From: Jannaschia sp. Os4
GTDB lineage: Bacteria > Pseudomonadota > Alphaproteobacteria > Rhodobacterales > Rhodobacteraceae
Direction of reading: 5' to 3'
Length of the DNA: 64,000 nt
NCBI RefSeq assembly: GCF_016820245.1
Contig: NZ_JAFCAR010000003.1
Location: forward strand, 205,001 to 269,000
Part shown: positions 1 through 64,000 of the stretch, piece after piece
How positions within the stretch are numbered: position 1 is the first letter of the stretch
How the letters are laid out: each line of letters starts with the position of its first letter
Program-made: the position numbers and the translations under genes
The notes under the pieces: generated by a model
The model's input: only the letters and a program-made list of their open reading frames with translations
Database searches by the model: none
What the model was told of the DNA's origin: nothing

Positions 1-2770
<2,770 letters not shown>

Positions 2771-2839
2771 GATCCAGTGGAAGCCAGGCTTCCGCGATCA
2801 GCATGCACAGTGTGCGACTTGGAATGTGGAGCCTTTCTC

Positions 2840-2957
2840 GGTTTGGTGATCATAGCGCGAGCGAAACACCCGATCCCATCCCGAACTCGGCCGTTAAGCG
2901 CCGTTGCGCCAATGGTACTGCGTCTTAAGACGTGGGAGAGTAGGTCATCGCCAAACC
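2840..2957 (+). rRNA. rrf: 5S ribosomal RNA
   Basis: 5S rRNA, about 117 nt, 70 nt after 23S. The terminal stem pairs 'gtttggtgat' at the 5' end with 'tcgccaaac' at the 3' end. The internal block 'cgatcccatcccgaactcgg' is the typical bacterial 5S core. Exact ends may be off by one or two bases. It is followed by a strong terminator hairpin, and no tRNA follows directly. Confidence 0.95.
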
Positions 2958-2995
2958 TAGAAAGGCTCCGCCGTATCTCTCGTACGATGAACCCT

Positions 2996-3029
2996 GACGC
3001 CCCCGCGTGCTTCGGCCCGCGGGGGCGTC
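2996..3029 (+). terminator. rRNA operon terminator
   Basis: A perfect 12-bp stem, 'gacgcccccgcg' (2996-3007) with 'cgcgggggcgtc' (3018-3029), closes a 10-nt loop 40 nt after 5S. It probably ends the rRNA transcript. No long T run follows, which is common in this GC range. Confidence 0.75.
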
Positions 3030-3138
3030 CGCGTTTCGGGCCCGGGGCAGCGGCTTGTGCCTGCGGGGGAAGGGTGCTCTCTCCAATGAGGCGTAGCGCG
3101 CCGCGACCACCGAGGCGGATGCATCCGGGGACCGACCG

Positions 3139-4338
3139 ATGAAGACGATCGTGCTGGGAGGGGATGGCTTCTGCGGTTGGCCGACCGCGCTGCACCTGTC
3201 GGCGCGGGGGCACGAGGTCGCCATCGTCGACGACCTGTCCCGCCGGGCGATCGACGCGCAGCTCGGCGTCGAGAGCCTCACGCCGATCCGATCCATGGAG
3301 CAGCGCCTCGCGGCATGGGCCGAGGTGGCCGGGCGGTCGATCGGCTTCCACGAGTTCGACGTCGCGACCGACTACGACCGCCTCCTCGACCTGTTCCTCG
3401 CCGAGCGTCCCGACACGATTGTGCACTTCGCGGAGCAGCGCGCCGCGCCGTTCTCGATGAAGTCGAGCGCCCACAAGCGATACACCGTCTCCAACAACCT
3501 CAACGCGACGCACAACGTCCTCGCCGCGATGGTCGAGGCGGGGCTCGACGCGCATCTGGTCCATCTCGGAACGATGGGCGTCTACGGCTACGGAACCGCC
3601 GGCGTGACCATCCCCGAGGGCTATCTCAACGTCCGGATCGACACGCCCGCGGGAGCGACGCCGAAGGACATCCTGTACCCGACCGACCCCGGCTCGATCT
3701 ACCACCTCACCAAGAGCCAGGATCAACTGTTCTTCGCGTTCTACAACCGGAACGACGGCCTGCGGATCACCGACCTCCACCAAGGGATCGTGTGGGGCAC
3801 GCAGACGGAGGAGACGAAGCGCGACGACCGGCTCGTGAACCGCTTCGACTATGACGGCGACTACGGCACCGTGCTCAACCGCTTCGTCATGCAGGCGGCC
3901 GTCGGGCACCCGATCACCGTCCATGGCACGGGCGGGCAGACGCGCGCCTTCATCCACATCCAGGATACGGTGCGATGCATCGAGCTCGCCGCCGCGAACC
4001 CTCCGGCGCCGGGCGACCGGGTGAACATCCTCAACCAGACCACGGAGACGCATCGGGTCCGCGACCTCGCGCGGATGGTGGCCGAGCGCATGGGGGGCGA
4101 GGTCGCGTACCTGCCCAATCCGCGCAACGAGACGGCGGAGAACGAGCTTCGCGTCGCGAACGATCGCTTCCTCGCGCTGGGACTGGATCCCGTTCGCTTG
4201 GAGGCCGGCCTGCTCGAGGAGATCCGCGACGTCGCGCTGCGACATCGCGACCGGTGCGACCTGTCGAAGATCCCCGCGCGGGCGGCGTGGAACAGGGCGG
4301 CGGCCTCCCGGATCGGCGAGGCGGGCGAGCCTACGTGA
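3139..4338 (+). CDS. sqdB: UDP-sulfoquinovose synthase-family epimerase (SqdB)
   Basis: 399 aa, short-chain dehydrogenase/epimerase fold. In the family, this enzyme builds UDP-sulfoquinovose from UDP-glucose and sulfite, the donor for sulfolipid SQDG. The N-terminal NAD motif is 'GGDGFCGWPTALHL' (residues 7-20). The family signature 'SLTPI' lies near 50, 'VHFAEQRAAPFSM' near 95-107, the catalytic Thr in 'LGTMGVYGYG' near 143, and the Tyr-x-x-x-Lys pair in 'SIYHLTK'. 'HGTGGQTRAFIHI' matches the family's sugar-binding segment. It is the first gene of a four-gene operon in which each stop overlaps the next start by 4 nt. A second, diverged homologue is at 51559-52713. The fold and family are sure. 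Sulfolipid as the end product is inferred, because the neighbours are not a classical sqdA/C/D set. Confidence 0.8.
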   Translation: MKTIVLGGDGFCGWPTALHLSARGHEVAIVDDLSRRAIDAQLGVESLTPIRSMEQRLAAWAEVAGRSIGFHEFDVATDYDRLLDLFLAERPDTIVHFAEQRAAPFSMKSSAHKRYTVSNNLNATHNVLAAMVEAGLDAHLVHLGTMGVYGYGTAGVTIPEGYLNVRIDTPAGATPKDILYPTDPGSIYHLTKSQDQLFFAFYNRNDGLRITDLHQGIVWGTQTEETKRDDRLVNRFDYDGDYGTVLNRFVMQAAVGHPITVHGTGGQTRAFIHIQDTVRCIELAAANPPAPGDRVNILNQTTETHRVRDLARMVAERMGGEVAYLPNPRNETAENELRVANDRFLALGLDPVRLEAGLLEEIRDVALRHRDRCDLSKIPARAAWNRAAASRIGEAGEPT

Positions 4339-6128
4339 TCGGCCCCGGCGTCCGGCGTCCGCGGGCGACCGCCCGCCCCGGGGCCCTCGCGGTGCTGCGG
4401 GCGGCGATGGACCGGGCCGACCGGCCGGACGCGCGGGCGGACGCCGACGCCGCCGTCCGGGCCGAGATGGAGGCGGCGGGCGAGGACCTCCCCGCGGACG
4501 AGGCGCTGCTCGCCCGCGTCACGGACATCGCCGACCGATCCGTCTGGTTCGACTCCGCGCACCTCCAGCGGCACGATCCCCGGGCCGGCAGCTCGACGGG
4601 CGCGGTGGCGGCGTGGCTCGCCCGGCCCGATCCGCTCCGGCGCCCGCCGGTCCCCTACTTCCGCCGCCGGTGGTACCTGGCGACGAACCCCGACCTCTGG
4701 CGCGTCCGCGACCCCTATGGGCACATGCTCACGCGCGGGATCGCCGAAGGGCGCCGTCCCCTCCCCGTCGTGGACCGCCTGCTCCGTTATGCCGAGCCCG
4801 GCACCCGTCTCGTGGACCTGCTGGAGCGGTGCCCGCCCGCGCTGTTGGCGGCCTTGGACGCCAAGAAGGCCGATCCGCTCGCCGCGCGGATGAACGCCCC
4901 CCTCTACCGGGCCCGGGTCGGCCTGCCGTCGGACCTCCCGTCCGTGGAGGCGCTGATCCACTGCGCCGCGGGCGCGCATGCGGGCGCGTGGCCTCCGGCG
5001 AGCTTCGACGGCGCCCATTACGCGGCGGCGTGGGACGCCGCGCATCCCCGGCGGCCCCTCGGACCCAAGACGGACCGGTTCCTCCACTGGCTCGCCGAGG
5101 GGGCGTCCCATGGCGTCGATCCGTCCCCCTTCTTCGACGCGGACCACTACCGCGCGGCGAACCCGGATCTCGCGACGTGGAAGGGGCCCCTCTTCGAGCA
5201 CTACTGGCGCCACGGGCTCTCGGAGGAGAGGCAGGCCCACCCGTGGGTCGATCCGCCGTGGTATGCCGGGCGCCATCCGCCCCCCCGGGGCGTGCCGGCG
5301 GTGGAGGCCTTGACCGCGCGCGCCGATCCGCGCCACCGGACCGCCCCCGCGATGCGACCGCCCCTCGCGTCGGATGCGCGGGATGCGCCGCCGCACGTCC
5401 ACGGCCCCCATGCCGCCCAGATCCACGCGCTCGCCCGGCGCCGCGCGCGGCTGGCGGCGCCGGAGATCGCGGCCCTCGTGGACGAGGCGGCCGGGCTCGA
5501 TCCCCTCGTGCGCCATCCCGGCGGCCCGCGCGACGTCCGCGATCCGCTCCGCCGGATGCCGGGCGCGCAGCGGGTCGCGGATCTGGAGGCGCTGCGGGCC
5601 GCGCGCGGCGGAAGGCCATCCGCCGACCTGCTCCTCCTGTCCGATCCCGCCGACGCGGCCGCGCGGTCCGCGGTCGATGCCGTCCGCGCGGCGATGCGGC
5701 GGAACGGCCTCCCCCCGGCGTTGGAAGTGGTCTGCGACGCGGGCGGCGGGACGGGCGAGGACGCTCTCTCGCTGCCCGAGGCCCTTCCGCACGCGGGCGC
5801 GGCGGAGCGCGCCGTCGCCCTCTTGGGGCTGATCCGCGCGACCGGGGCCGCGCGGGTGACCGATTTCGGGACGCGCGCCGGGTGGGAGGTGATCTCGACG
5901 CACGGTCGGGCGCTGCGGCACGAGACGGACCTCCGCGCATGGTTCCCCCCGCGTGCAGAGGAGCGCGACGGCCCGGCGGTGTGGGCGCTCCGGGGCGGCA
6001 TCGACGCCCTGCGCGACGCCTACGCCGACCCGGCGGACGTCCCGGCGCTCCGCGCGCGGCTCGGCCCGAAGGTCGTCGCGTTCGAGCCGGACGTCCAAGT
6101 GCCGTCTTGGGCGACGGTCGTGCGGTGA
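4335..6128 (+). CDS. Glycan-associated protein with NPD/HG repeats, function unknown
   Basis: 597 aa from a GTG start whose GTGA overlaps the sqdB stop. No catalytic domain is recognised. The middle holds repeated units of the form 'YLATNPDL...' (near residue 106), 'FDGAHYAAAWD' (near 222) and 'FDADHYRAANPDL...HYWRHGLSEER' (near 262-292). This F-D-x-x-Y-Y-x-x-N-P-D ... H-Y-x-x-H-G-x-x-E-x-R pattern is found in N-terminal parts of some bacterial polysaccharide glycosyltransferases and rhamnan-synthesis proteins. The C-terminal ~150 residues contain 'VCDAGGGTG' and 'VTDFGTRAGWEVIS' and resemble nothing I can name. Composition is very Ala/Arg/Pro-rich. It lies between sqdB and two glycosyltransferases, so a role in assembling the same glycan is inferred. 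Confidence 0.7.
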   Translation: MIGPGVRRPRATARPGALAVLRAAMDRADRPDARADADAAVRAEMEAAGEDLPADEALLARVTDIADRSVWFDSAHLQRHDPRAGSSTGAVAAWLARPDPLRRPPVPYFRRRWYLATNPDLWRVRDPYGHMLTRGIAEGRRPLPVVDRLLRYAEPGTRLVDLLERCPPALLAALDAKKADPLAARMNAPLYRARVGLPSDLPSVEALIHCAAGAHAGAWPPASFDGAHYAAAWDAAHPRRPLGPKTDRFLHWLAEGASHGVDPSPFFDADHYRAANPDLATWKGPLFEHYWRHGLSEERQAHPWVDPPWYAGRHPPPRGVPAVEALTARADPRHRTAPAMRPPLASDARDAPPHVHGPHAAQIHALARRRARLAAPEIAALVDEAAGLDPLVRHPGGPRDVRDPLRRMPGAQRVADLEALRAARGGRPSADLLLLSDPADAAARSAVDAVRAAMRRNGLPPALEVVCDAGGGTGEDALSLPEALPHAGAAERAVALLGLIRATGAARVTDFGTRAGWEVISTHGRALRHETDLRAWFPPRAEERDGPAVWALRGGIDALRDAYADPADVPALRARLGPKVVAFEPDVQVPSWATVVR

Positions 6129-6907
6129 GGGACGTCACCTGCATCCTGACGGTCCACGACGAGGGCAGCTTGGCGCGTCCGACGGTCCGCAGCTTCGACG
6201 CCGCCGTGGCCCGCGCGCGCGCCGAGGGGCTCGCGGTCGAGACGGTGCTCTGCCTCGACCGGGCCGACGCCGCGACCCGGGACGCCGTGGCGGACCTGGC
6301 CGCGCGGGCCGCCGCCGTGATCGAGACCGACCTCGGCGATCAAGGCGCCGTGCGCAACGGAGCGGCCGCGCGCGCGGGAGGGGCGTGCATCGCCTTCCTC
6401 GACGGCGACGACCTGTGGTCGTCGAACTGGCTGGTGGAGGCGTGGCGATGCTGCGCCGCGGCGCCGGGCCGCGCCGTCGCCCATCCCGAGATCCGCTGGA
6501 CCTTCGACGGCCTCGCGGCGGCGACCTTCCCGCCGGACATGCGGGATCCCGACTTCGACTGGGCGATCCTGCGCTGCGAGAACGTCTACGACGCGCTCTG
6601 CATGGCGCCGGCGGACCTCTACCGGGCCCATCCGTTCGGCGCGCGCGACCTGCGCGGGGGGTTCGCCTACGAGGACTGGCACTGGGCCATGACCGTCGCG
6701 GCGGCGGGCGCCTCGCACCGGGTCGCGCCGGGCACCGTGATCTTCAAGCGCGCCCGGGCGGGCGCCCGCAACGCGCAGGCCCAAGCCGCCAACGTGATCC
6801 CCCGTTGGGCGCCGCCCCTGCGGTGGGACTGGACGCCGCCCGACGGCGATGGCGCCGGGGCGCCCGTCGTGGGAGGGAAGGCCGATCCGAAGGGGGGACC
6901 GGGATGA
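6125..6907 (+). CDS. Family 2 glycosyltransferase
   Basis: 260 aa, GTG start overlapping the previous stop (GTGA). GT-A fold signs: the opening strand 'VTCILTVHDEG' near residue 4, the segment 'GDQGAVRNGAAARAGG' typical of the GT2 nucleotide-binding region, and the metal-binding 'FLDGDDLW' near residue 93. A late 'GFAYEDWHWAM' near 180 fits the acceptor/catalytic ED motif of GT2 enzymes. No membrane segments, so probably cytoplasmic or peripheral. It is the third gene of the sqdB operon. The sugar and acceptor cannot be read from sequence. Confidence 0.78.
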   Translation: MRDVTCILTVHDEGSLARPTVRSFDAAVARARAEGLAVETVLCLDRADAATRDAVADLAARAAAVIETDLGDQGAVRNGAAARAGGACIAFLDGDDLWSSNWLVEAWRCCAAAPGRAVAHPEIRWTFDGLAAATFPPDMRDPDFDWAILRCENVYDALCMAPADLYRAHPFGARDLRGGFAYEDWHWAMTVAAAGASHRVAPGTVIFKRARAGARNAQAQAANVIPRWAPPLRWDWTPPDGDGAGAPVVGGKADPKGGPG

Positions 6908-7716
6908 GCGACGCGCCCGTCAAGCAGGTGATCTGCATCTCGTGGGGGACGAAGTACGGCCCGCATTACGTGAACCGTCTTCACGCGATGGTCGCGCGCA
7001 ACATCACGCCGCCCTACACCTTCACGTGCTTCACGGACCGCCCCGAGGGGCTGGCCGACGGCATCCGCACCGAGCCGTTGCCGCCGCTGCCCTGCGACAT
7101 GCCCACGGGGGTGCCGGGCAAGTGGCCGAAGTCGCGGCTCTGGGGCGCGACGCTGGGCGGCCTGACCGGGCCGGTCCTGTTCGTCGATCTCGACGTGGTC
7201 ATCGTCGACAGCCTCGACCCGTTCTTCTCAGAAGGATCGCCCGAGGACGTCATCCTCGCCCGCAACGTCGCCAAGCCGCTCCACAGGCTCGGCCAGACCT
7301 CGATCTACCGCTTCCCGGTGGGCAAGCTGAAGCCGATCCAGGACGCCTTCGCCGCCGATCCGCAGGGCGTCGGCGCCAAGTATCGCTACGAGCAGCACTA
7401 CGTCACCGCCGCCGCGCCGGGGGGCGTGCGGTTCTGGCCGAAGGGCTGGGTGCGCCATTTCCGGATCGAATGCATCCGGACCTTCCCGCTCAACCTCTTC
7501 ACCGAGCCGCGCAAGCCGGCGGGCACCCGCGTCGTCATCTTCGCCGGGCGCTTGAACCCGGAGGACGCGGTGGCGGGCCGATGGGCACCCGACGAGCCGA
7601 GCGCTTCGACCCTCCGGGCGCACCTCGCCCGCGTGTGGCGGACCCGCGGCGGCTTCCGCGGCCTGCGCCGCTTCGTCCGCCCGACCCGCTGGGTCGCGGA
7701 GGCATGGCGGGAATGA
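6904..7716 (+). CDS. Glycosyltransferase, GT8-like (possible SqdD-type)
   Basis: 270 aa, ATG overlapping the previous stop (ATGA). It belongs to a family common in Rhodobacterales, with 'ISWGTKYGPHYVNRL' near residue 13, a donor/metal motif in 'VLFVDLDVVIVDSLDPFF' near 90-107 (a D-x-D in the strand), and a C-terminal 'GWVRHFR...FPLNLFTEP' segment. The layout resembles glycogenin-type GT8 enzymes. R. sphaeroides SqdD, the presumed sulfoquinovosyl transferase, was described as glycogenin-like, so this may be the matching transferase for the sqdB product; that link is inference. GC-rich short hairpins follow at about 7726-7750 and may end the operon before tRNA-fMet. Confidence 0.75.
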   Translation: MSDAPVKQVICISWGTKYGPHYVNRLHAMVARNITPPYTFTCFTDRPEGLADGIRTEPLPPLPCDMPTGVPGKWPKSRLWGATLGGLTGPVLFVDLDVVIVDSLDPFFSEGSPEDVILARNVAKPLHRLGQTSIYRFPVGKLKPIQDAFAADPQGVGAKYRYEQHYVTAAAPGGVRFWPKGWVRHFRIECIRTFPLNLFTEPRKPAGTRVVIFAGRLNPEDAVAGRWAPDEPSASTLRAHLARVWRTRGGFRGLRRFVRPTRWVAEAWRE

Positions 7717-7788
7717 CGAAAAAGCCGCCCTTCGGGCCGTTCGGCCTCTTGCAGTCGGCGGGGCGGGGCGATACCTGCCCCTCACTGG

Positions 7789-7865
<77 letters not shown>

Positions 7866-7877
7866 GTCCTCACGAAG

Positions 7878-7899
7878 ACGCCGCCCCTCGGGGCGGCGT
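7878..7899 (+). terminator. Terminator after tRNA-fMet
   Basis: Stem 'acgccgccc' (7878-7886) with 'gggcggcgt' (7891-7899), loop 'ctcg', followed by 'ttt'. It lies 12 nt after the tRNA and before the convergent gyrB, so it may serve both strands. Confidence 0.7.
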
Positions 7900-7938
7900 T
7901 TCGCGTTCGGGGGAGGGGCGCCCCGTGGGCGCCCCGCG

Positions 7939-10423
<2,485 letters not shown>

Positions 10424-10433
10424 TTGTGGGGAA

Positions 10434-11528
10434 TCAGGCCTCCGTGACGGCGCTGCGCCCGTCTGCCTCCGTGACCTCGTAGCGGACGGCCCGATCGCCC
10501 AGTTCCGCGAACAGCTCGGCCCCCGTTCCGGTCATCCACGCCTGCCCGCCGAGGCGGCACACCTCGTCGTAGAGCGCGGCCCGGCGGCCCGCGTCGAGAT
10601 GGGCCGCGACCTCGTCGAGCAGCAGGACCGGCGGCGCGCCGGTGCCGGCCAAGAGCGCCCGCGCGTTGGCGAGGACGAGCGAGATCAGCAGCGCCTTCTG
10701 CTCGCCGGTGGAGCAGAGGCGGGCGGGCACGCCCTTGGCCGCATAGGTCGCGTCGAGGTCGGAGCGGTGGGGGCCGACCAGCGTGCGCCCCGCCGCCATG
10801 TCGCGCGAGCGCGAGGCGGCCAGCGCCTCGGCCAAGGCCTCCTCGGTGGTGGGCTCCTCCTCGTCCGGTCCCGACAGCGTCAGGTCGGCAGCGGGGAACG
10901 CCCCCGCCGCCTCCTGCGCGGCGACGAGCTTGGCCAGCGCCGCGCGCCGCCGGTCGTGGATGCGCGCCCCGAACCCGGCCATCTGCGCCTCCAGCGCCTC
11001 GAACCAGCGCGCGTCGCGCACCCCGTCGCGCAGCAGGCGGTTGCGGTCGCGCATGACCTTCTCGTAGGCGATCGCGCCCTCGGCATGGGACGGGTCGAAG
11101 GAGAGCGTCATCCGGTCGAGGAACCGTCGGCGCCCCTCGGCCCCTTCGATCCAGAGCCGGTCCATCGACGGCACCAGCCAGAGCACGCGCAGGACGCGTC
11201 CGAGCGCCACCTGCGGCGCGGCCTTGCCGTCGACCTGCGTGGTGCGGGGGCGCCCGGCCTCGGCGCGCAGCTCCACCTCGCGGGTGCCCTCCGGCCCCTC
11301 CACCTCGGCGGCGATGCGCCAGCCGATGGCCTCCTGCCTGCGGGTCAGATCCTCGGTCGCCGCCCGCCGCATGCCCCGACCGGGCGAGAGCAGCGAGACC
11401 GCCTCGATCAGGTTGGTCTTGCCCGCGCCGTTGGGCCCGAACACGGCCACGGGCCGCCCGTCGAGGTCGAGCCGCGTCGAGCGGTGGGAGCGGAAGTGCG
11501 AGAGCGCGAGGCGGGCGACGTAGGCCAG
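10434..11528 (-). CDS. recF: DNA replication/repair protein RecF
   Basis: 364 aa with the proposed CTG start. RecF is an SMC-like ATPase that helps load RecA at gaps with RecO and RecR. Walker A 'GPNGAGKTN' near residue 32, signature 'LCSTGEQKALL' near 270, Walker B 'VLLLDEVAAHLDAG' near 303. Start problem: the family's first strand ('LALSHFRSHR') lies upstream of the first ATG/GTG in frame (GTG at 11450), and no standard start exists before the preceding in-frame stop. A CTG at 11528, four bases after the dnaN stop, gives the normal length. No clear Shine-Dalgarno sequence is seen, so coupling to dnaN translation is inferred. Confidence 0.92.
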   Translation of the reverse strand: MAYVARLALSHFRSHRSTRLDLDGRPVAVFGPNGAGKTNLIEAVSLLSPGRGMRRAATEDLTRRQEAIGWRIAAEVEGPEGTREVELRAEAGRPRTTQVDGKAAPQVALGRVLRVLWLVPSMDRLWIEGAEGRRRFLDRMTLSFDPSHAEGAIAYEKVMRDRNRLLRDGVRDARWFEALEAQMAGFGARIHDRRRAALAKLVAAQEAAGAFPAADLTLSGPDEEEPTTEEALAEALAASRSRDMAAGRTLVGPHRSDLDATYAAKGVPARLCSTGEQKALLISLVLANARALLAGTGAPPVLLLDEVAAHLDAGRRAALYDEVCRLGGQAWMTGTGAELFAELGDRAVRYEVTEADGRSAVTEA

Positions 11529-11532
11529 CGCG

Positions 11533-12651
11533 TCACACCCGCATCGGCATCACGACGTAGATCGCGCTCGTGTCCTCGCCCTCGCGCATCAGCGTCGGGT
11601 CGCCGGGGTTGTTGAACAAGAACACGGCGTTCTCTCGGTCCACCTGGCTCGCGATCTCCAGCAGGTACTTGGCGTTGAAGCCGATCTCCAGCTTCTCGTC
11701 GCCGTAGTCGACGATCAGCTCCTCCTCGGCCTGTCCGGCGTCGGGCGCGTTGACCGACAGGACGAGCTTGTCGTCGTCGAGGGACAGCTTCACCGCCTTG
11801 GACCGCTCGGACGACACGGTCGCCACCCGGTCCACCGCGCGCGCGAAGTCGGCGGCATCGACCTTCAGCGTGCGCTCGTTCGCGGTCGGGATCACGCGGG
11901 CGTAGTCGGGGAAGGTGCCGTCGATGACCTTGGAGGTCAGGACGATGCCGGTCGTCTTGAAGCGGATCTTCGTCTCGGCGACCGACACCTCGATCTGCGC
12001 CTCGTCGTCCTCCAGCAGCTTCTTCAGCTCGCCCACGGTCTTGCGCGGCACGATCACGCCCGGCATCCCCTCGGCGCCCTCGGGCACCTCCGCGTCGATC
12101 CGCGCCAGCCGGTGCCCGTCCGTCGCCACGGCGCGCAGCACTTGGCCATCCGCGCCCTCGGCCACGTGAAGATAGACCCCGTTCAGGTAGTAGCGCGTCT
12201 CCTCGGTGGAGATGGCGAAGCGGGACTTGTCGAACAATCTGCGCAGGGTGGGGGCGGGGCAGGTGAAGGTGGCGTCGTAATCGGGCGACGTCATCACCGG
12301 GAAATCGTCCTTCGGCAGCGTCGCCAGCTCGAAGTTGGAGCGCCCGGCCGTGATCGTGAGTCGGCCCTTGGACTGGTCCTCGTCGAGCGTGACCTGCGCG
12401 CCGTCGGGCAGCTTGCGGACGATCTCGCCCAAGAGCTGCGCGTTGACGGTGGTGGCGCCCTCGCGGTCGACGCGGGCCTCGGTCTCGTCGATCACCTCGA
12501 TGTCGAGGTCCGTCGCCTTGATCGACAGCGTCTCGCCGCCCGCCTGCAGCAGCAGGTTGGCGAGGATCGGGATCGTGTTGCGGCGCTCCACGACGGACTG
12601 GGCTTGGGACACGGCCTTGAGCAGGGCCGCGCGCTCGATGGTGATCTTCAT
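11533..12651 (-). CDS. dnaN: DNA polymerase III beta clamp
   Basis: 372 aa, the normal length for the sliding clamp, which forms a ring dimer and tethers DNA polymerase III. N-terminus 'MKITIERAALLKAVSQAQSV', internal 'LPKDDFPVM' and 'GVYLHVAEG', and the C-terminus 'YVVMPMRV' all fit the three-domain clamp. It follows dnaA by 70 nt and is directly followed by recF, the classical order. Confidence 0.97.
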   Translation of the reverse strand: MKITIERAALLKAVSQAQSVVERRNTIPILANLLLQAGGETLSIKATDLDIEVIDETEARVDREGATTVNAQLLGEIVRKLPDGAQVTLDEDQSKGRLTITAGRSNFELATLPKDDFPVMTSPDYDATFTCPAPTLRRLFDKSRFAISTEETRYYLNGVYLHVAEGADGQVLRAVATDGHRLARIDAEVPEGAEGMPGVIVPRKTVGELKKLLEDDEAQIEVSVAETKIRFKTTGIVLTSKVIDGTFPDYARVIPTANERTLKVDAADFARAVDRVATVSSERSKAVKLSLDDDKLVLSVNAPDAGQAEEELIVDYGDEKLEIGFNAKYLLEIASQVDRENAVFLFNNPGDPTLMREGEDTSAIYVVMPMRV

Positions 12652-12721
12652 GTCATCCTCGTCCGTGCCGGGACGCGCACCATAGCGTGCGCCCCCGCCT
12701 ACGCAATCTTCGTCCGCGCAA

Positions 12722-14080
12722 TCAGCCTTCCAGCCGCCGCTGCAGGACTTGGGCGTCCTCGCGGAGCTGCGGGTCGGTCTGCATCAACTCCTCGATGCGC
12801 TTCACGGCGTAGAGGACCGTGGTGTGGTCCTTGCCGCCGAACCGGCGCCCGATCTCGGGGTAGGAGCGGGGGGTCAGCTTCTTGGCGAGGTACATGGCCA
12901 GCTGCCGGGGCCGCGCGATGGAGCGCGACCGCCGGGCCGAGGTCATGTCGTTCATGCGCAGGTTGTAGTGCTCGCAGGTGGTCCGCATGATCTGCTCGAT
13001 GGTGAGCTTGCGCTCCTGCGCGCGGATCAGGTCGACCAGCGCCTCCTGCGCCTGCTCCAGCGTGACCTCGCGCTTCACGAGGTCGGCATGGGCGAAGAGG
13101 CGGGTGACGGCGCCCTCGAGGACGCGGATCGACTGGGTGATGCGACCGGCCATCCACTCCAGCACGCCGTGGGACAGCGTGAAGTCCGGGTTGGCCTCCT
13201 GCAGCGCCTCGACCCGCTGCTGCAGCACGCCGAGGCGCAGCTCGTAGTCGGCGGGGTGCAGGTCCACGACGAGGCCGGCCTGCAGGCGGGTGCGGATGCG
13301 CTCCTCGAGGTCGCTGATCTCGTTGGGGGAGCGGTCGGCGGAGATCACCACCTGCTTTCCCGCGTCCACCAGCGCGTTGAACGTGTGGAAGAACTCGTCC
13401 TGCGTGCTGTCCTTGCCCGCGATGAACTGCACGTCGTCCACGAGGAGGATGTCGACGGTGCGGAACAGGTGCTTGAAGTCCATCGTGGACTGCGTGCGGA
13501 GCGCCGTGACGAAGCGGTACATGAACTGCTCGGCGGAGAGGTAGAGGACCTTGCGGTTGGGCTGCGTCTCCGAGATCTCGTGGGCGATGGCCTGCATCAG
13601 GTGCGTCTTGCCGAGGCCCACGCCGCTGTAGAGGAAGAGCGGGTTGAAGGCGACCGGGCCGGGCGAGGCCACGCGCTTGGCGGCCGCATGGGCCAGCTCG
13701 TTCGACTGGCCGACCACGAAGCTGTCGAAGGTGAAGCGCCGGTCGAGGCGCCCGTCCACGCCGCCCTTGGCGGTGGAGGCCGCTGCCCCGGCGACGGGGG
13801 CGGCGGCGGCGGCCATGCCCGCGGGGTCCGCGTCGCCCGTCTCGCCGACGTGGCAGATCACGCGGCTCGCCGAGGCCCCGGAGGCGGCCACATGGCGCAG
13901 CAGGACGTCCGAGTAGTTCCGCACCACCCACTTGCCCATGAAGTCCGTCGGGGCCCCCAGCGAGAGGATGCCGCCCTCCAGCCCCCGGTATCGCAGCGGC
14001 GCGATCCATGTGGAGAAGGAGTTCGCCCCGACGTCGCGCTTCACGCCGTCGAGGACCGTGGTCCAGGTGTCGTCGGTCAA
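12722..14080 (-). CDS. dnaA: Chromosomal replication initiator DnaA
   Basis: 452 aa from a TTG start. AAA+ protein that binds DnaA boxes and opens the origin. Walker A 'GVGLGKTHLM' near residue 148, Walker B 'LLVDDVQF' near 210, and the C-terminal DNA-binding signature 'IGRRFGGKDHTTVLYA' near 415. The TTG (14078-14080) is chosen because a clear 'GAGGGGG' ribosome site lies 7 nt upstream and the product then starts at the conserved 'WTTVLDGVKRDVG' domain I. Longer readings would extend into the rhodanese gene. No DnaA-box cluster was seen beside it. Confidence 0.96.
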   Translation of the reverse strand: MTDDTWTTVLDGVKRDVGANSFSTWIAPLRYRGLEGGILSLGAPTDFMGKWVVRNYSDVLLRHVAASGASASRVICHVGETGDADPAGMAAAAAPVAGAAASTAKGGVDGRLDRRFTFDSFVVGQSNELAHAAAKRVASPGPVAFNPLFLYSGVGLGKTHLMQAIAHEISETQPNRKVLYLSAEQFMYRFVTALRTQSTMDFKHLFRTVDILLVDDVQFIAGKDSTQDEFFHTFNALVDAGKQVVISADRSPNEISDLEERIRTRLQAGLVVDLHPADYELRLGVLQQRVEALQEANPDFTLSHGVLEWMAGRITQSIRVLEGAVTRLFAHADLVKREVTLEQAQEALVDLIRAQERKLTIEQIMRTTCEHYNLRMNDMTSARRSRSIARPRQLAMYLAKKLTPRSYPEIGRRFGGKDHTTVLYAVKRIEELMQTDPQLREDAQVLQRRLEG

Positions 14081-14105
14081 GTCTCGGCCCCCTCGTTCTT
14101 CTTGT

Positions 14106-14552
14106 TCAGGACTGGCGCCATGCCAGTCCGCGGGCCTTCCAACCGTTGAGGCCCCCCCGGTGATGCAGCTCGTCCAAGTCCCCTTCGAACCCCTCGGCGA
14201 CGTTGATGCACTCCACCGGAGTCCCCTTGGCAGAGAGGTGCTCCGAGACGGCACGCGCCGCCTGCATCGAACGCACGCCGGAGCGGCAGATGAAGAGAAG
14301 GGCGGATGGCAGATCCGACACCTCCTCCAGCACCGCCCCGACGAACGCGGGGTTGGGGACCATGCCCGGCCAGACCTTCCATTCGACGCGCACGACGCCG
14401 CGGTCCAACCCGGACAAGTCCGGCCCGCCCACGAATCCCCATTCGGGGGCGGATCGGACGTCGATCAGCACGGCTCCGTCGTCGTCAGACAACATCTTCC
14501 AGGCGTCGGAAGGCGATACCTCCCGGACGCGCGGGGTGTCCCCCGTGCTCAT
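14106..14552 (-). CDS. Rhodanese-domain protein
   Basis: 148 aa, a single rhodanese (sulfurtransferase) domain without signal peptide, so cytoplasmic. 'LIDVRSAPEW' near residue 30 and the active-site loop 'FICRSGVRSMQAAR' near 88, with the catalytic Cys that carries persulfide. The C-terminal 'GLNGWKARGLAW' is typical. Family members pass sulfur or handle thiosulfate; the substrate here is unknown. It lies just upstream of dnaA on the same strand, a conserved arrangement in related bacteria. Confidence 0.88.
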   Translation of the reverse strand: MSTGDTPRVREVSPSDAWKMLSDDDGAVLIDVRSAPEWGFVGGPDLSGLDRGVVRVEWKVWPGMVPNPAFVGAVLEEVSDLPSALLFICRSGVRSMQAARAVSEHLSAKGTPVECINVAEGFEGDLDELHHRGGLNGWKARGLAWRQS

Positions 14553-14695
14553 TCGACTGTCCCCTCAGGCGATTTGACTCGCTGGTCGGGGAGATATCGT
14601 CCGCTCGCGCGGGGGGTCCACGACTCTTCTCTGTTGACTCGGAAGTCGGCGGAAAGGAATCGCCGGGGCAGCGCCAACCCGCTGATACCGCGCAT

Positions 14696-14720
14696 GAAAA
14701 AGCCCGCCGGAGGCGGGCTT
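14696..14720 (-). terminator. rpsT terminator
   Basis: On the minus strand, stem AGCCCGCC/GGCGGGCT with loop TCC is followed by a run of five to six T. It lies 46 nt after the rpsT stop: an intrinsic terminator. Confidence 0.85.
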
Positions 14721-14765
14721 CATCGAATCTCTTGACCTGGGCGGGCGGGCCACGATGGCCGCGTG

Positions 14766-15032
14766 TCACGCCCCGGTGGCGTTCACCCTGGAGGCGAGCC
14801 GGGACATCTTCCGGGACGCGGTGTTCTTGTGGAGCACGCCCTTGGTGACGCCCCGCATCAGTTCCGGCTGGGCGGCCTTCAGCGCGGCCTCGGCGGCGGC
14901 CTTGTCTCCGCTCGCGATCGCCTCCTCGACCTTGCGGAGATAGGTGCGGATGCGCGAGCGGCGCGCCTTGTTCACGGCGAAGCGGCGCTCGTTCTGGCGG
15001 GCGCGCTTCTTGGCTTGGGGGGAGTTGGCCAT
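14766..15032 (-). CDS. rpsT: 30S ribosomal protein S20
   Basis: 88 aa, normal length. It binds 16S rRNA early in small-subunit assembly. Sequence begins '[18 protein letters not shown]', rich in Lys/Arg, with the conserved '[14 protein letters not shown]' and '[16 protein letters not shown]'. Single-gene unit closed by its own terminator. Its upstream region is the large gene-free stretch 15033-15428. Confidence 0.97.
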
Positions 15033-15226
15033 GTCGTCGGTCTCTCTCGTTCACGTGTCGTTGGCTTGCGCGACGAGAGGTCGACCGGGCCGGGTTCGGG
15101 ACCGGCACTTCCGGGCAAAGCGGCCCTCACGCGCATGATGGCGGGGCAGGTAGACCCTCCGCGCGGATGACGCAAGCCCGCCGCCGTGGTCATGGAGCGG
15201 GAGGGAAATCTTCCCCGATCGGACGG

Positions 15227-15253
15227 CGCGCGCCCCCGAATCCGGGGCGCGCG
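15227..15253. terminator. GC-rich hairpin, possible echA terminator
   Basis: 'cgcgcgcccc' (15227-15236) pairs with 'ggggcgcgcg' (15244-15253), loop of 7 nt. It is about 175 nt after the echA stop and lacks a T run, so termination is only a possibility. Confidence 0.35.
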
Positions 15254-15267
15254 TCCCGTGCGCCCCC

Positions 15268-15307
15268 CGTGCATACCGCGTGCATACGCCGTGCATACGC
15301 GCGTATG
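15268..15307. repeat. Three 11-bp iterons plus palindrome
   Basis: 'cgtgcatac' occurs at 15268, 15279 and 15290, exactly 11 bp apart, so all copies face the same side of the helix. The last copy runs into the perfect palindrome 'catacgcgcgtatg' (15294-15307). The pattern is that of a protein-binding array. It stands about 235 bp upstream of rpsT. Confidence 0.75.
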
Positions 15308-15428
15308 AACGCGCGTCCATCTTCCGTTAACCATCTGGAGGCCGGGTCGGATGCCGCGCGGGGCGGTCGCCCCCCGACCTGCGGGATCCCGGCGCGGGGG
15401 CCGGGGCCGCGATCGGCGCGCCGCAGGC

Positions 15429-16205
15429 TCAGCGGTCCCGGAACTGCGCCTCGCGCTTGTCGACGAAGGCGGCCATGCCCTCGGACTGGTCGTCCGTGCC
15501 GAAGAGGCCGAAGAAGATGCGGCGCTCCAAGAGGAGGCCTTGGCTCAGCGGCACCTCTTGGCTGGCGTTGACCGCCTCCTTGACGGCGGTGACGGCGATC
15601 ATCGACTTCTCGGCGATCTTGCCGGCGGCCGACATCGCCTCGTCCATCAGCTTCTTGGCGGGGACCACGCGGGACACAAGGCCCGACCGCTCGGCCTCGG
15701 CGGCGTCCATGAATCGGCCCGTCAGGTTCATGTCCATCGACTTGGCCTTGCCGACCGCGTGGGTCAGGCGCTGGGTGCCGCCGAGCCCCGCGATGACGCC
15801 GAGGTTGATCTCGGGCTGGCCGAACTTCGCGGTGTCGGAGGCGATGATGAAGTCGCACATCATCGCCAGCTCGCACCCGCCGCCGAGCGCGTAGCCCGAG
15901 ACGGCGGCGATGATCGGCTTGCGGATGCGCATAAGCTGGCCGACCTCGGCCCCGAAGATGTCGCCCATGAAGACGTCGGCGAAGGACTTCTCGGACATCT
16001 CCACGATGTCGGCGCCCGCCGCGAAGGCCTTGTCCGAGCCGGTCAGCACGATGCAGCGGACCTTGTCGTTCTCCTGCGCGGCCTTCAGCGCCTTGGCGAG
16101 CTCGCCGAGCAGTTCGGTGGAGAGGGCGTTGAGCGCCTCGGGGCGGTCCAGCCGGATGACGGCCACGTGGTCCGTCACGTCGACGTTGAGCGTCTGGTAT
16201 CCCAT
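15429..16205 (-). CDS. Enoyl-CoA hydratase
   Basis: 258 aa, crotonase fold; hydrates trans-2-enoyl-CoA in fatty-acid beta-oxidation. The oxyanion and catalytic regions are intact: 'AFAAGADIVEM' near 62, 'ALGGGCELAMMCD' near 107 with the first catalytic Glu, and 'FGQPEINLGVIAGLGGTQRL' near 130 with the second. Length and closing 'REAQFRDR' are normal. Stands alone; a beta-ketothiolase at 32862 could act in the same pathway. Confidence 0.93.
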   Translation of the reverse strand: MGYQTLNVDVTDHVAVIRLDRPEALNALSTELLGELAKALKAAQENDKVRCIVLTGSDKAFAAGADIVEMSEKSFADVFMGDIFGAEVGQLMRIRKPIIAAVSGYALGGGCELAMMCDFIIASDTAKFGQPEINLGVIAGLGGTQRLTHAVGKAKSMDMNLTGRFMDAAEAERSGLVSRVVPAKKLMDEAMSAAGKIAEKSMIAVTAVKEAVNASQEVPLSQGLLLERRIFFGLFGTDDQSEGMAAFVDKREAQFRDR

Positions 16206-16345
16206 GGGAATCCCTTCGGTTGTCCCGGACCCCTGCCCTGCACCGGGGGGGCGGGGGGATCAAGCGGGGTGTCAGATTGTTACGGGCGCGCGGGGGGGGC
16301 TCCGGCCGGCTCCGCGGGGCGGCTCCGGCCGGGAGGAGGGGCGCC

Positions 16346-17194
16346 TCAGCGCTGGCAGTCGCGGCAGTGGAAGGTGGAGCGCCCCGCCTGCACGATGCGG
16401 CGGATGGTGCCCGCGCAGCCGTCGGTGGGGCAAGGCATCCCCTCGCGGTCGTAGGCGCGGAAGCCGTGCTGGAAGTAGCCCAGCGTGCCGTCGGCCTGGC
16501 GGTGGTCCTGCAGCGACGAGCCGCCCGCCGCGATGGCCTCCTCCAGCACGTCGCGGACGATGGGGACGAGCGCCGCGACCCGGTGGGCCGCGATGCGCCC
16601 GGCCTTGCGCATCGGCGCGATCCCCGCGCGGTGCAGCGCCTCGCAGACGTATATGTTGCCCAGCCCGGCGACGATCCGCTGGTCCAGCAGCGCTGCCTTC
16701 ACGGGCGTCGCCTTGCCGCGGAATGCAGCGATCAGGTGGTCGGCGTGGAAGTGGTTGCCGAGCGGCTCCGGCCCCATCGCGGCGAAGTGGCGGCTCTCCT
16801 CCAGCGCGTCGGTGGGGACGAGGTCCATGAAGCCGAAGCGGCGGGCGTCGTTGAACGTCACGCGGTGATCGGCGGTGTGGAGCAGGACGTGGTCGTGGCG
16901 CGCGTGCCAGCCCGCGTCGCGGTGGAAGGCGCCCTGCTGGACGTCGTCCACCACCATGCGGCCGGACATGCCGAGATGCACGATCAGGGTCTCGCCGGTG
17001 TCGAGGTGCATCAGCAGGTACTTCGAGCGACGGCCCAGCGCGCGGACCGTCGCGCCGGTCAGCCGCTCGGCCATCCGCTCGGGGAAGGGCCAGCGCAGGT
17101 CGGGGCGGTTCACCTCGACCTTCGTGAGCCGCGCGCCCTCCAAGGCGGGGGCCAGCCCGCGGCGGACGGTCTCGACTTCGGGCAGTTCGGGCAT
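16346..17194 (-). CDS. mutM: Formamidopyrimidine-DNA glycosylase
   Basis: 282 aa; removes 8-oxoguanine and formamidopyrimidines and nicks the DNA. Start fixed by the '[14 protein letters not shown]' N-terminus: after Met removal Pro is the nucleophile and the next Glu is catalytic. '[16 protein letters not shown]' is the helix-two-turn-helix. The zinc finger at the end has Cys pairs in 'CPTDGC' and 'FHCRDCQR'. Divergent from ubiE, 61 nt apart, as in many alphaproteobacteria. The 140 nt after the stop contains twice-repeated GC-rich 'gctccggccgg'. Confidence 0.96.
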
Positions 17195-17255
17195 GACGTC
17201 ACGTTGAGGCTGCGGGCGGGCGGCGTATATGGCGATGGATCGACGGAGTTCAAAG

Positions 17256-17999
17256 ATGACCGAGAAGACCACGCACTTCGGCGCGCGCACCGTCGCCGAG
17301 GAGGAGAAGGCCGGGCTCGTCCACGAGGTCTTCACCTCCGTCGCCTCGCGCTACGACCTGATGAACGACCTGATGTCGGGCGGCATCCACCGCGTCTGGA
17401 AGGACGCGATGATCGACTGGATCGCGCCCCGCCCCGGCACGCGGCAGCTGGACGTGGCGGGCGGCACGGGGGACGTGGCGTTCCGCGTCCTCAGACGCGC
17501 GCCCGGCGCCACGGCCGTCGTCTGCGACATGACCGAGCAGATGCTGGTCGAGGGCCGCCGCCGCGCCGAGGCCGAGGCGCTGTCGGACCGCCTCGACTGG
17601 GTGACGGGCGACGCGATGGCGCTGCCCTTCCCGGACGCGAGCTTCGATCTCTACACGATCTCCTTCGGCATCCGGAACGTGACCCGCATCCCCGACGCGC
17701 TGCGCGAGGCGTATCGCGTGCTGCGGCCCGGCGGGCGGCTCATGGTGCTGGAGTTCAGCCAGCTGCCGAACCCGATGATGCAGAAGGCCTACGACCTCTA
17801 CTCGTTCAACGTGATCCCCCGGATGGGGCAGGCGGTGACGGGCGACCGCGACAGCTACCAGTACCTCGTGGAGTCGATCCGCAACTTCCCGGACCAGGAC
17901 CGGTTCGCGGCGATGATCGCCGACGCGGGGTTCGGGAACGTGAAGTACCGCAACCTGACCTTCGGGATCGCGGCGCTGCACAGCGGGTGGAAGCTCTAG
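17256..17999 (+). CDS. ubiE: Ubiquinone/menaquinone C-methyltransferase UbiE
   Basis: 247 aa SAM-dependent methyltransferase that adds the C-methyl group of the quinone ring in ubiquinone synthesis. SAM-binding motif '[12 protein letters not shown]' near 65, family signatures '[18 protein letters not shown]' near 37 and '[19 protein letters not shown]' near 140. ATG at 17256 chosen to match the usual 'MTEKTTHFG' start. The UbiB gene begins on the next base after the stop. Confidence 0.96.
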
Positions 18000-19529
18000 G
18001 TGCGCGGACCCCACAACATCTGGCGGCTGCTGCGGACCGCCGGGACGTTCCAGAAGACCGGCGCCATGGACGTGGTGCTGGACCAGCTGGACGCCCCCGC
18101 CGGCGCGCGGGCGATGCTGCGCGTTCTGGGCTGGCCGTTCCAGTGGCTGGGCTACGCGGGCGACCCGGCCCTGCCGCCGGTGACGCGCGCGATCCAGGCG
18201 CTTGGCCCGTCCTACATCAAGCTGGGCCAGATCCTGTCGACCCGGCCCGACGTGGTGGGCGGCGACCTCGCCACGCAGTTGCGCGTCCTGCAGGACCGCT
18301 TGCCGCCCTTCCCCACGGCGGAGGCGCGCCGCATGATCGAGCGCGACCTCCAGCAGCCGGTCGACGCGCTGTTCTCCGAGTTCTCCGAGCCCGTGGCCGC
18401 CGCCTCCATCGCGCAGGTCCACCAGGCACGGCGCGCCGACAACGGGCAGAAGGTCGCCGTGAAGGTCCTGCGCCCGGGGATCGAGCGGGCGTTCCGGCGC
18501 GACATCGACGCCTTCTACCTCGGGGCGCGGATGCTAGAGCTGGTCGCGCCCGCGTTCCGGCGGCTGCGCCCGATGGACGTGATCGCGCATTTCGACGCCA
18601 CCGTGCAGCAGGAGCTGGACCTGCGCACCGAGGCCGCCGCCGCCTCGGAGTTCCGCGCCAACATCGAGCGCGATGAGGGGTTCACGGCGCCTGCGGTGGA
18701 ATGGATGCTCTCGGGCCGGGCGGTGATGACGCTGGAATGGGTCGAGGGCGTGCCGATGGGCGACGTCGACGCCATCGAGGCGGCGGGCCACGACCGGGCG
18801 GACCTGTCGGACCGGGTGATGCGCATGTTCCTGCGCCATGCCCTGCGCGACGGCTACTTCCACGCGGACATGCACCAAGGGAACATGAAGGTGACGCCGG
18901 GCGGCGACATCGCGGTGTTCGACTTCGGGATCATGGGGCGCTTGGACGAGTACACGCGGCGCGTCTACGCGGGAATCCTGATGGGGTTCATCCGCAAGGA
19001 CTACCGCCGGGTGGCCGAGCTGCACTTCGAGGCGGGCTACGTGCCCGCCGACCGCGACGTGGACCTGTTCGCGCAGGCGCTGCGCAGCGTGGGCGAGCCG
19101 ATCTTCGGCATGGACGCCGACCGCATCTCCATGGGCCGCCTGCTGGCCTACCTCTTCGAGGTGACGGAGCGGTTCGGCATGGAGACGCGGACCGAGCTGA
19201 TCCTGCTGCAGCGCACGATGGTGGTGGTCGAGGGGGTGGCGCGCTCGCTGAACCCGTCGATGAACATCTGGACCAGCGCCCAGCCCGAGGTGACGTCCTA
19301 CATCCGCAAGAACCTCGGCCCGTCCGCCTTAGCGCGCGACCTCTACCGCACGGCGGAGGTGGTGGCCCGCTTCGGGCCGCGCCTGCCGGAGATAGTGGAG
19401 CGCGCGCTGGCGCAGGCGGGGACGCCGCCCGTGGTGGTCAACACCCGGCCCAAGCGCAACGCGGTGGCCCTGTTCCTCGCCGGGGGCGCGGTGGGGGTGG
19501 CGGCGGTGCTGCTGGGGCTGGCGGTCTGA
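18000..19529 (+). CDS. ubiB: UbiB family atypical kinase
   Basis: 509 aa from a GTG that directly follows the ubiE stop. ADCK/COQ8-like ATPase needed for ubiquinone synthesis. The K-x-G-Q motif is in 'YIKLGQILSTRPD' near 76, the family's Ala-rich loop in 'AAASIAQVHQA' near 133, kinase-like 'VAVKVLRPGI', 'FHADMHQGNM' near 287 and 'VFDFGIMG' near 304. The C-terminal hydrophobic tail 'ALFLAGGAVGVAAVLLGLAV' anchors it to the membrane. Order ubiE-ubiB is the standard alphaproteobacterial one. Confidence 0.96.
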   Translation: MRGPHNIWRLLRTAGTFQKTGAMDVVLDQLDAPAGARAMLRVLGWPFQWLGYAGDPALPPVTRAIQALGPSYIKLGQILSTRPDVVGGDLATQLRVLQDRLPPFPTAEARRMIERDLQQPVDALFSEFSEPVAAASIAQVHQARRADNGQKVAVKVLRPGIERAFRRDIDAFYLGARMLELVAPAFRRLRPMDVIAHFDATVQQELDLRTEAAAASEFRANIERDEGFTAPAVEWMLSGRAVMTLEWVEGVPMGDVDAIEAAGHDRADLSDRVMRMFLRHALRDGYFHADMHQGNMKVTPGGDIAVFDFGIMGRLDEYTRRVYAGILMGFIRKDYRRVAELHFEAGYVPADRDVDLFAQALRSVGEPIFGMDADRISMGRLLAYLFEVTERFGMETRTELILLQRTMVVVEGVARSLNPSMNIWTSAQPEVTSYIRKNLGPSALARDLYRTAEVVARFGPRLPEIVERALAQAGTPPVVVNTRPKRNAVALFLAGGAVGVAAVLLGLAV

Positions 19530-19537
19530 GCGAAGGC

Positions 19538-19583
19538 AAATCCCTCGGAGGGATTTACGGGACGGAGCCTTTCGAAGGCTCCG
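19538..19583 (+). terminator. Tandem double hairpin after ubiB
   Basis: Two adjacent stems: 'aaatccct'/'agggattt' (19538-19545, 19549-19556) and 'cggagcctt'/'aaggctccg' (19563-19571, 19575-19583). Both have 3-nt loops. It lies between the convergent ubiB and the transglycosylase gene, where it can end both transcripts. A similar double hairpin is at 46326-46376. Confidence 0.7.
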
Positions 19584-19586
19584 GCG

Positions 19587-20189
19587 TCACCGCCAGAGGC
19601 GGCGGCAGCCCTGCAGCTGCGACTCGTACATGGAGGCGCGCGACGCGACCCGCGCGGACACGTCCACCAGCCACGCCTTCCGCTTCCACGTCCCGCGCCG
19701 GTAGCCCGTGCGCCCGTCGTGGTAGGCGAGGTAGTGCGACCGCGCGTCCGTCATCGGCAGGCCCAGCTCCCGGCGGCTCTTCTCCATGTACCAGCCCATG
19801 AAGTCCGTGGCGTCCGCGATGCGGTCGCGCCGCGCCCCGCGCCCCTCCTCGGCGAGGTACTCCTTCCACGTCCCGTCGAGCGCTTGGCTGTAGCCGTAGG
19901 CCGAGGACTGGCGCCCGAACGGGATCACCCCGAGGGCGTAGCGGAAGGGCGTGCGGGCGTCGGAGACGAACTTCGACTCTTGGTGGATGATCGCCATCTG
20001 CACGTGGACGGGGACGCCCCATTTGCGCTGCGTGGCGGCGAAGGCCCGCCCGTAGCCGCGCCGGTCCTGCAGGATCGCGCAGGCGTCGTCGAGGAAGGCG
20101 GGCGAGGCGCCGCGCCCCACGGTGCCCTTGTAGCCCGCCCCGCAGGCCGCGAGGCCCATCAGCAGAGCCAAGGAGAGAAGGAATTTCAT
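19587..20189 (-). CDS. Lytic transglycosylase (SLT-like) lipoprotein
   Basis: 200 aa. Starts with a lipoprotein signal, 'LLMGLAACG', with the lipid-carrying Cys at residue 16, so it should sit on the periplasmic face of a membrane. The region 'HVQMAIIHQESKFVSDARTP' has the Glu-Ser of the soluble lytic transglycosylase fold, and 'AYGYSQALDGTWKEYLAEEG' matches the following G-x-x-Q segment. It is expected to cleave peptidoglycan between MurNAc and GlcNAc. Compact size suggests a single catalytic domain. Convergent with ubiB. Confidence 0.8.
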   Translation of the reverse strand: MKFLLSLALLMGLAACGAGYKGTVGRGASPAFLDDACAILQDRRGYGRAFAATQRKWGVPVHVQMAIIHQESKFVSDARTPFRYALGVIPFGRQSSAYGYSQALDGTWKEYLAEEGRGARRDRIADATDFMGWYMEKSRRELGLPMTDARSHYLAYHDGRTGYRRGTWKRKAWLVDVSARVASRASMYESQLQGCRRLWR

Positions 20190-20272
20190 GTCTGTCTGCC
20201 CATCGTCGTCGCCGTCGTTGGCCGCGGCGTTGGCGGGACCCTAGCGCGGCGGCGGCGATTCTTCCAAGCCGG

Positions 20273-21154
20273 TCAGAGCACGATCAGGAGAAGGAGCGGA
20301 ATCGCGGCAACGGAGAGGGCGGTGGAGACGACCACCAGCCCCGCCGCCGCCTCGGCGTCGGCCCCGTACTTCTGGGCCAGCAGGTAGGAGGTGACCGCCA
20401 CGGGGGTCGCCATCTGAAGCGTGAGCACGCCGGTCGCCTCGCGTCCCAGCCCGAAGGCGGCGGCCACGGCCAAGGCGATGGCGGCGCATGCGACGACCTT
20501 GAGCACCGAGAGGGCCGCCACGCGGGCCAGTCCCACGGGGCGGAGGCGCCCCACCGCGACGCCCAAGGTGATGAGCATCAGCGGGATCGCCATCTGCCCG
20601 ATCAGTTCGAGCGCGTTCGTCAGGAAGGCGGGCGTCTCCCAGCCGCGCCACAGGAACAGCGCGCCGAGCAGGGTGGCGGGGACCATCGGCTCGCGCAGCA
20701 GGGCCTTGGGGTTGCCCGCGCCCGCCACCAGCGCGAGGCCCACGGTGAACACGAGCACGGCGGAGACCGCGAAGGTGACGACGCCCAGCTCCAGCCCCGC
20801 CTGCCCGAAGGCGTAGCCCGCGAGCGGGATGCCGAGGTTGCCGGTGTTCCCGAAGGTGAGCGGCGCGAGGTAGGTGCGCCGGTCGAGCCGCAGCACGAGC
20901 GTGACGGCCCACATCGCGGCCAGCACGGCGGCGTAGGCGGCGAAGGTGGCCAGCGTGACCGTGGCGATGGCCGCGGGGTCCAGCTCCGTCCCCATCAGCG
21001 CGGTGAAGATCAGCGCGGGCACCGCGAGCGTCATCGCGAGGCGGGTGACGAACGCCGTGTCGTAGGGAAATCCGAGCCGCACCCACGTCAATCCGACCCC
21101 CGCCAGCAGGAAGACCGGGGCCACGATCTCCAGCACCGTGAGGAGGAGAGTCAC
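20273..21154 (-). CDS. AEC family transporter (auxin efflux carrier type)
   Basis: 293 aa from a GTG; the hydrophobic profile suggests about ten membrane segments, with the family's first helix 'LEIVAPVFLLAGVGL'. 'FGNTGNLGIPLA' near 102 is the conserved N-x-G-x-P type motif and 'MATPVAVTSYLLAQKYG' near 255 marks the second half. Family members export malate, malonate or related acids; the substrate is unknown here. An ATG at 21187 would add 11 mostly polar residues; the GTG start better matches relatives. Confidence 0.85.
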   Translation of the reverse strand: MTLLLTVLEIVAPVFLLAGVGLTWVRLGFPYDTAFVTRLAMTLAVPALIFTALMGTELDPAAIATVTLATFAAYAAVLAAMWAVTLVLRLDRRTYLAPLTFGNTGNLGIPLAGYAFGQAGLELGVVTFAVSAVLVFTVGLALVAGAGNPKALLREPMVPATLLGALFLWRGWETPAFLTNALELIGQMAIPLMLITLGVAVGRLRPVGLARVAALSVLKVVACAAIALAVAAAFGLGREATGVLTLQMATPVAVTSYLLAQKYGADAEAAAGLVVVSTALSVAAIPLLLLIVL

Positions 21155-21237
21155 AGAGTGTTTCCGCCGATTCGCGCCGCCCGGCATGGACAGTGCGTCG
21201 CGGGCGGGTCTAGGGACGGGGCCGTGGAGGCGCAATC

Positions 21238-21564
21238 ATGCTGAATCGGGAAGCCCGTTACGCACTAGGGACCGTGGTCCGGCATCGCTCGCACCCCTTC
21301 CGGGGCGTGGTGTTCGACGTGGACCCGCAGTTCGAGAACACCGAGGAGTGGTACGAGGCGATCCCGCCGGAGGCGCGTCCCGCCAAGGACCAGCCGTTCT
21401 ACCACCTGCTCGCCGAGAACGACGACAGCTACTACGTCGCCTACGTGTCCGAGCAGAACCTCGTGCCCGACGAGTCGGGCGAGCCGGTGACCCACCCGGA
21501 CCTGCCCGACCTGTTCGGCTCGTTCGACGGCGCGGGCTATCCGCTGCATTTTCAGCTGAATTGA
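21238..21564 (+). CDS. hspQ: Heat shock protein HspQ
   Basis: 108 aa, YccV/hemimethylated-DNA-binding domain. In E. coli HspQ is a heat-induced protein that enhances Lon protease activity and influences DnaA stability. Conserved blocks: 'GTVVRHRSHPFRGVVFDVDP', 'QPFYHLLAENDDSYYVAYVSEQNL' (split over 52-75) and 'HPDLPDLFGSF'. Single-gene unit divergent from the AEC transporter. Confidence 0.93.
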   Translation: MLNREARYALGTVVRHRSHPFRGVVFDVDPQFENTEEWYEAIPPEARPAKDQPFYHLLAENDDSYYVAYVSEQNLVPDESGEPVTHPDLPDLFGSFDGAGYPLHFQLN

Positions 21565-21594
21565 GTCGCTAGCGGCGCGTCCGGGGCGCGTGGG

Positions 21595-22446
21595 TCACGC
21601 ACCGACCCCCGCCGCCAGCGCATCCCAGACCGCCGCGACATGCGGGTCGGCGCGCGCGTCCGCATGGGCCGTGAGCCAGAGGGGGAGGGCCATCCCCGCC
21701 TCCGGCAGCACCCGCGTCAGCCCGTCCGCGGCGGCGACGGGAAGCGCGCCCACCCCCACCCCCGCATGGATCGCCGCCCGCAGCACGGCGTCGTCGTCGC
21801 AGCGCAGCGCCCACGCCTCGTCCGGCACCTGCGCGCCGGCCCACAGCCGCCGCAGGGTCGTGTCCCGGTCGGGGCCGAGGAGGTGGCCGTGCAGGTCCCG
21901 CATCGTCGCGGGCGCGCCGTGGCGGGCGACCCAGCCGGGATGGGCGTGGAGCCCGATCTCCAGCGTCCCGACCCTGCGGCGCAGGAGGTCCAGTTGCCGC
22001 GGCGCGGTCAGGCGCAGCGCGAGGTCGGCGCCGTGGGCGAGCAGGTCCGTCTCGGCGACGGCGGCCTCCACCTCGATCCGCAGGCCGGGGCGGGCGCGGC
22101 GCAGGTCGGCGAGGATCGGCGGCAGCAGCGTGGCGGCGACGGTGGGGCTGGCGCCGAGCCGGACGGTGCCCGCCGCGGCGCTGGCGTCGAGGCGGCGGGC
22201 GGCGAGGGCGGCGGCGGCCTCCATCGCCTCGGCGGGGGCGCGCAGGGCCTCGGCGGCGGGCAGCGGCGACAGGCCGGTGCGGGACCGGACGAAGAGCGGG
22301 CGCCCGAGGTCGCGCTCCAGCGCGTCGAGATGGCGCTTCACGCTGGGCTGGGCGAGGCCGAGATCGCGCGCGGCGGCGGACTGGCTGCCGGTCCGCAGCA
22401 CGGCCAGCAGGGTGCGGAACCGCGTCCAATCGGAGATGTCGGTCAT
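21595..22446 (-). CDS. LysR family transcriptional regulator
   Basis: 283 aa. N-terminal winged helix-turn-helix, 'RTGSQSAAARDLGLAQPSVKR' in segments at 18-38, followed by the linker 'HLDALERDLGRPLFVRS'. The rest is the effector-binding domain ('GTVRLGASPTVAATLLPP' near 92). It diverges from a small DUF4260 membrane gene, and a 16-bp inverted repeat overlaps its own start codon. It therefore probably controls both itself and the DUF4260 gene. The co-inducer is unknown. Confidence 0.92.
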   Translation of the reverse strand: MTDISDWTRFRTLLAVLRTGSQSAAARDLGLAQPSVKRHLDALERDLGRPLFVRSRTGLSPLPAAEALRAPAEAMEAAAALAARRLDASAAAGTVRLGASPTVAATLLPPILADLRRARPGLRIEVEAAVAETDLLAHGADLALRLTAPRQLDLLRRRVGTLEIGLHAHPGWVARHGAPATMRDLHGHLLGPDRDTTLRRLWAGAQVPDEAWALRCDDDAVLRAAIHAGVGVGALPVAAADGLTRVLPEAGMALPLWLTAHADARADPHVAAVWDALAAGVGA

Positions 22447-22459
22447 ACGGTATCGTATG
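22444..22459. promoter_or_regulatory. Probable LysR operator
   Basis: 'catacg' and 'cgtatg' form a perfect inverted repeat around 'gtat' in the 89-bp gap between the LysR gene and the DUF4260 gene. It covers the LysR start codon. A related half-site 'ccgtatcatcgg' follows near 22483. Placement fits autoregulation by a LysR protein. Confidence 0.5.
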
Positions 22460-22535
22460 GAAGGGGCACGTTCATGGGCAAGTCCGTATCATCGGGCCGT
22501 CCGGTAGGCTGGGGGCGAACCGAAGGAGAGACCCG

Positions 22536-22907
22536 ATGCCCGTCCGTCCCCTGCTCCGCGCCGAAGGCGCCGCCATCCTGATCCTGTCGCTCGCGGGCTA
22601 CCGCCTGTGGGGCGGGGGCTGGGGGGTGCTCGTGCCGCTCTTGCTGCTGCCGGATGTGGCGCTGCTGGCCTATCTCGGCGGCGCGCGGGCGGGGGCGTGG
22701 GTTTACAACCTCGCGCATTCCTATGTCGGCCCGGCGGCGCTGAGCCTTTGGGGGCTGTGGGCGGGGTCGGACGTGGCGGTGGTCCTCGCGTGGGCGTGGG
22801 CCGCGCATTGCGGGCTGGACCGGATGCTGGGCTACGGCCTCAAGACCGGCGGCTTCCGCGACACGCATCTGGGGCGGATCGGGCGCGCTCAGAGCGTGAC
22901 GCGGTAG
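22536..22907 (+). CDS. DUF4260 family membrane protein
   Basis: 123 aa with about four hydrophobic segments and the family's 'LLPDVALLAYLGGARAGAW', 'NLAHSYVGPAAL' and the ending 'LKTGGFRDTHLGRIGR'. Function of the family is unknown; its members are often next to a regulator, as here. It probably depends on the divergent LysR gene. Its last 19 nt overlap the end of the convergent asparaginase gene. Confidence 0.85.
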   Translation: MPVRPLLRAEGAAILILSLAGYRLWGGGWGVLVPLLLLPDVALLAYLGGARAGAWVYNLAHSYVGPAALSLWGLWAGSDVAVVLAWAWAAHCGLDRMLGYGLKTGGFRDTHLGRIGRAQSVTR

Positions 22908-23869
22908 CCCCCCGTCACGATCCCCCGGCGGTTGGTGATCGGCCCCTTCGTCAGGCGCACCGCCTCCGGGTGGGCCGCGTCCAGCGCGCCGTGCCGGACG
23001 AGGAGGGCGGCGATCACCGCCTCGGCGGCGCGGGTCGCGCCGTCCTCGACCTTGACCGCGATGCCGAGGCCGGGGCCGCCGTTCGCGTCGGGCAGGATCG
23101 CGGCGAACACCGCCTCGGCGCCCGTCTTGACCGCCACGCCGTCCATCGCGCGCATGAGCCCGGTGCAGGCCCGGCCCTCGCCCGCGACCATCACCGGGTG
23201 GCCCGCCATCGCGTCGCGCAGCCGCCGCATCGCGGTGCCGCGCGCGTCCGTCCCCGCGCGGGCGAAGCGGGCGAGGCCGCGCCCGAACCCTTCCAGCGAG
23301 ACGGCGAAGTTCGGGGCGGAGCAGCCGTCGACGGCCCAGCCCACGCTCTCCTCCTCGCAGACCTCCTCGAAGGCGGCGCGCACGGCGCGCTGCACGGGGT
23401 GGTCGATCCCGACGTAGTCGGCCCCGCCCCCGAGGCGGCGGTTGAGGGTGAGGAACCCGGCGTGCTTGCCCGAGCAGTTGTTGTGGATCTGGCACGGCGC
23501 CTCGCCCGCGCGGATCAGCGCGTCGCGCGCGGCGGTGCCGTAGGGCTCGTGCGCGCCGCAGCGCAGGTCGTCGTCCGACAGCCCCTCGGCGGCCAGCCAC
23601 GCGGCGACCATGTCCGTGTGGACGGCGTCGCCTTGGTGGGACGCGCAGGCCAGCGCGAGATGGGCGTCCGTCAGCCCCGCCGCGTCGGCGGCCCCCGATT
23701 CGACCAAGGGCAGGGCCTGCATCATCTTGCAGGACGAGCGGGGGTAGGTGACGCGCGCCGGGTCGCCCCACGCCTCGACGACGGATGCGCCGTCATGCAC
23801 GACCGCGTGCACGCGGTGCAGGCTCTCGACCCGGTCCCCCCGGATGACTTCCACGATGGCCCGGTCCAT
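22889..23869 (-). CDS. L-asparaginase, Rhizobium-type (class 3)
   Basis: 326 aa; deaminates asparagine to aspartate. It resembles the R. etli AnsA-type fold, related to serine beta-lactamases, not E. coli asparaginases. The diagnostic motifs are present: 'RSSCKMMQALP' near 46 with the Ser-x-x-Lys-like nucleophile, 'CASHQGD' near 76, the zinc-site 'NNCSGKHAGFL' near 130 and 'DGCSAPNFA' near 184. No signal peptide. Stands alone between unrelated genes. Confidence 0.9.
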   Translation of the reverse strand: MDRAIVEVIRGDRVESLHRVHAVVHDGASVVEAWGDPARVTYPRSSCKMMQALPLVESGAADAAGLTDAHLALACASHQGDAVHTDMVAAWLAAEGLSDDDLRCGAHEPYGTAARDALIRAGEAPCQIHNNCSGKHAGFLTLNRRLGGGADYVGIDHPVQRAVRAAFEEVCEEESVGWAVDGCSAPNFAVSLEGFGRGLARFARAGTDARGTAMRRLRDAMAGHPVMVAGEGRACTGLMRAMDGVAVKTGAEAVFAAILPDANGGPGLGIAVKVEDGATRAAEAVIAALLVRHGALDAAHPEAVRLTKGPITNRRGIVTGGYRVTL

Positions 23870-24003
23870 GTGCCGCTCCCTTGCGCGATATTCCGCCGCG
23901 CGGGGTGGCGACCCCGCGAGACGGCGCCTATCATCGCGCCGCACAGTTTCAAACGCGGCACTCCGGGGAACGCGGGGGCCGCCCAGAGGACGACCGGGGC
24001 ACG

Positions 24004-24528
24004 ATGAACAGCATGATCCGTTTCGCCGCCGCCGCGCTGATCGCGGGGGCGGGCACCCTCGCCGGGGCACAGGAGAGCACCAACCGCGTGGGGACCGAGA
24101 CCGACTGGTCCATCTTCGTGGAGGACAGCCCGACACAGTGCTGGATCGTCTCGGCGCCGAAGTCGGTGAAGAACACCCGCGACGGGCGCGAGGTCGCGGC
24201 GCGGCGCGGCGACATCCGGATGTTCGTCTCCTACTGGCCGGGCAACGACCGCAAGGGCGAGGTCTCCGTCACCGGCGGCTACCCGTACCGCGACGGCTCG
24301 ACCGTGCAGTTGGCGATCGGCTCCACGACCTTCGAGCTGTTCACCGACGGCGAGCTGGCATGGGCCGCCTCGCCCACGGACGACCAGCGCATCGTCACCG
24401 CGATGAAGCGCGGCGCGCAGGCGGTGGTCACCGGCACCTCGGGCCGCGGCACGCGCACGGAGGACACGTTCTCGCTGCTCGGCTTCACGGCGGCGGTCGA
24501 GGACGCGGAGACCCGCTGCGGCGGCTGA
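24004..24528 (+). CDS. Invasion-associated locus B (IalB) family protein
   Basis: 174 aa exported protein. The signal peptide 'MIRFAAAALIAGAGTLAG' ends near Ala-Gln at residue 23. The mature part has the IalB pattern 'WSIFVEDSPTQCWIVSAPKS' near 35 and 'IRMFVSYWPG'. Two Cys, one at the Cys-Trp and one near the C-terminus, could form a disulfide. Family members in free-living alphaproteobacteria have no known task despite the name. It precedes rlmN by 69 nt. Confidence 0.88.
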   Translation: MNSMIRFAAAALIAGAGTLAGAQESTNRVGTETDWSIFVEDSPTQCWIVSAPKSVKNTRDGREVAARRGDIRMFVSYWPGNDRKGEVSVTGGYPYRDGSTVQLAIGSTTFELFTDGELAWAASPTDDQRIVTAMKRGAQAVVTGTSGRGTRTEDTFSLLGFTAAVEDAETRCGG

Positions 24529-24597
24529 CCTCCCCCGCCTGTCAATTTCCCGAGGGCGTCCCTATATGGGGCGCCTTCTGCCATTCCGGGGTGCGAC

Positions 24598-25773
24598 ATG
24601 ACCCAAGCGCCGATCACGCAAGACGTCCTGACGATCCCCCGCGCGGCTGCGGCGGGGCTGCCGAACCTCGTGGGCCTCACGCGCGCGCAGATGGCCGGGG
24701 CGCTGGCGGAGTTCACCCCGCCCAAGCAGGTGAAGATGCGCGTGAACCAAGTGTGGCAGTGGCTCTACCACTGGGGCGTGCGCGACTTCGACGCGATGAC
24801 GAACCTCGCCAAGGGGTATCGCGCCGAATTGGCCGCGCGCTTCGTGATCGCGCTGCCCGAGGTGATGACGCGGCAGGTCAGCGCGGACGGCACCCGCAAG
24901 TACCTGATCCGCATCGCGGGCGGGCACGAGGTGGAGACCGTCTACATCCCCGAGGAGGGGCGCGGGACGCTCTGCATCAGCAGCCAGGTGGGCTGCACGC
25001 TGACCTGCTCGTTCTGCCACACGGGCACGCAGAAGCTCGTCCGCAACCTCACCGCGGCGGAGATCGTGGGGCAGGTCATGCTGGCGCGCGACGACCTCGG
25101 GGAGTGGCCCGAGCCGGGCGTGGGCACCGGCGAGGCGGGGCCGCGCCTGCTGTCGAACATCGTGCTGATGGGCATGGGCGAGCCGCTCTACAACTTCGAG
25201 AACGTCCGCGACGGGATGAAGATCGTCATGGACAACGAGGGGATCGCGCTGGGCCGCCGCCGCATCACGCTGTCCACGAGCGGGGTGGTGCCCGAGATCG
25301 CGCGCACGGCCGAGGAGATCGGCTGCCTCTTGGCGGTGTCGTTCCACGCGACCACGGACGCGGTGCGCGACGTGCTGGTGCCGATCAACAAGCGCTGGAA
25401 CATCGAGACGCTGCTCGACGCCCTGCGGGAGTATCCCAAGGCCACGAACAGCGAGCGGATCACCTTCGAGTACGTGATGCTGGACGGGGTGAACGACACG
25501 GACGCGGACGCGCACCGGCTGGTGGGGCTGCTGGACGGCATCCCGGCCAAGGTGAACCTGATCCCGTTCAACGAGTGGCCGGGCGCGCCCTACAAGCGGT
25601 CGAGCAACAACCGCATCCGGGCCTTCGCGACGATCCTGATGCAGGCGGGCTATGCCAGCCCGATCCGCACGCCGCGGGGCGAGGACATCATGGCCGCCTG
25701 CGGCCAGTTGAAGTCGGAGACGGAGCGCGCGCGCAAGTCGCGCCGCGAGATCGCCGCCGAGGCGGGGCTCTAG
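24598..25773 (+). CDS. rlmN: 23S rRNA/tRNA adenine-C2 methyltransferase RlmN
   Basis: 391 aa radical-SAM enzyme that methylates C2 of A2503 in 23S rRNA and A37 in some tRNAs. The radical-SAM cluster is 'CTLTCSFC' near 134. '[12 protein letters not shown]' near 193 and the methyl-carrying Cys region '[11 protein letters not shown]' near 360 are intact. Length is normal. Its stop overlaps the end of the convergent kinase gene by 3 nt. Confidence 0.97.
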
Positions 25774-27113
25774 TCGGCCAGCCGCGCCAACGGCGCGTCG
25801 AGCCGCCACCGCAGCCCGCCGGGGGCGTAGTCGTGGGTCGCGCGCCCGGCCAGCGCGCTGTCGAGGAGGGCGCCCGTGACGCGGGAGCCGAAGCCCCGGC
25901 GGACGGGCGGGGACACCGGGGGGCCGCCGGTCTCCGCCCAGTCGAGCCGGAGGCGCCCGTCGGCGGTCCGCCACGTGACGGACAGGCGACCGGCGGGGGT
26001 CGAGAGCGCCCCGTACTTGGCGGCGTTGGTGCCGAGTTCGTAGATCGCCATGCCCACGGCCTGCGCCGCGCGCGGCCCGAGGTCGACCGCCGGGCCGTCC
26101 GTGGCGATGCGGGCGCCCGCGTCGAGCGGCCGGAGCTGGCCTAGGATCAGGGCGCCGAGGTCGGCCCGCTCGCCGCCGCCCACGGTCAGGAGGTCTTGGT
26201 TGCGCGACAGGCTGGACAGGCGCGCGTCGAAGGCGGCGGTGAAGTCCGCGCCGGCGTGGTGGCGGGCCGTCTGGCGGGCGACCACGCCGACGATCGCGAG
26301 GATGTTCTTGGTGCGGTGCGCCAGTTCGCGCACCAGCACGTCGACCCGCGCCCGCGCGCGGCGCTGCTCGGAGATGTCCCCGTAGGTGACGACGCGGCCC
26401 GACGACCGGCCCACGGGGTCGCGCACCTCGGCCACGGAGCGGCGCACGGGGATGGACCGCCCGTCGCGGTGCAGGCGCTCCACCTCGTCGTGCAGGTCCT
26501 CGCCCGCGCGGATCGCGGCGAGGACCGCGTCGGGGAGGGGCGGCTCGTCGGCGGGGACGAGCAGGTCGTCGAGGCGGCGGCCCGTGGCCTCGGCCTCGGT
26601 CCAGCCGAAGAGGGCGGTCGCGGCGGGGTTCCACGCCTCGATCCGCCCGTCCGATGCGATCACGATGATGGCGTCGGGCGCCGAGCGCACCGTCGCGGCG
26701 AAGCGCTCGGACTCGATCCGGCGGGTCAGCAGTTCGCGCTCGTAGGCGCGGCGCTGCTCGTTGCGGTGGACGCAGATCCGGGCGGCGCGCATGGTCCCGT
26801 CCGCCGCCTCGGCGCGGGCGGCCATGGTGACGCCGATGCGCGTGCCGTCCCGGCGGCGCAGCTCGATCGCGACCTCGGCGAACTCGCCCTGCACGGCGAG
26901 GAGCGGGCGCAGGTGCGTCTCGAAGTAGATGCGCCCCGCCGGGGTCAGCAGGTCGAGCAGCCGGGTCCCCTCCAAGTCCTGCCCCTCCCGGCCCAGCCAG
27001 TCGCGCAGGGCCGCGTTGGCGAAGGTGACGCGCCCCTCGCCGTCGATCCCCGCGATGCCGCAGGGCAGGAGGTCCGCGTCGATCCGCGTCCCGTCGTGGG
27101 CGGGGTCGTCCAT
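25770..27113 (-). CDS. PAS-PAS HWE-family sensor histidine kinase
   Basis: 447 aa, soluble. A first PAS domain (about 12-110, '[22 protein letters not shown]'-type start split at 18-40) and a second PAS/PAC (about 135-260, '[21 protein letters not shown]'). The kinase core follows: H-box '[19 protein letters not shown]' near 268, N-box '[13 protein letters not shown]' near 361 and the W-x-E of the G1 region in '[10 protein letters not shown]'. The N-box His that gave HWE kinases part of their name is Tyr here. HWE/HisKA_2 kinases often feed the alphaproteobacterial general stress response through PhyR. It lies 23 nt after an RsbQ-like hydrolase gene, which probably supplies its input. Confidence 0.9.
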
Positions 27114-27136
27114 CGCCGCCGCCCGTCAGGTCCGCG

Positions 27137-27943
27137 TCACCGGGCCGCGACGGGCGCGACGGCGGCGCGGATCGCGGCGATCGTGGCCTGCGGGAAGGAG
27201 ACGTGGGGGCAGTGCCCGGTGGCGTCGAGCATCACCATGTCGGCGCGGGGCATGTTCTCGGACAGCCAGTCGCGGACGGGGGGCGGCACGAGGATATCGT
27301 CGCGGCACTGCAGCACCAAGGTCGGCTGGCGCACCGCCTTCACGTCGGCGCGGTGGTCGGACAGGAACGTGACCTCGGCGAAGTGCTTGGCGATGTCGGG
27401 ATCGGCTTGGCAGAAGCTGTTGACCAGTTCCTGCCCGTGCTCGGGCGCGTCGGGCGTGCCCATGATCGCGGGCGCCATGTCGGAGGACCAGCCGAGGTAG
27501 TTGGCGTCGAGCACCTCCAGCAGGCCCTCGAGGTCGGCGCGGGCGAAGCCGCCGACGTAGTCCCCGTCGTCCATGTAGGAGGGCGAGGGGCAGACCATCA
27601 CGAGGCGCTCGACGAGGTCGGGCCGGGCGTTGGCGGCGAGGGCCACGATCATCGCGCTGACGGAATGGCCGACGGCGATCACGTCGCGCAGGCCGAGCCC
27701 CTCCAGCACGGCCACGAGGTCGTCGGCATGGCCCGCGAGCGTCCCGTAGCGGGTGGCGTCGTAGTCCGAGGTGGCCGAGGCGCCGCATCCCATGAGGTCG
27801 TAGGTCACGACCGTGAACGCGTCCTCGAAGGCGGGCGCCACCTTGCGCCACATCGTCTTGTCGCAGCCGTAGCCGTGCACGAACACGATCGCCCGGTCGC
27901 CGGAGCCGTCGACCGTGACGGCGTGGCGGGTCTTGATGTCCAT
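27137..27943 (-). CDS. RsbQ-like alpha/beta hydrolase
   Basis: 268 aa. Close in layout to Bacillus RsbQ and plant KAI2/D14: 'VFVHGYGCDKTMWRKVAPAF' near 20-39, nucleophile elbow 'GHSVSAMIV' near 93, 'CPSPSYMDDGDYVGGF' near 118, 'TFLSDHRADVKAV' near 192 and the catalytic His in 'DATGHCPHVSFP' near 240. In Bacillus, RsbQ activates the PAS-domain phosphatase RsbP in the energy-stress branch, probably via a small hydrophobic ligand. Here the next gene is a PAS-HWE kinase, so a matching sensor pair is inferred. Confidence 0.88.
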   Translation of the reverse strand: MDIKTRHAVTVDGSGDRAIVFVHGYGCDKTMWRKVAPAFEDAFTVVTYDLMGCGASATSDYDATRYGTLAGHADDLVAVLEGLGLRDVIAVGHSVSAMIVALAANARPDLVERLVMVCPSPSYMDDGDYVGGFARADLEGLLEVLDANYLGWSSDMAPAIMGTPDAPEHGQELVNSFCQADPDIAKHFAEVTFLSDHRADVKAVRQPTLVLQCRDDILVPPPVRDWLSENMPRADMVMLDATGHCPHVSFPQATIAAIRAAVAPVAAR

Positions 27944-28046
27944 CTCGGGCCTCCGCTCGGGTCGGGTCTACCAAGCAGGGACGGGCGGTCGGATCAACCG
28001 CCGATGGCGCCGCCCCGGGCCGTTCGCCGGGGGCGGGTGGGGCGGA

Positions 28047-28115
28047 TCAGCGCTTGTCGCGCTTGCGCGGCATCAGGACGGTCTTGAGCCACTGGAGGCT
28101 GTCGATCTCGGCCAT
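28047..28115 (-). CDS. Possible 22-aa basic peptide
   Basis: A short frame of 22 aa, starting 'MAEIDSLQWLKTVLMPRKR'. A strong ribosome site 'GAGGAA' (28122-28127) is exactly 6 nt upstream of the ATG. The N-terminal half can form an amphipathic helix and the last seven residues are mostly Lys/Arg. It lies between serB and the RsbQ-like gene on their strand. No family is recognised. The Shine-Dalgarno signal is the main support; conservation was not tested. Confidence 0.45.
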   Translation of the reverse strand: MAEIDSLQWLKTVLMPRKRDKR

Positions 28116-28211
28116 GTCGGGTTCCTCGGGTTCGGGACGGTATCGAGGGCGCAACGAGGGATGCGCTGCGACGGTTCCCCGGCGCGCGCGGCGGCGGCGG
28201 ACGGCTGCCGG

Positions 28212-29087
28212 TCAGGCGGCGAAGTCGTCGCGCGCGATGCCCTGCAGGTAGAGGAGCGCCGAGAGGTCGCCGTGGTTGACCCGGAGCGGCGCCTCGGCTT
28301 GCACGGCGGGTTTGGCGTGGACGGCCACGCCCATCCCCGCCGCCCGGATCATGCCGAGATCGTTGGCCCCGTCGCCCACCGCCAGCACGTCCGCAGCCGC
28401 GATCCCCATCTCGGCGCAGAGGTCGCGCATCCGCTCGACCTTGGCGTCGCGCCCGAGGATCGGCTCGCCCACGCCACCCGTCAGGCGCCCGCGCTCCACC
28501 TCCAGCACGTTCGCGCGGTGCCCGTCGAAGCCGAGCTGGTCCACGACCCACGCGGTGAAGGCGGTGAAGCCGCCCGACACGAGCTCGGCCCGCGCGCCCT
28601 GCGCCCGCATCGTCGCCACCAGCGCCCGCCCGCCGGGGGCCAGCGTCAGGCGGTCGGCGATGGTCTCGTTGATCGCGGCCACCGGCAGCCCCGCCAAGAG
28701 GCCCACCCGCTCGCGCAGCGCGCCCTCGAACCCGATCTCGCCGTTCATGGCCCGCGCGGTGATCGCCGCGACCCGCTCGCCCACGCCCGCGTGGACGGCC
28801 AGCTCGTCGATGCATTCCTGCGCGATCATGGTGCTGTCCATGTCCGCCAAGAGCAGCCGCTTGCGCCGCCCCTCGGGCCGCACGGCGTTCAGGTCGATCC
28901 CCTGCGCGTCGAGCCCCGCGCGTGCCTCCTCGAAGCTGTCGGGCAGGGGCGCCTCGAACTCCGCCGCTTGGCGCGGCGACAGCCAGCGGGGCGCGGTGCC
29001 GCCCCATGCGGAGCGCAGGGATTCGACGGTGCCGGGGTCCAGCGCCCCCTCGGCGGCGGCGAGCACGAAGATGCGGGTCTGCGACAT
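28212..29087 (-). CDS. serB: Phosphoserine phosphatase
   Basis: 291 aa HAD-superfamily phosphatase, last step of serine synthesis. HAD motif I 'LLADMDSTMIAQECIDEL' near 83 with the nucleophile Asp, motif II 'VSGGFTAF' near 174, motifs III/IV 'VGDGANDLGMIRAAGMGVA' near 243. The N-terminal ~75 residues form the usual ACT-like extension. Start at 'MSQTRIF'. Divergent from serC, so the three serine genes share one intergenic region plus the serC-serA operon. A very long open frame continuing upstream on this strand is a GC-rich shadow. Confidence 0.96.
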   Translation of the reverse strand: MSQTRIFVLAAAEGALDPGTVESLRSAWGGTAPRWLSPRQAAEFEAPLPDSFEEARAGLDAQGIDLNAVRPEGRRKRLLLADMDSTMIAQECIDELAVHAGVGERVAAITARAMNGEIGFEGALRERVGLLAGLPVAAINETIADRLTLAPGGRALVATMRAQGARAELVSGGFTAFTAWVVDQLGFDGHRANVLEVERGRLTGGVGEPILGRDAKVERMRDLCAEMGIAAADVLAVGDGANDLGMIRAAGMGVAVHAKPAVQAEAPLRVNHGDLSALLYLQGIARDDFAA

Positions 29088-29129
29088 GGGGCGGCGCATA
29101 GCGCGCGATGGGGCCTTGCGCGACCCCTC

Positions 29130-29195
29130 GGCGGCGAATAGCGACGGCGGCGGGACACCCTCCCCCAACGGAGGGCGAATATCTGGAAGGATACC
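29130..29195 (+). ncRNA. Candidate serC leader RNA
   Basis: Upstream of serC a hairpin 'ccctcc'/'ggaggg' (29158-29163, 29170-29175) is followed by an unpaired 'gcgaatatctggaaggata' leading into the start. A cis-acting 'serC motif' is known upstream of serC in alphaproteobacteria. Position and shape fit that element, but I could not compare it with the model. It may be a regulatory leader or simply contain the ribosome site. Confidence 0.4.
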
Positions 29196-30326
29196 ATGAC
29201 TGGACCCGCGAAACCGGACACCCGTCCGGCCGATCCCCGTTTCTCCTCGGGGCCCTGCAAGAAGCATCCGGGCTTCTCGCTCTCCGACCTCGCCACCAAT
29301 TCCTTGGGCCGCTCGCACCGCGCCCAGCCCGCGAAGTCGCGGCTGAAGGAGGCGATCGACCGCACCCACGCGCTGCTCGGCCTGCCCGCGGACTACCGCG
29401 TCGGCATCGTGCCCGCCTCGGACACCGGCGCCTACGAGATGGCGATGTGGACGATGATGGGCGCCCGCCCCGTCACCATGCTGGCGTGGGAGTCGTTCGG
29501 GAAGGGCTGGGTCACGGACGCCGTGAAGCAGCTGGACCTCGACGCCACCGTGATGGAGGCCGACTACGGCCACCTCCCGGACCTGTCGGTGGTGGACTGG
29601 TCCCATGACGTCGGCTTCACGTGGAACGGCACGACCTCCGGCGTGGCGGTGCCCGACGGCGAGTGGATCCCCGCCGACCGCGAGGGCCTGACCTTCGTGG
29701 ACGCCACCTCCGCCTGCTTCGCGATGGACCTGCCGTGGGACAAGTGCGACGTCACCACCTTCTCGTGGCAGAAGGTGCTGGGCGGCGAGGGCGCGCATGG
29801 CGTGCTGATCCTGAGCCCCCGCGCGGTCGAGCGGCTGGAGAGCTACGCGCCCGACCGCCCGCTGCCCAAGGTGTTCCGCCTGACCAAGGGCGGCAAGCTG
29901 ATCGAGGGCATCTTCGAGGGCGCCACGATCAACACGCCGTCGATGATGTGCGTGGAGGACTACCTCTCGGCGCTCGACTGGGCCGAGGGCGTGGGGCTCG
30001 ACGGGCTGATCGACCGCTCGCGGCGCTCGGCGCGGGCCATCTGGGAGTTCTGCGAGACCCGCGACTGGATCGCCAACCTCGCCGTCGATCCCGCCACCCG
30101 CTCCACCACGTCGATCTGCCTGACGATCCGGGGCGAGGGCGTCGCCGCCAAGATCGCCAAGCGGCTGGAGGCGGAGGGCGTGGCCCTCGACGTCAAGGGC
30201 TACCGAGATGCGCCCGAGGGTCTGCGCATCTGGTGCGGCGCGACCGTCGAGCCCGACGACGTGGCCGCCCTCATGCCTTGGATCGAGTGGGCCTACGCCC
30301 AGGAGACGCAGGCCGCCGCCGCATAA
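29196..30326 (+). CDS. serC: Phosphoserine aminotransferase
   Basis: 376 aa PLP enzyme that converts 3-phosphohydroxypyruvate and glutamate to phosphoserine. It belongs to the alphaproteobacterial/archaeal-type subgroup: '[15 protein letters not shown]' near 15, '[20 protein letters not shown]' near 166 and the PLP Lys in '[15 protein letters not shown]' near 187. Length is normal. Followed after 87 nt by serA on the same strand; the gap holds two strong palindromes. Confidence 0.96.
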
Positions 30327-30327
30327 C

Positions 30328-30376
30328 GTGGGCCTTTGCCCACCCCACGACATCGGCCCACCCCCGTAGGGTGGGC
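30328..30376. repeat. REP-like palindromes between serC and serA
   Basis: Two hairpins: 'gtgggc'/'gcccac' (30328-30333, 30338-30343) and 'gcccaccc'/'gggtgggc' (30356-30363, 30369-30376). The arms of the two are related (gtgggc/gcccac), so they can also pair with each other. The pattern matches dispersed intergenic palindromes. It could stabilise or partly terminate the serC part of the message. Confidence 0.6.
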
Positions 30377-30413
30377 GACAGCCCACGCATACCACGCATA
30401 TCAGGAGCCCATC

Positions 30414-32009
30414 ATGGCCCCCAAAGTCCTCGTCTCCGACAAGCTGTCCGAGACCGCCGTGCAGATCTTCCGCGACCGCGGCATCGACGTGACCTTCGAC
30501 CCCTCGCTGGGCAAGGACAAGGAGAAGCTGGCCGAGGTGATCGACCAGTATGACGGCCTCGCCATCCGCTCGGCCACCAAGGTGACCGAGAAGCTCTTGG
30601 AGCGCGCCACGAACCTCAAGGTCGTGGGCCGCGCGGGCATCGGCACCGACAACGTCGACAAGGCGGCAGCAAGCAAGAAGGGCGTGATCGTGATGAACAC
30701 GCCCTACGGCAACATGATCACGACGGCCGAGCACGCCATCGCCCTGATGTTCGCCGTGGCCCGCCAGATCCCCGAGGCGGACGCGTCCACGCAGGCGGGC
30801 AAGTGGGAGAAGTCCCGCTTCATGGGCGTCGAGCTGACCGGCAAGACGCTGGGCGTGATCGGCGCGGGCAACATCGGCGGCATCGTCTGCCAGAAGGCCG
30901 TGGGCCTGGGCATGAAGGTCGTGGCCTACGACCCCTTCCTCTCCGAGGAGCGCGCGACCGAGCTGCGCATCCGCAAGGTGGAGCTGGACGAGCTGCTCGC
31001 GAAGGCGGACGTCATCACCCTGCACGTCCCGCTGACCGACCAGACGAAGAACATCCTGTCCCGCCAAAACCTTGAAAAGACGAAGAAAGGCGTGCGCATC
31101 GTCAACTGCGCACGGGGCGGCCTCGTGGACGAGGCGGCGCTGGCCGACCTCCTCAAGTCCGGCCACGTGGCCGGCGCGGGCTTCGACGTGTTCGAGACGG
31201 AGCCCGCCACCGACAGCCCGCTCTTCGGCCTGCCCAACGTCGTCTGCACCCCGCATCTGGGTGCGTCGACCACCGAGGCGCAGGAGAACGTGGCCCTGCA
31301 GGTGGCCGAGCAGATGTCGGACTACCTGCTGACGGGCGCGGTGACGAACGCGCTCAACATGCCCTCGGTCACCGCCGAGGAGGCCAAGGTGATGGGGCCG
31401 TGGCTGAGGCTGGCCGATCATCTCGGCGCCTTCGTGGGTCAGCTGACCGAGGAAGCCGTTGATTCCATTGAAATCGTCTACAACGGCATTGTCGCCGACA
31501 TGAACCTCGACGCGCTGAACTGCGGCGTGATCGCGGGGCTGATGAAGTCGGTGAACCCGGACGTGAACATGGTCTCGGCGCCGGTCATCGCCCGCGAGCG
31601 GGGGATCGAGATCTCCACCACGCGGCAGGACAAGTCGGGCGTGTTCGACGGCTACATCAAGGTCATCGTCAAGACGGCGCAGCGCGAGCGGTCCATCGCG
31701 GGCACGGTGTTCTCGGACGGCAAGCCGCGCTTCATCCAGATCAAGGGCATCAACATCGACGCCGAGGTGGGCGCGCACATGCTCTACACCACCAACGAGG
31801 ACGTGCCGGGCATCATCGGCGCCTTGGGCCAGACCATGGGCGAGAAGGGCGTGAACATCGCGAACTTCACGCTGGGGCGCTCGGACCGGGGGAAGGACGC
31901 CATCGCGCTGCTCTACCTCGACGACCAGCCGCCGGCGGAGGCGCTCGACGCGCTGCGCGAGACCGGCCTGTTCCAGTCGGTCGCCCCTCTCCGCTTCGAG
32001 GCGGCATGA
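30414..32009 (+). CDS. serA: D-3-phosphoglycerate dehydrogenase
   Basis: 531 aa long-form SerA, first step of serine synthesis, NAD dependent. Substrate/NAD domains with 'VGRAGIGTDNVDKAA' near 72, the Rossmann motif 'LGVIGAGNIGGIV' near 148, and catalytic Arg, Glu and His in 'NCARGGLVDE', 'FETEPA' and 'CTPHLGAST'. An ASB domain follows and the C-terminal ACT domain ('TTNEDVPGIIGALGQTMGEK' near 462) offers serine feedback. ATG at 30414 has an 'aggag' 6 nt upstream. The phosphatase gene starts within its stop (ATGA). Confidence 0.97.
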   Translation: MAPKVLVSDKLSETAVQIFRDRGIDVTFDPSLGKDKEKLAEVIDQYDGLAIRSATKVTEKLLERATNLKVVGRAGIGTDNVDKAAASKKGVIVMNTPYGNMITTAEHAIALMFAVARQIPEADASTQAGKWEKSRFMGVELTGKTLGVIGAGNIGGIVCQKAVGLGMKVVAYDPFLSEERATELRIRKVELDELLAKADVITLHVPLTDQTKNILSRQNLEKTKKGVRIVNCARGGLVDEAALADLLKSGHVAGAGFDVFETEPATDSPLFGLPNVVCTPHLGASTTEAQENVALQVAEQMSDYLLTGAVTNALNMPSVTAEEAKVMGPWLRLADHLGAFVGQLTEEAVDSIEIVYNGIVADMNLDALNCGVIAGLMKSVNPDVNMVSAPVIARERGIEISTTRQDKSGVFDGYIKVIVKTAQRERSIAGTVFSDGKPRFIQIKGINIDAEVGAHMLYTTNEDVPGIIGALGQTMGEKGVNIANFTLGRSDRGKDAIALLYLDDQPPAEALDALRETGLFQSVAPLRFEAA

Positions 32010-32788
32010 TCTACGCCGTCGGCGACATCCACGGGCACCCGGCCCAGCTGGACCGGGTGCTCGCGCTGATCGAAGCCGACGGCGGTCCCGACGCCGAGAT
32101 CGTGTTCCTCGGCGACTACGTGGATCGCGGCCCCGACGCGCGGGCCGTGATCGACCGGCTGGCGGCGGGCTGGGCCGAGGGACGCCCATGGACCTTCCTG
32201 CTGGGCAACCACGACCGCATGTTCCGCAGCGCCGTCACGGGCGGCCCCCTGCGCGATCCGGGCCTGCGCGAGGGGCTGACGTGGCTGCATCCCCGCCTCG
32301 GCGGTCGCGACACGCTGAAGTCCTACCTGCGCTGGCGCGACCGGCCCCGCGCGGGGCGGTGGGACGAGGAGGTGCCCGACGAGGCCGACCCGAGGCTCGC
32401 CAAGCTGCGCGCCGCGATGGCCGCCGCCGTGCCCGAGCGCCACCTCGCCTTCCTCGACGCGCTCGTCCCGATGCACCTCGCCGCCGACCACGCCTTCGTC
32501 CACGCGGGCATCCGTCCGGACGTGCCGCTCGGGGAGCAGGTCGAGGACGACCTCGTCTGGATCCGCGAGCCGTTCCTGTCGGACCCCACCGACCACGGGC
32601 GCCTGGTCGTGCACGGCCACACCCCCGTCGACCGGCCCGAGCACCGGGGCAACCGGCTGAACCTCGACACCGGCGCGGGCTACGGGCGCCCCGCCGCCGC
32701 CGCCGCCCTCGACGGACCGGAGGCGTGGCACCTCACGGAGGCGGGCCGCGTCCCCATCAGGCCGCCGGTGCGGCGCGCCCGCGCCTGA
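32006..32788 (+). CDS. Metallophosphoesterase, Ser/Thr phosphatase type
   Basis: 260 aa, PPP-family metallophosphatase with two-metal motifs 'GDIHGH' (7-12), 'GDYVDRG' (36-42), 'GNHD' near 71 and late His in 'VHAGI' and 'VHGHTP'. Family members of this small type act on phosphoproteins or, like ApaH/PrpE relatives, on dinucleoside polyphosphates. The substrate cannot be told. It overlaps the serA stop by 4 nt, so it is translated with the serine operon. Confidence 0.88.
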   Translation: MIYAVGDIHGHPAQLDRVLALIEADGGPDAEIVFLGDYVDRGPDARAVIDRLAAGWAEGRPWTFLLGNHDRMFRSAVTGGPLRDPGLREGLTWLHPRLGGRDTLKSYLRWRDRPRAGRWDEEVPDEADPRLAKLRAAMAAAVPERHLAFLDALVPMHLAADHAFVHAGIRPDVPLGEQVEDDLVWIREPFLSDPTDHGRLVVHGHTPVDRPEHRGNRLNLDTGAGYGRPAAAAALDGPEAWHLTEAGRVPIRPPVRRARA

Positions 32789-32861
32789 CGGCACGTCCCT
32801 CTTCCCCCGCCCCGCCGTTCCCCGAATACTCGGCCCGGACCCCAGACCCCGGAGCCGCCCC

Positions 32862-34037
32862 ATGGACGTCGTCATCCTCTCCGCCGCCCGCACCGCCATC
32901 GGCACCTTCGGCGGCAGCCTCGCCGCGAGCCCCCCGACGGCGCTCGCCGCCACGGCCGCGCGCGCGGCGCTGGGGCGGGCGGGCGTGGCCCCCGGGGAGG
33001 TCGGCACCACGGTCTTCGGCCACGTCATCAACACCGAGCCGCGCGACATGTACCTGTCCCGCGTCGCCGCGATGGAGGCGGGCGTCCCCGAGACGGTGCC
33101 CGCGATGAACGTGAACCGGCTCTGCGGCTCGGGCCTTCAGGCGGTGGTCTCCGGCGCGCAGGCGCTGGCCACGGGCGACGCCGAGGTCGCGCTGGTCGGC
33201 GGCGCCGAATGCATGTCCCGCTCGCCCCATGCCATCCAAGGGATGCGCTGGGGCTCCAAGATGGGCGACGCGCAGGTGATGGACATGATGCTGGGGGCGC
33301 TGAACTGCCCCTTCGGCACGGGGCACATGGGCGTGACGGCGGAGAACGTGGCCGCGCGCCACGGCGTGTCGCGGGCCGATCAGGACGCCTTCGCGCTGCG
33401 CAGCCAAGAGCGCGCGGCGCAGGCCATCGCCGAGGGCCGCTTCGCCGACCAGATCGTCCCCGTCACCGTGAGGCGCAAGCGCGAGGAGGTGGCCTTCGAC
33501 ACCGACGAGCATCCCAAGGCCACCTCGGCGGAGGCGCTCGCGGGGCTGCGCCCGGCCTTCCAGAAGGACGGCACCGTGACGGCGGGCAACGCGAGCGGGA
33601 TCAACGACGGGGCGGCGGCGCTGGTGCTGGCGACGGCGGAGCGCGCCGCGCGGGCGGGCTGGACGCCCCGCGCCCGGATCGTGGGATGGGGCCATGGCGG
33701 CGTGGCCCCCGACGTGATGGGCATGGGGCCGGTCCCGGCGGTGCGGCAGCTGATGGCGCGCACGGGGCTCGGGCCGGACGACTTCGACGTGGTCGAGTCG
33801 AACGAGGCCTTCGCCGCGCAGGCCGTCGCCGTGACGCGGGAACTGGGCCTCGACCCCGAGCGGGTGAACCCGAACGGCGGGGCCATCGCGCTGGGCCACC
33901 CGGTCGGGGCCACGGGCGCCATCATTCTGTGCAAGGCACTGCACGAGCTGGAGCGCGTCGGCGGCGCCCGCGCGCTGGCCACCATGTGCATCGGCGGCGG
34001 GCAGGGCATCGCGGTGGCCATCGAGCGCTTGACCTGA
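32862..34037 (+). CDS. bktB: Acetyl-CoA C-acyltransferase (BktB-like thiolase)
   Basis: 391 aa thiolase; joins acetyl-CoA with acyl-CoA, or cleaves 3-ketoacyl-CoA. 'VFGHVINTEPRDMYLSRVAA' near 51 is the BktB-subgroup signature, the acylated Cys is in 'NRLCGSGLQAV' near 86, and the C-terminal His and Cys lie in 'GGAIALGHPVGATG' and 'MCIGGGQG'. Length is normal. The next gene is rppH after 26 nt. A role in beta-oxidation or polyhydroxyalkanoate precursor supply is likely; the direction cannot be told. Confidence 0.9.
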   Translation: MDVVILSAARTAIGTFGGSLAASPPTALAATAARAALGRAGVAPGEVGTTVFGHVINTEPRDMYLSRVAAMEAGVPETVPAMNVNRLCGSGLQAVVSGAQALATGDAEVALVGGAECMSRSPHAIQGMRWGSKMGDAQVMDMMLGALNCPFGTGHMGVTAENVAARHGVSRADQDAFALRSQERAAQAIAEGRFADQIVPVTVRRKREEVAFDTDEHPKATSAEALAGLRPAFQKDGTVTAGNASGINDGAAALVLATAERAARAGWTPRARIVGWGHGGVAPDVMGMGPVPAVRQLMARTGLGPDDFDVVESNEAFAAQAVAVTRELGLDPERVNPNGGAIALGHPVGATGAIILCKALHELERVGGARALATMCIGGGQGIAVAIERLT

Positions 34038-34063
34038 GCGCGGCGCGGCCCCCCTGTGCCCCC

Positions 34064-34549
34064 ATGACACCCGACCAGATCGCCGCCCTCCCCTACCGCC
34101 CCTGCGTGGGCATCTGCCTGACGAACCCGGACGGGCGCGTCTGGACCGGCCAGCGGCTCGACCGCATGGGGCAGGCCCCCGCATGGCAGATGCCCCAAGG
34201 CGGCATCGACCCCGGCGAGGCGGTGATGGACGCCGCCTACCGCGAGCTGCACGAGGAGACCGGCCTCGCCCGCGGGGCGGTGGCCTTCGTCGCGCAGCTC
34301 CCCGAGCCGGTGCCCTACGACCTGCCCGCCGAGCTGGTCCCCAAGCTCTGGAAGGGCCGCTACCGGGGCCAGATGCAGGACTGGGTGCGGCTCTCCTACG
34401 ACGGCCCGGACGCGGCGGTGGACCTCGACGCGCACGAGCGGGAGTTCTCGGAATGGCGCTGGTCGGAGCCGCGGGCCGTGCTCGACGGCATCGTCCCGTT
34501 CAAGCGCGACGTCTACGCGGCGGTGCTCGGCGGCTTCGGGCTGCTGTGA
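34064..34549 (+). CDS. rppH: RNA pyrophosphohydrolase
   Basis: 161 aa Nudix hydrolase that removes 5' pyrophosphate from mRNA and starts RNase E-dependent decay. The Nudix box runs from 'GGIDPGEAVMDAAYRELHEE' (near 46-65) with all key Gly, Arg and Glu present. Start 'MTPDQIAALPYRPCVGICL' and late 'EWRWSEP' match alphaproteobacterial RppH. The next gene starts at GTGA over its stop. Confidence 0.95.
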   Translation: MTPDQIAALPYRPCVGICLTNPDGRVWTGQRLDRMGQAPAWQMPQGGIDPGEAVMDAAYRELHEETGLARGAVAFVAQLPEPVPYDLPAELVPKLWKGRYRGQMQDWVRLSYDGPDAAVDLDAHEREFSEWRWSEPRAVLDGIVPFKRDVYAAVLGGFGLL

Positions 34550-35007
34550 GGGCGCTCGTCCTCCTCCTCGCCCTCGCGGCCCAGCCGGCGCACGCCCTCT
34601 CCTGCCTGCGCCCGGAGCCGGCCCGCACCTTCGCGGAGGCGGACGCGTCGCCCGCGGGGTATCGCATCGCGCGGGGCACGCTGGCGCCGCCGGAGGGCTG
34701 GACCGCGCCCGCGTCCGAGGATCCCGGCGCGCCGGATCGGCGCGGCTACGCGGTCGAGGCGACCGGCGCGCTCCGCTTCGCCACGCGCGACGGGTGGTCC
34801 GCGCCCCGCCCGGTGCGCGTGACGATCGAGGTCGGGTGCGTCGCCCACTGGTGCGGCGCGCCGCCGGCGGGGGAGGCGGTGCTGTTCCTGCGGGACGCGG
34901 GCGGGACGCTCGTGCTGGACGAGGCCGCCTGCCCGATGTGGTCCTTCCCCGCCACGCCGGAGGTGCTGGCCGAGCTGCGCCGCTGCGTCCGAGGGGCCTG
35001 CGGCTAG
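34546..35007 (+). CDS. Small secreted Cys-rich protein, function unknown
   Basis: 153 aa, GTG start overlapping the rppH stop. Signal peptide 'MRALVLLLALAAQPAHA' with cleavage near residue 17. The mature part begins 'LSCLRPEPARTF' and has seven Cys, several in pairs ('VGCVAHWCGAPP', 'AACPMW', 'RRCVRGACG'), which suggests disulfides in the periplasm. 'VEVTIEVGCVAHWCG'-like segments also appear in other short rhodobacteral proteins of unknown task. It is coupled to rppH; no functional link is evident. Confidence 0.78.
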   Translation: MRALVLLLALAAQPAHALSCLRPEPARTFAEADASPAGYRIARGTLAPPEGWTAPASEDPGAPDRRGYAVEATGALRFATRDGWSAPRPVRVTIEVGCVAHWCGAPPAGEAVLFLRDAGGTLVLDEAACPMWSFPATPEVLAELRRCVRGACG

Positions 35008-35034
35008 GCCGGCCCGGCGCGGGGGGGGGTAGCG

Positions 35035-35826
35035 CTACCCGCGCAGCCGGTCCCACGCCGCAGAGGCCGCGAAGGCCCCCGTCGCGGCGCAGACCATCGC
35101 GGGCCCCGTGGGCACGTCCCACGCCCACGACCCCCACAGCCCCGCGAGCGCCGCGGTCGCGCCGATCCCCATCGCCACCGCCACCATCCGCTCGGGCGTC
35201 CCCGCCCACGGGCGCGCGGCGGCGGCGGGCACCACCATGAGCGCGGCGATCAGCAGCGCGCCCACCACCTCGATCCCCACCGCGATCACCACGGCGAGGG
35301 CCAAGGTCAGGGCCGCCCGCTCCCGGTCGGGGTCCACGCCCGACGCGCGCGCGAGGTCGTCGCCCAAGGTCGCCACGAGGATGCGGTCCCAGCGCCACCA
35401 GAGCAGCGCGCCGACCACCGCCGCCCCGCCCCAGATCACCGCGAGGTCGCCGCGCGACACCGCCAGCACGTCGCCGAGGAGCACGGCCTCCGGATCCACC
35501 CGGACGCCCACGAGCGAGATCGCGACGAGCCCCACCGCCAAGGCGCCGTGGGACAGCACGGCCAGCGCCGTGTCCGCCGCCCAGCCCCGCTCGGACAGCC
35601 ACGCCACCCCCGCCCCCATCGCCAAGGCCGCGAGGAGCGCGCCCCAGACCGGGGCCACCGCGAGGGTCAGCGCGCCCGCCACCCCGAGGATCGCCGCGTG
35701 CGCCGTGGCGTCCCCGAAGAACGCCATCCGCCGCCACGCGACGACGCAGCCCAAGGGCGCGGCCGCGAGCGCGACCCCGACCCCCGCGAGCGCCGCGCGG
35801 ACCAAGAAGCTGCCGAGCGGGTCCAT
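35035..35826 (-). CDS. znuB: Zinc ABC transporter permease
   Basis: 263 aa with about eight hydrophobic segments, ABC-3 family permease of high-affinity zinc uptake. 'PLGCVVAWRRMAFFGDATAHAA' region near 25-46 is the conserved coupling area, and 'GIEVVGALLIAALMVVPAAAA' near 195 the second. Its ATG overlaps the znuC stop by one base (TGATG). Works with ZnuC and the periplasmic ZnuA coded divergently. Confidence 0.94.
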   Translation of the reverse strand: MDPLGSFLVRAALAGVGVALAAAPLGCVVAWRRMAFFGDATAHAAILGVAGALTLAVAPVWGALLAALAMGAGVAWLSERGWAADTALAVLSHGALAVGLVAISLVGVRVDPEAVLLGDVLAVSRGDLAVIWGGAAVVGALLWWRWDRILVATLGDDLARASGVDPDRERAALTLALAVVIAVGIEVVGALLIAALMVVPAAAARPWAGTPERMVAVAMGIGATAALAGLWGSWAWDVPTGPAMVCAATGAFAASAAWDRLRG

Positions 35827-36536
35827 CAGTGGTGGTGCTCGTGCGTGTGCTGGTGGCGGTAGAGGGCCAGCGCGCCCGCCGTGCCGGTGCCGAACAGCGC
35901 GCGCCATTCGGGGGCGTCGACGATCTGGTTCGGCGTCCCCTCGCAGCAGACGTGCCCGTTCAGGCAGACCACGCGGTCCGAGGCGGCCATGACGACGTGC
36001 AGCTCGTGGCTGACCATCAGGACGCCGCAGCCGGTCTCCCGCCGCACGGCCTCGATCCGCTTGTAGAACGCCGCCGAGCCGGGCTGGTCGAGGCCCTGCG
36101 TCGCCTCGTCCAGCAGGAGCAGGTCCGGCGCCTCCATCAGCGCGCGCGCCAGCGCCACGCGCTGGAGCTGCCCGCCCGAGAGCGCCGTCATCTGCCGCTC
36201 GGCGAGGTCGGCCGCCCCCGCCTCCTCCAAGGCGCGGCCGGCGTCGCCACCGCGCTTGGGCAGCGACAGGAAGCGCCGCACCGTGAGCGGCAGCGACGGG
36301 TCCAGCGGCATCTTCTGCGGGACGTAGCCGATGCGCAGCCCGTCGGCGCGCCGCACGGTGCCCGCGTCCGGCGTCACCGCGCCGATGATCGCGCGCAGCA
36401 GCGTCGACTTGCCCGACCCGTTCGGCCCCACGATCGTGACGATCTCGCCCGGCGCCACCGAGAGCGACACGTCGTGCAGCACGCGGGTCCCGCCGTGCCG
36501 CACCGCCAGCCGCTCGATCTCGACCAGCGGCGTCAC
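35826..36536 (-). CDS. znuC: Zinc ABC transporter ATP-binding protein
   Basis: 236 aa ATPase. Walker A 'GPNGSGKSTLL' near 38, signature 'LSGGQLQRVALARAL' near 119, Walker B 'LLLLDEATQGLD' near 139, switch His in 'MVSHELHVV'. The tail 'YRHQHTHEHHH' is a metal-binding His cluster, common in ZnuC. Start overlaps the zur stop (ATGA), so zur-znuC-znuB is one operon controlled by its own repressor. Confidence 0.95.
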   Translation of the reverse strand: MTPLVEIERLAVRHGGTRVLHDVSLSVAPGEIVTIVGPNGSGKSTLLRAIIGAVTPDAGTVRRADGLRIGYVPQKMPLDPSLPLTVRRFLSLPKRGGDAGRALEEAGAADLAERQMTALSGGQLQRVALARALMEAPDLLLLDEATQGLDQPGSAAFYKRIEAVRRETGCGVLMVSHELHVVMAASDRVVCLNGHVCCEGTPNQIVDAPEWRALFGTGTAGALALYRHQHTHEHHH

Positions 36537-37012
36537 GTGCCCTCGCGGCGGCAGGCGGGGCAGAGGCCCTCGGCCTCGACGATGGCGCGCTCCACGGCGA
36601 AGCCCTCCAGCCGGGCCGTCCGGTCGAGGCCGGCGGGGGCGTCGGCCTCGGACACGGCGGCGCAGGAGCGGCAGATCAGGAATGCGGGGTCGGCGCAGTC
36701 GGGGCGGGCGCAGGCGACGAAGGCGTTCAGCTTCTCGATGCGGTGGGCGAAGCCGTGCCGCACGAGGAAGTCGAGCGCGCGGTAGGCGATGGGGGGCTGG
36801 TAGCCCAAGCCCTCCTCCTTCAGCCGCGCGAGGACGTCGTAGGCGCCCATGGCCCGATGGGATTCGAGAAGCATCTCCAGGACCCGGCGGCGCACGGGTG
36901 TCATCCGCAGCTTGCGCGCCGCGATGCGGGCCTCGACGGCCTCCATGACCGCCTCGATGCAGGCGTCGTGGTCGTGCCGGTGGAAGCCGGAGGGGGGGTA
37001 GAAGGTCTCCAT
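36533..37012 (-). CDS. zur: Zinc uptake regulator, Fur family
   Basis: 159 aa. Winged helix region 'LRMTPVRRRVLEMLLESHR' near 35-53 and 'QPPIAYRALDFLVRHGFAHR' near 72-91. Structural zinc Cys pairs 'CARPDC', 'CRSC' and 'CPACR', and an N-terminal 'HRHDHD'. With zinc bound it should repress the zinc genes. Two palindromes in the 63-bp gap to znuA are its likely operators. Confidence 0.94.
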   Translation of the reverse strand: METFYPPSGFHRHDHDACIEAVMEAVEARIAARKLRMTPVRRRVLEMLLESHRAMGAYDVLARLKEEGLGYQPPIAYRALDFLVRHGFAHRIEKLNAFVACARPDCADPAFLICRSCAAVSEADAPAGLDRTARLEGFAVERAIVEAEGLCPACRREGT

Positions 37013-37020
37013 GGGGACTT

Positions 37021-37066
37021 GTTACTATGTAACGGGGCGGCTAGCAACGTGGCGTTACAACATAAC
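37021..37066. promoter_or_regulatory. Two Zur boxes in the zur/znuA divergent promoter
   Basis: 'gttac-tat-gtaac' (37021-37033) is a perfect inverted repeat and 'gttac-aac-ataac' (37054-37066) a near-perfect one. Both fit the alphaproteobacterial Zur pattern of GTTAT-like half-sites. They lie 33 bp apart centre to centre, about three helix turns, one near each start. Confidence 0.75.
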
Positions 37067-37075
37067 AGGTCCGTC

Positions 37076-37987
37076 ATGCGCCTCGCCCCTCTCGCCCTGA
37101 TTCCCTTCGCGACCGCGGCATCCGCCGAGGCGCCCCGCGTCGTCGTCGACGTGGCCCCGGTCCACTCGCTCGTCGCGCAGGTGATGGCGGGGGTGGGCGC
37201 GCCCGAGCTGCTGCTCGACGGCAGCGTCTCGCCCCACGGCTGGTCCATGCGCCCCGCGCAGGCCGCGCTGCTCGAGTCGGCGGGCGTCGTGGTCTGGACC
37301 GGGCCGGGCCTGACCCCGGCGCTGGAGGACGCGGTCGGGACGCTGGCGCCGGATGCCGCGTCGGTCGAGCTGGTCGCCGGGGAGGGGCACGAGGATCACG
37401 AAGACCACGACCACGATCACGGCGAGGAGGAGGCCGGCCACGACGATCACGCGGAGGGGGAGCACGACCACCACGCGCACGCGGCGGACATCCACTTCTG
37501 GCTCGACCCCATCGAGTCCGCAGAGAAGGTGGCCGCGATCGCCGCCGCCTTGGCCGAGGCCGACCCGACCAACGCGGCGGCCTACGCGGCGAACGCCGAG
37601 GCCGCCGCCGCCGACCTGACGGCGCTGGACCGGGAGATGGCGGTCGCGCTGGCCCCGTTGCGCGGGATGGCGTGGGTGACGGCGCACGACGCGTGGGCGC
37701 CGCTGGTCGTGCGCTACGGGCTGGAGGAGCCGGCGGCGATCCACGTGAGCGCCACGGGCGATCCGGGCGCCGCGCGGATGGCGGAACTGCGCGAGGTGGC
37801 CGCGGGCGCGGCCTGCGCGGTCACGGAGCCGCAGGAGCCGGCGCGCCTGATGGAGACGGTGCTCGAGGGGACCGAGGTGGTGCAGGTCGTGGCCGATCCG
37901 CTGGGCGCGGACGTGCCGGTCGGGCCGGGGCACCACGCGGCGACGCTGCGCGCGGTGGCGGCGGCGCTGGCGGGCTGCGTCGAGTAG
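37076..37987 (+). CDS. znuA: Zinc ABC transporter substrate-binding protein
   Basis: 303 aa periplasmic zinc-binding protein. Signal peptide 'MRLAPLALIPFATAASA', then 'VVVDVAPVHSLVAQVMAGVG' with the first zinc His. A His/Asp/Glu-rich loop at about 100-135 ('HEDHEDHDHDHGEEEAGHDD') probably helps collect or sense zinc, followed by 'DIHFWLDP' and 'VTAHDAW' with further ligand His. Divergent from zur-znuC-znuB and sharing its Zur boxes. Confidence 0.95.
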   Translation: MRLAPLALIPFATAASAEAPRVVVDVAPVHSLVAQVMAGVGAPELLLDGSVSPHGWSMRPAQAALLESAGVVVWTGPGLTPALEDAVGTLAPDAASVELVAGEGHEDHEDHDHDHGEEEAGHDDHAEGEHDHHAHAADIHFWLDPIESAEKVAAIAAALAEADPTNAAAYAANAEAAAADLTALDREMAVALAPLRGMAWVTAHDAWAPLVVRYGLEEPAAIHVSATGDPGAARMAELREVAAGAACAVTEPQEPARLMETVLEGTEVVQVVADPLGADVPVGPGHHAATLRAVAAALAGCVE

Positions 37988-37991
37988 GGCG

Positions 37992-39038
37992 TCAGGGGGC
38001 GAAGCCCTCGAAAGCCGCGACCACCGCGTCGAGCGCCGCGTCGTCCACGTCGCGGTGCAGGACGAGGCGCATCTTGGCCCCCGGCGAGACGGTGATGCCC
38101 GCGTCCGCGAGATGCGCGGCGAGGGCGTCGGCATGGGACGGGTCGCGCAGGGCGAGCCAGACCATGTTGCTCTCGCCGTCCTCGACCTCGGCCCACGGCA
38201 GGGCGCGGAGGGCGGCGCGCAGGCGTTCGGCGCGGGCGCGGTCCGACGCCAGCCCGGCGAGGTTGTGGTCGAGCGCGTGGAGGCCGGCGGCGGCGATCAC
38301 GCCCGCCTGCCGCATCCCGCCACCGAGCATCTTGCGCCAGCGCCGCGCCTTGGACACGAGGTCCGCCGGACCGGACAGGACCGCGCCGGCCGGGCCGCCG
38401 AGGCCCTTGGACAGGCAGATCGTGACCGTGTCGAACCCTTCGGCCACGCGGGCGGGCGGGACGCCCAGCGCCTCGGCCGCGTTGAACAGGCGGGAGCCGT
38501 CGAGATGCGTCGAGAGGCCCGCGTCGCGGGCGGCGGCGAGCGCGGCGCCCTGGGTGTCCAAGGGGACGGCGCGGCCGTTGTGGGTGTTCTCCAGCACGAG
38601 CAGGCGGGTGACGGCGAAGTGGCTGTCGTCCTCCTTGACCGCCGCCGCGACGTCGGTCGCCGAGAGGCCCCCGTCGGGCCGGACGGACAGGTCGTGGAAC
38701 ACCAGCCCGCCGAGGACGCTGCCGCCCCCGGCCTCGTACTTGCGGACGTGGTAGTCGTGGCCCGTCAGCACCTCCTCGCCCCGCGCGCAGTGCGACAGGA
38801 GCGCGGCGAGGTTGGACTGGGTGGCGGTGGGGAACATGACCGCCGCCGCCTTGCCCAAGGTCCCGGCCACCCGCTCCTCCAGCGCGGCGATGGTGGGATC
38901 CTCGCCGTAGACGTCGTCGCCCACCTCGGCGGCGGCCATCGCGGCGCGCATCGCGGCATCGGGGCGGGTCACCGTGTCGGAGCGGAGGTCGGCGATCGTG
39001 CCGTTCGTGCGGGCGGTCTGGCGGATCGGGTAGGTCAT
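37992..39038 (-). CDS. ltaE: Low-specificity threonine aldolase
   Basis: 348 aa PLP enzyme; splits L-threonine or allo-threonine to glycine and acetaldehyde. 'ADLRSDTVTRPDAAMRAAM' near 16-34, 'VYGEDPTIAALEERVA' near 43, 'HLDGSRLFNAAEALG' near 165 and the PLP Lys in 'CLSKGLGGPAGA' near 195. Length normal. Convergent with znuA, only 4 nt between the stops. Confidence 0.93.
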   Translation of the reverse strand: MTYPIRQTARTNGTIADLRSDTVTRPDAAMRAAMAAAEVGDDVYGEDPTIAALEERVAGTLGKAAAVMFPTATQSNLAALLSHCARGEEVLTGHDYHVRKYEAGGGSVLGGLVFHDLSVRPDGGLSATDVAAAVKEDDSHFAVTRLLVLENTHNGRAVPLDTQGAALAAARDAGLSTHLDGSRLFNAAEALGVPPARVAEGFDTVTICLSKGLGGPAGAVLSGPADLVSKARRWRKMLGGGMRQAGVIAAAGLHALDHNLAGLASDRARAERLRAALRALPWAEVEDGESNMVWLALRDPSHADALAAHLADAGITVSPGAKMRLVLHRDVDDAALDAVVAAFEGFAP

Positions 39039-39144
39039 GGGGGCGGGTCCGTTGGCGCGGGGGTCGCGGAACCCTAGGTCGGGGGAGGCGGGCTGCCAAG
39101 CAACCCGCCGTGCCGTGCCGCGTTGGCCCAAGGAAGGGAAGCCG

Positions 39145-39834
39145 ATGCCCCAATCCCGACTGGAGACCGCGTTCTGGACCGCCGCGGCCGCCGCGCTGCT
39201 GGCGCTGGCGGTCCTGGGGTGGTGGGCGTGGGCCGCCGTGGCGGCGGCCTGCCTCGCGCTGACGGCGCTGCTGCCCGCGTTCACCGCCGTGTCGGGGCTG
39301 CGCTTCCCGGTGCGCCTGACGGTGGGGGTGGCGGCGTTCTGCGCGGGCGCGCTGCTGTTCGGGGAACTCGGCGACGGCTACGAGATGGTGCCGTGGTGGG
39401 ACATGGCGCTGCACGTCGTGTCGATGGCCGCGCTCGCGGTGGTGGGGACGGCGCTGGCGCTGCTGCCCACCGGGGGCGCGCGGCCCCGGACGCCGGTCTG
39501 GGTGCTGGCGACGCTGGCCTTCGGCTTCGCGATGATGGTGGGCGCGCTGTGGGAGGTGATGGAGTTCGGGCTGGACGCGGCCTTCGGGTTCGAGACGCAG
39601 GACACCGGGCTGGACGACACGATGTGGGACGTGATCGCCAACGCGGTCGGCGCGCTCTGGGGCGCGGCGGCCGGTGCGGTGGCGCTGGTGCGGGGGCGGG
39701 GCTGGGTGCCGGGGGGGCTTCTGCTGGACTGGATCGCGCTGAACCCGGTGCTCTACCCGCTGTGGTCAGGCCCGTTCGAGGCGGGCCGCCGCCCGCTCCC
39801 CGGCGAGGACCGCGCCCTCCAGCGTGGCGGGTAG
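39145..39834 (+). CDS. DUF2238/YjdF-like membrane protein
   Basis: 229 aa with about six hydrophobic segments. Signature blocks 'WWDMALHVVSMAALAVVG' near 92 and 'GALWEVMEFGLDAAFG' near 133, then 'DTMWDVIANAVGALWGA' near 155. These His, Glu and Asp inside the membrane are typical for the family, whose function is unknown. Start at ATG 39145 with 'aaggaa' nearby. Its 3' end overlaps the convergent hpnE gene by 69 nt, an unusually long convergent overlap. Confidence 0.85.
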   Translation: MPQSRLETAFWTAAAAALLALAVLGWWAWAAVAAACLALTALLPAFTAVSGLRFPVRLTVGVAAFCAGALLFGELGDGYEMVPWWDMALHVVSMAALAVVGTALALLPTGGARPRTPVWVLATLAFGFAMMVGALWEVMEFGLDAAFGFETQDTGLDDTMWDVIANAVGALWGAAAGAVALVRGRGWVPGGLLLDWIALNPVLYPLWSGPFEAGRRPLPGEDRALQRGG

Positions 39835-40998
39835 CCCCGTCGCGGCGTGATCGCCCGCGAGGGCGAGGTTGGGCCACTTGGTGCCCGGGCCGGTGCGGGT
39901 GCGGATGGCCTGCGGGGACTGGTCGAAGGTCGCGTTCTTCTCCTTGATGAGCCGGGCCGTGGGCATGGCGTCGGGGACCGCCGCGCCGTGGGCGCGGGCC
40001 GCGGCGGCGACGTCCCGCCAGAGGGTCTCGAGGGCCGCCTCGCGGGTGGCGGGCAGGCCCGCGCTCTCGGCGGCGGAGACGGTGACGGAGACGACGTCGC
40101 CGCGCCGGAACAGCCAGTGGGAGGTGCCGCCCAGCAGGGCGAGGATCGGGGGTAGCCCGCTGTCGGGCAGGAGGAAGTGCGCGTTGGCGATGGTCTTGCC
40201 CGCCGGCGGGGCGTCGTGGCCGAGCAGCTGCGCGGCGTGGTGGGACGGGGTGGCGAGGACGGCGACGTCCGTGGGGCCGAGATCGACGGGGCCGTCGCGG
40301 GTCTCGATGCGCGCGAGGCGGTCGGCGCCGTGGAGCGCCGTGACGGGGGTGCGGAGGCGGAGGTCCGCGCCGCGCGCGGCGAGGAGGTCGAGGGCGGGGT
40401 CGATCAGCGCGGGGCCGAGGCCGTCGGGGGCGAGGACCGGGCGGCTGTGCCGCGCCCCGCGCGCGAAGGAGCGGAGCATGGTGCGGGCGAGGAGCCGGGC
40501 GCTGCCGTCCTGCGGATCCTCGTTGAGGACGGCGCGGGTCATGGGATCCCAGAAGGCGCGCCAGAGCGGGCCGCGGTCGGGGATGGCCTGCGCCACGGTG
40601 CCCGGATGGCCGAGGGCGCGGGCGATCTGGAGGCCCAGCCTCGCCAGCGAGGTGCCGGGGGGGCGGGCCTCCGCGGCGGCGGCCCCGAGCGGCCCCCTGC
40701 CGGGCCGGATGGTCCAGCGGTCGCCGGAGGCGAGGTCGAGGAAGGGGAAGGCGGCATCGCCCGTGCGCAGCCCGTCCGCCCCGCCGATGCGCTCGGCCCA
40801 CGCGAGGACGCGGGCGTTGGCCGACAGGATCAGGTGGTTGCCGTTGTCGATCACCCGGCCCAGCCGCTCGTCGCGGTAGGAGCGGCAGCGCCCGCCGGCC
40901 TTGGGCGACGCCTCCAGCAGCGTGACGGGGCGGGTGCGGGACAGGGCCTCCGCGGCGACGAGGCCGGACAGGCCCGCGCCGATGACGTATGCCCTCAC
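39766..40998 (-). CDS. hpnE: HpnE, squalene-forming FAD oxidoreductase
   Basis: 410 aa amine-oxidase fold. In the HpnC-D-E route, HpnE reduces hydroxysqualene to squalene. FAD motif 'AYVIGAGLSGLVAAEAL' (3-19) and 'GGRCRSYRDERLGRVIDNGNH' (split near 35-55), then 'NEDPQDGSARL' near 153, and the closing 'ALAGDHAATGLPATLEGAVL'. GTG start overlapping the hpnD stop (GTGA). It is last of hpnC-hpnD-hpnE, divergent from the carotenoid desaturase operon, which points to squalene as feedstock for C30 carotenoids. Confidence 0.92.
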   Translation of the reverse strand: MRAYVIGAGLSGLVAAEALSRTRPVTLLEASPKAGGRCRSYRDERLGRVIDNGNHLILSANARVLAWAERIGGADGLRTGDAAFPFLDLASGDRWTIRPGRGPLGAAAAEARPPGTSLARLGLQIARALGHPGTVAQAIPDRGPLWRAFWDPMTRAVLNEDPQDGSARLLARTMLRSFARGARHSRPVLAPDGLGPALIDPALDLLAARGADLRLRTPVTALHGADRLARIETRDGPVDLGPTDVAVLATPSHHAAQLLGHDAPPAGKTIANAHFLLPDSGLPPILALLGGTSHWLFRRGDVVSVTVSAAESAGLPATREAALETLWRDVAAAARAHGAAVPDAMPTARLIKEKNATFDQSPQAIRTRTGPGTKWPNLALAGDHAATGLPATLEGAVLAGERAAARLERA

Positions 40999-41855
40999 CC
41001 CTTCGCGGCCCGTGCGAGGCCGTGGCGGAGCTTGGCGACCGTGGAGGGGCGGGGCGGCGGGGCGGACCAGTCGCGCTCCATGGTGGCCAGCATCCGCTCG
41101 TAGGGGCCCATCATCAGCAGCGCCGGCAGCAGCGGAAGGCGGCGGTGCACGGGGACCAGCGCGGCGGCCTCGTCGAAGGCGGCGCGGGCCTGCGCGCCGA
41201 CGAGGGCGCGGGCCGCGGGGAGCGACGGGTGCGCGGGGGCGTCCGTGGCGCAGTGGGGGATGCCCACCGCCGTCAGGGCGGGGGCGGGCAGGTAGAGGCG
41301 GCCGCGGCCCGCGTCCTCCTCGACGTCGCGCAGGATGTTGGTGAGCTGCAGGCCGCGGGCGAGGGACAGGGCGAAGCGCTCGGACGGGGCGCCGATCCAC
41401 GCGCCGAAGCAGCGCATCGAGAGGATGCCCACCGCGCCCGCGACGCGGCGGACGTAGGCGTGCAGTTCGGCGTCGGAGGGGGCGACGATGGGGACGGCGT
41501 CCATGCGCATCCCGTCGATCACGAGGTCGAACTCGCCGCGCGGCAGGTCGAACGCCTCGGCGGAGCGCGCCACCTCGGCCCCGATCGCGGAGCGGGGCGC
41601 GCCGCGGAAGGCGGCGTCGATCTCGTCGGCCCAGCGGTCGAGCCCCGCCTTGCGGCCCTGCGCGGTGTCGGAGCCGGGCGCGTCGCCGTCCGCGATGTCG
41701 TCGACCACGCGGCAGAGCGCGTAGACCGCGTGGATCGCGCGGCGGCGGGCGCGGGGCAGCACGCGCATCCCCGCCGCGAAGCTGGAGCCTGCGGCGGCGA
41801 CGACGCGGCGGACCTCCTCTGCGTCGGCGGTGGCGGTGGTCGGCGGGACGATCAT
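40995..41855 (-). CDS. hpnD: HpnD, presqualene diphosphate synthase
   Basis: 286 aa, squalene/phytoene synthase family. HpnD condenses two farnesyl-PP to presqualene-PP. First Asp-rich motif 'RVVDDIADGD' near 49, second 'LQLTNILRDVEEDAGRGRLY' near 168-187. 'SSFAAGMRVLPRARRRAIHA' near 24 is the family's entry segment. Overlaps hpnC (ATGA) and hpnE (GTGA). Phytoene synthase CrtB is the alternative, but its pairing with HpnC and HpnE favours HpnD. Confidence 0.9.
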   Translation of the reverse strand: MIVPPTTATADAEEVRRVVAAAGSSFAAGMRVLPRARRRAIHAVYALCRVVDDIADGDAPGSDTAQGRKAGLDRWADEIDAAFRGAPRSAIGAEVARSAEAFDLPRGEFDLVIDGMRMDAVPIVAPSDAELHAYVRRVAGAVGILSMRCFGAWIGAPSERFALSLARGLQLTNILRDVEEDAGRGRLYLPAPALTAVGIPHCATDAPAHPSLPAARALVGAQARAAFDEAAALVPVHRRLPLLPALLMMGPYERMLATMERDWSAPPPRPSTVAKLRHGLARAAKG

Positions 41856-42718
41856 CGGCGCGATCCGACCACGGCGGCGGCCAGTCCCGCAAGGCCCGCG
41901 CGGGCGAAGTCGAGGCGGCTGGGCGCGATCCTGCGCGCGAGCGGGTCGCCGTGGCGCAGGCGGCGCGACAGGCGCCGGGCGAGGTCGAGGGTCGCGGTGG
42001 CCTGCGCCCGCAGGCCGCGCGCGCGGATGCGGGCGGGCAGGGGCGCGGCGGCGGCGAGCAGGTCGTCCGTGGCGTCGAGGGTGCGCCGGACGACGGCGCG
42101 CAGCGCGGGGGACATGGCGGGGGCGGTGAGGTCGGCGCGGGCGACCCCCGCCGCCTCGCGCAGGTCGAGGGGGAGGTAGCAGCGGCCTAGGCCGCGCTCG
42201 TCCGCCGCGATGTCCTGGCAGTGGTTGAGCACCTGCAGCGCGGCGCACAGCGCGTCGGAGGGGGCCTGCGCGTCCTCGCCCTCGCCGTGGACGGCGAGCA
42301 GGAAGCGCCCGACGGGCACCGCGGAGGAGGCGCAGTAGGCCATCAGGTCGTCCCAGTCCGCGCAGTCGGTCAGGGTCACGTCGCGGCGGAAGGCGGGCAG
42401 GAGGGCGCGGGCCTCCGCCAAGGCGGGCGGATCGACGAGGGCGCGGAGGTCCGATCCCTCGTTGCGGGCGGTTCCGTCGAGTCCCGCCTCGAGCGAATCG
42501 AGGCGCGCGAGGCGCGATTCCGGCGAATGGTCGCCGCCATCCGCCGCGTCGTCGGCGGCGCGGGCGAAGCGGTAGAACGCGACCACGCGGGCGCGGGTTC
42601 CGCGGGGCAGAAGTCTCGACGCCACGGGGAAATTCTCGGACGCGGCCTTGGCCCACGGGTCGGGCGCGGCGCCGGGGCGCGCGGGGGCGTTGCCGGGAAT
42701 GTCATCCACGATGGACAT
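41852..42718 (-). CDS. hpnC: HpnC, hydroxysqualene synthase
   Basis: 288 aa, second member of the squalene/phytoene synthase family in this operon. HpnC turns presqualene-PP into hydroxysqualene. 'ENFPVASRLLPRGTRARVVA' near 29, first Asp-rich region 'ARAADDAADGG' near 53, second 'NHCQDIAADERGLGRCYLP' near 160. ATG at 42718 is used; a TTG nine codons upstream is possible. First gene of the hpnCDE operon, with 86 nt to the divergent operon. Confidence 0.9.
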   Translation of the reverse strand: MSIVDDIPGNAPARPGAAPDPWAKAASENFPVASRLLPRGTRARVVAFYRFARAADDAADGGDHSPESRLARLDSLEAGLDGTARNEGSDLRALVDPPALAEARALLPAFRRDVTLTDCADWDDLMAYCASSAVPVGRFLLAVHGEGEDAQAPSDALCAALQVLNHCQDIAADERGLGRCYLPLDLREAAGVARADLTAPAMSPALRAVVRRTLDATDDLLAAAAPLPARIRARGLRAQATATLDLARRLSRRLRHGDPLARRIAPSRLDFARAGLAGLAAAVVGSRR

Positions 42719-42804
42719 GCCTTTGCGCGATCTCCGGAAGGTCAAGGCCGTGACAAGCCGTTTCGCTGTTCTAGGTCGCCCTTCGCATGGAGGAAGGGTG
42801 TAAC
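42719..42804. promoter_or_regulatory. Divergent promoter of squalene and C30 carotenoid operons
   Basis: 86 nt separate hpnC (minus) from the DUF2141 gene (plus), so both promoters must lie here or overlap the coding starts. A strong ribosome site 'ggaggaaggg' (42789-42798) precedes the DUF2141 start. No clear operator palindrome was seen. Confidence 0.5.
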
Positions 42805-43230
42805 ATGCGGTTTACATCGACGCGCGCCGCCTTGGCCACGCTCGCCCTGTCCGCAGGGATCGCCGCGCCTGCGGCGGCGGGGGACGTGACGGTGACCGTG
42901 GAGGGGCTGCGCAACGGCGCGGGCCTGATCCGCGCCGCCGTGTGCCCGCCGGAGACGTTCACCAAGCCGGGCTGTCCCTACGTGGGCGCGGCGCGGGCGT
43001 CCGGAGGGCGGGTCACCGTCACCGGCGTGCCCGACGGCGTCTACGCCGTGCAGGTCTTCCACGACGAGGACGCGGACGGCGCCTTGGACCGCAACGGGTT
43101 CTGGCCGACCGAGGGCCTCGGTTTCTCCAACGACGCGCCCATGCGGATGGGCCCCCCTCGCTTCCGGGACGCCGCCGTGCGGGTCACCGGGGGCGGATCG
43201 ATCAGACTGAACGTGAGGTACTTCCCATGA
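42805..43230 (+). CDS. DUF2141 secreted protein
   Basis: 141 aa. Signal peptide 'MRFTSTRAALATLALSAG' to about residue 26 (Ala-Ala-Ala-Gly), then a beta-rich domain: 'VTVTVEGLRNGAGLIRAAVC', 'GVPDGVYAVQVFHDEDADG' and 'NGFWPTEGLGFSNDA', the DUF2141 signature. Two Cys could pair. The family has no assigned role but recurs beside carotenoid genes, and here it opens the desaturase operon and overlaps crtN (ATGA). A job in carrying or placing the finished pigment in the envelope is a guess. Confidence 0.88.
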   Translation: MRFTSTRAALATLALSAGIAAPAAAGDVTVTVEGLRNGAGLIRAAVCPPETFTKPGCPYVGAARASGGRVTVTGVPDGVYAVQVFHDEDADGALDRNGFWPTEGLGFSNDAPMRMGPPRFRDAAVRVTGGGSIRLNVRYFP

Positions 43231-44798
43231 ATGCCGTCTCCGGCATCACCCCGAAGAAGGCCGTCGTCGTCGGCGCCGGCCCCGGTGGCCTCGCCACCGC
43301 GATGCTGATGCGCGCCGCGGGCGCCGAGGTCACGCTGATCGAGCGGGAGGACCGCGTCGGCGGGCGCACCGCGTCGTTCACGCAGGACGGGTTCACCTTC
43401 GACTACGGGCCGACCTTCTACCTCTACCCGGAGGTGCTGCAGGAGATCTTCCAAGCCTGCGGACGCGACCTCTTCGAGGAGGTCGAGATGGTGAAGCTGG
43501 ACCCGATGTACCGGCTCCAGTTCGACAGCGGGGTCACGTTCGACGCGACGCCCGACGTCGAGCGGCTGACGGCGGAGGCGGCCAAGATCGACCCCACGGA
43601 CGCGGTCAACGTGCCCGCCTACCTGCAGGAGCAGATCGACAAGTTCGCCGTCTTCAAGCCGATCCTGCAGCGCCCCTTCAACGGTCCGGCGGACCTCGTG
43701 AAGCCGGACATGCTCAAGGCGTTCCCGCTGTTCCGCCCGTGGCTCACGGTGGACCAGGACCTGCGGCGCTTCTTCAAGTCCGAGGACCTGCGCCTCGCCT
43801 TCAGCTTCCAGTCGAAATACCTCGGCATGTCGCCGTTCAAGTGCCCCTCGCTGTTCACGATCGTGGCGCATGTCGAGTACGGGTTCGGGGTGTTCCACCC
43901 GATCGGCGGCTGCAACGCGATCCCCCGCGCGATGGCGCGGGTGGCCAGTGAGATCGGCGTGGACGTGCGCCTGAACGAGCCGGTCGAGGAGATCGAGTTC
44001 GACGGTCGCCGCGCCACGGCCGTCCGCACCGCGACGGGCACCTACGAGGCGGACGCGATCATCGTGAACGCCGACTTCGCGTCCACGATCCGCAAGCTGA
44101 TCCCCAACGCCAAGCGCAAGCGGTGGACGGACGAGAAGATCGACTCGAAGAAGTACTCCTGCTCGACCTTCATGCTCTATCTCGGGATCGAGGGGGTCTA
44201 TAAGGATCTGTCGCACCACACGATCTACATGTCGGGCGACTACCTGAAGAACATCCAGGAGATCGACGACGGCCAAGCGCCCGAGGAGCCGACGATCTAC
44301 GTCCAGAACGCGTCCGTCACGGACCCGACGCTGGCGCCGGAGGGGCACTCGACGCTCTACGTGCTGGTGCCGACGGGCAACCTGTCGGGCGGCGTCGACT
44401 GGGCGGAGTTCGGCCCCGTCTACCGCGAGCGCATCCTCGACCGGCTGTCGAAGCTGACGGGCCACGACATCCGGCCCCGCATCCGGACCGAGCGGATGCT
44501 CACGCCGGCCGACTGGGAGTCGGAGATGGGCATCTTCCGGGGTGCCACGTTCAACCTCGCCCACAACCTCGGGCAGATGCTGCACTGGCGGCCGCGGAAC
44601 CGGTTCGAGGACGTGGACGGCGTCTACCTGACCGGGGGCGGGACGCATCCGGGGAGCGGATTGCCCACGATCTTCGAGAGCGCGCGGATCGCGTCGCGGC
44701 TGGCGGCGGACGACCTCGGACTGGACAGCTCCCAACTTCCGCAGAAGCTGCCGACGCAGCCTCTGCCCAACAGCACCTTCAAGGAGGCCGCGGAATGA
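43227..44798 (+). CDS. crtN: C30 carotenoid desaturase (CrtN/CrtI-type)
   Basis: 523 aa FAD-dependent desaturase/oxidase. Dinucleotide motif 'VVVGAGPGGLATAMLMRAAG' (13-32), 'DRVGGRTASF' near 43, 'FDYGPTFYLYPEVLQEIF' near 58 and the C-terminal carotenoid-oxidoreductase signature 'GVYLTGGGTHPGSGLPTIFE' near 474. In a squalene route it would introduce conjugated double bonds into squalene, giving diapolycopene-type C30 chains. Coupled by ATGA to the genes on both sides. The crtN label, and its exact division of labour with the next gene, are inferred from context. Confidence 0.8.
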   Translation: MNAVSGITPKKAVVVGAGPGGLATAMLMRAAGAEVTLIEREDRVGGRTASFTQDGFTFDYGPTFYLYPEVLQEIFQACGRDLFEEVEMVKLDPMYRLQFDSGVTFDATPDVERLTAEAAKIDPTDAVNVPAYLQEQIDKFAVFKPILQRPFNGPADLVKPDMLKAFPLFRPWLTVDQDLRRFFKSEDLRLAFSFQSKYLGMSPFKCPSLFTIVAHVEYGFGVFHPIGGCNAIPRAMARVASEIGVDVRLNEPVEEIEFDGRRATAVRTATGTYEADAIIVNADFASTIRKLIPNAKRKRWTDEKIDSKKYSCSTFMLYLGIEGVYKDLSHHTIYMSGDYLKNIQEIDDGQAPEEPTIYVQNASVTDPTLAPEGHSTLYVLVPTGNLSGGVDWAEFGPVYRERILDRLSKLTGHDIRPRIRTERMLTPADWESEMGIFRGATFNLAHNLGQMLHWRPRNRFEDVDGVYLTGGGTHPGSGLPTIFESARIASRLAADDLGLDSSQLPQKLPTQPLPNSTFKEAAE

Positions 44799-46324
44799 GC
44801 ACGGTCGGGATCATCGGCGGCGGCCTCGGCGGGCTCGCGGCGGCGGCGACGCTGGCGGCGCGGGGCCACAAGGTCACGCTCCTGGAGAAGAACGGGTGGC
44901 TCGGCGGCAAGGCGGCCGTGCTGGAGGAGCAGGGGTTCCGCTTCGACATGGGGCCGACCATCCTGACGATGCCGCGCGTGCTGGAGCGCGTGTTCGGCGA
45001 GTCGGGGCGCAATCTGGGCGACTACCTCGACCTGCGCCGCCTCGACCCGCAGTGGCGGTGCTTCTACGACGACGGCACGGTGCTGGACCTGCGCAACGAC
45101 CCCAAGGAGGCGCGCGCGGCCATCGCGGCGCTGAACGCCGAGGACGGGCCGGGCTTCGACCGGTTCATGGAGGTCGCGAACCGCCTGTCCACGGTGTCGG
45201 ACAAGTTCTTCTTCTGGAAGTCGGTCGAGGACCTTCGCGACACGATGAACATGAAGGAGAACTTTTCGCTCTCGACCCTGTCGGACGTGATGGCGCTGCG
45301 GATGCACCGCACGGTGGCGGGGCAGATCAAGAAGGACATACGCGACCCGCGCGTGCGGCAGATGCTGGAGCACTTCATCCAGTATGTCGGCTCGTCGCCC
45401 TTGGCGTCGCCGGCGGTGCTCTGCGGGATCGCGCAGATGCAGCAGGGCGAGGGGGTGTGGTATCCGATGGGCGGCACCCGCGCCGTGCCCGTGGCGCTGA
45501 CCCGGCTGGGCGAGGAGCTGGGCGTCGACTACCGCACCGGCGTCGACGTGCAGCGGATCGTCGTGGAGGACGGGCGCGCCGTGGCCGTGGAGGCGGACGG
45601 CGAGGTGATGCGCTTCGACAAGGTCGTGTCGAACATGGATTCGGTGCGGACATACAAGGAGCTGATCGGCGGCTCGGCGTGGACGGACTTCGGCTATCAG
45701 AAGCGGGAGGCGGCGTGCTCGGGCGTGGTGCTCTACCTCGGGCTGAACAAGGCCTACGAGCACATCGCGCACCACAACTTCGTCTTCTCGCGCGACCCGG
45801 AGGAGGAGTTCGACGCGATCTACGACCGCGGCGTCCCCGCGCCCGATCCGACCGCCTACATCGCCGCGCCGATGCGGACCGAGGCGGGGTCGCCCACGGC
45901 CTGCGCGCCGGAGGGGGGCGAGGCGCTCTACATCCTCGTGCACACGCCGCACCTGCGCGACGGGCACGACTGGTCCAAGATGCTGCCGGAGTATCGGCAG
46001 GTCATCATGGACAAGCTGGCCCGCGCGGCCGGGATGGAGGACCTGGAGGAGCGGATCGTGTTCGAGCGGACGCTGACGCCGCAGGACATCCACGACCGCT
46101 ACAAGGTGCTGGACGGGGCGATCTACGGGCTGGTGAGCCACGGCAAGATGATGGGCGCGTTCAAGCCGGGGAACCGCTCGCGCCAGGTGGGCGACCTCTA
46201 CCTCGCGGGGGGCTCGGCCCATCCGGGGCCGGGGATGCCGATGGCGCTGATGTCCGGGTGGATCGCCGCCGACAGCCTGCATCAGGACGCCATCGCCAAC
46301 GAACCCGCGATGGCGGCGGAGTGA
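44795..46324 (+). CDS. crtP: C30 carotenoid oxidase/desaturase (CrtP/CrtI-type)
   Basis: 509 aa, paralogue of the preceding gene. 'GIIGGGLGGLAAAATLAARG' (5-24), 'WLGGKAAVLEEQGFRFDMGP' near 34-53 and C-terminal 'DLYLAGGSAHPGPGMPMALM' near 466. In known C30 pathways a second CrtN-like enzyme (CrtP/CrtNb) oxidises the terminal methyl groups to aldehydes or acids. That role fits here because an acyltransferase and a glycosyltransferase follow. Desaturation shared with the first gene is the alternative. Confidence 0.78.
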   Translation: MSTVGIIGGGLGGLAAAATLAARGHKVTLLEKNGWLGGKAAVLEEQGFRFDMGPTILTMPRVLERVFGESGRNLGDYLDLRRLDPQWRCFYDDGTVLDLRNDPKEARAAIAALNAEDGPGFDRFMEVANRLSTVSDKFFFWKSVEDLRDTMNMKENFSLSTLSDVMALRMHRTVAGQIKKDIRDPRVRQMLEHFIQYVGSSPLASPAVLCGIAQMQQGEGVWYPMGGTRAVPVALTRLGEELGVDYRTGVDVQRIVVEDGRAVAVEADGEVMRFDKVVSNMDSVRTYKELIGGSAWTDFGYQKREAACSGVVLYLGLNKAYEHIAHHNFVFSRDPEEEFDAIYDRGVPAPDPTAYIAAPMRTEAGSPTACAPEGGEALYILVHTPHLRDGHDWSKMLPEYRQVIMDKLARAAGMEDLEERIVFERTLTPQDIHDRYKVLDGAIYGLVSHGKMMGAFKPGNRSRQVGDLYLAGGSAHPGPGMPMALMSGWIAADSLHQDAIANEPAMAAE

Positions 46325-46325
46325 G

Positions 46326-46376
46326 GCAGATCCTTAGCTGAGGATCTGCGGGGCGGACCCTTCCGAAGGGTCCGCC
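46326..46376 (+). repeat. Tandem double hairpin inside the carotenoid operon
   Basis: 'gcagatcct'/'aggatctgc' (46326-46334, 46341-46349) and 'ggcggaccctt'/'aagggtccgcc' (46352-46362, 46366-46376, loop ccg). Built like the element at 19538-19583. It lies between crtP and the acyltransferase gene, so it may attenuate transcription of the two tailoring genes. A fresh ribosome site 'ggaggagg' follows at 46381. Confidence 0.65.
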
Positions 46377-46392
46377 GACCGGAGGAGGCCGC

Positions 46393-47157
46393 ATGGAGCG
46401 GATCGACGACGACCCCGTCGCGCTGCGCGACCCCCGCCGCGTCCGCTTCTTCGAGTGGATCATGGCGCGGCAGGTGCGCGCGGGCTTCCGCGCGCTGCGC
46501 GTGCTGCGCCCGAGCGTGCCCGCGACGGACCCGGCGCGCCCGCTGATCGTCTACGCGAACCACCCCGGCTGGTGGGATCCGGCGGTGTTCCTGTGCCTGC
46601 ACGTCGCGCGGTTCGGGGACCGCCACGCCTACGGGCCGATGGAGGCGGCGGCGCTGGAGCGCTACGGCTTCATGAAGCGGATCGGCATGTGGGGCGTGGC
46701 GCCGGGCACGCGGGCGGGGGCGGCGCGGTTCCTGCGGGTGGGGGAGCGCGTGCTCTCCGATCCGGGACGGATGATCTGGATGACGGCGCAGGGGCGCTTC
46801 GCCGACCCGCGCGAGCGGCCCGTGGCGCTGATGGGCGGGCTGTCCGCGCTGATGGGGCGGACGGGCGCGGTCGCGCTGCCGTTGGCGCTGGAATACCCGT
46901 TCTGGTCCGAGAAGCGGCCCGAGGCGCTGGCCGCGTTCGGGACGATACAGGAGGACCCGGCCGGGCTGGCCGAGGCGCTGGAGGGGGCGATGGACCGCCT
47001 CGCCGCCGCCGCCGTCGCGCGCGACCCCGCGCCCTTCGACACCGTGTCGCGGGGGGCACAGGGGACGGGGGGCGTCTATGGCGCTTGGAAGCGCCTCCAT
47101 GCGATGTTCCGGGGCGAGCGGCACGATCCCGCGCATCTGACGGACGAGAGCCGATGA
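46393..47157 (+). CDS. PlsC-type acyltransferase, probable carotenoid acylation
   Basis: 254 aa lysophospholipid-acyltransferase-like fold. The catalytic N-H-x4-D motif is 'YANHPGWWDPAVFL' near 53-66; 'YGPMEAAALERYGFMKRIGM' near 78 and 'MIWMTAQGRFADPRERP' near 126 are the substrate-binding blocks. Similar enzymes sit in C30 carotenoid clusters and acylate the sugar of glycosylated carotenoids, as CrtO does for staphyloxanthin by role (not by fold). Overlaps the glycosyltransferase start (ATGA). An ordinary phospholipid role is less likely given the setting. Confidence 0.82.
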   Translation: MERIDDDPVALRDPRRVRFFEWIMARQVRAGFRALRVLRPSVPATDPARPLIVYANHPGWWDPAVFLCLHVARFGDRHAYGPMEAAALERYGFMKRIGMWGVAPGTRAGAARFLRVGERVLSDPGRMIWMTAQGRFADPRERPVALMGGLSALMGRTGAVALPLALEYPFWSEKRPEALAAFGTIQEDPAGLAEALEGAMDRLAAAAVARDPAPFDTVSRGAQGTGGVYGAWKRLHAMFRGERHDPAHLTDESR

Positions 47158-48284
47158 CCCTGCTTGGATACCTCGCGCTGGCCGCGCTCGTGCTGGCCTC
47201 GATCTACGTGTCCACGACCTTCGTGAACCTCGTGCTGTTCCGCGCCCCCCGCGCGGTGGCCGAGGGAATGCCGGAGGTCTCGGTCCTGATCCCGGCCCGC
47301 GACGAGGCGGACAACATCCGCGCGGCGCTCGACGGGGCGCTCGCGCAATGGGGCGTCGAGGTGGAGGTCGTCGTGCTCGACGACGGTTCGACCGACGGGA
47401 CGGACGGGATCGTGGCCGAGTACGCGGCGCGCGACCCGCGCGTCCGGCTGGTGCGGGGCGCCGACCTTCCCGCCGGGTGGAACGGCAAGCAGCACGCCTG
47501 CCACCAGCTGTCGCAGGCGGCGTCGCACCCGGTGCTGCTGTTCGTGGACGCGGACGTGCGTCTGGCGCCCGACGCGGCGGCGCGGATGCGGGGCTACATG
47601 CAGGCGCGCGGGCTCGATCTCGTGTCCGGCTTCCCGCGCCAGGTCACCGGCTCCTTGGCCGAGCGGGTCGCGATCCCGCAGATCCTGATGCTGCTGCTCG
47701 GCTACCTGCCCTTCGCCTTCGCCCGGCTGTCGAACTCGCCGGGGTTCGCCGCCGGGTGCGGCCAGCTGATGATGGTGACCGCCGGCGCCTACGCGGCGGC
47801 GGGCGGGCACGCGGCCTTCCGCGACCGGATGCATGACGGGCTGAACCTGCCGCGCAACGTGCGGCTGTCGGGCGGGCGGACGGACATCCTCGACGCCACC
47901 CCGCTGGCGGTGACGCGGATGTACGACAACTGGCCGGACATCGTGTCGGGCTTCTCGAAGAACGCGACCGAGGGGATGGCCAAGCCGGTCGCCCTGCCGG
48001 TCTGGACGGTGCTCTTGGCGGGGGGGCACCTGCTGCCGTTCCTGACGCTGGCGCTGGGGCTGCTCTTCGGGGCGGAGGACGCGGTGACGTTCTCGGCCTC
48101 CGCGCTGGGCCTCGTCCTCGCGGCGCGGGCGCTGCTGGCGTGGCGGGTCTGCCAAGGCTGGCGCGCGGTGCTGCTGCACCCGGCGGGCGTGGTCGTGACG
48201 CTGTGGATCCAGTGGCGCGCGCTCGCCGCCGCCCGGCGGGGCGAGACCGCGACGTGGCGGGGGCGCAGCTACGAGGTCAACTGA
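47154..48284 (+). CDS. Membrane family 2 glycosyltransferase (CrtQ-like)
   Basis: 376 aa. N-terminal membrane helix 'LGYLALAALVLASIYVST', then GT2 core: 'SVLIPARDEADNIRAALDGA' near 43-62, 'VVVLDDGSTDGTDGIV' near 75, 'LFVDADVRL' with the metal D-x-D near 129, followed by C-terminal hydrophobic segments from about 285. Architecture matches CrtQ, which adds glucose to diaponeurosporenoate in Staphylococcus. Last gene of the carotenoid operon; its end overlaps the next, convergent gene by 8 nt. Confidence 0.83.
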   Translation: MTLLGYLALAALVLASIYVSTTFVNLVLFRAPRAVAEGMPEVSVLIPARDEADNIRAALDGALAQWGVEVEVVVLDDGSTDGTDGIVAEYAARDPRVRLVRGADLPAGWNGKQHACHQLSQAASHPVLLFVDADVRLAPDAAARMRGYMQARGLDLVSGFPRQVTGSLAERVAIPQILMLLLGYLPFAFARLSNSPGFAAGCGQLMMVTAGAYAAAGGHAAFRDRMHDGLNLPRNVRLSGGRTDILDATPLAVTRMYDNWPDIVSGFSKNATEGMAKPVALPVWTVLLAGGHLLPFLTLALGLLFGAEDAVTFSASALGLVLAARALLAWRVCQGWRAVLLHPAGVVVTLWIQWRALAAARRGETATWRGRSYEVN

Positions 48285-48585
48285 GCGGCGCTCCGCCCCG
48301 CTTGGCGCGACGCAGGATCCGCGCGAGCAGCCGCTCCTTGCGGGCGGGGCCGGCGGCGGCCGCCTCGTCCAGCTGCTCGGTCAGGCGCTCGACCTTGCTG
48401 CGGAGGTTGGCGGCTTGGCGGCGGGCCAGCTCGCGCTCGGTCAGGAGGCGGGCGCGCATCTCCTCCATCCGCGCCTCGGCGCGGTCGAGGTCGAGGCTCA
48501 GGCTGCGGACGGCGGCGCGCAGCTCCTCGGGGGTCGGATCGGGGCCGGGGGCCCGCGCCTCGGGCGCGACGGGGTCGGTGGTCAT
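48277..48585 (-). CDS. Small coiled-coil protein, unknown
   Basis: 102 aa. Long charged heptad-like stretch from about 20 to 75 ('LSLDLDRAEARMEEMRARLL', 'LRSKVERLTEQLDEAA') predicted to be a coiled coil, ending in a basic tail 'RILRRAKRGG'. No catalytic signs. The start overlaps the preceding glycosyltransferase stop (ATGA), so it is the last gene of the second glycan operon. It could be a partner or anchor for that enzyme. Confidence 0.68.
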   Translation of the reverse strand: MTTDPVAPEARAPGPDPTPEELRAAVRSLSLDLDRAEARMEEMRARLLTERELARRQAANLRSKVERLTEQLDEAAAAGPARKERLLARILRRAKRGGAPLS

Positions 48586-49502
48586 GGGGCCTGCTCCTCC
48601 GGGGCGCGCGTCCTGATCTCCTCGACGATGTCGAGATACTCGGCCTGCTTCTCGAGGAGGAGGCGCGACGGCGCCCACGCCATCGGGGTCCGCCCCTCCT
48701 CCAGCGCCGCGACGAGGTCGGGGTCGAGCGACGCGCGGACCGCGCGCGCCGCCGCGTCGTCGCCCAGCCGGTCGAGCGCCGCGCGCACCATCGGCGCGTA
48801 GCGGTCGAAGGACCAGTCGTGGCGCCGCGCCTCCTCGCTGTGGTGGGTGACGACGCCGGAGGTGAAAAGGGCGAAGAGGCCGGGCGTCTTGAGGTTGCGG
48901 AGCCAGCCCTCGGCGCGGGGCAGGACCCAGATCGGGAGGTCCGCCGCCCGCGCGGCCAGCGAGAGGCGGAGGTCGACCATGATGTTCTCGAAGAACGCCT
49001 CGGCGTCGAGCGGCAGGGTCGACTGGTGGAAGGCGAAGGTGCCCGAGCCGGCGAGGTTGGCGACGTGCGCGTGGCGCAGCGGGCGGGTGCTCATCCAGAT
49101 GACGTTGCGCTCGTAGTACCAGTCGGTGTGCGCGGGCAGGACCGAGGCGTGGGTCGTGACGCAGCAGCGCTGGTCGAAGGCGTCGAGCACCGCGCCGGTG
49201 CGCGCGACGTAGGCGGGCGGGAAGAGGAAGTCGTCGTCCAGCACGAAGACTTGGCAGTCGGTCATCAGGCGCAGGGGCCAGATCTTGCCGTTGGCCGAGA
49301 GGTCGCCCCCGGCCGCGCGCCCGTCGACCACGACCACGTCGCCGAGGTCCGAGAGGTCGGGCAGCCCGTCCGTCGTCTCGTTGACGTAGAGGTAGAGGCG
49401 GTCCAGCTGCGGCGCGATGGAGGCCACCACCTCGCGGATGATGCCGAAGCGGGCGGGGAAGGTGGCCATGGTGCCCACCCGCAGGCCGGTCGAGGGGGTC
49501 AT
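48582..49502 (-). CDS. GT-A-like glycosyltransferase
   Basis: 306 aa, no membrane segment. 'GTMATFPARFGIIREVVASI' near 10, then 'LDRLYLYVNETTDGLPDL', and a D-D-D metal motif in 'VFVLDDDFLFPPAYV' near 105 fit a GT-A fold glycosyltransferase. 'GTFAFHQSTLPLDAEAFF' near 172 and 'HHSEEARRHDWSFDRY' near 242 are conserved-looking. The sugar is unknown. Overlaps its neighbours on both sides by 4 nt. Confidence 0.65.
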   Translation of the reverse strand: MTPSTGLRVGTMATFPARFGIIREVVASIAPQLDRLYLYVNETTDGLPDLSDLGDVVVVDGRAAGGDLSANGKIWPLRLMTDCQVFVLDDDFLFPPAYVARTGAVLDAFDQRCCVTTHASVLPAHTDWYYERNVIWMSTRPLRHAHVANLAGSGTFAFHQSTLPLDAEAFFENIMVDLRLSLAARAADLPIWVLPRAEGWLRNLKTPGLFALFTSGVVTHHSEEARRHDWSFDRYAPMVRAALDRLGDDAAARAVRASLDPDLVAALEEGRTPMAWAPSRLLLEKQAEYLDIVEEIRTRAPEEQAP

Positions 49503-51520
49503 CGCGGCGCCCTCCGGCGGGCGGCGGCGGCGTCGGCGCGCCAGACGCGCCCGCCGCCCGCGCGTGTGCGGGCGAGGCGGTCGGCGAGGATGGCGTCGAA
49601 GGTGGCGCCCGCGAAGCGCGGCGGGTCGGCGGGGTCGATCAGGCCGCCGCAGCCGGCGACGGCGCCGGGATCGGCCTCCCGCGCGAGGGCGAGGCGGGCG
49701 CCGGGGGCGTCGCCGGACCATGGGGCGCCCGCGTCGCCGCGCAGGATCAGGTCCGCCCCGTGGACGTGCAGGGCCGCGCGCCCCACGTCGAAGTGGTCGG
49801 GCCGGGCGTCGTCGGCGCAGAGGATCTGCCACGGGCCGGGCCGGGCGGCGGCGGCGAGGGCGGTGAGCGTCGCGCCGGGGTCGTCGGTCGGGTGGGCGAC
49901 GACGCCGCCGGGGCGCGGCCCCCGCGGCGGGGCCGCGGCGGGGTGGAGCAGGTGGACCGTCCCCTCGCGCGCGGCGAGCGCGGCGAGGGGGGCGGGGTCG
50001 GCGCCGGGGCCGGCGAGGACCGCCGCGAGGCCAGGCCCGAGGGCCGTCGCGTCCCGGTCCCCCAAGGCCGCGCGGAGCGGGGCGGTCGCCGCGGCATGGC
50101 GCAGGACGAGGTCGGCCCATGGGCCGATCCAGCGCGCCTCGTGCCGGAGCGGGTCGGCGACGAGGGCTTGGAGGTAGCGCAGGTCGGCGGAGTGCACGGC
50201 CACGTCCACGCCCGCGAGGACGGGGCAGGCCGTGGCGGGGCGGCGCCCCACGAGGACGGGGAGCGCGCCGTGGAGGATCGCGTCGTAGCAGGCCCCGGCG
50301 ATCGCGGCGCCCCCGGTCCCCGCCGGGGTGTCGATCAGGGCGAGCCGCGCGGTCCGCCGGGCTTCGGCGCGTTGACCGGGGGCGAGCGGGCCGCTGCGGT
50401 GGAAGGGCAGGCGCGTCTCCGCGCGGTCGGGAAGCGCCTCCGGTGGCATGTCGGCGTCGGGGACCATGAGCACGGCGTGGCGGCCCCGCACGGCCGTCAG
50501 CTGGACGAAGCCCGCGCTCGGCGGGCGGCCGGCGGGCGCCTCGGCGAGCGTCCGGGGCTCGTCGCCGGGACGGAGCGGGGCGGGCGCGGCGGCGACGGGG
50601 TCGAGGGGGAGGAGGGCCGGATCGCAGGGGGCCGGGTCGTGGCCCCGCAGAGGGGTCGCGCCGTCCGGGACGGGCGCCGTGCCGTCGGGATCCCACGCGA
50701 GGACGCGCAGCCCGCGCCGGGTCGCATGGGCGGCCACCTCCGCGGGGTCGGGGCGCGCGTCGGGCGTCGCGGGCAGCAGGCAGACCGCGTCCAGCCCCGG
50801 CATCGCGAGCTGCGCCCGCCACGTGCCGGGGCGGAGGCGGACCGTGGAGGCGCGGCCGGCGAGGAGCGGCGGGATGGGCGCGTCGCCGACGAGGCCGACC
50901 AGTCCTTCCGCATCGGCCGGACCGGGCGGGGGGGCGGCCGCGTCCCCGTCGGCCACGATGGCGCGGAGGGTCCGGATCCAGTTGTCCACGGTCGACCCGT
51001 CGCGCCCGAGGCGCCTGGCTGCCCCGACCGCCGCGGCGAGGTCGTCGGGCGGCGCGTCCCCTTGGTCGGCGGCGACGCCGCTCCAGAAGGCCGCGACGCG
51101 CCGGGCGGCCGCAGCGACGCGGGGGGCGTCGAAGCGCCAGTTGACCCGCAGCGCCTCTGCCGTGGCGCGGCGTGCCGCGCAGCCGGGCGGCATGTCCAGC
51201 AAGATGCGCGCGGCCCCGGGCGGCGGCATCAGCAGCAGCATCGGCGGCGGGCACCGGTCGAGGAGGTCGACACCGTCCGCCGCGCCGGGGATGCATACGG
51301 TGCGGTAGGTTCCCGCCACGTCGAGCGGGACGCCCGCCGCCGCGCCGACGGCCCCGGCGGGCGGCATCGCGCGGCCCGCTTCGTCCTCGATCCGCCAAGC
51401 CAGGGCGGGGAAGGTCACGCGGCCGGACGCGGGATCGGCGAGCAGCACCTGCACGAGGTGGAACCCGTCGCGGCGCAGGTCGAGCGCGATCCGCGTGGGG
51501 GTCGGGGCGGTCGCGTCCAT
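49499..51520 (-). CDS. Large protein of unknown function in glycan operon
   Basis: 673 aa with no domain I can name. Start at ATG 51520 giving 'MDATAPTPTRIALDLRRDG'. An N-terminal beta-rich part (to ~110) resembles a carbohydrate-binding layout, and the rest is Ala/Pro/Arg-rich with alternating strands and helices. Segments such as 'ACYDAILHGALPVLVGRRP' near 410 recall the donor-binding end of GT-B or exostosin-type glycosyltransferases, where a Gly/Pro loop follows an 'A-i-x-x-G-x-x-P-V' motif; this is only a hint. Placed between an SQD1-like epimerase and a glycosyltransferase. Confidence 0.6.
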   Translation of the reverse strand: MDATAPTPTRIALDLRRDGFHLVQVLLADPASGRVTFPALAWRIEDEAGRAMPPAGAVGAAAGVPLDVAGTYRTVCIPGAADGVDLLDRCPPPMLLLMPPPGAARILLDMPPGCAARRATAEALRVNWRFDAPRVAAAARRVAAFWSGVAADQGDAPPDDLAAAVGAARRLGRDGSTVDNWIRTLRAIVADGDAAAPPPGPADAEGLVGLVGDAPIPPLLAGRASTVRLRPGTWRAQLAMPGLDAVCLLPATPDARPDPAEVAAHATRRGLRVLAWDPDGTAPVPDGATPLRGHDPAPCDPALLPLDPVAAAPAPLRPGDEPRTLAEAPAGRPPSAGFVQLTAVRGRHAVLMVPDADMPPEALPDRAETRLPFHRSGPLAPGQRAEARRTARLALIDTPAGTGGAAIAGACYDAILHGALPVLVGRRPATACPVLAGVDVAVHSADLRYLQALVADPLRHEARWIGPWADLVLRHAAATAPLRAALGDRDATALGPGLAAVLAGPGADPAPLAALAAREGTVHLLHPAAAPPRGPRPGGVVAHPTDDPGATLTALAAAARPGPWQILCADDARPDHFDVGRAALHVHGADLILRGDAGAPWSGDAPGARLALAREADPGAVAGCGGLIDPADPPRFAGATFDAILADRLARTRAGGGRVWRADAAAARRRAPR

Positions 51521-51558
51521 CTCGTCCGTGTCCCCCCCTCGCTCCGTCGCGGGGCGCG

Positions 51559-52713
51559 TCAGCCCTTCTTCCACGTCACGCCGCGGAAGATCCGGTCGGC
51601 GTGGATGGAGTCCTTGTGGCGCATCACGAAGCGCATGATCGAATCGATCACCTCGTCGGTCAGCAGGTTCGGCTCCAGCCCGAGGTCGAGCAGGCCGGTA
51701 TGCACCGGGTTGTAGTAGTGCTCCTCGCGCTCCTTGCGGGGGTTCTCGATCGACTTCACCTCGACCGAGAGGCCCAGCCGCTCGCCGGAGGCGCGCACGA
51801 TCTCCGCCAGCTGGTTGACCGAGAAGGTCTCGGTGAACTGGTTGAAGATGCGCAGCTCGCCCTCGTCCGCCGGGGTCTCGAGGGCGAGGCGGACGCATTG
51901 CAGCGTGTCGCGGATGTTGAGGTAGCCGCGCGTCTGGCCGCCCTTGCCGTAGACGGTGAGCGGGTAGCCCGCGACGGCCTGCACGACGAAGCGGTTGAGG
52001 ACGGTGCCGAACAGCTCGTCGTAGTTGAGGAAGGGCTGGAGCGCCTCGTGGCCCGCGTTCTCGTCGGTCTCGACGCCGTAGACCGGCCCCTGCATCAGGT
52101 CGGTCACGCGCAGGCCCCACGTGCGCACGTAGAACCACAGCAGATCCGTATCGAGCACCTTGGTGGTGTGGTAGAGGCTGGAGGCGGCGCGCGGGAACAG
52201 GACGCGGTCCTTGCGGCCCTTGTGCTCGATGTCGAGCCAGCCCTCCTCGATGTCGATGTTGGGCGTGCCGTACTCGCCCATCGTGCCGAGCTTCACCATG
52301 TGGGCGTCGGGCGCGTGGGCGGCCATCGCCTGGATGACGTTGAAGGTCACGCCGAGGTTGTTGCGCAGCGTCAGGTCCGCGGCGGCGCGGTCCTTCATGG
52401 AGTAGGGCGCGGAGGGCTGCTCGGCGTAGTGGACGATGCCCTCGGGGCGGAACTCCTCGAAGATCGACGAAATGGTGGTCCAGTCGTCGAGGTCGCCCAC
52501 GCGGACGGCGATCTCGCGGCCCGAGACCTCCTGCCAGAGCTTGGCGCGCTGGTGCAGGTTCGGGGGGTCGATCAGCGCCTCGCTGTCCTCCTCGCGGGCG
52601 AGGCGGCGGCGGAGGTAGTTGTCGACGGCCATGACCTCGTGGCCTTGGGCCGACAGGTGCATCGCGGTGGGCCAGCCGAGGTAGCCGTCGCCGCCGAGGA
52701 TCAGGACGCGCAT
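51559..52713 (-). CDS. SQD1-like NAD-dependent epimerase (second copy)
   Basis: 384 aa, homologue of the gene at 3139 and closer to plant/cyanobacterial SQD1 in key blocks. 'LILGGDGYLGWPTAMHLSAQ' (4-23), 'YAEQPSAPYSM' near 97, catalytic Thr in 'LGTMGEYGTPNIDIEEGW' near 145, Tyr and Lys in 'SLYHTTK' near 185, and 'TVYGKGGQTRGYLNIRDT' near 261. It may make UDP-sulfoquinovose or another modified hexose for a glycan, as archaeal Agl3 does for protein glycosylation. Start overlaps the upstream stop by one base (TGATG). Confidence 0.8.
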   Translation of the reverse strand: MRVLILGGDGYLGWPTAMHLSAQGHEVMAVDNYLRRRLAREEDSEALIDPPNLHQRAKLWQEVSGREIAVRVGDLDDWTTISSIFEEFRPEGIVHYAEQPSAPYSMKDRAAADLTLRNNLGVTFNVIQAMAAHAPDAHMVKLGTMGEYGTPNIDIEEGWLDIEHKGRKDRVLFPRAASSLYHTTKVLDTDLLWFYVRTWGLRVTDLMQGPVYGVETDENAGHEALQPFLNYDELFGTVLNRFVVQAVAGYPLTVYGKGGQTRGYLNIRDTLQCVRLALETPADEGELRIFNQFTETFSVNQLAEIVRASGERLGLSVEVKSIENPRKEREEHYYNPVHTGLLDLGLEPNLLTDEVIDSIMRFVMRHKDSIHADRIFRGVTWKKG

Positions 52714-53813
52714 CAGACGGCCTCCTTCCGGGGAGCTTGGGATTCGAGGAGGCGCGCGCGCGTCTCCGCGTCGAGCACGTCCTCCTCGAGGAGGAAGTCC
52801 GCGATCTCGCGGTCGGTCATCCGCTCGACGTGCTCGGAGTGGTAGGTCATCGACGTGTCCCGCAGGTCCAGCGTCGGGTAGAGGCGGCGGGCCTCGGCGT
52901 GGGTGATGCGCTCGAAGGGCGGCTTGACCACGAGGTACTCGGTCCCCTCGAAGATGCGCGCCGACTCCTCGTCGGTGGACAGCTCCTCCCACAGCTTCTC
53001 GCCGGGGCGGGCGCCGATGACGCGGGTCTCGATGGATGCCGGGTCGTGGCCGTGCAGCGGGGCCAGCATGTCGATCATCACGCGGGCGAGATCGACGACG
53101 TTGAGCGCGGGCATCTTGGTGATGAAGACCTCGCCGCCTTGGGCGTGGCGGATGCTCTCGATGACCAGCTCGGCGGCGCGCGACTGGGTCATCACGAAGC
53201 GGGTCATGCGCTCGTCGGTCAGGGTCACGGGGCCGCCGCGCGCGATCTGCTCGGCGAAGAGGGGGATCACGGAGCCGCGGGTGCCGGCCACGTTGCCGAA
53301 GCGGGTGGAGGCGAAGATCGGGCGCTCGCCGTCGCGCCCGCCCATCGAGTCGGCGGCGGTGAACAGGCGCTCGCCCATCAGCTTGGAGGTGCCCATCACG
53401 TTGGTCGGGTTCACCGCCTTGTCGGTCGAGGTGAACAGGACCCGGCGGACGCCCGACCGGACGGCGGCGCGGATCACGGTCTCGGTGCCGCGGATGTTGA
53501 CGTTGACGGCGCTGAAGGGGCTGCGCTCGCAGATCGGCACGTGCTTGAGCGCGGCCATGTGGAAGACGTAGCGGATGTTGGAGAAGCAGCGGGTCAGCTC
53601 GCTCTCGTCGGCGACGTCGCAGCAGTAGAACTCGATCCCGGAGACGTCGCGGTACTCCTGCTCCATGTCGAAGAGCAGCGCCTCGTTGTTGTCGATGACC
53701 CGGAGGAGGCCCACACCGTCGTCGATCAGCTTGCGCACGACGGTGCGGCCGACCGAACCGGCGCCGCCTGTGATCGCGATGGCCGCGCCCTTGAAGTCCT
53801 CGCTCAACGCCAT
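52713..53813 (-). CDS. FlaA1/CapD-type UDP-sugar epimerase/dehydratase
   Basis: 366 aa, polysaccharide-biosynthesis SDR. 'AIAITGGAGSVGRTVVRKLI' (11-30) binds NADP, 'AALKHVPICERSPF' near 88 and 'TSTDKAVNPTNVMGTSKLMG' near 128 carry the Thr-Asp-Lys catalytic set of PseB/FlaA1-type 4,6-dehydratases (no N-terminal membrane domain, so the short form). 'RFGNVAGTRGSVIPLF' near 170 is typical. First gene of the five-gene minus-strand glycan operon; likely makes an amino-sugar donor. Confidence 0.88.
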   Translation of the reverse strand: MALSEDFKGAAIAITGGAGSVGRTVVRKLIDDGVGLLRVIDNNEALLFDMEQEYRDVSGIEFYCCDVADESELTRCFSNIRYVFHMAALKHVPICERSPFSAVNVNIRGTETVIRAAVRSGVRRVLFTSTDKAVNPTNVMGTSKLMGERLFTAADSMGGRDGERPIFASTRFGNVAGTRGSVIPLFAEQIARGGPVTLTDERMTRFVMTQSRAAELVIESIRHAQGGEVFITKMPALNVVDLARVMIDMLAPLHGHDPASIETRVIGARPGEKLWEELSTDEESARIFEGTEYLVVKPPFERITHAEARRLYPTLDLRDTSMTYHSEHVERMTDREIADFLLEEDVLDAETRARLLESQAPRKEAV

Positions 53814-53890
53814 GACGGCCCCCCGATTTCGTCGTTCCACGACGGGCGAGTAGGCACCCCGCGGGGCGAAGGCAACGGGGGGGGGCGCGC

Positions 53891-55294
53891 TCAGACGCCC
53901 AACAGGCGGGGGAGCCACATCACGATGCCCGGGAACGCCACGAGGCAGGCGATGGTGGCCGCATCCGCGAGGAAGAACGGCGTCACGCCGCGGAACACGT
54001 CCTGCACGCTGAGATCCTCGCGCACGCCCGCGACGACGAAGCAGTTCAGGCCGATGGGGGGCGTGATCAGGCAGAACTCCGCCATCTTCACCACGAGGAT
54101 GCCGAACCAGATGCCGACCTCGGTGGAGGACAGGCCGAACGGGCTGTCGACCGCCGCGACGCCCGGCCCGCCGTTGAGCGCGATCACCGCCGGATAGACG
54201 ATGGGCAGCGTCAGCAGGAGCATCCCGATCGCGTCCATGAACATGCCGAGGACCGCATAGGCCAGCAGGATGAGGACGAGGGTGAGCATCGGCGACTGCT
54301 CCAGCCCGCCGATCCACCCCGCGAAGGCGTTGGGCAGGTCGGCGAAGCCGAGGAAGCGGACGTAGATCAGCACGCCCCAGATGATCGTGAAGATCATCGC
54401 GGTGAGCTTGGCGGTCTCGAGGAGGGCGGACTTCAGCTCCGCCCAGCGGGTGCCCTTCCACAGCGCGATGGCGAGGATCAGGGCGGCGGACAGGGCGCCG
54501 CCCTCGGTGGGCGTGCCGAACGCCTCGCCGAACGGGTTGTAGACGAAGAGGATGATCAGGAGGATCACCGCGACGATCGGGAGCGCGCCGGGCAGGGCGG
54601 CGAAGCGCTCGCGCCACGAGAAGCCGCCCACGGGGGGCCCGAGCTTCTTCCACACCAGCGCGAGGCCGACGACGAGGCCGCCGTAGATCAGCGCAGAGAC
54701 CGCCCCGGGCAGGAAGCCCGCCAGCAGCAGCGCGCCCACGTCCTGCTCGACGATGATGGCGTAGATCACGAGGATCGCGCTGGGCGGGATGAGGCTGGCC
54801 AGCGTGCCGGCGGCGGCCACGACGCCCGCCGCGAAGCGCTTGTCGTAGCCGATGGCGAGCATCTCGGGGATGGCGATGCGGGCGAAGACGGCGGAGGTGG
54901 CGACGGAGGCGCCCGAGACGGCGGCGAAGCCCGCCGTGGCGAAGACCGAGGCCACCCCGAGGCCGCCCGGCAGCCAGCCGACCCAGCGCTTGGCGGCCTC
55001 GAACAGCGCGCGGGTCAGGCCCGCCTGATAGGCGAGGTAGCCGATCAGGATGAAGATCGGGATCAGGGACAGGGCTTGGGACGCGGTCTTGGCGTGGGGC
55101 ACTTGGCCGGCGGTCTTGACCGCCACGCCGAGCGCCCAGCCCAGCTCGCCCCAAGCGTAGTCCTTCTTCTCCCAGAAGATCCAGATCAGCCCCGCGAGCC
55201 CGGCCGTGGCGGCGGCGAAGCCCACGCGCATGCCCAGCAGCACGAGCGCGAGGAGGCCGCCGGTGACCCACAGGCCGATGTCCAGCTCGGTCAT
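53891..55294 (-). CDS. dctM: TRAP transporter large permease
   Basis: 467 aa, twelve or more hydrophobic helices. DctM family signs: 'IPIFILIGYLAYQAGL' near 75, 'GVASVFATAGFAAVSGASVA' near 110, 'AAGTLASLIPPSAILVIYAI' near 155 and 'PPIGLNCFVVAGV' near 415. Forms the membrane channel with DctQ and takes ligand from DctP, driven by the sodium gradient. Its ATG overlaps the dctQ stop (ATGA). Confidence 0.93.
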   Translation of the reverse strand: MTELDIGLWVTGGLLALVLLGMRVGFAAATAGLAGLIWIFWEKKDYAWGELGWALGVAVKTAGQVPHAKTASQALSLIPIFILIGYLAYQAGLTRALFEAAKRWVGWLPGGLGVASVFATAGFAAVSGASVATSAVFARIAIPEMLAIGYDKRFAAGVVAAAGTLASLIPPSAILVIYAIIVEQDVGALLLAGFLPGAVSALIYGGLVVGLALVWKKLGPPVGGFSWRERFAALPGALPIVAVILLIILFVYNPFGEAFGTPTEGGALSAALILAIALWKGTRWAELKSALLETAKLTAMIFTIIWGVLIYVRFLGFADLPNAFAGWIGGLEQSPMLTLVLILLAYAVLGMFMDAIGMLLLTLPIVYPAVIALNGGPGVAAVDSPFGLSSTEVGIWFGILVVKMAEFCLITPPIGLNCFVVAGVREDLSVQDVFRGVTPFFLADAATIACLVAFPGIVMWLPRLLGV

Positions 55295-55926
55295 CGCGCG
55301 TCCTCCCGACCGGCGAGGACGGCGGCCTCGGCGGCGGCCTGCTCCTCCGCGGTCTCCATCAGGGGGACGGCGGGGGGCGTCTCGCCCGTCCGGAACCCGC
55401 GCCCGTAGCCGACCAGCTGGATCACGAGGCGGATGGCGAGGACCGCGAGGGCCACGGGGACGACCAGCTTGGCGGGCCAGATCGGCAGGCCGATGTCGAT
55501 GGAGCTGTCGCGCGACCACAGCGGCTGGGACAGGTCGAAGGAGCGTCCGAAGTGGCTCCACGACCCCCAGATGAGGGCGAGGACCACGAGCAGCACGACG
55601 AAGGTGGTGATCCACTCCACCGCCCAGAGCCCGCGGCCCCGGAACTGGCCCACGACGAGGTCCATGCGGATGTGGCCCCCGAGGCGCATCGTGTAGGCGA
55701 CGCCGAGCAGCGCGATGGCGGGCATGATCGCCTCGATCCAGTCGACGTAGCCGGGCAGGGGCGCCCCGAGGAAGTTGCGCCCGCCGACCGACACGACCGC
55801 AAGGCCCATCAGCGAGAGGATCAGGAGGCCCGCGATCAGCGCGAGCGCCGCCTCAAGCCGATGCAGCGCGCGGTCCGCCCGGCTGAGCCGGGTGTCGTCC
55901 GCGCGGACGTTGGACGCGCCCGCCAT
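55291..55926 (-). CDS. dctQ: TRAP transporter small permease
   Basis: 211 aa with four predicted helices: near 25-47, 65-80, 95-120 and 150-175. 'GLAVVSVGGRNFLGAPLPGYV' region near 43 and 'GGHIRMDLVVGQFRGRG' near 82 are DctQ signatures. A longer than usual polar C-terminal tail (about 175-211) follows. Second gene of dctP-dctQ-dctM. Confidence 0.9.
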   Translation of the reverse strand: MAGASNVRADDTRLSRADRALHRLEAALALIAGLLILSLMGLAVVSVGGRNFLGAPLPGYVDWIEAIMPAIALLGVAYTMRLGGHIRMDLVVGQFRGRGLWAVEWITTFVVLLVVLALIWGSWSHFGRSFDLSQPLWSRDSSIDIGLPIWPAKLVVPVALAVLAIRLVIQLVGYGRGFRTGETPPAVPLMETAEEQAAAEAAVLAGREDAR

Positions 55927-55983
55927 GTCCCTCTCCCCTCCCCGGAGGATGGGACGGCCCCGGAGGGCCGCCCCGTCAAGCGG

Positions 55984-56991
55984 TCACTGCTCGGCGGCCA
56001 TGGTCTGCACCATGTCCAGCAGTTCCTGCGCCGGCAGCCCGCGCGCGGCGTTCTCCTCGACCCACGCGGCGGCGGCCGGCGCGGCCACGCGCTCCTTCAG
56101 GTCGGCCAGCGCGGCGTCGTCGAAGGTCACCTGCTCGACCCCCAGCTCCTCCATGCGGGGCCCCCACGCGGCCATCGTCTCGTCGGCGTAGTAGGCGAGG
56201 TAGTGGTCCATCGCCTCGTCCACGGAGCCGAGCAGCGCCTCGCGGTGCGCGTCGGACAGGCCCTCCAGCGCGTCGGCGTTTACCACAACGGGGCAGTTCA
56301 CGGTGCCGGGGTCGAGGTTGGTGGTCCACCAGTCGGCGGCCTCGACGGTGCCGAAGGACATGTGCGCGTGAGGCGCGAAGGCCACCGCCTGCACGACGCC
56401 CGAGTCCATCGCCTGGCGCACCTCGGTCGCGGTCATCGAGGTGGGCGTGGCGCCCAGCTCGGCCATCGCGGCGCCGATGCCGCCCGTGGCGCGCACCGAC
56501 AGGCCCGACAGGCCGGCGAGGTCGGCGGGCACGTCGCCCTTGCCCACGAGGTTGTACTGCGGCAGCGGCGACGGCATCAGCGGCACCGCGTTCCAGCGGC
56601 CCAGATCCTCCTGCACGGCGGGATGGTCGTAGAGGGCGCGGGAGATGCGCGCCTCCTCCTCCAGCGTCTCGACGCCGAGGAAGGGCAGCTCCAGCACCGT
56701 GATCGAGGGGTTCTTGTCCGGGTGGTAGCCCGCGCAGAACTGCGCCATCTCGAAGGCGCCGATCTCGATCCCGTCGAGGTTCTCGCGGTTCGACGACAGC
56801 CCGCCGTAGGAGATGTTGAGCGTGAACTCGCCGCCCGTCTTCTCGGAGACGAGCTCGGCCAGCTTCTCGACGTGCTCGGTGAAGGCGCGGCGCTTGCCCC
56901 AAAGGCTGACGTCCCACTCCTCGGCGAAGGCGGGCAGGGCGGGGAGCGCGATGGCCCCCGCGACGGCGGCGGCGATGATCTTGGTGGTCAT
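55984..56991 (-). CDS. dctP: TRAP transporter substrate-binding protein
   Basis: 335 aa. Signal peptide 'MTTKIIAAAVAGAIALPALP' ending at Ala-Phe-Ala near 23. Periplasmic binding protein with the conserved ligand Arg in 'GLSVRATGGIGAAMAELGA' near 165. The usual 'D-G-x-E-x-P' loop is replaced by 'VVQAVAFAPHAHMSFG' near 202, so the ligand may differ from a simple C4-dicarboxylate. First gene of the TRAP operon. Confidence 0.88.
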   Translation of the reverse strand: MTTKIIAAAVAGAIALPALPAFAEEWDVSLWGKRRAFTEHVEKLAELVSEKTGGEFTLNISYGGLSSNRENLDGIEIGAFEMAQFCAGYHPDKNPSITVLELPFLGVETLEEEARISRALYDHPAVQEDLGRWNAVPLMPSPLPQYNLVGKGDVPADLAGLSGLSVRATGGIGAAMAELGATPTSMTATEVRQAMDSGVVQAVAFAPHAHMSFGTVEAADWWTTNLDPGTVNCPVVVNADALEGLSDAHREALLGSVDEAMDHYLAYYADETMAAWGPRMEELGVEQVTFDDAALADLKERVAAPAAAAWVEENAARGLPAQELLDMVQTMAAEQ

Positions 56992-57238
56992 GGTTGTCCT
57001 CCCTGTCGGCCTCGTGCGGGCCGTACGGGGGGACGTTAGGCGGGCCGGGGGAAGGGGTCCAGCGGGCGAGCTGCGCGATTATCGGGCATTCGGGGGCGCC
57101 GGGGGCGACGCGGACGGCGAGGTCCGGCGGGGCCTCGGGGGGGCGTGCGGGGCGCGTGCGCCATGCCGAGACGGTCCGGGGCCGTTCCGGACGATCCTGG
57201 GATCGCGCTCTCGGTCGAAGGATCCGGGGTGGACGTCG

Positions 57239-57258
57239 TCGCATCGCGGGCGATGCGA
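57239..57258 (-). terminator. Hairpin after tRNA-Pro
   Basis: 'tcgcatcg'/'cgatgcga' (57239-57246, 57251-57258) with loop 'cggg', directly after the 3' end of the minus-strand tRNA. No T run, but the position suggests a processing or termination signal. Confidence 0.45.
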
Positions 57259-57260
57259 CT

Positions 57261-57337
57261 TGGTCGGGCAGAGAGGATTCGAACCTCCGACCCCCTGCTC
57301 CCGAAGCAGGTGCGCTACCAGGCTGCGCCACTGCCCG
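57261..57337 (-). tRNA. tRNA-Pro (CGG)
   Basis: 77 nt with encoded CCA. Acceptor stem CGGGCAG/CTGCCCG, anticodon loop TTCGGGA (anticodon CGG) and T-loop TTCGAAT. Stands between the TRAP operon and the outer-membrane gene. Confidence 0.96.
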
Positions 57338-57377
57338 ACCGTGCGGTGCCCCTAGCGGCGGGTGGGGGACGGTGCAA

Positions 57378-57432
57378 GGGGGCGTGGCCCCCCCGAGAGG
57401 AGCGGGGACGCGGCGCGCGGCCGGCGTCCCCG
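57378..57432 (-). terminator. Two hairpins after the beta-barrel gene
   Basis: 'cggggacgc'/'gcgtccccg' (57403-57411, 57424-57432) and 'gggggc'/'gccccc' (57378-57383, 57387-57392). They lie just after the stop at 57441 on the minus strand and before tRNA-Pro. Confidence 0.5.
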
Positions 57433-57440
57433 CCCGGGCG

Positions 57441-58175
57441 TCAGAACTGGTAGGAGACGCGCAGGTTCACCGTCGTCGCGTCGAGGTCGAAGTCCCGCGA
57501 GCCGAAGGCGTCGTCGAACTCGTGCTGCAGCACCTCGGCGCCGATCACGATGTTGTCGGTCGCGCGGTAGCCTGCGCCGAGGCCGTACACGAAGCCGGTC
57601 TCGTCCTCGCCTGCGTAGTCGATGTAGGCCGGGCCCACCACGCCGTAGCCGAGGAAGCGCTCGGTGCCGTAGCCGACCTTCGCCTTCAGGCGGACCACGT
57701 CGGCGGCGCCCGCGGCGCCGTCGAGGTCGAGGCGGTCGTACTCCAGCTCGGTGCCGAGCACGAGCGGCGAGTTCGTCAGCTGCTTCAGGAAGCCCGCGTG
57801 GACGCCGTAGGTCAGGCCCTCGCGCGACCGGCTGGTGGCGCCGACGCCGGCCCCGTCGGCGGCGCGGTTCACGTCGTCGCAGTCGACGTCCGAATCGATG
57901 CTGCCCGCGTCCGAATCGACGGGGCCGTTGTTGTCGGAGCCGTCGATGTCGCCATCTTCGCAGTCCGCGACCAGCGCCTCGGTCAGGTCGACGCCGCCGA
58001 TCTGGCGGACGCCGCGCGTGTCGAGTTTCGCGTAGCCGAGCTGGGCGCCGGCGTAGAAGCCGGTCCACGTCATCGGCGCGCCGGGGACGATGATGGTGGC
58101 GACGGGCTCGATGTTGCCGCCAAGGACGGGCGTGGCAGCGGCGACGAACGCCGCGGAGGCGAGAAGCTTTCTCAT
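57441..58175 (-). CDS. Outer-membrane beta-barrel protein with acidic loop
   Basis: 244 aa. Signal peptide 'MRKLLASAAFVAAATPVLGG'. The 'WTGFYAGAQLGYAKLDTRGV' start and the closing 'TTVNLRVSYQF' with terminal Phe are those of small Omp25/OmpW-like eight-strand barrels. Between strands, residues about 71-103 form a loop of Asp, Asn, Ser and Gly ('DGDIDGSDNNGPVDSDAGSI'), with one Cys at each end. The D-x-D-x-D spacing resembles calcium-binding loops. Such an insertion is unusual in this family. Single gene followed by hairpins. Confidence 0.82.
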   Translation of the reverse strand: MRKLLASAAFVAAATPVLGGNIEPVATIIVPGAPMTWTGFYAGAQLGYAKLDTRGVRQIGGVDLTEALVADCEDGDIDGSDNNGPVDSDAGSIDSDVDCDDVNRAADGAGVGATSRSREGLTYGVHAGFLKQLTNSPLVLGTELEYDRLDLDGAAGAADVVRLKAKVGYGTERFLGYGVVGPAYIDYAGEDETGFVYGLGAGYRATDNIVIGAEVLQHEFDDAFGSRDFDLDATTVNLRVSYQF

Positions 58176-58291
58176 AGGAAGGACCTTCGGGTGCAGGTTG
58201 AGGGTGGTCGCACTCCTCTAGGTTGTGTGCGGCGAGCCGGTAGGGCGTCGGCCTCATCCGCGTCACGTCGCGGCTTCGCCGCAACACCATT

Positions 58292-59335
58292 CTACGTCGC
58301 GCCGCGTCCATCGTGGCGCGCATGCGCGGCCCGTTCATCCAAGGCGCGGCGCATCGCCCCGCCGGGCAAGCCCGCGTCGCGCTCCCCCGTGGTGAGCAGG
58401 GCGCCGATCCGCGGGGCCCCCGGCGTGCCCGCCCGCGTCCGCGAGCGCAGCACCGGGGCGGTGGCGGAGCGGCCCCCCGCCTCGCGCGCGACGATGTAGA
58501 GGCCCGACGCCACGATCACCCCCGCGCCCACGCCGGTCCAGAGGTCGATCCCCTCGTCGAACAGGATCCAGCCGTAGAGCGCGGCCCAGATGATCTGGCT
58601 GTACTGCATCGGCGCGACCAGCACCGCGTCGGCCCGCTTGTAGGCCCCGATCATCAGCAGCGACGCGAGCAGCGCGCAGAGCGCCATCAGGGCCCAGAGG
58701 CCGAGGTCGGGCAGCGGCACGGGCCTGTAGACGAAGGGCAGGGCGGCGCCCATCACGACGAAGTTGGCGACCAGCGGCCACAGCAGCAGCACCATCGTCC
58801 GCTCGTCCCGCCCGATGCGGCGCACGATCACGGAGGCCAGCGCCGAGAACACCGCGCCTCCCAAGGCCGCCGCATGGCCCCAGCCGAGGTCCGCGCCCCC
58901 GGGCCGCAGCACAATCAGCACGCCCGCGAGGCCCACGATCACGGCGCCCCAGCGGTGGGGGCCGACCTTCTCGCCGAGGATCGGGATCGAGAGGACGGTG
59001 ATGATCAGCGGCATGGTGAAGATCATCGCGTAGACCTGCGCCAGCGGCAGCGTGGTGAACGCGGTGAACACCAGCAGCGCGGCGACGACGGTGCAGGCGG
59101 TGCGCAGCAGCGACCACCACGGGTGCGCGGGGCGCAGGGTGCCCGCCACGTTCGACTGCAGCAGGATCACCGTCGAGAGCGGGAAGGTCAGCAGCACGCT
59201 GAAGAACACGATCTGGAAGACGGCGTAGCCGTCACCGGAGCCGAGGAACTTGATGACGACGTCGTGGACCGAGAACAGCGCGAAGGCGCCGAGCGCCATC
59301 AGGATGCCGACGAGGGGGGAGGGCTTGGCGGGCAT
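58292..59335 (-). CDS. DMT/EamA family transporter
   Basis: 347 aa, ten hydrophobic segments in two repeats of the EamA domain ('ALGAFALFSVHDVVIKFLG' near 14; 'AALGGAVFSALASVIVRRIG' near 156). The C-terminal ~60 residues are polar and Arg/Gly-rich, an extension not needed for the fold. Probably an exporter of a metabolite or amino acid; the substrate is unknown. Lies 54 nt after leuB on the same strand. Confidence 0.88.
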   Translation of the reverse strand: MPAKPSPLVGILMALGAFALFSVHDVVIKFLGSGDGYAVFQIVFFSVLLTFPLSTVILLQSNVAGTLRPAHPWWSLLRTACTVVAALLVFTAFTTLPLAQVYAMIFTMPLIITVLSIPILGEKVGPHRWGAVIVGLAGVLIVLRPGGADLGWGHAAALGGAVFSALASVIVRRIGRDERTMVLLLWPLVANFVVMGAALPFVYRPVPLPDLGLWALMALCALLASLLMIGAYKRADAVLVAPMQYSQIIWAALYGWILFDEGIDLWTGVGAGVIVASGLYIVAREAGGRSATAPVLRSRTRAGTPGAPRIGALLTTGERDAGLPGGAMRRALDERAAHARHDGRGAT

Positions 59336-59389
59336 GGGGCGTCCTATGCTGGTCGGCGCGGCCCTCCCCTGCCGCGCCGGTCGTCCGGA

Positions 59390-60493
59390 TCAGGCCGCGC
59401 GGGCGTCCAGCGCGGCGAGGATGGCGTCGCCCATCTCCGAGGTCGAGACGGGGGTGCCGCCCTCGGCGCCCATCAGGTCGCCGGTGCGGGTGCCCTGCTC
59501 CAGCACGTCCTCGATCGCGCCCTCCAGCATCGCGGCCTCGTCGCCCGCGTCGAAGGAGTAGCGCAGCGCCATCGCGAAGGAGAGGATGCAGGCGATCGGG
59601 TTGGCCTTGCCCTGCCCGGCGATGTCGGGGGCGGAGCCGTGCACCGGCTCGTAGAGGGCCTTGGGCCGCCCGTTCTCCATTGGGGCGCCGAGCGAGGCGG
59701 AGGGCAGCATCCCCAGCGAGCCGGTCAGCATCGCGGCCACGTCCGACAGCATGTCGCCGAACAGGTTGTCCGTCAGGATCACGTCGAACTGCTTGGGCGC
59801 GCGCACGATCTGCATGCCGCCCGCGTCGGCCAGCATGTGGGTTAGCTCCACGTCCGGATACTCGGCGGCGTGCACCTCCTCGACGACGTCCTTCCAGAGG
59901 ATGCCCGCCTCCATGACGTTGCGCTTCTCCATCGAGCAGACGCGGTTGTCGCGCTTGCGCGCGAGGTCGAAGGCGGCGCGGGCGACGCGGGCGATCTCGG
60001 ACTCGGTGTAGCGGTGGGTGTTGATGCCCACCCGCTCGTTGCCGTCGTGGGAGACGCCGCGCGGCTCGCCGAAGTAGACGCCGGAGGTCAGCTCGCGCAC
60101 GATCATCATGTCGAGGCCCGCCACGAGGTCGCGCTTGAGCGAGGAGAAGTCCGCCAGCGCGTCGAAGCACTGCGCGGGGCGGAGGTTGGCGAAGAGGTCC
60201 ATCTCCTTTCGCAGCCGCAGCAATCCGCGCTCGGGCTTGTCCGCGAAGTCGAGGTCCTCCCACTTCGGGCCGCCCACCGCGCCGAGCAGCACGGCGTCGA
60301 CCGCTTGGGCCGTCTCCATCGCCGCGTCCGTGAGCGGCGTGCCGTGGGCGTCGTAGCTGCACCCGCCGACGAGGTCCTCGGACACGTCGAACGCGAGGCC
60401 GCGCGCGCCGAACCAGTCGATCACGCGCCGTACCTCGGCCATCACCTCGGGGCCGATGCCGTCGCCGGGCAGGATCAGGAGCGTGTTGGCCAT
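59390..60493 (-). CDS. leuB: 3-isopropylmalate dehydrogenase
   Basis: 367 aa, NAD-dependent oxidative decarboxylation in leucine synthesis. '[20 protein letters not shown]' (5-24), '[18 protein letters not shown]' near 90, '[17 protein letters not shown]' near 132, and metal-binding Asp residues in '[19 protein letters not shown]' near 244. Length normal. Same strand as leuD, two genes apart. Confidence 0.97.
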
Positions 60494-60548
60494 GTCGGAG
60501 GTTCCCTCTGTGCGGTCGGTCGCGGGGGTAATGGCCGGGGGGGTGGTG

Positions 60549-61559
60549 TCAAGGTCGGCGCCGAAGATCGACCCAGACCACGCGGCCGGAACCCGCCGCG
60601 GCGACCGTCTCGGCGAGCGGTCCGTCGATCGGCCAGAGGACGCCGGATCCCACCACCTCGAACGCGCGGTCGGGCAGGACGTAGTCGACCCGGAGCGGTC
60701 CCGGCCCGTCCCACGCGGCGGTGTCGAGCGCGGGGTCGCCCGCATGGCCCTCGCCGCCGCCGCCCGCGCCGCGGGGCTCGGGGTCGGCGAGGCGGGGATG
60801 CGCGAGCAGGGCCGCGAGCCCGTCCCGGCGCCCCTCGCCGTCCAGCGGGTCGACGTTGGCGCGCCCGAGGGCCACGACCGGATGGGGCGCGGCGGCCGCG
60901 AGGCCGGCGGCGAAGCGCAGCTCGTCCCGGTTCCGAAGGCCGTTCCGGTCCTCCGGCCCGTCGAACACGGGCGTCCCCCCCGCGAGGGTGATCAGCGTGA
61001 CCGGTCCGCCCGGCGCGTCGAGCGTCACCTCCCACTGCGCGACGGTCGCGAGGGGGACGACCGTCGCCCCGCCCTCCGGCAGGAGCGCGGCCGCCTCCGC
61101 CGAGACGTCGGCCCAGAGCGGGTCGTGGGCGACGACCGCGACCGGCCAGCGGGACAGGAGCGCCATGCCGCCGTCTCCGGTGAACCGTCCGTAGCCCAGC
61201 GCGTCGCGGGCCCGGTGGGCCGTGCCGTCGCCATCGAGGTCGAGGCCCGAGGGGACGCCCGCGTTGGGCATTCCCGCGTATCCGTGCGGATAGGGCGCGC
61301 CCCGCTCCGCCAAGGCGGACCGCAGCGCCGAGAGGCCCGCGCCGCCCGCGTCCCAGTCGACGTCGAGCAGCAGGATCGCGTCCGCCCCCACATGGGCGAT
61401 CGCGTCGAGGGCGGCCGCCGCCTGCGCCTCCCCCTTCGCGATGTCGCGGACCATGAGGCCCGGCCCCTTGCGCGACAGGCCGGCGTGGAAGGTGGCGAGG
61501 CGGATCGGCTCGGCGGGGGCGGCGAGCGGCGCGAGCGCGAGAAGCGCGGCCGCGATCAG
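60549..61559 (-). CDS. Exported endonuclease/exonuclease/phosphatase-fold protein
   Basis: 336 aa with the proposed start. After a hydrophobic leader '[18 protein letters not shown]', the EEP fold: '[20 protein letters not shown]', '[19 protein letters not shown]', '[20 protein letters not shown]', '[14 protein letters not shown]' and '[19 protein letters not shown]'. The usual Asn/Glu and His catalytic residues are partly changed ('FH' for 'YN', 'LLDVDW' for the Glu strand), so the enzyme may be inactive or unusual. No ATG/GTG/TTG lies near the leader; a CTG overlapping the upstream stop (CTGA) is proposed. Conserved between leuD and leuB in relatives. Confidence 0.75.
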
Positions 61560-62401
61560 GCGTGCGCCACGCCGCCTTCGGCCTCGACCCGCTCGGTGGC
61601 GAGGCGGCGGCGCTTGAGCTCGATCATCAGGGCGAGGCGGCGCAGCGCGATGCCGCGCAGGAAGAGTGAGGCCGGCAGGAAGGCCCAGAGGGTCATGATC
61701 CAGCATGTCGCGAGCCCGCTCTCCAGCATCTCGATCCCGTGGCCGCGCGCGACGAACAGCATCAGCGGCGGGGAGAGGTATGGCAGCACGAGTCCCAACA
61801 GGACGTTAATGGTGCCGTCCCGGCGCAGGCGGGCGACCACGTCCGCCCCGGCGGTGGGGTCGAAGGTGGGCAGGTTGACCCAGACGTTGAACGACCCGGA
61901 GGGCGTCGGCCACGAGCGCAGGCGGATCAGGATGGAGAAGACGGTCAGGCCGACGAGGCTGATCAGGTAGGCGAGGCCGGCGGACATGCGGACCATGCGC
62001 GCCTCCTCGGCGGTGGTGCCTTCGGGAAGGCTCTCCATGATGACGCGGACGGGCGTGTAGGGGATGTCGATCGACTGCCCGAGCAGCATCCCCACGGCCT
62101 GCAGGAAGCGCCCGAGCGTCGAGGCGTCGGGGCCGGTGCCGATGGCGGCCGAGATCGCGAGGAGGGTCGCGACGAGGATACCGAAGCGCACGCGGTTGAG
62201 CGGCGGCGCGTCGCGGAACTCGACGAGGCCCGGGTAGACGGCGGCGTATTCCACGAGGGTGAAGAGGCCGGCGAACAGGGCGATGAGCACCGTCGCTTCC
62301 ACGACGCGGGGCGGTTGTCCGGGGATCAGGACCATTGGCAGCAGGATCGCGCCGATGACCATGAGCGCCCGTACGCCCGCGCCTGGAAGCTGGGTGATCA
62401 C
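61556..62401 (-). CDS. Conserved rhodobacteral membrane protein
   Basis: 281 aa from a GTG. About six hydrophobic segments: near 10-30, 35-50, 75-90, 150-170, 205-225 and 235-255. Conserved blocks 'PSGSFNVWVNLPTFDPTAGA' near 172 and 'YPGLVEFRDAPPLNRVRFG' near 55 occur in a family found across Rhodobacterales with no known function. A longer reading from 62605 runs into non-conserved sequence and is not used. Coupled to the EEP-fold gene. Confidence 0.8.
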   Translation of the reverse strand: MITQLPGAGVRALMVIGAILLPMVLIPGQPPRVVEATVLIALFAGLFTLVEYAAVYPGLVEFRDAPPLNRVRFGILVATLLAISAAIGTGPDASTLGRFLQAVGMLLGQSIDIPYTPVRVIMESLPEGTTAEEARMVRMSAGLAYLISLVGLTVFSILIRLRSWPTPSGSFNVWVNLPTFDPTAGADVVARLRRDGTINVLLGLVLPYLSPPLMLFVARGHGIEMLESGLATCWIMTLWAFLPASLFLRGIALRRLALMIELKRRRLATERVEAEGGVAHA

Positions 62402-62620
62402 TGCCCTGTGCACCTCGTGCCTGCGGGGTCCGGATACGTCGTCCGGGCCTCCTGATGGTTCACTGCCTGCATCGGCCCAAGGTTGATCCCCGGTGCACCT
62501 GCCTCGTGGACACAGGATTGCCCGGATGAAGGTCGCCTCGCAACCGATTGGCGACATGCGAAAACCACAATGTCGGATCGGGTGTGTCCCGCCCGCCGCA
62601 AGCATGGGTCCCGAAAACAG

Positions 62621-62653
62621 ATATGGGCGCCGGATCGGATCCGGCGCCCATAT
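62621..62653 (-). terminator. leuD terminator
   Basis: Perfect 15-bp stem 'atatgggcgccggat'/'atccggcgcccatat' (62621-62635, 62639-62653) with a 3-nt loop, followed on the minus strand by CTGTTTTC. It lies 40 nt after the leuD stop. One of the strongest terminators in the window. Confidence 0.85.
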
Positions 62654-62692
62654 GTTGTGTCTAGCGTGGAGTTGGCCCCGAAAGCTTGGGGA

Positions 62693-63298
62693 TCACACCC
62701 AAGGACGCGCGTCGGCGGCCCCCGCCTCGAAGGCGTCGATGGCGGCAGCCTTCTGCTCCGTCAGGCCGATGTCGTCCAAGCCGTTGAGCAGGCAGTGCTT
62801 CTTGAAGGCGTCGACCTCGAAGGCGAAGCTGGTGCCGTCGGTCGTGGTGACGGTCTGCGCCTCCAGGTCGACGGTGATGCGGGCGTTCTCGCCCTTCTCG
62901 GCATCGGCCATCACGACGTCGACCTGCTCCTGCGGGAGCACGATGGGCAGGATGCCGTTCTTGAAGCAGTTGTTGTAGAAGATGTCCGCGTAGGACGGGG
63001 CGATCACGGCGCGGATGCCGAAGTCCTTCAGGGCCCACGGCGCGTGCTCGCGCGAGGAGCCGCAGCCGAAGTTGTCGCCCGCGACGAGGATCTCGGCGCC
63101 CCGGTAGGCGGGGCGGTTGAGGACGAAGTCGGCCACCTCCGACCCGTCGTCGGCGTAGCGCATCTCGTCGAAGAGGTGCACGCCCAGCCCCGAGCGCTTG
63201 ATCGTCTTCAGGAACTGCTTGGGGATGATCATGTCGGTGTCGACGTTGATCAGGTTCAGCGGCGCGGCGACGCCGGTCACGGTCTCGAACTTGTCCAT
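62693..63298 (-). CDS. leuD: 3-isopropylmalate dehydratase small subunit
   Basis: 201 aa, pairs with LeuC (not in the window; expected to the right) to isomerise isopropylmalate. '[19 protein letters not shown]' near 13, '[20 protein letters not shown]' near 74 and '[14 protein letters not shown]' near 105 are the aconitase swivel-domain motifs. Ends at a strong terminator. Confidence 0.97.
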
Positions 63299-63325
63299 GG
63301 TGTCCCTCTCCGGTCGGGGCCGGGA

Positions 63326-64000
63326 TTACGCCTCCGGCACGGCGAAGGTCAACGCGGCCCACAGCGAGCGCCACATCGGCCCGTCCCCGCCGGAGAAGCC
63401 CGGACCCGGCTTCATCGCCACCGAATCGGCGAGGTAGACGTGCCCCGGCTCGACCGGCAGCACCGCGACCCCGTCCGCGTCCGCGTCGTGGAGCGTGATC
63501 TCGACCGTCCCGTCGGGCGCGCGCGCGAACAGCTCGACCTGCGCGCCGGAGCGGGGCTCCCCGTCGAGGATCACGCGCACCGGCAGGCCGTCCGCGAGGT
63601 CGTCGGTGTAGGGGTTGGCCAGCGCCACGATCTCGGTGCGCAGGCCCGTGGGCGCGTCCTGCCCCGCGCCGTCGCCCACCGCCACGAGCGCCTTCGCGTA
63701 GCGGACGTAGCCCTCGGTCACGCCCTCCTCGGGCAGGCCCGCCGCCTTGTGGGCCTCGAGGATGCCCGTCATCTGCTTGTGGGTCACGAAGCCCACGAAC
63801 CGCTCCCACCCGCTGCGCCCCGCGCGCGGGCGGTATGTGAGAGCGGACTCGCCGGTCTCGTGGACCAGCGCCACGAGGCCGTCGGGCGCCTCGTCCAGCT
63901 GGATCGCCGGGTTGTCACCGACGCGCGCGTCGATCGGCGCCGCCGCCCCGCCGGCCACGAGGTCGAGCCGCTCCGACCGCGTCGGCAGGAAGCTGAAGGT
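63326..64000 (-). CDS. DUF4198-like exported protein, 5' part outside window
   Basis: 224 residues seen, continuing past the right edge, so the start and any signal peptide are missing. The visible part begins 'TFSFLPTRSERLDLVAGG'. 'VRVILDGEPRSGAQVELFAR' near the C-terminal half followed by 'PVEPGHVYLADSV' has the Ig-like pattern of DUF4198/NikM-type periplasmic proteins, sometimes linked to metal uptake. Ends with 'LWAALTFAVPEA'. 27 nt upstream of leuD on the same strand. Confidence 0.72.
   Translation of the reverse strand, partial: TFSFLPTRSERLDLVAGGAAAPIDARVGDNPAIQLDEAPDGLVALVHETGESALTYRPRAGRSGWERFVGFVTHKQMTGILEAHKAAGLPEEGVTEGYVRYAKALVAVGDGAGQDAPTGLRTEIVALANPYTDDLADGLPVRVILDGEPRSGAQVELFARAPDGTVEITLHDADADGVAVLPVEPGHVYLADSVAMKPGPGFSGGDGPMWRSLWAALTFAVPEA

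Follow-up and report, generated by a model that had tools for sequence, protein, structure and literature searches.

A very probable squalene-route C30 carotenoid locus in Jannaschia sp. Os4, whose genome also encodes a C40 set and a reaction centre

Several bacteria are known to build C30 carotenoids from squalene. Azospirillum brasilense loses its carotenoids when either crtNPOQ or hpnCDE is deleted, and squalene builds up in the mutant that lacks crtNPOQ (PMC13274349). Methylobacterium extorquens AM1 (META1p1815-1817, 3663-3665 and 3670) is likened to the locus reported here by its description: it likewise makes squalene with HpnCDE, has enzymes of the CrtN and CrtP types, and carries a glycosyltransferase and a lysophospholipid-type acyltransferase, the last two steps having been shown by deletion and complementation. 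Its genes lie at two loci, with hpnCDE clustered with shc, and the authors' two aldehyde dehydrogenase candidates were not needed (PMC10448405). In another phylum, Planctopirus limnophila is reported by papers citing Santana-Molina 2022 to use HpnCDE squalene likewise as its C30 precursor. Methylomonas carries crtN-crtNb-crtNc (PMC10745290), whose two oxidoreductases group with those described below; it differs in that squalene comes from a single squalene synthase rather than from HpnCDE, and the Methylomonas loci examined held no match to our acyltransferase or glycosyltransferase. The crtMNPQO systems of Staphylococcus and Planococcus follow the same reaction order but start from 4,4'-diapophytoene made by CrtM instead of squalene (partly after PMC10448405).

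Here, we describe a locus of Jannaschia sp. Os4 (assembly GCF_016820245.1, contig NZ_JAFCAR010000003.1, forward strand 205,001-269,000). The window is the whole 64,000-nt stretch that was analysed, and all coordinates are relative to it. The features of the locus are as follows.

39766..40998, minus strand: hpnE, hydroxysqualene dehydroxylase, 410 aa
40995..41855, minus strand: hpnD, presqualene diphosphate synthase, 286 aa
41852..42718, minus strand: hpnC, squalene synthase part of the HpnCDE route, 288 aa
42719..42804, no strand: divergent spacer from the hpnC start to the DUF2141 start, 86 bp
42751..42777, plus strand: promoter-like element TGAC-N16-CTAGGTC, by pattern match
42805..43230, plus strand: DUF2141 protein (PF09912), 141 aa
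43227..44798, plus strand: oxidoreductase A, CrtN-type C30 desaturase by tree and A. brasilense identity, 523 aa
44795..46324, plus strand: oxidoreductase B, CrtP/CrtNb-type C30 terminal oxidase by tree and A. brasilense identity, 509 aa
46326..46349, no strand: inverted repeat 1 in the gap between B and the acyltransferase, 10-pair stem with one G-U pair
46352..46376, no strand: inverted repeat 2 in the same gap, 11-pair stem with a 3-nt loop
46393..47157, plus strand: lysophospholipid-acyltransferase-like protein with NHx4D, presumed carotenoid-glycoside acyltransferase, 254 aa
47154..48284, plus strand: family 2 glycosyltransferase (PF00535) in the CrtQ position, 376 aa

The reading frames of all eight genes are open. 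An earlier note on this DNA had placed hpnC, hpnD and hpnE on one strand and five further genes on the opposite one (DUF2141, two oxidoreductases, acyltransferase and glycosyltransferase), divided by an 86-bp spacer, and the gene ends bear this out. Its statement that almost all genes overlap by 4 nt also held, with five of the six same-strand junctions doing so; the exception is the 68-bp gap between B and the acyltransferase. That the locus looked complete was right for the eight intact genes, but not for the aldehyde dehydrogenase that accompanies the cluster in most relatives, which was not found here.

The closest counterpart is the plasmid locus of A. brasilense Sp7, where A, B, the acyltransferase and the glycosyltransferase follow one another as they do here and a DUF2141 gene is also present. 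Identities to that block are 55% for A, 64% for B, 49% for the acyltransferase and 57% (over 352 aa) for the glycosyltransferase. The two differ in layout: in A. brasilense, hpnCDE sit at a separate locus, the block ends with DUF2141 and its first gene has an aldehyde dehydrogenase as neighbour, whereas in Os4 the block is linked divergently to hpnCDE and has no such neighbour. Among relatives, a genome scan found all seven enzyme genes in the same arrangement in 17 of 21 Rhodobacterales loci; the arrangement is thus beyond chance. Three of the other four loci are on contigs shorter than 8 kb (L058, L062, L071), and the fourth is incomplete on a long contig (L059). Linkage of this kind between squalene genes and desaturases is not a necessary trait of every squalene-route C30 pathway.

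By family scores and trees, hpnC, hpnD and hpnE are all present. HpnE matched NCBIfam TIGR03467 at 286.7 bits, above the cut-off of 283.05. HpnD and HpnC were recognised by their best NCBIfam matches, though both fall below cut-off (TIGR03465, 235.6 against 278.6 bits, with PF00494 also matched; TIGR03464, 226.3 against 250.45 bits). In a tree, HpnD sits with the HpnD rows (SH-aLRT 93) and HpnC in the HpnC clade (SH-aLRT 99). Against the PDB, the top match of HpnC was the HpnC structure 4hd1, while that of HpnD was a CrtM (63.7 bits, with 4hd1 at 59.9); despite this match, the family scores and the tree ruled out a CrtM or CrtB identity for either protein. The earlier note had remarked that the window holds no squalene-hopene cyclase, and this extends to the genome, where no match to PF13243 (squalene/oxidosqualene cyclase) was found; the same search was positive in 2 of 14 control genomes. 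Use of the squalene for hopanoids or sterols was rejected on this ground, although lack of a cyclase is not a trait that every pathway of this type must show. Seven of the eight carriers of the C30 cluster in the genus gave no PF13243 match, G018 alone having one.

Both oxidoreductases belong to the crtI family (TIGR02734; A 525.3 bits, B 410.3 bits, cut-off 238.1). Placing them in a tree, as the earlier note had proposed, separated them from the C40 desaturases. The 41-row clade that holds A (SH-aLRT 100) also contains the proteins in the CrtN position from Azospirillum, Methylomonas and Salimicrobium, and is separate from the CrtI clade of Rhodobacteraceae (SH-aLRT 100). B shares a 37-row clade (SH-aLRT 99) with the second oxidoreductases of Azospirillum and Methylomonas. 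The strain's own CrtD, which has a long branch and is paired with a Salimicrobium row, lies close to the B side but outside the 37-row clade. This was a quick tree of 91 of the 157 gathered rows, in which 30 of 88 inner branches were below 80 and long branches led to L094_B, the own CrtD and two Salimicrobium rows; no grouping of A or B with CrtI or CrtD was seen in it. Judged by sequence, A is of the CrtN type and B of the CrtP/CrtNb type, both distinct from CrtI and CrtD.

Since A and B lie in C30 clades, no cyclase was found in the genome, and the genetics of A. brasilense and M. extorquens (PMC13274349 and PMC10448405) link such genes to squalene-derived pigments, the squalene-fed C30 route put forward in the earlier note is very likely correct. 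We infer the following course. HpnD, HpnC and HpnE would convert two farnesyl diphosphates into squalene, which A would desaturate to a coloured 4,4'-diapo chain. B would then oxidise the end methyl group or groups to the aldehyde. The acid may then be formed by an aldehyde dehydrogenase whose gene lies elsewhere in the genome, or not be formed at all. Transfer of a sugar and of a fatty acid would fall to the glycosyltransferase and the acyltransferase, respectively, and the whole pathway would act beside the C40 pathway of the genome, not in its place.

The glycosyltransferase matched PF00535 at 80.6 bits, with NCBIfam HpnB and CruG matches far below cut-off. The acyltransferase contains N-H-x4-D and matched PF01553 weakly (E 0.0055, 17 bits, cut-off 23); it was recognised through its relatives, the 49%-identical A. 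brasilense counterpart scoring above the same cut-off at 31.9 bits. The DUF2141 protein (PF09912, 81.7 bits) has an N-terminus that reads like a signal peptide, and its AF2 model (pLDDT 91.9) predicts an Ig/CnaB-like sandwich. Of 84 loci, 21 have DUF2141 in the block, and in 20 it adjoins the CrtN gene.

The end group is where the locus departs from its relatives. A cluster-linked aldehyde dehydrogenase of either type is present in 16 of 21 Rhodobacterales loci, either right after the glycosyltransferase gene (L047, L048, L050-L054, L069) or, as a second type, nearby on the opposite strand (L056-L058, L060, L061, L064, L065, L071). Within the genus, six of eight carriers have it, whereas G000 and G018 do not. 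No orthologue of it was found in the own genome, where matches were only 30-38% identical; the end group is therefore uncertain. The known route requires end-oxidation to the acid before glycosylation. Without a dedicated enzyme, the pathway could instead stop at the 4,4'-diapo-aldehyde or dial, or yield a reduced, glycosylated alcohol, giving a pigment unlike that of the relatives that bear the gene. We regard such an ending as possible but unlikely: the genome has other aldehyde dehydrogenase-like genes (six matches at 1e-20), C30 pathways often have their aldehyde dehydrogenase gene away from the other genes (PMC10448405), and the glycosyltransferase and acyltransferase genes have been kept. 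For the earlier note's end-oxidised, glycosylated and acylated product, genes for the last two steps are present but the cluster has no dedicated acid-forming enzyme; a glycosylated, acylated acid, of the staphyloxanthin or M. extorquens compound 1 type, is the product that we favour, with some reserve.

The genome also encodes a C40 set (crtB, crtI, crtA, crtD and a crtE-like prenyl synthase) and a photosynthetic reaction centre. The search for crtB, crtE and shc suggested in the earlier note was thus positive for the C40 genes and negative for the cyclase. The outcome is mixed for its C30 reading, which it had set against C40 desaturases and a genuine C40 set: A and B lie outside the former, yet the latter is there. 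Due to this set, cross-talk is possible, and the C30 route is an addition, not a replacement. A and/or B might even serve the C40 pathway, as an extra phytoene desaturase or in a CrtD-like step, with squalene made for another purpose. This is extremely improbable and was rejected, since CrtI and CrtD are encoded by genes other than A and B and lie outside their clades, no cyclase was found in the genome, and five carriers of the genus (G007, G008, G009, G012, G017) have no crtB-type SQS_PSY match and no reaction centre, and therefore no recognised phytoene source for A and B. It could also be that the cluster is silent or decaying, with intact genes unused in a phototrophic background; of the three carriers with a reaction centre, two do lack the cluster-linked aldehyde dehydrogenase. 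Set against this are the open frames, the 75-88% identity of A across seven other genus carriers and a spacer element common to relatives, and we consider an unused pathway very improbable.

That spacer element, TGAC-N16-CTAGGTC, occurs once in the window against 0.15 expected, with a match in 14 of the shuffles. Of 19 divergent spacers, nine carry a looser form, all of them within the group of ten made up of the window, L047-L054 and L069; the pattern was derived post hoc from the same data. A sigma-70 scan found nothing. Of the inverted repeats between B and the acyltransferase, repeat 1 gave one match with none expected (-14.9 kcal/mol), and repeat 2 occurs at one place in the window, again with none expected (-22.3 kcal/mol).

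The cluster was found in 9 of 394 family genomes sampled, the own one included, and in 8 of 20 genus genomes. The earlier note's word "unusual" is apt for the family but not for the genus, and the locus is not unique within Rhodobacterales. In the titles and abstract openings searched, a scope outside which most subscription papers fall, we recognised no report of C30 carotenoids or of such a locus in Rhodobacterales. Across the 20 genus genomes, three have the C30 cluster with a reaction centre, five the cluster without one, 11 a reaction centre only and one neither (Fisher p 0.018). The species tree was built from four of eight gene matches, plus-strand frames overlying opposite-strand genes being left out by judgement, and 7 of its 17 inner branches are starred. 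On it, an independent-pairs test of the C30 cluster against phototrophy, with only three pairs on supported branches, was not significant (averages: same direction 1.2, opposite 0, no difference 1.8). A link between carotenoid class and phototrophy in the genus is thus a lead only.

A wider scenario can be offered as speculation, and we doubt it. The genus would exchange carotenoid classes, non-phototrophs having C30 only, most phototrophs C40 only, and the window species being one of three with both; two of these three would have lost the aldehyde dehydrogenase independently and ended in a different pigment, possibly an aldehyde or alcohol-glycoside, and the co-operonic, secreted DUF2141 protein would handle carotenoids in the periplasm.

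In conclusion, the locus is a clean new example of a pathway known from other bacteria, apparently without one enzyme that most relatives carry. The cluster-linked aldehyde dehydrogenases of those relatives are candidates for the step whose enzyme the M. extorquens work left unidentified, and DUF2141 recurs alongside carotenoid genes without an explanation so far. By gene content, one phototroph combines a squalene-to-pigment block with a C40 set of the spheroidene type, a natural system for asking what role is specific to C30 carotenoids; in the five relatives with no recognised phytoene synthase or reaction centre, the sole recognised carotenoid route is the C30 cluster.

The locus at 39766-48284 comprises eight genes, whose names rest on NCBIfam and Pfam matches:

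39766-40998, minus strand: hpnE, name supported
40995-41855, minus strand: hpnD, best NCBIfam match, under the curated cut-off
41852-42718, minus strand: hpnC, best NCBIfam match, under the curated cut-off
42805-43230, plus strand: DUF2141, name supported
43227-44798, plus strand: oxidoreductase A, name supported
44795-46324, plus strand: oxidoreductase B, name supported
46393-47157, plus strand: acyltransferase, weak PF01553 match (E 0.0055)
47154-48284, plus strand: glycosyltransferase, name supported

The eight-gene layout claimed in an earlier note was borne out by the gene ends, the 86-bp spacer between the divergent hpnC and DUF2141 genes, 4-nt overlaps at five of the six same-strand junctions, and the NCBIfam and Pfam results. 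The A. brasilense counterpart of the acyltransferase matched PF01553 at E 1.3e-7. The sole same-strand junction lacking an overlap, between B and the acyltransferase, holds two neighbouring inverted repeats (46326-46349, a 10-pair stem with one G-U; 46352-46376, an 11-pair stem), which may modulate how strongly the two tailoring genes are expressed.

Both CrtI-type proteins were placed with C30-pathway proteins in a quick tree built from 91 of the 157 gathered rows, the others being omitted to limit its size. The clade that contains A also holds the CrtN-position proteins from Azospirillum, Methylomonas and Salimicrobium and is separate from the Rhodobacteraceae CrtI clade (SH-aLRT 100 for each); the clade of B (SH-aLRT 99) includes the second of the two oxidoreductases from Azospirillum and from Methylomonas. 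Support was below 80 for 30 of the 88 inner branches, and the genome's own CrtD, L094_B and two of the Salimicrobium rows sat at the end of long branches. The CrtN role for A and the CrtP/CrtNb role for B are putative names taken from gene order and papers; the division of labour is only putative because a M. extorquens mutant in either gene is colourless (PMC10448405).

The A. brasilense Sp7 locus (A 55%, B 64%, acyltransferase 49% and glycosyltransferase 57% identical to the window's proteins) matches, by gene content and order, the crtNPOQ block of PMC13274349. In that paper, deletion of crtNPOQ, and likewise of hpnCDE, abolishes carotenoids, and squalene accumulates in the crtNPOQ mutant. 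Deletion and complementation in M. extorquens AM1 established the steps of the glycosyltransferase and the acyltransferase (PMC10448405).

One scan of species genomes gave at least 463 relatives among 595 stretches. The best 80 loci were kept, and 21 of these are from Rhodobacterales (L047-L065, L069, L071). All seven enzyme genes occur in 17 of the 21, with hpnEDC on one strand and A, B, acyltransferase and glycosyltransferase on the other; DUF2141 is found in 10 of the 21. Three of the remaining four (L058, L062, L071) sit on contigs shorter than 8 kb. The fourth, L059 of Limimaricola variabilis CECT 8572, has only A, B and a 47-residue HpnC piece, and acyl- and glycosyltransferase matches were not found there; a plasmid of another L. 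variabilis strain (L127) carries the full block without DUF2141. B was detected at E 1e-150 or better in 9 of 394 sampled genomes of the family, and A at 75% identity or more in 8 of 20 genomes of the genus, own genome counted in both. On a Microvirga ossetica plasmid, HpnC and HpnD appear to form one fused protein (L129:16260-17918; 44% identity to each), whose N part groups with HpnC and C part with HpnD. A methyltransferase gene lies between A and B in that cluster (L129:11618-12700), which could therefore give a methyl-ester variant.

The element TGA[C/T]-N16-[C/T]TA-N2-T[C/G] is common to 9 of 19 divergent spacers, all nine being among the ten spacers of the Jannaschia/Hasllibacter/Oceaniovalibus set; it is absent from L047, the nearest relative. 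Mononucleotide shuffles gave a mean of 0.028 spacers with the element and at most 2 of 19, the pattern having been derived from the same spacers. DUF2141 is part of the block at 21 of 84 loci, the window's included, which span several phyla, and it adjoins the CrtN gene at 20 of them. Such CrtN-containing blocks with DUF2141 occur in Alphaproteobacteria, Bacteriovorax, relatives of Geobacter and other groups. DUF2141 is also reported beside crtG in Sphingomonadales C40 clusters, with no role given (PMC5989583). Its modelled fold is predicted to be a common sandwich. As read from the alignment, DUF2141 has a D-x-D/N-x-D/N-G-like acidic loop, which looks calcium-binding.

Unlike the window's locus, the A. 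brasilense and Microvirga clusters have an adjoining aldehyde dehydrogenase (ALDH) gene. At eight Jannaschia-set loci (L047, L048, L050-L054, L069), an ALDH starts an estimated 73 bp or less from the glycosyltransferase end, and in eight loci (L056-L058, L060, L061, L064, L065, L071) another ALDH type lies nearby on the opposite strand; none was seen at L049, L055, L059 or L063, nor at L062, where the locus is cut. The relatives' cluster-linked ALDH gave no tblastn match in the window, and its matches in the window's genome are 30-38% identical. Among the eight genus genomes carrying the C30 block, six have an ALDH orthologue (52-65% identity), which was not found in G000 and G018. Thus the locus described as complete-looking has its eight genes but not, in window or genome, the cluster-linked ALDH of relatives, leaving the end group of the pigment uncertain.

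The assembly containing the window is 3.54 Mb and 99.59% complete; by protein A, its closest named relatives among the matches listed are Jannaschia sp. LMIT008 (89%) and Hasllibacter halocynthiae (84%). Of the crtB, crtE and shc genes that the earlier note had named, the cyclase was not found (no PF13243 match in a profile search of the whole assembly), while crtB and a crtE-like prenyl synthase below all cut-offs were present. The four SQS_PSY proteins are hpnC, hpnD, one short protein and this crtB (507.5 bits, cut-off 500), which follows a crtI; crtA (297.4 bits, cut-off 300), bchI and bchD lie across from the pair. CrtD (708.8 bits, cut-off 580) and the crtE-like gene are next to bchC, and two reaction-centre (RC) proteins were found. 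By this gene content, the host is read as a phototroph that carries, in addition to the window's locus, a C40 set of the spheroidene type. The pigment system presented as self-contained does have its C30 locus, but alongside a C40 pathway in the same genome.

Across the 20 genus genomes, three C30 carriers have an RC (G000, G005, G018) and five do not (G007, G008, G009, G012, G017); 11 non-carriers have an RC, and G001 has neither. The raw association (Fisher p 0.018) was not upheld when tested on the species tree. Each of the five RC-less carriers has three SQS_PSY matches, which score no more than 187 bits, against 211-245 bits for crtB-type matches in the genus, so no carotenoid route other than the C30 block is recognised in these five. 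In the carrier G018, a cyclase match and an SQS_PSY match lie side by side (G018:C6:227091-229989) in what looks to be a separate locus of the hopanoid type.

Although we found no report of such a locus from Rhodobacterales in the literature open to search, the surprise is only moderate, because the mechanism is already known from relatives of the same class. In conclusion, the locus is real and well conserved; the best reading is that it encodes a squalene-route pathway to C30 carotenoids, alongside the genome's C40 pathway.
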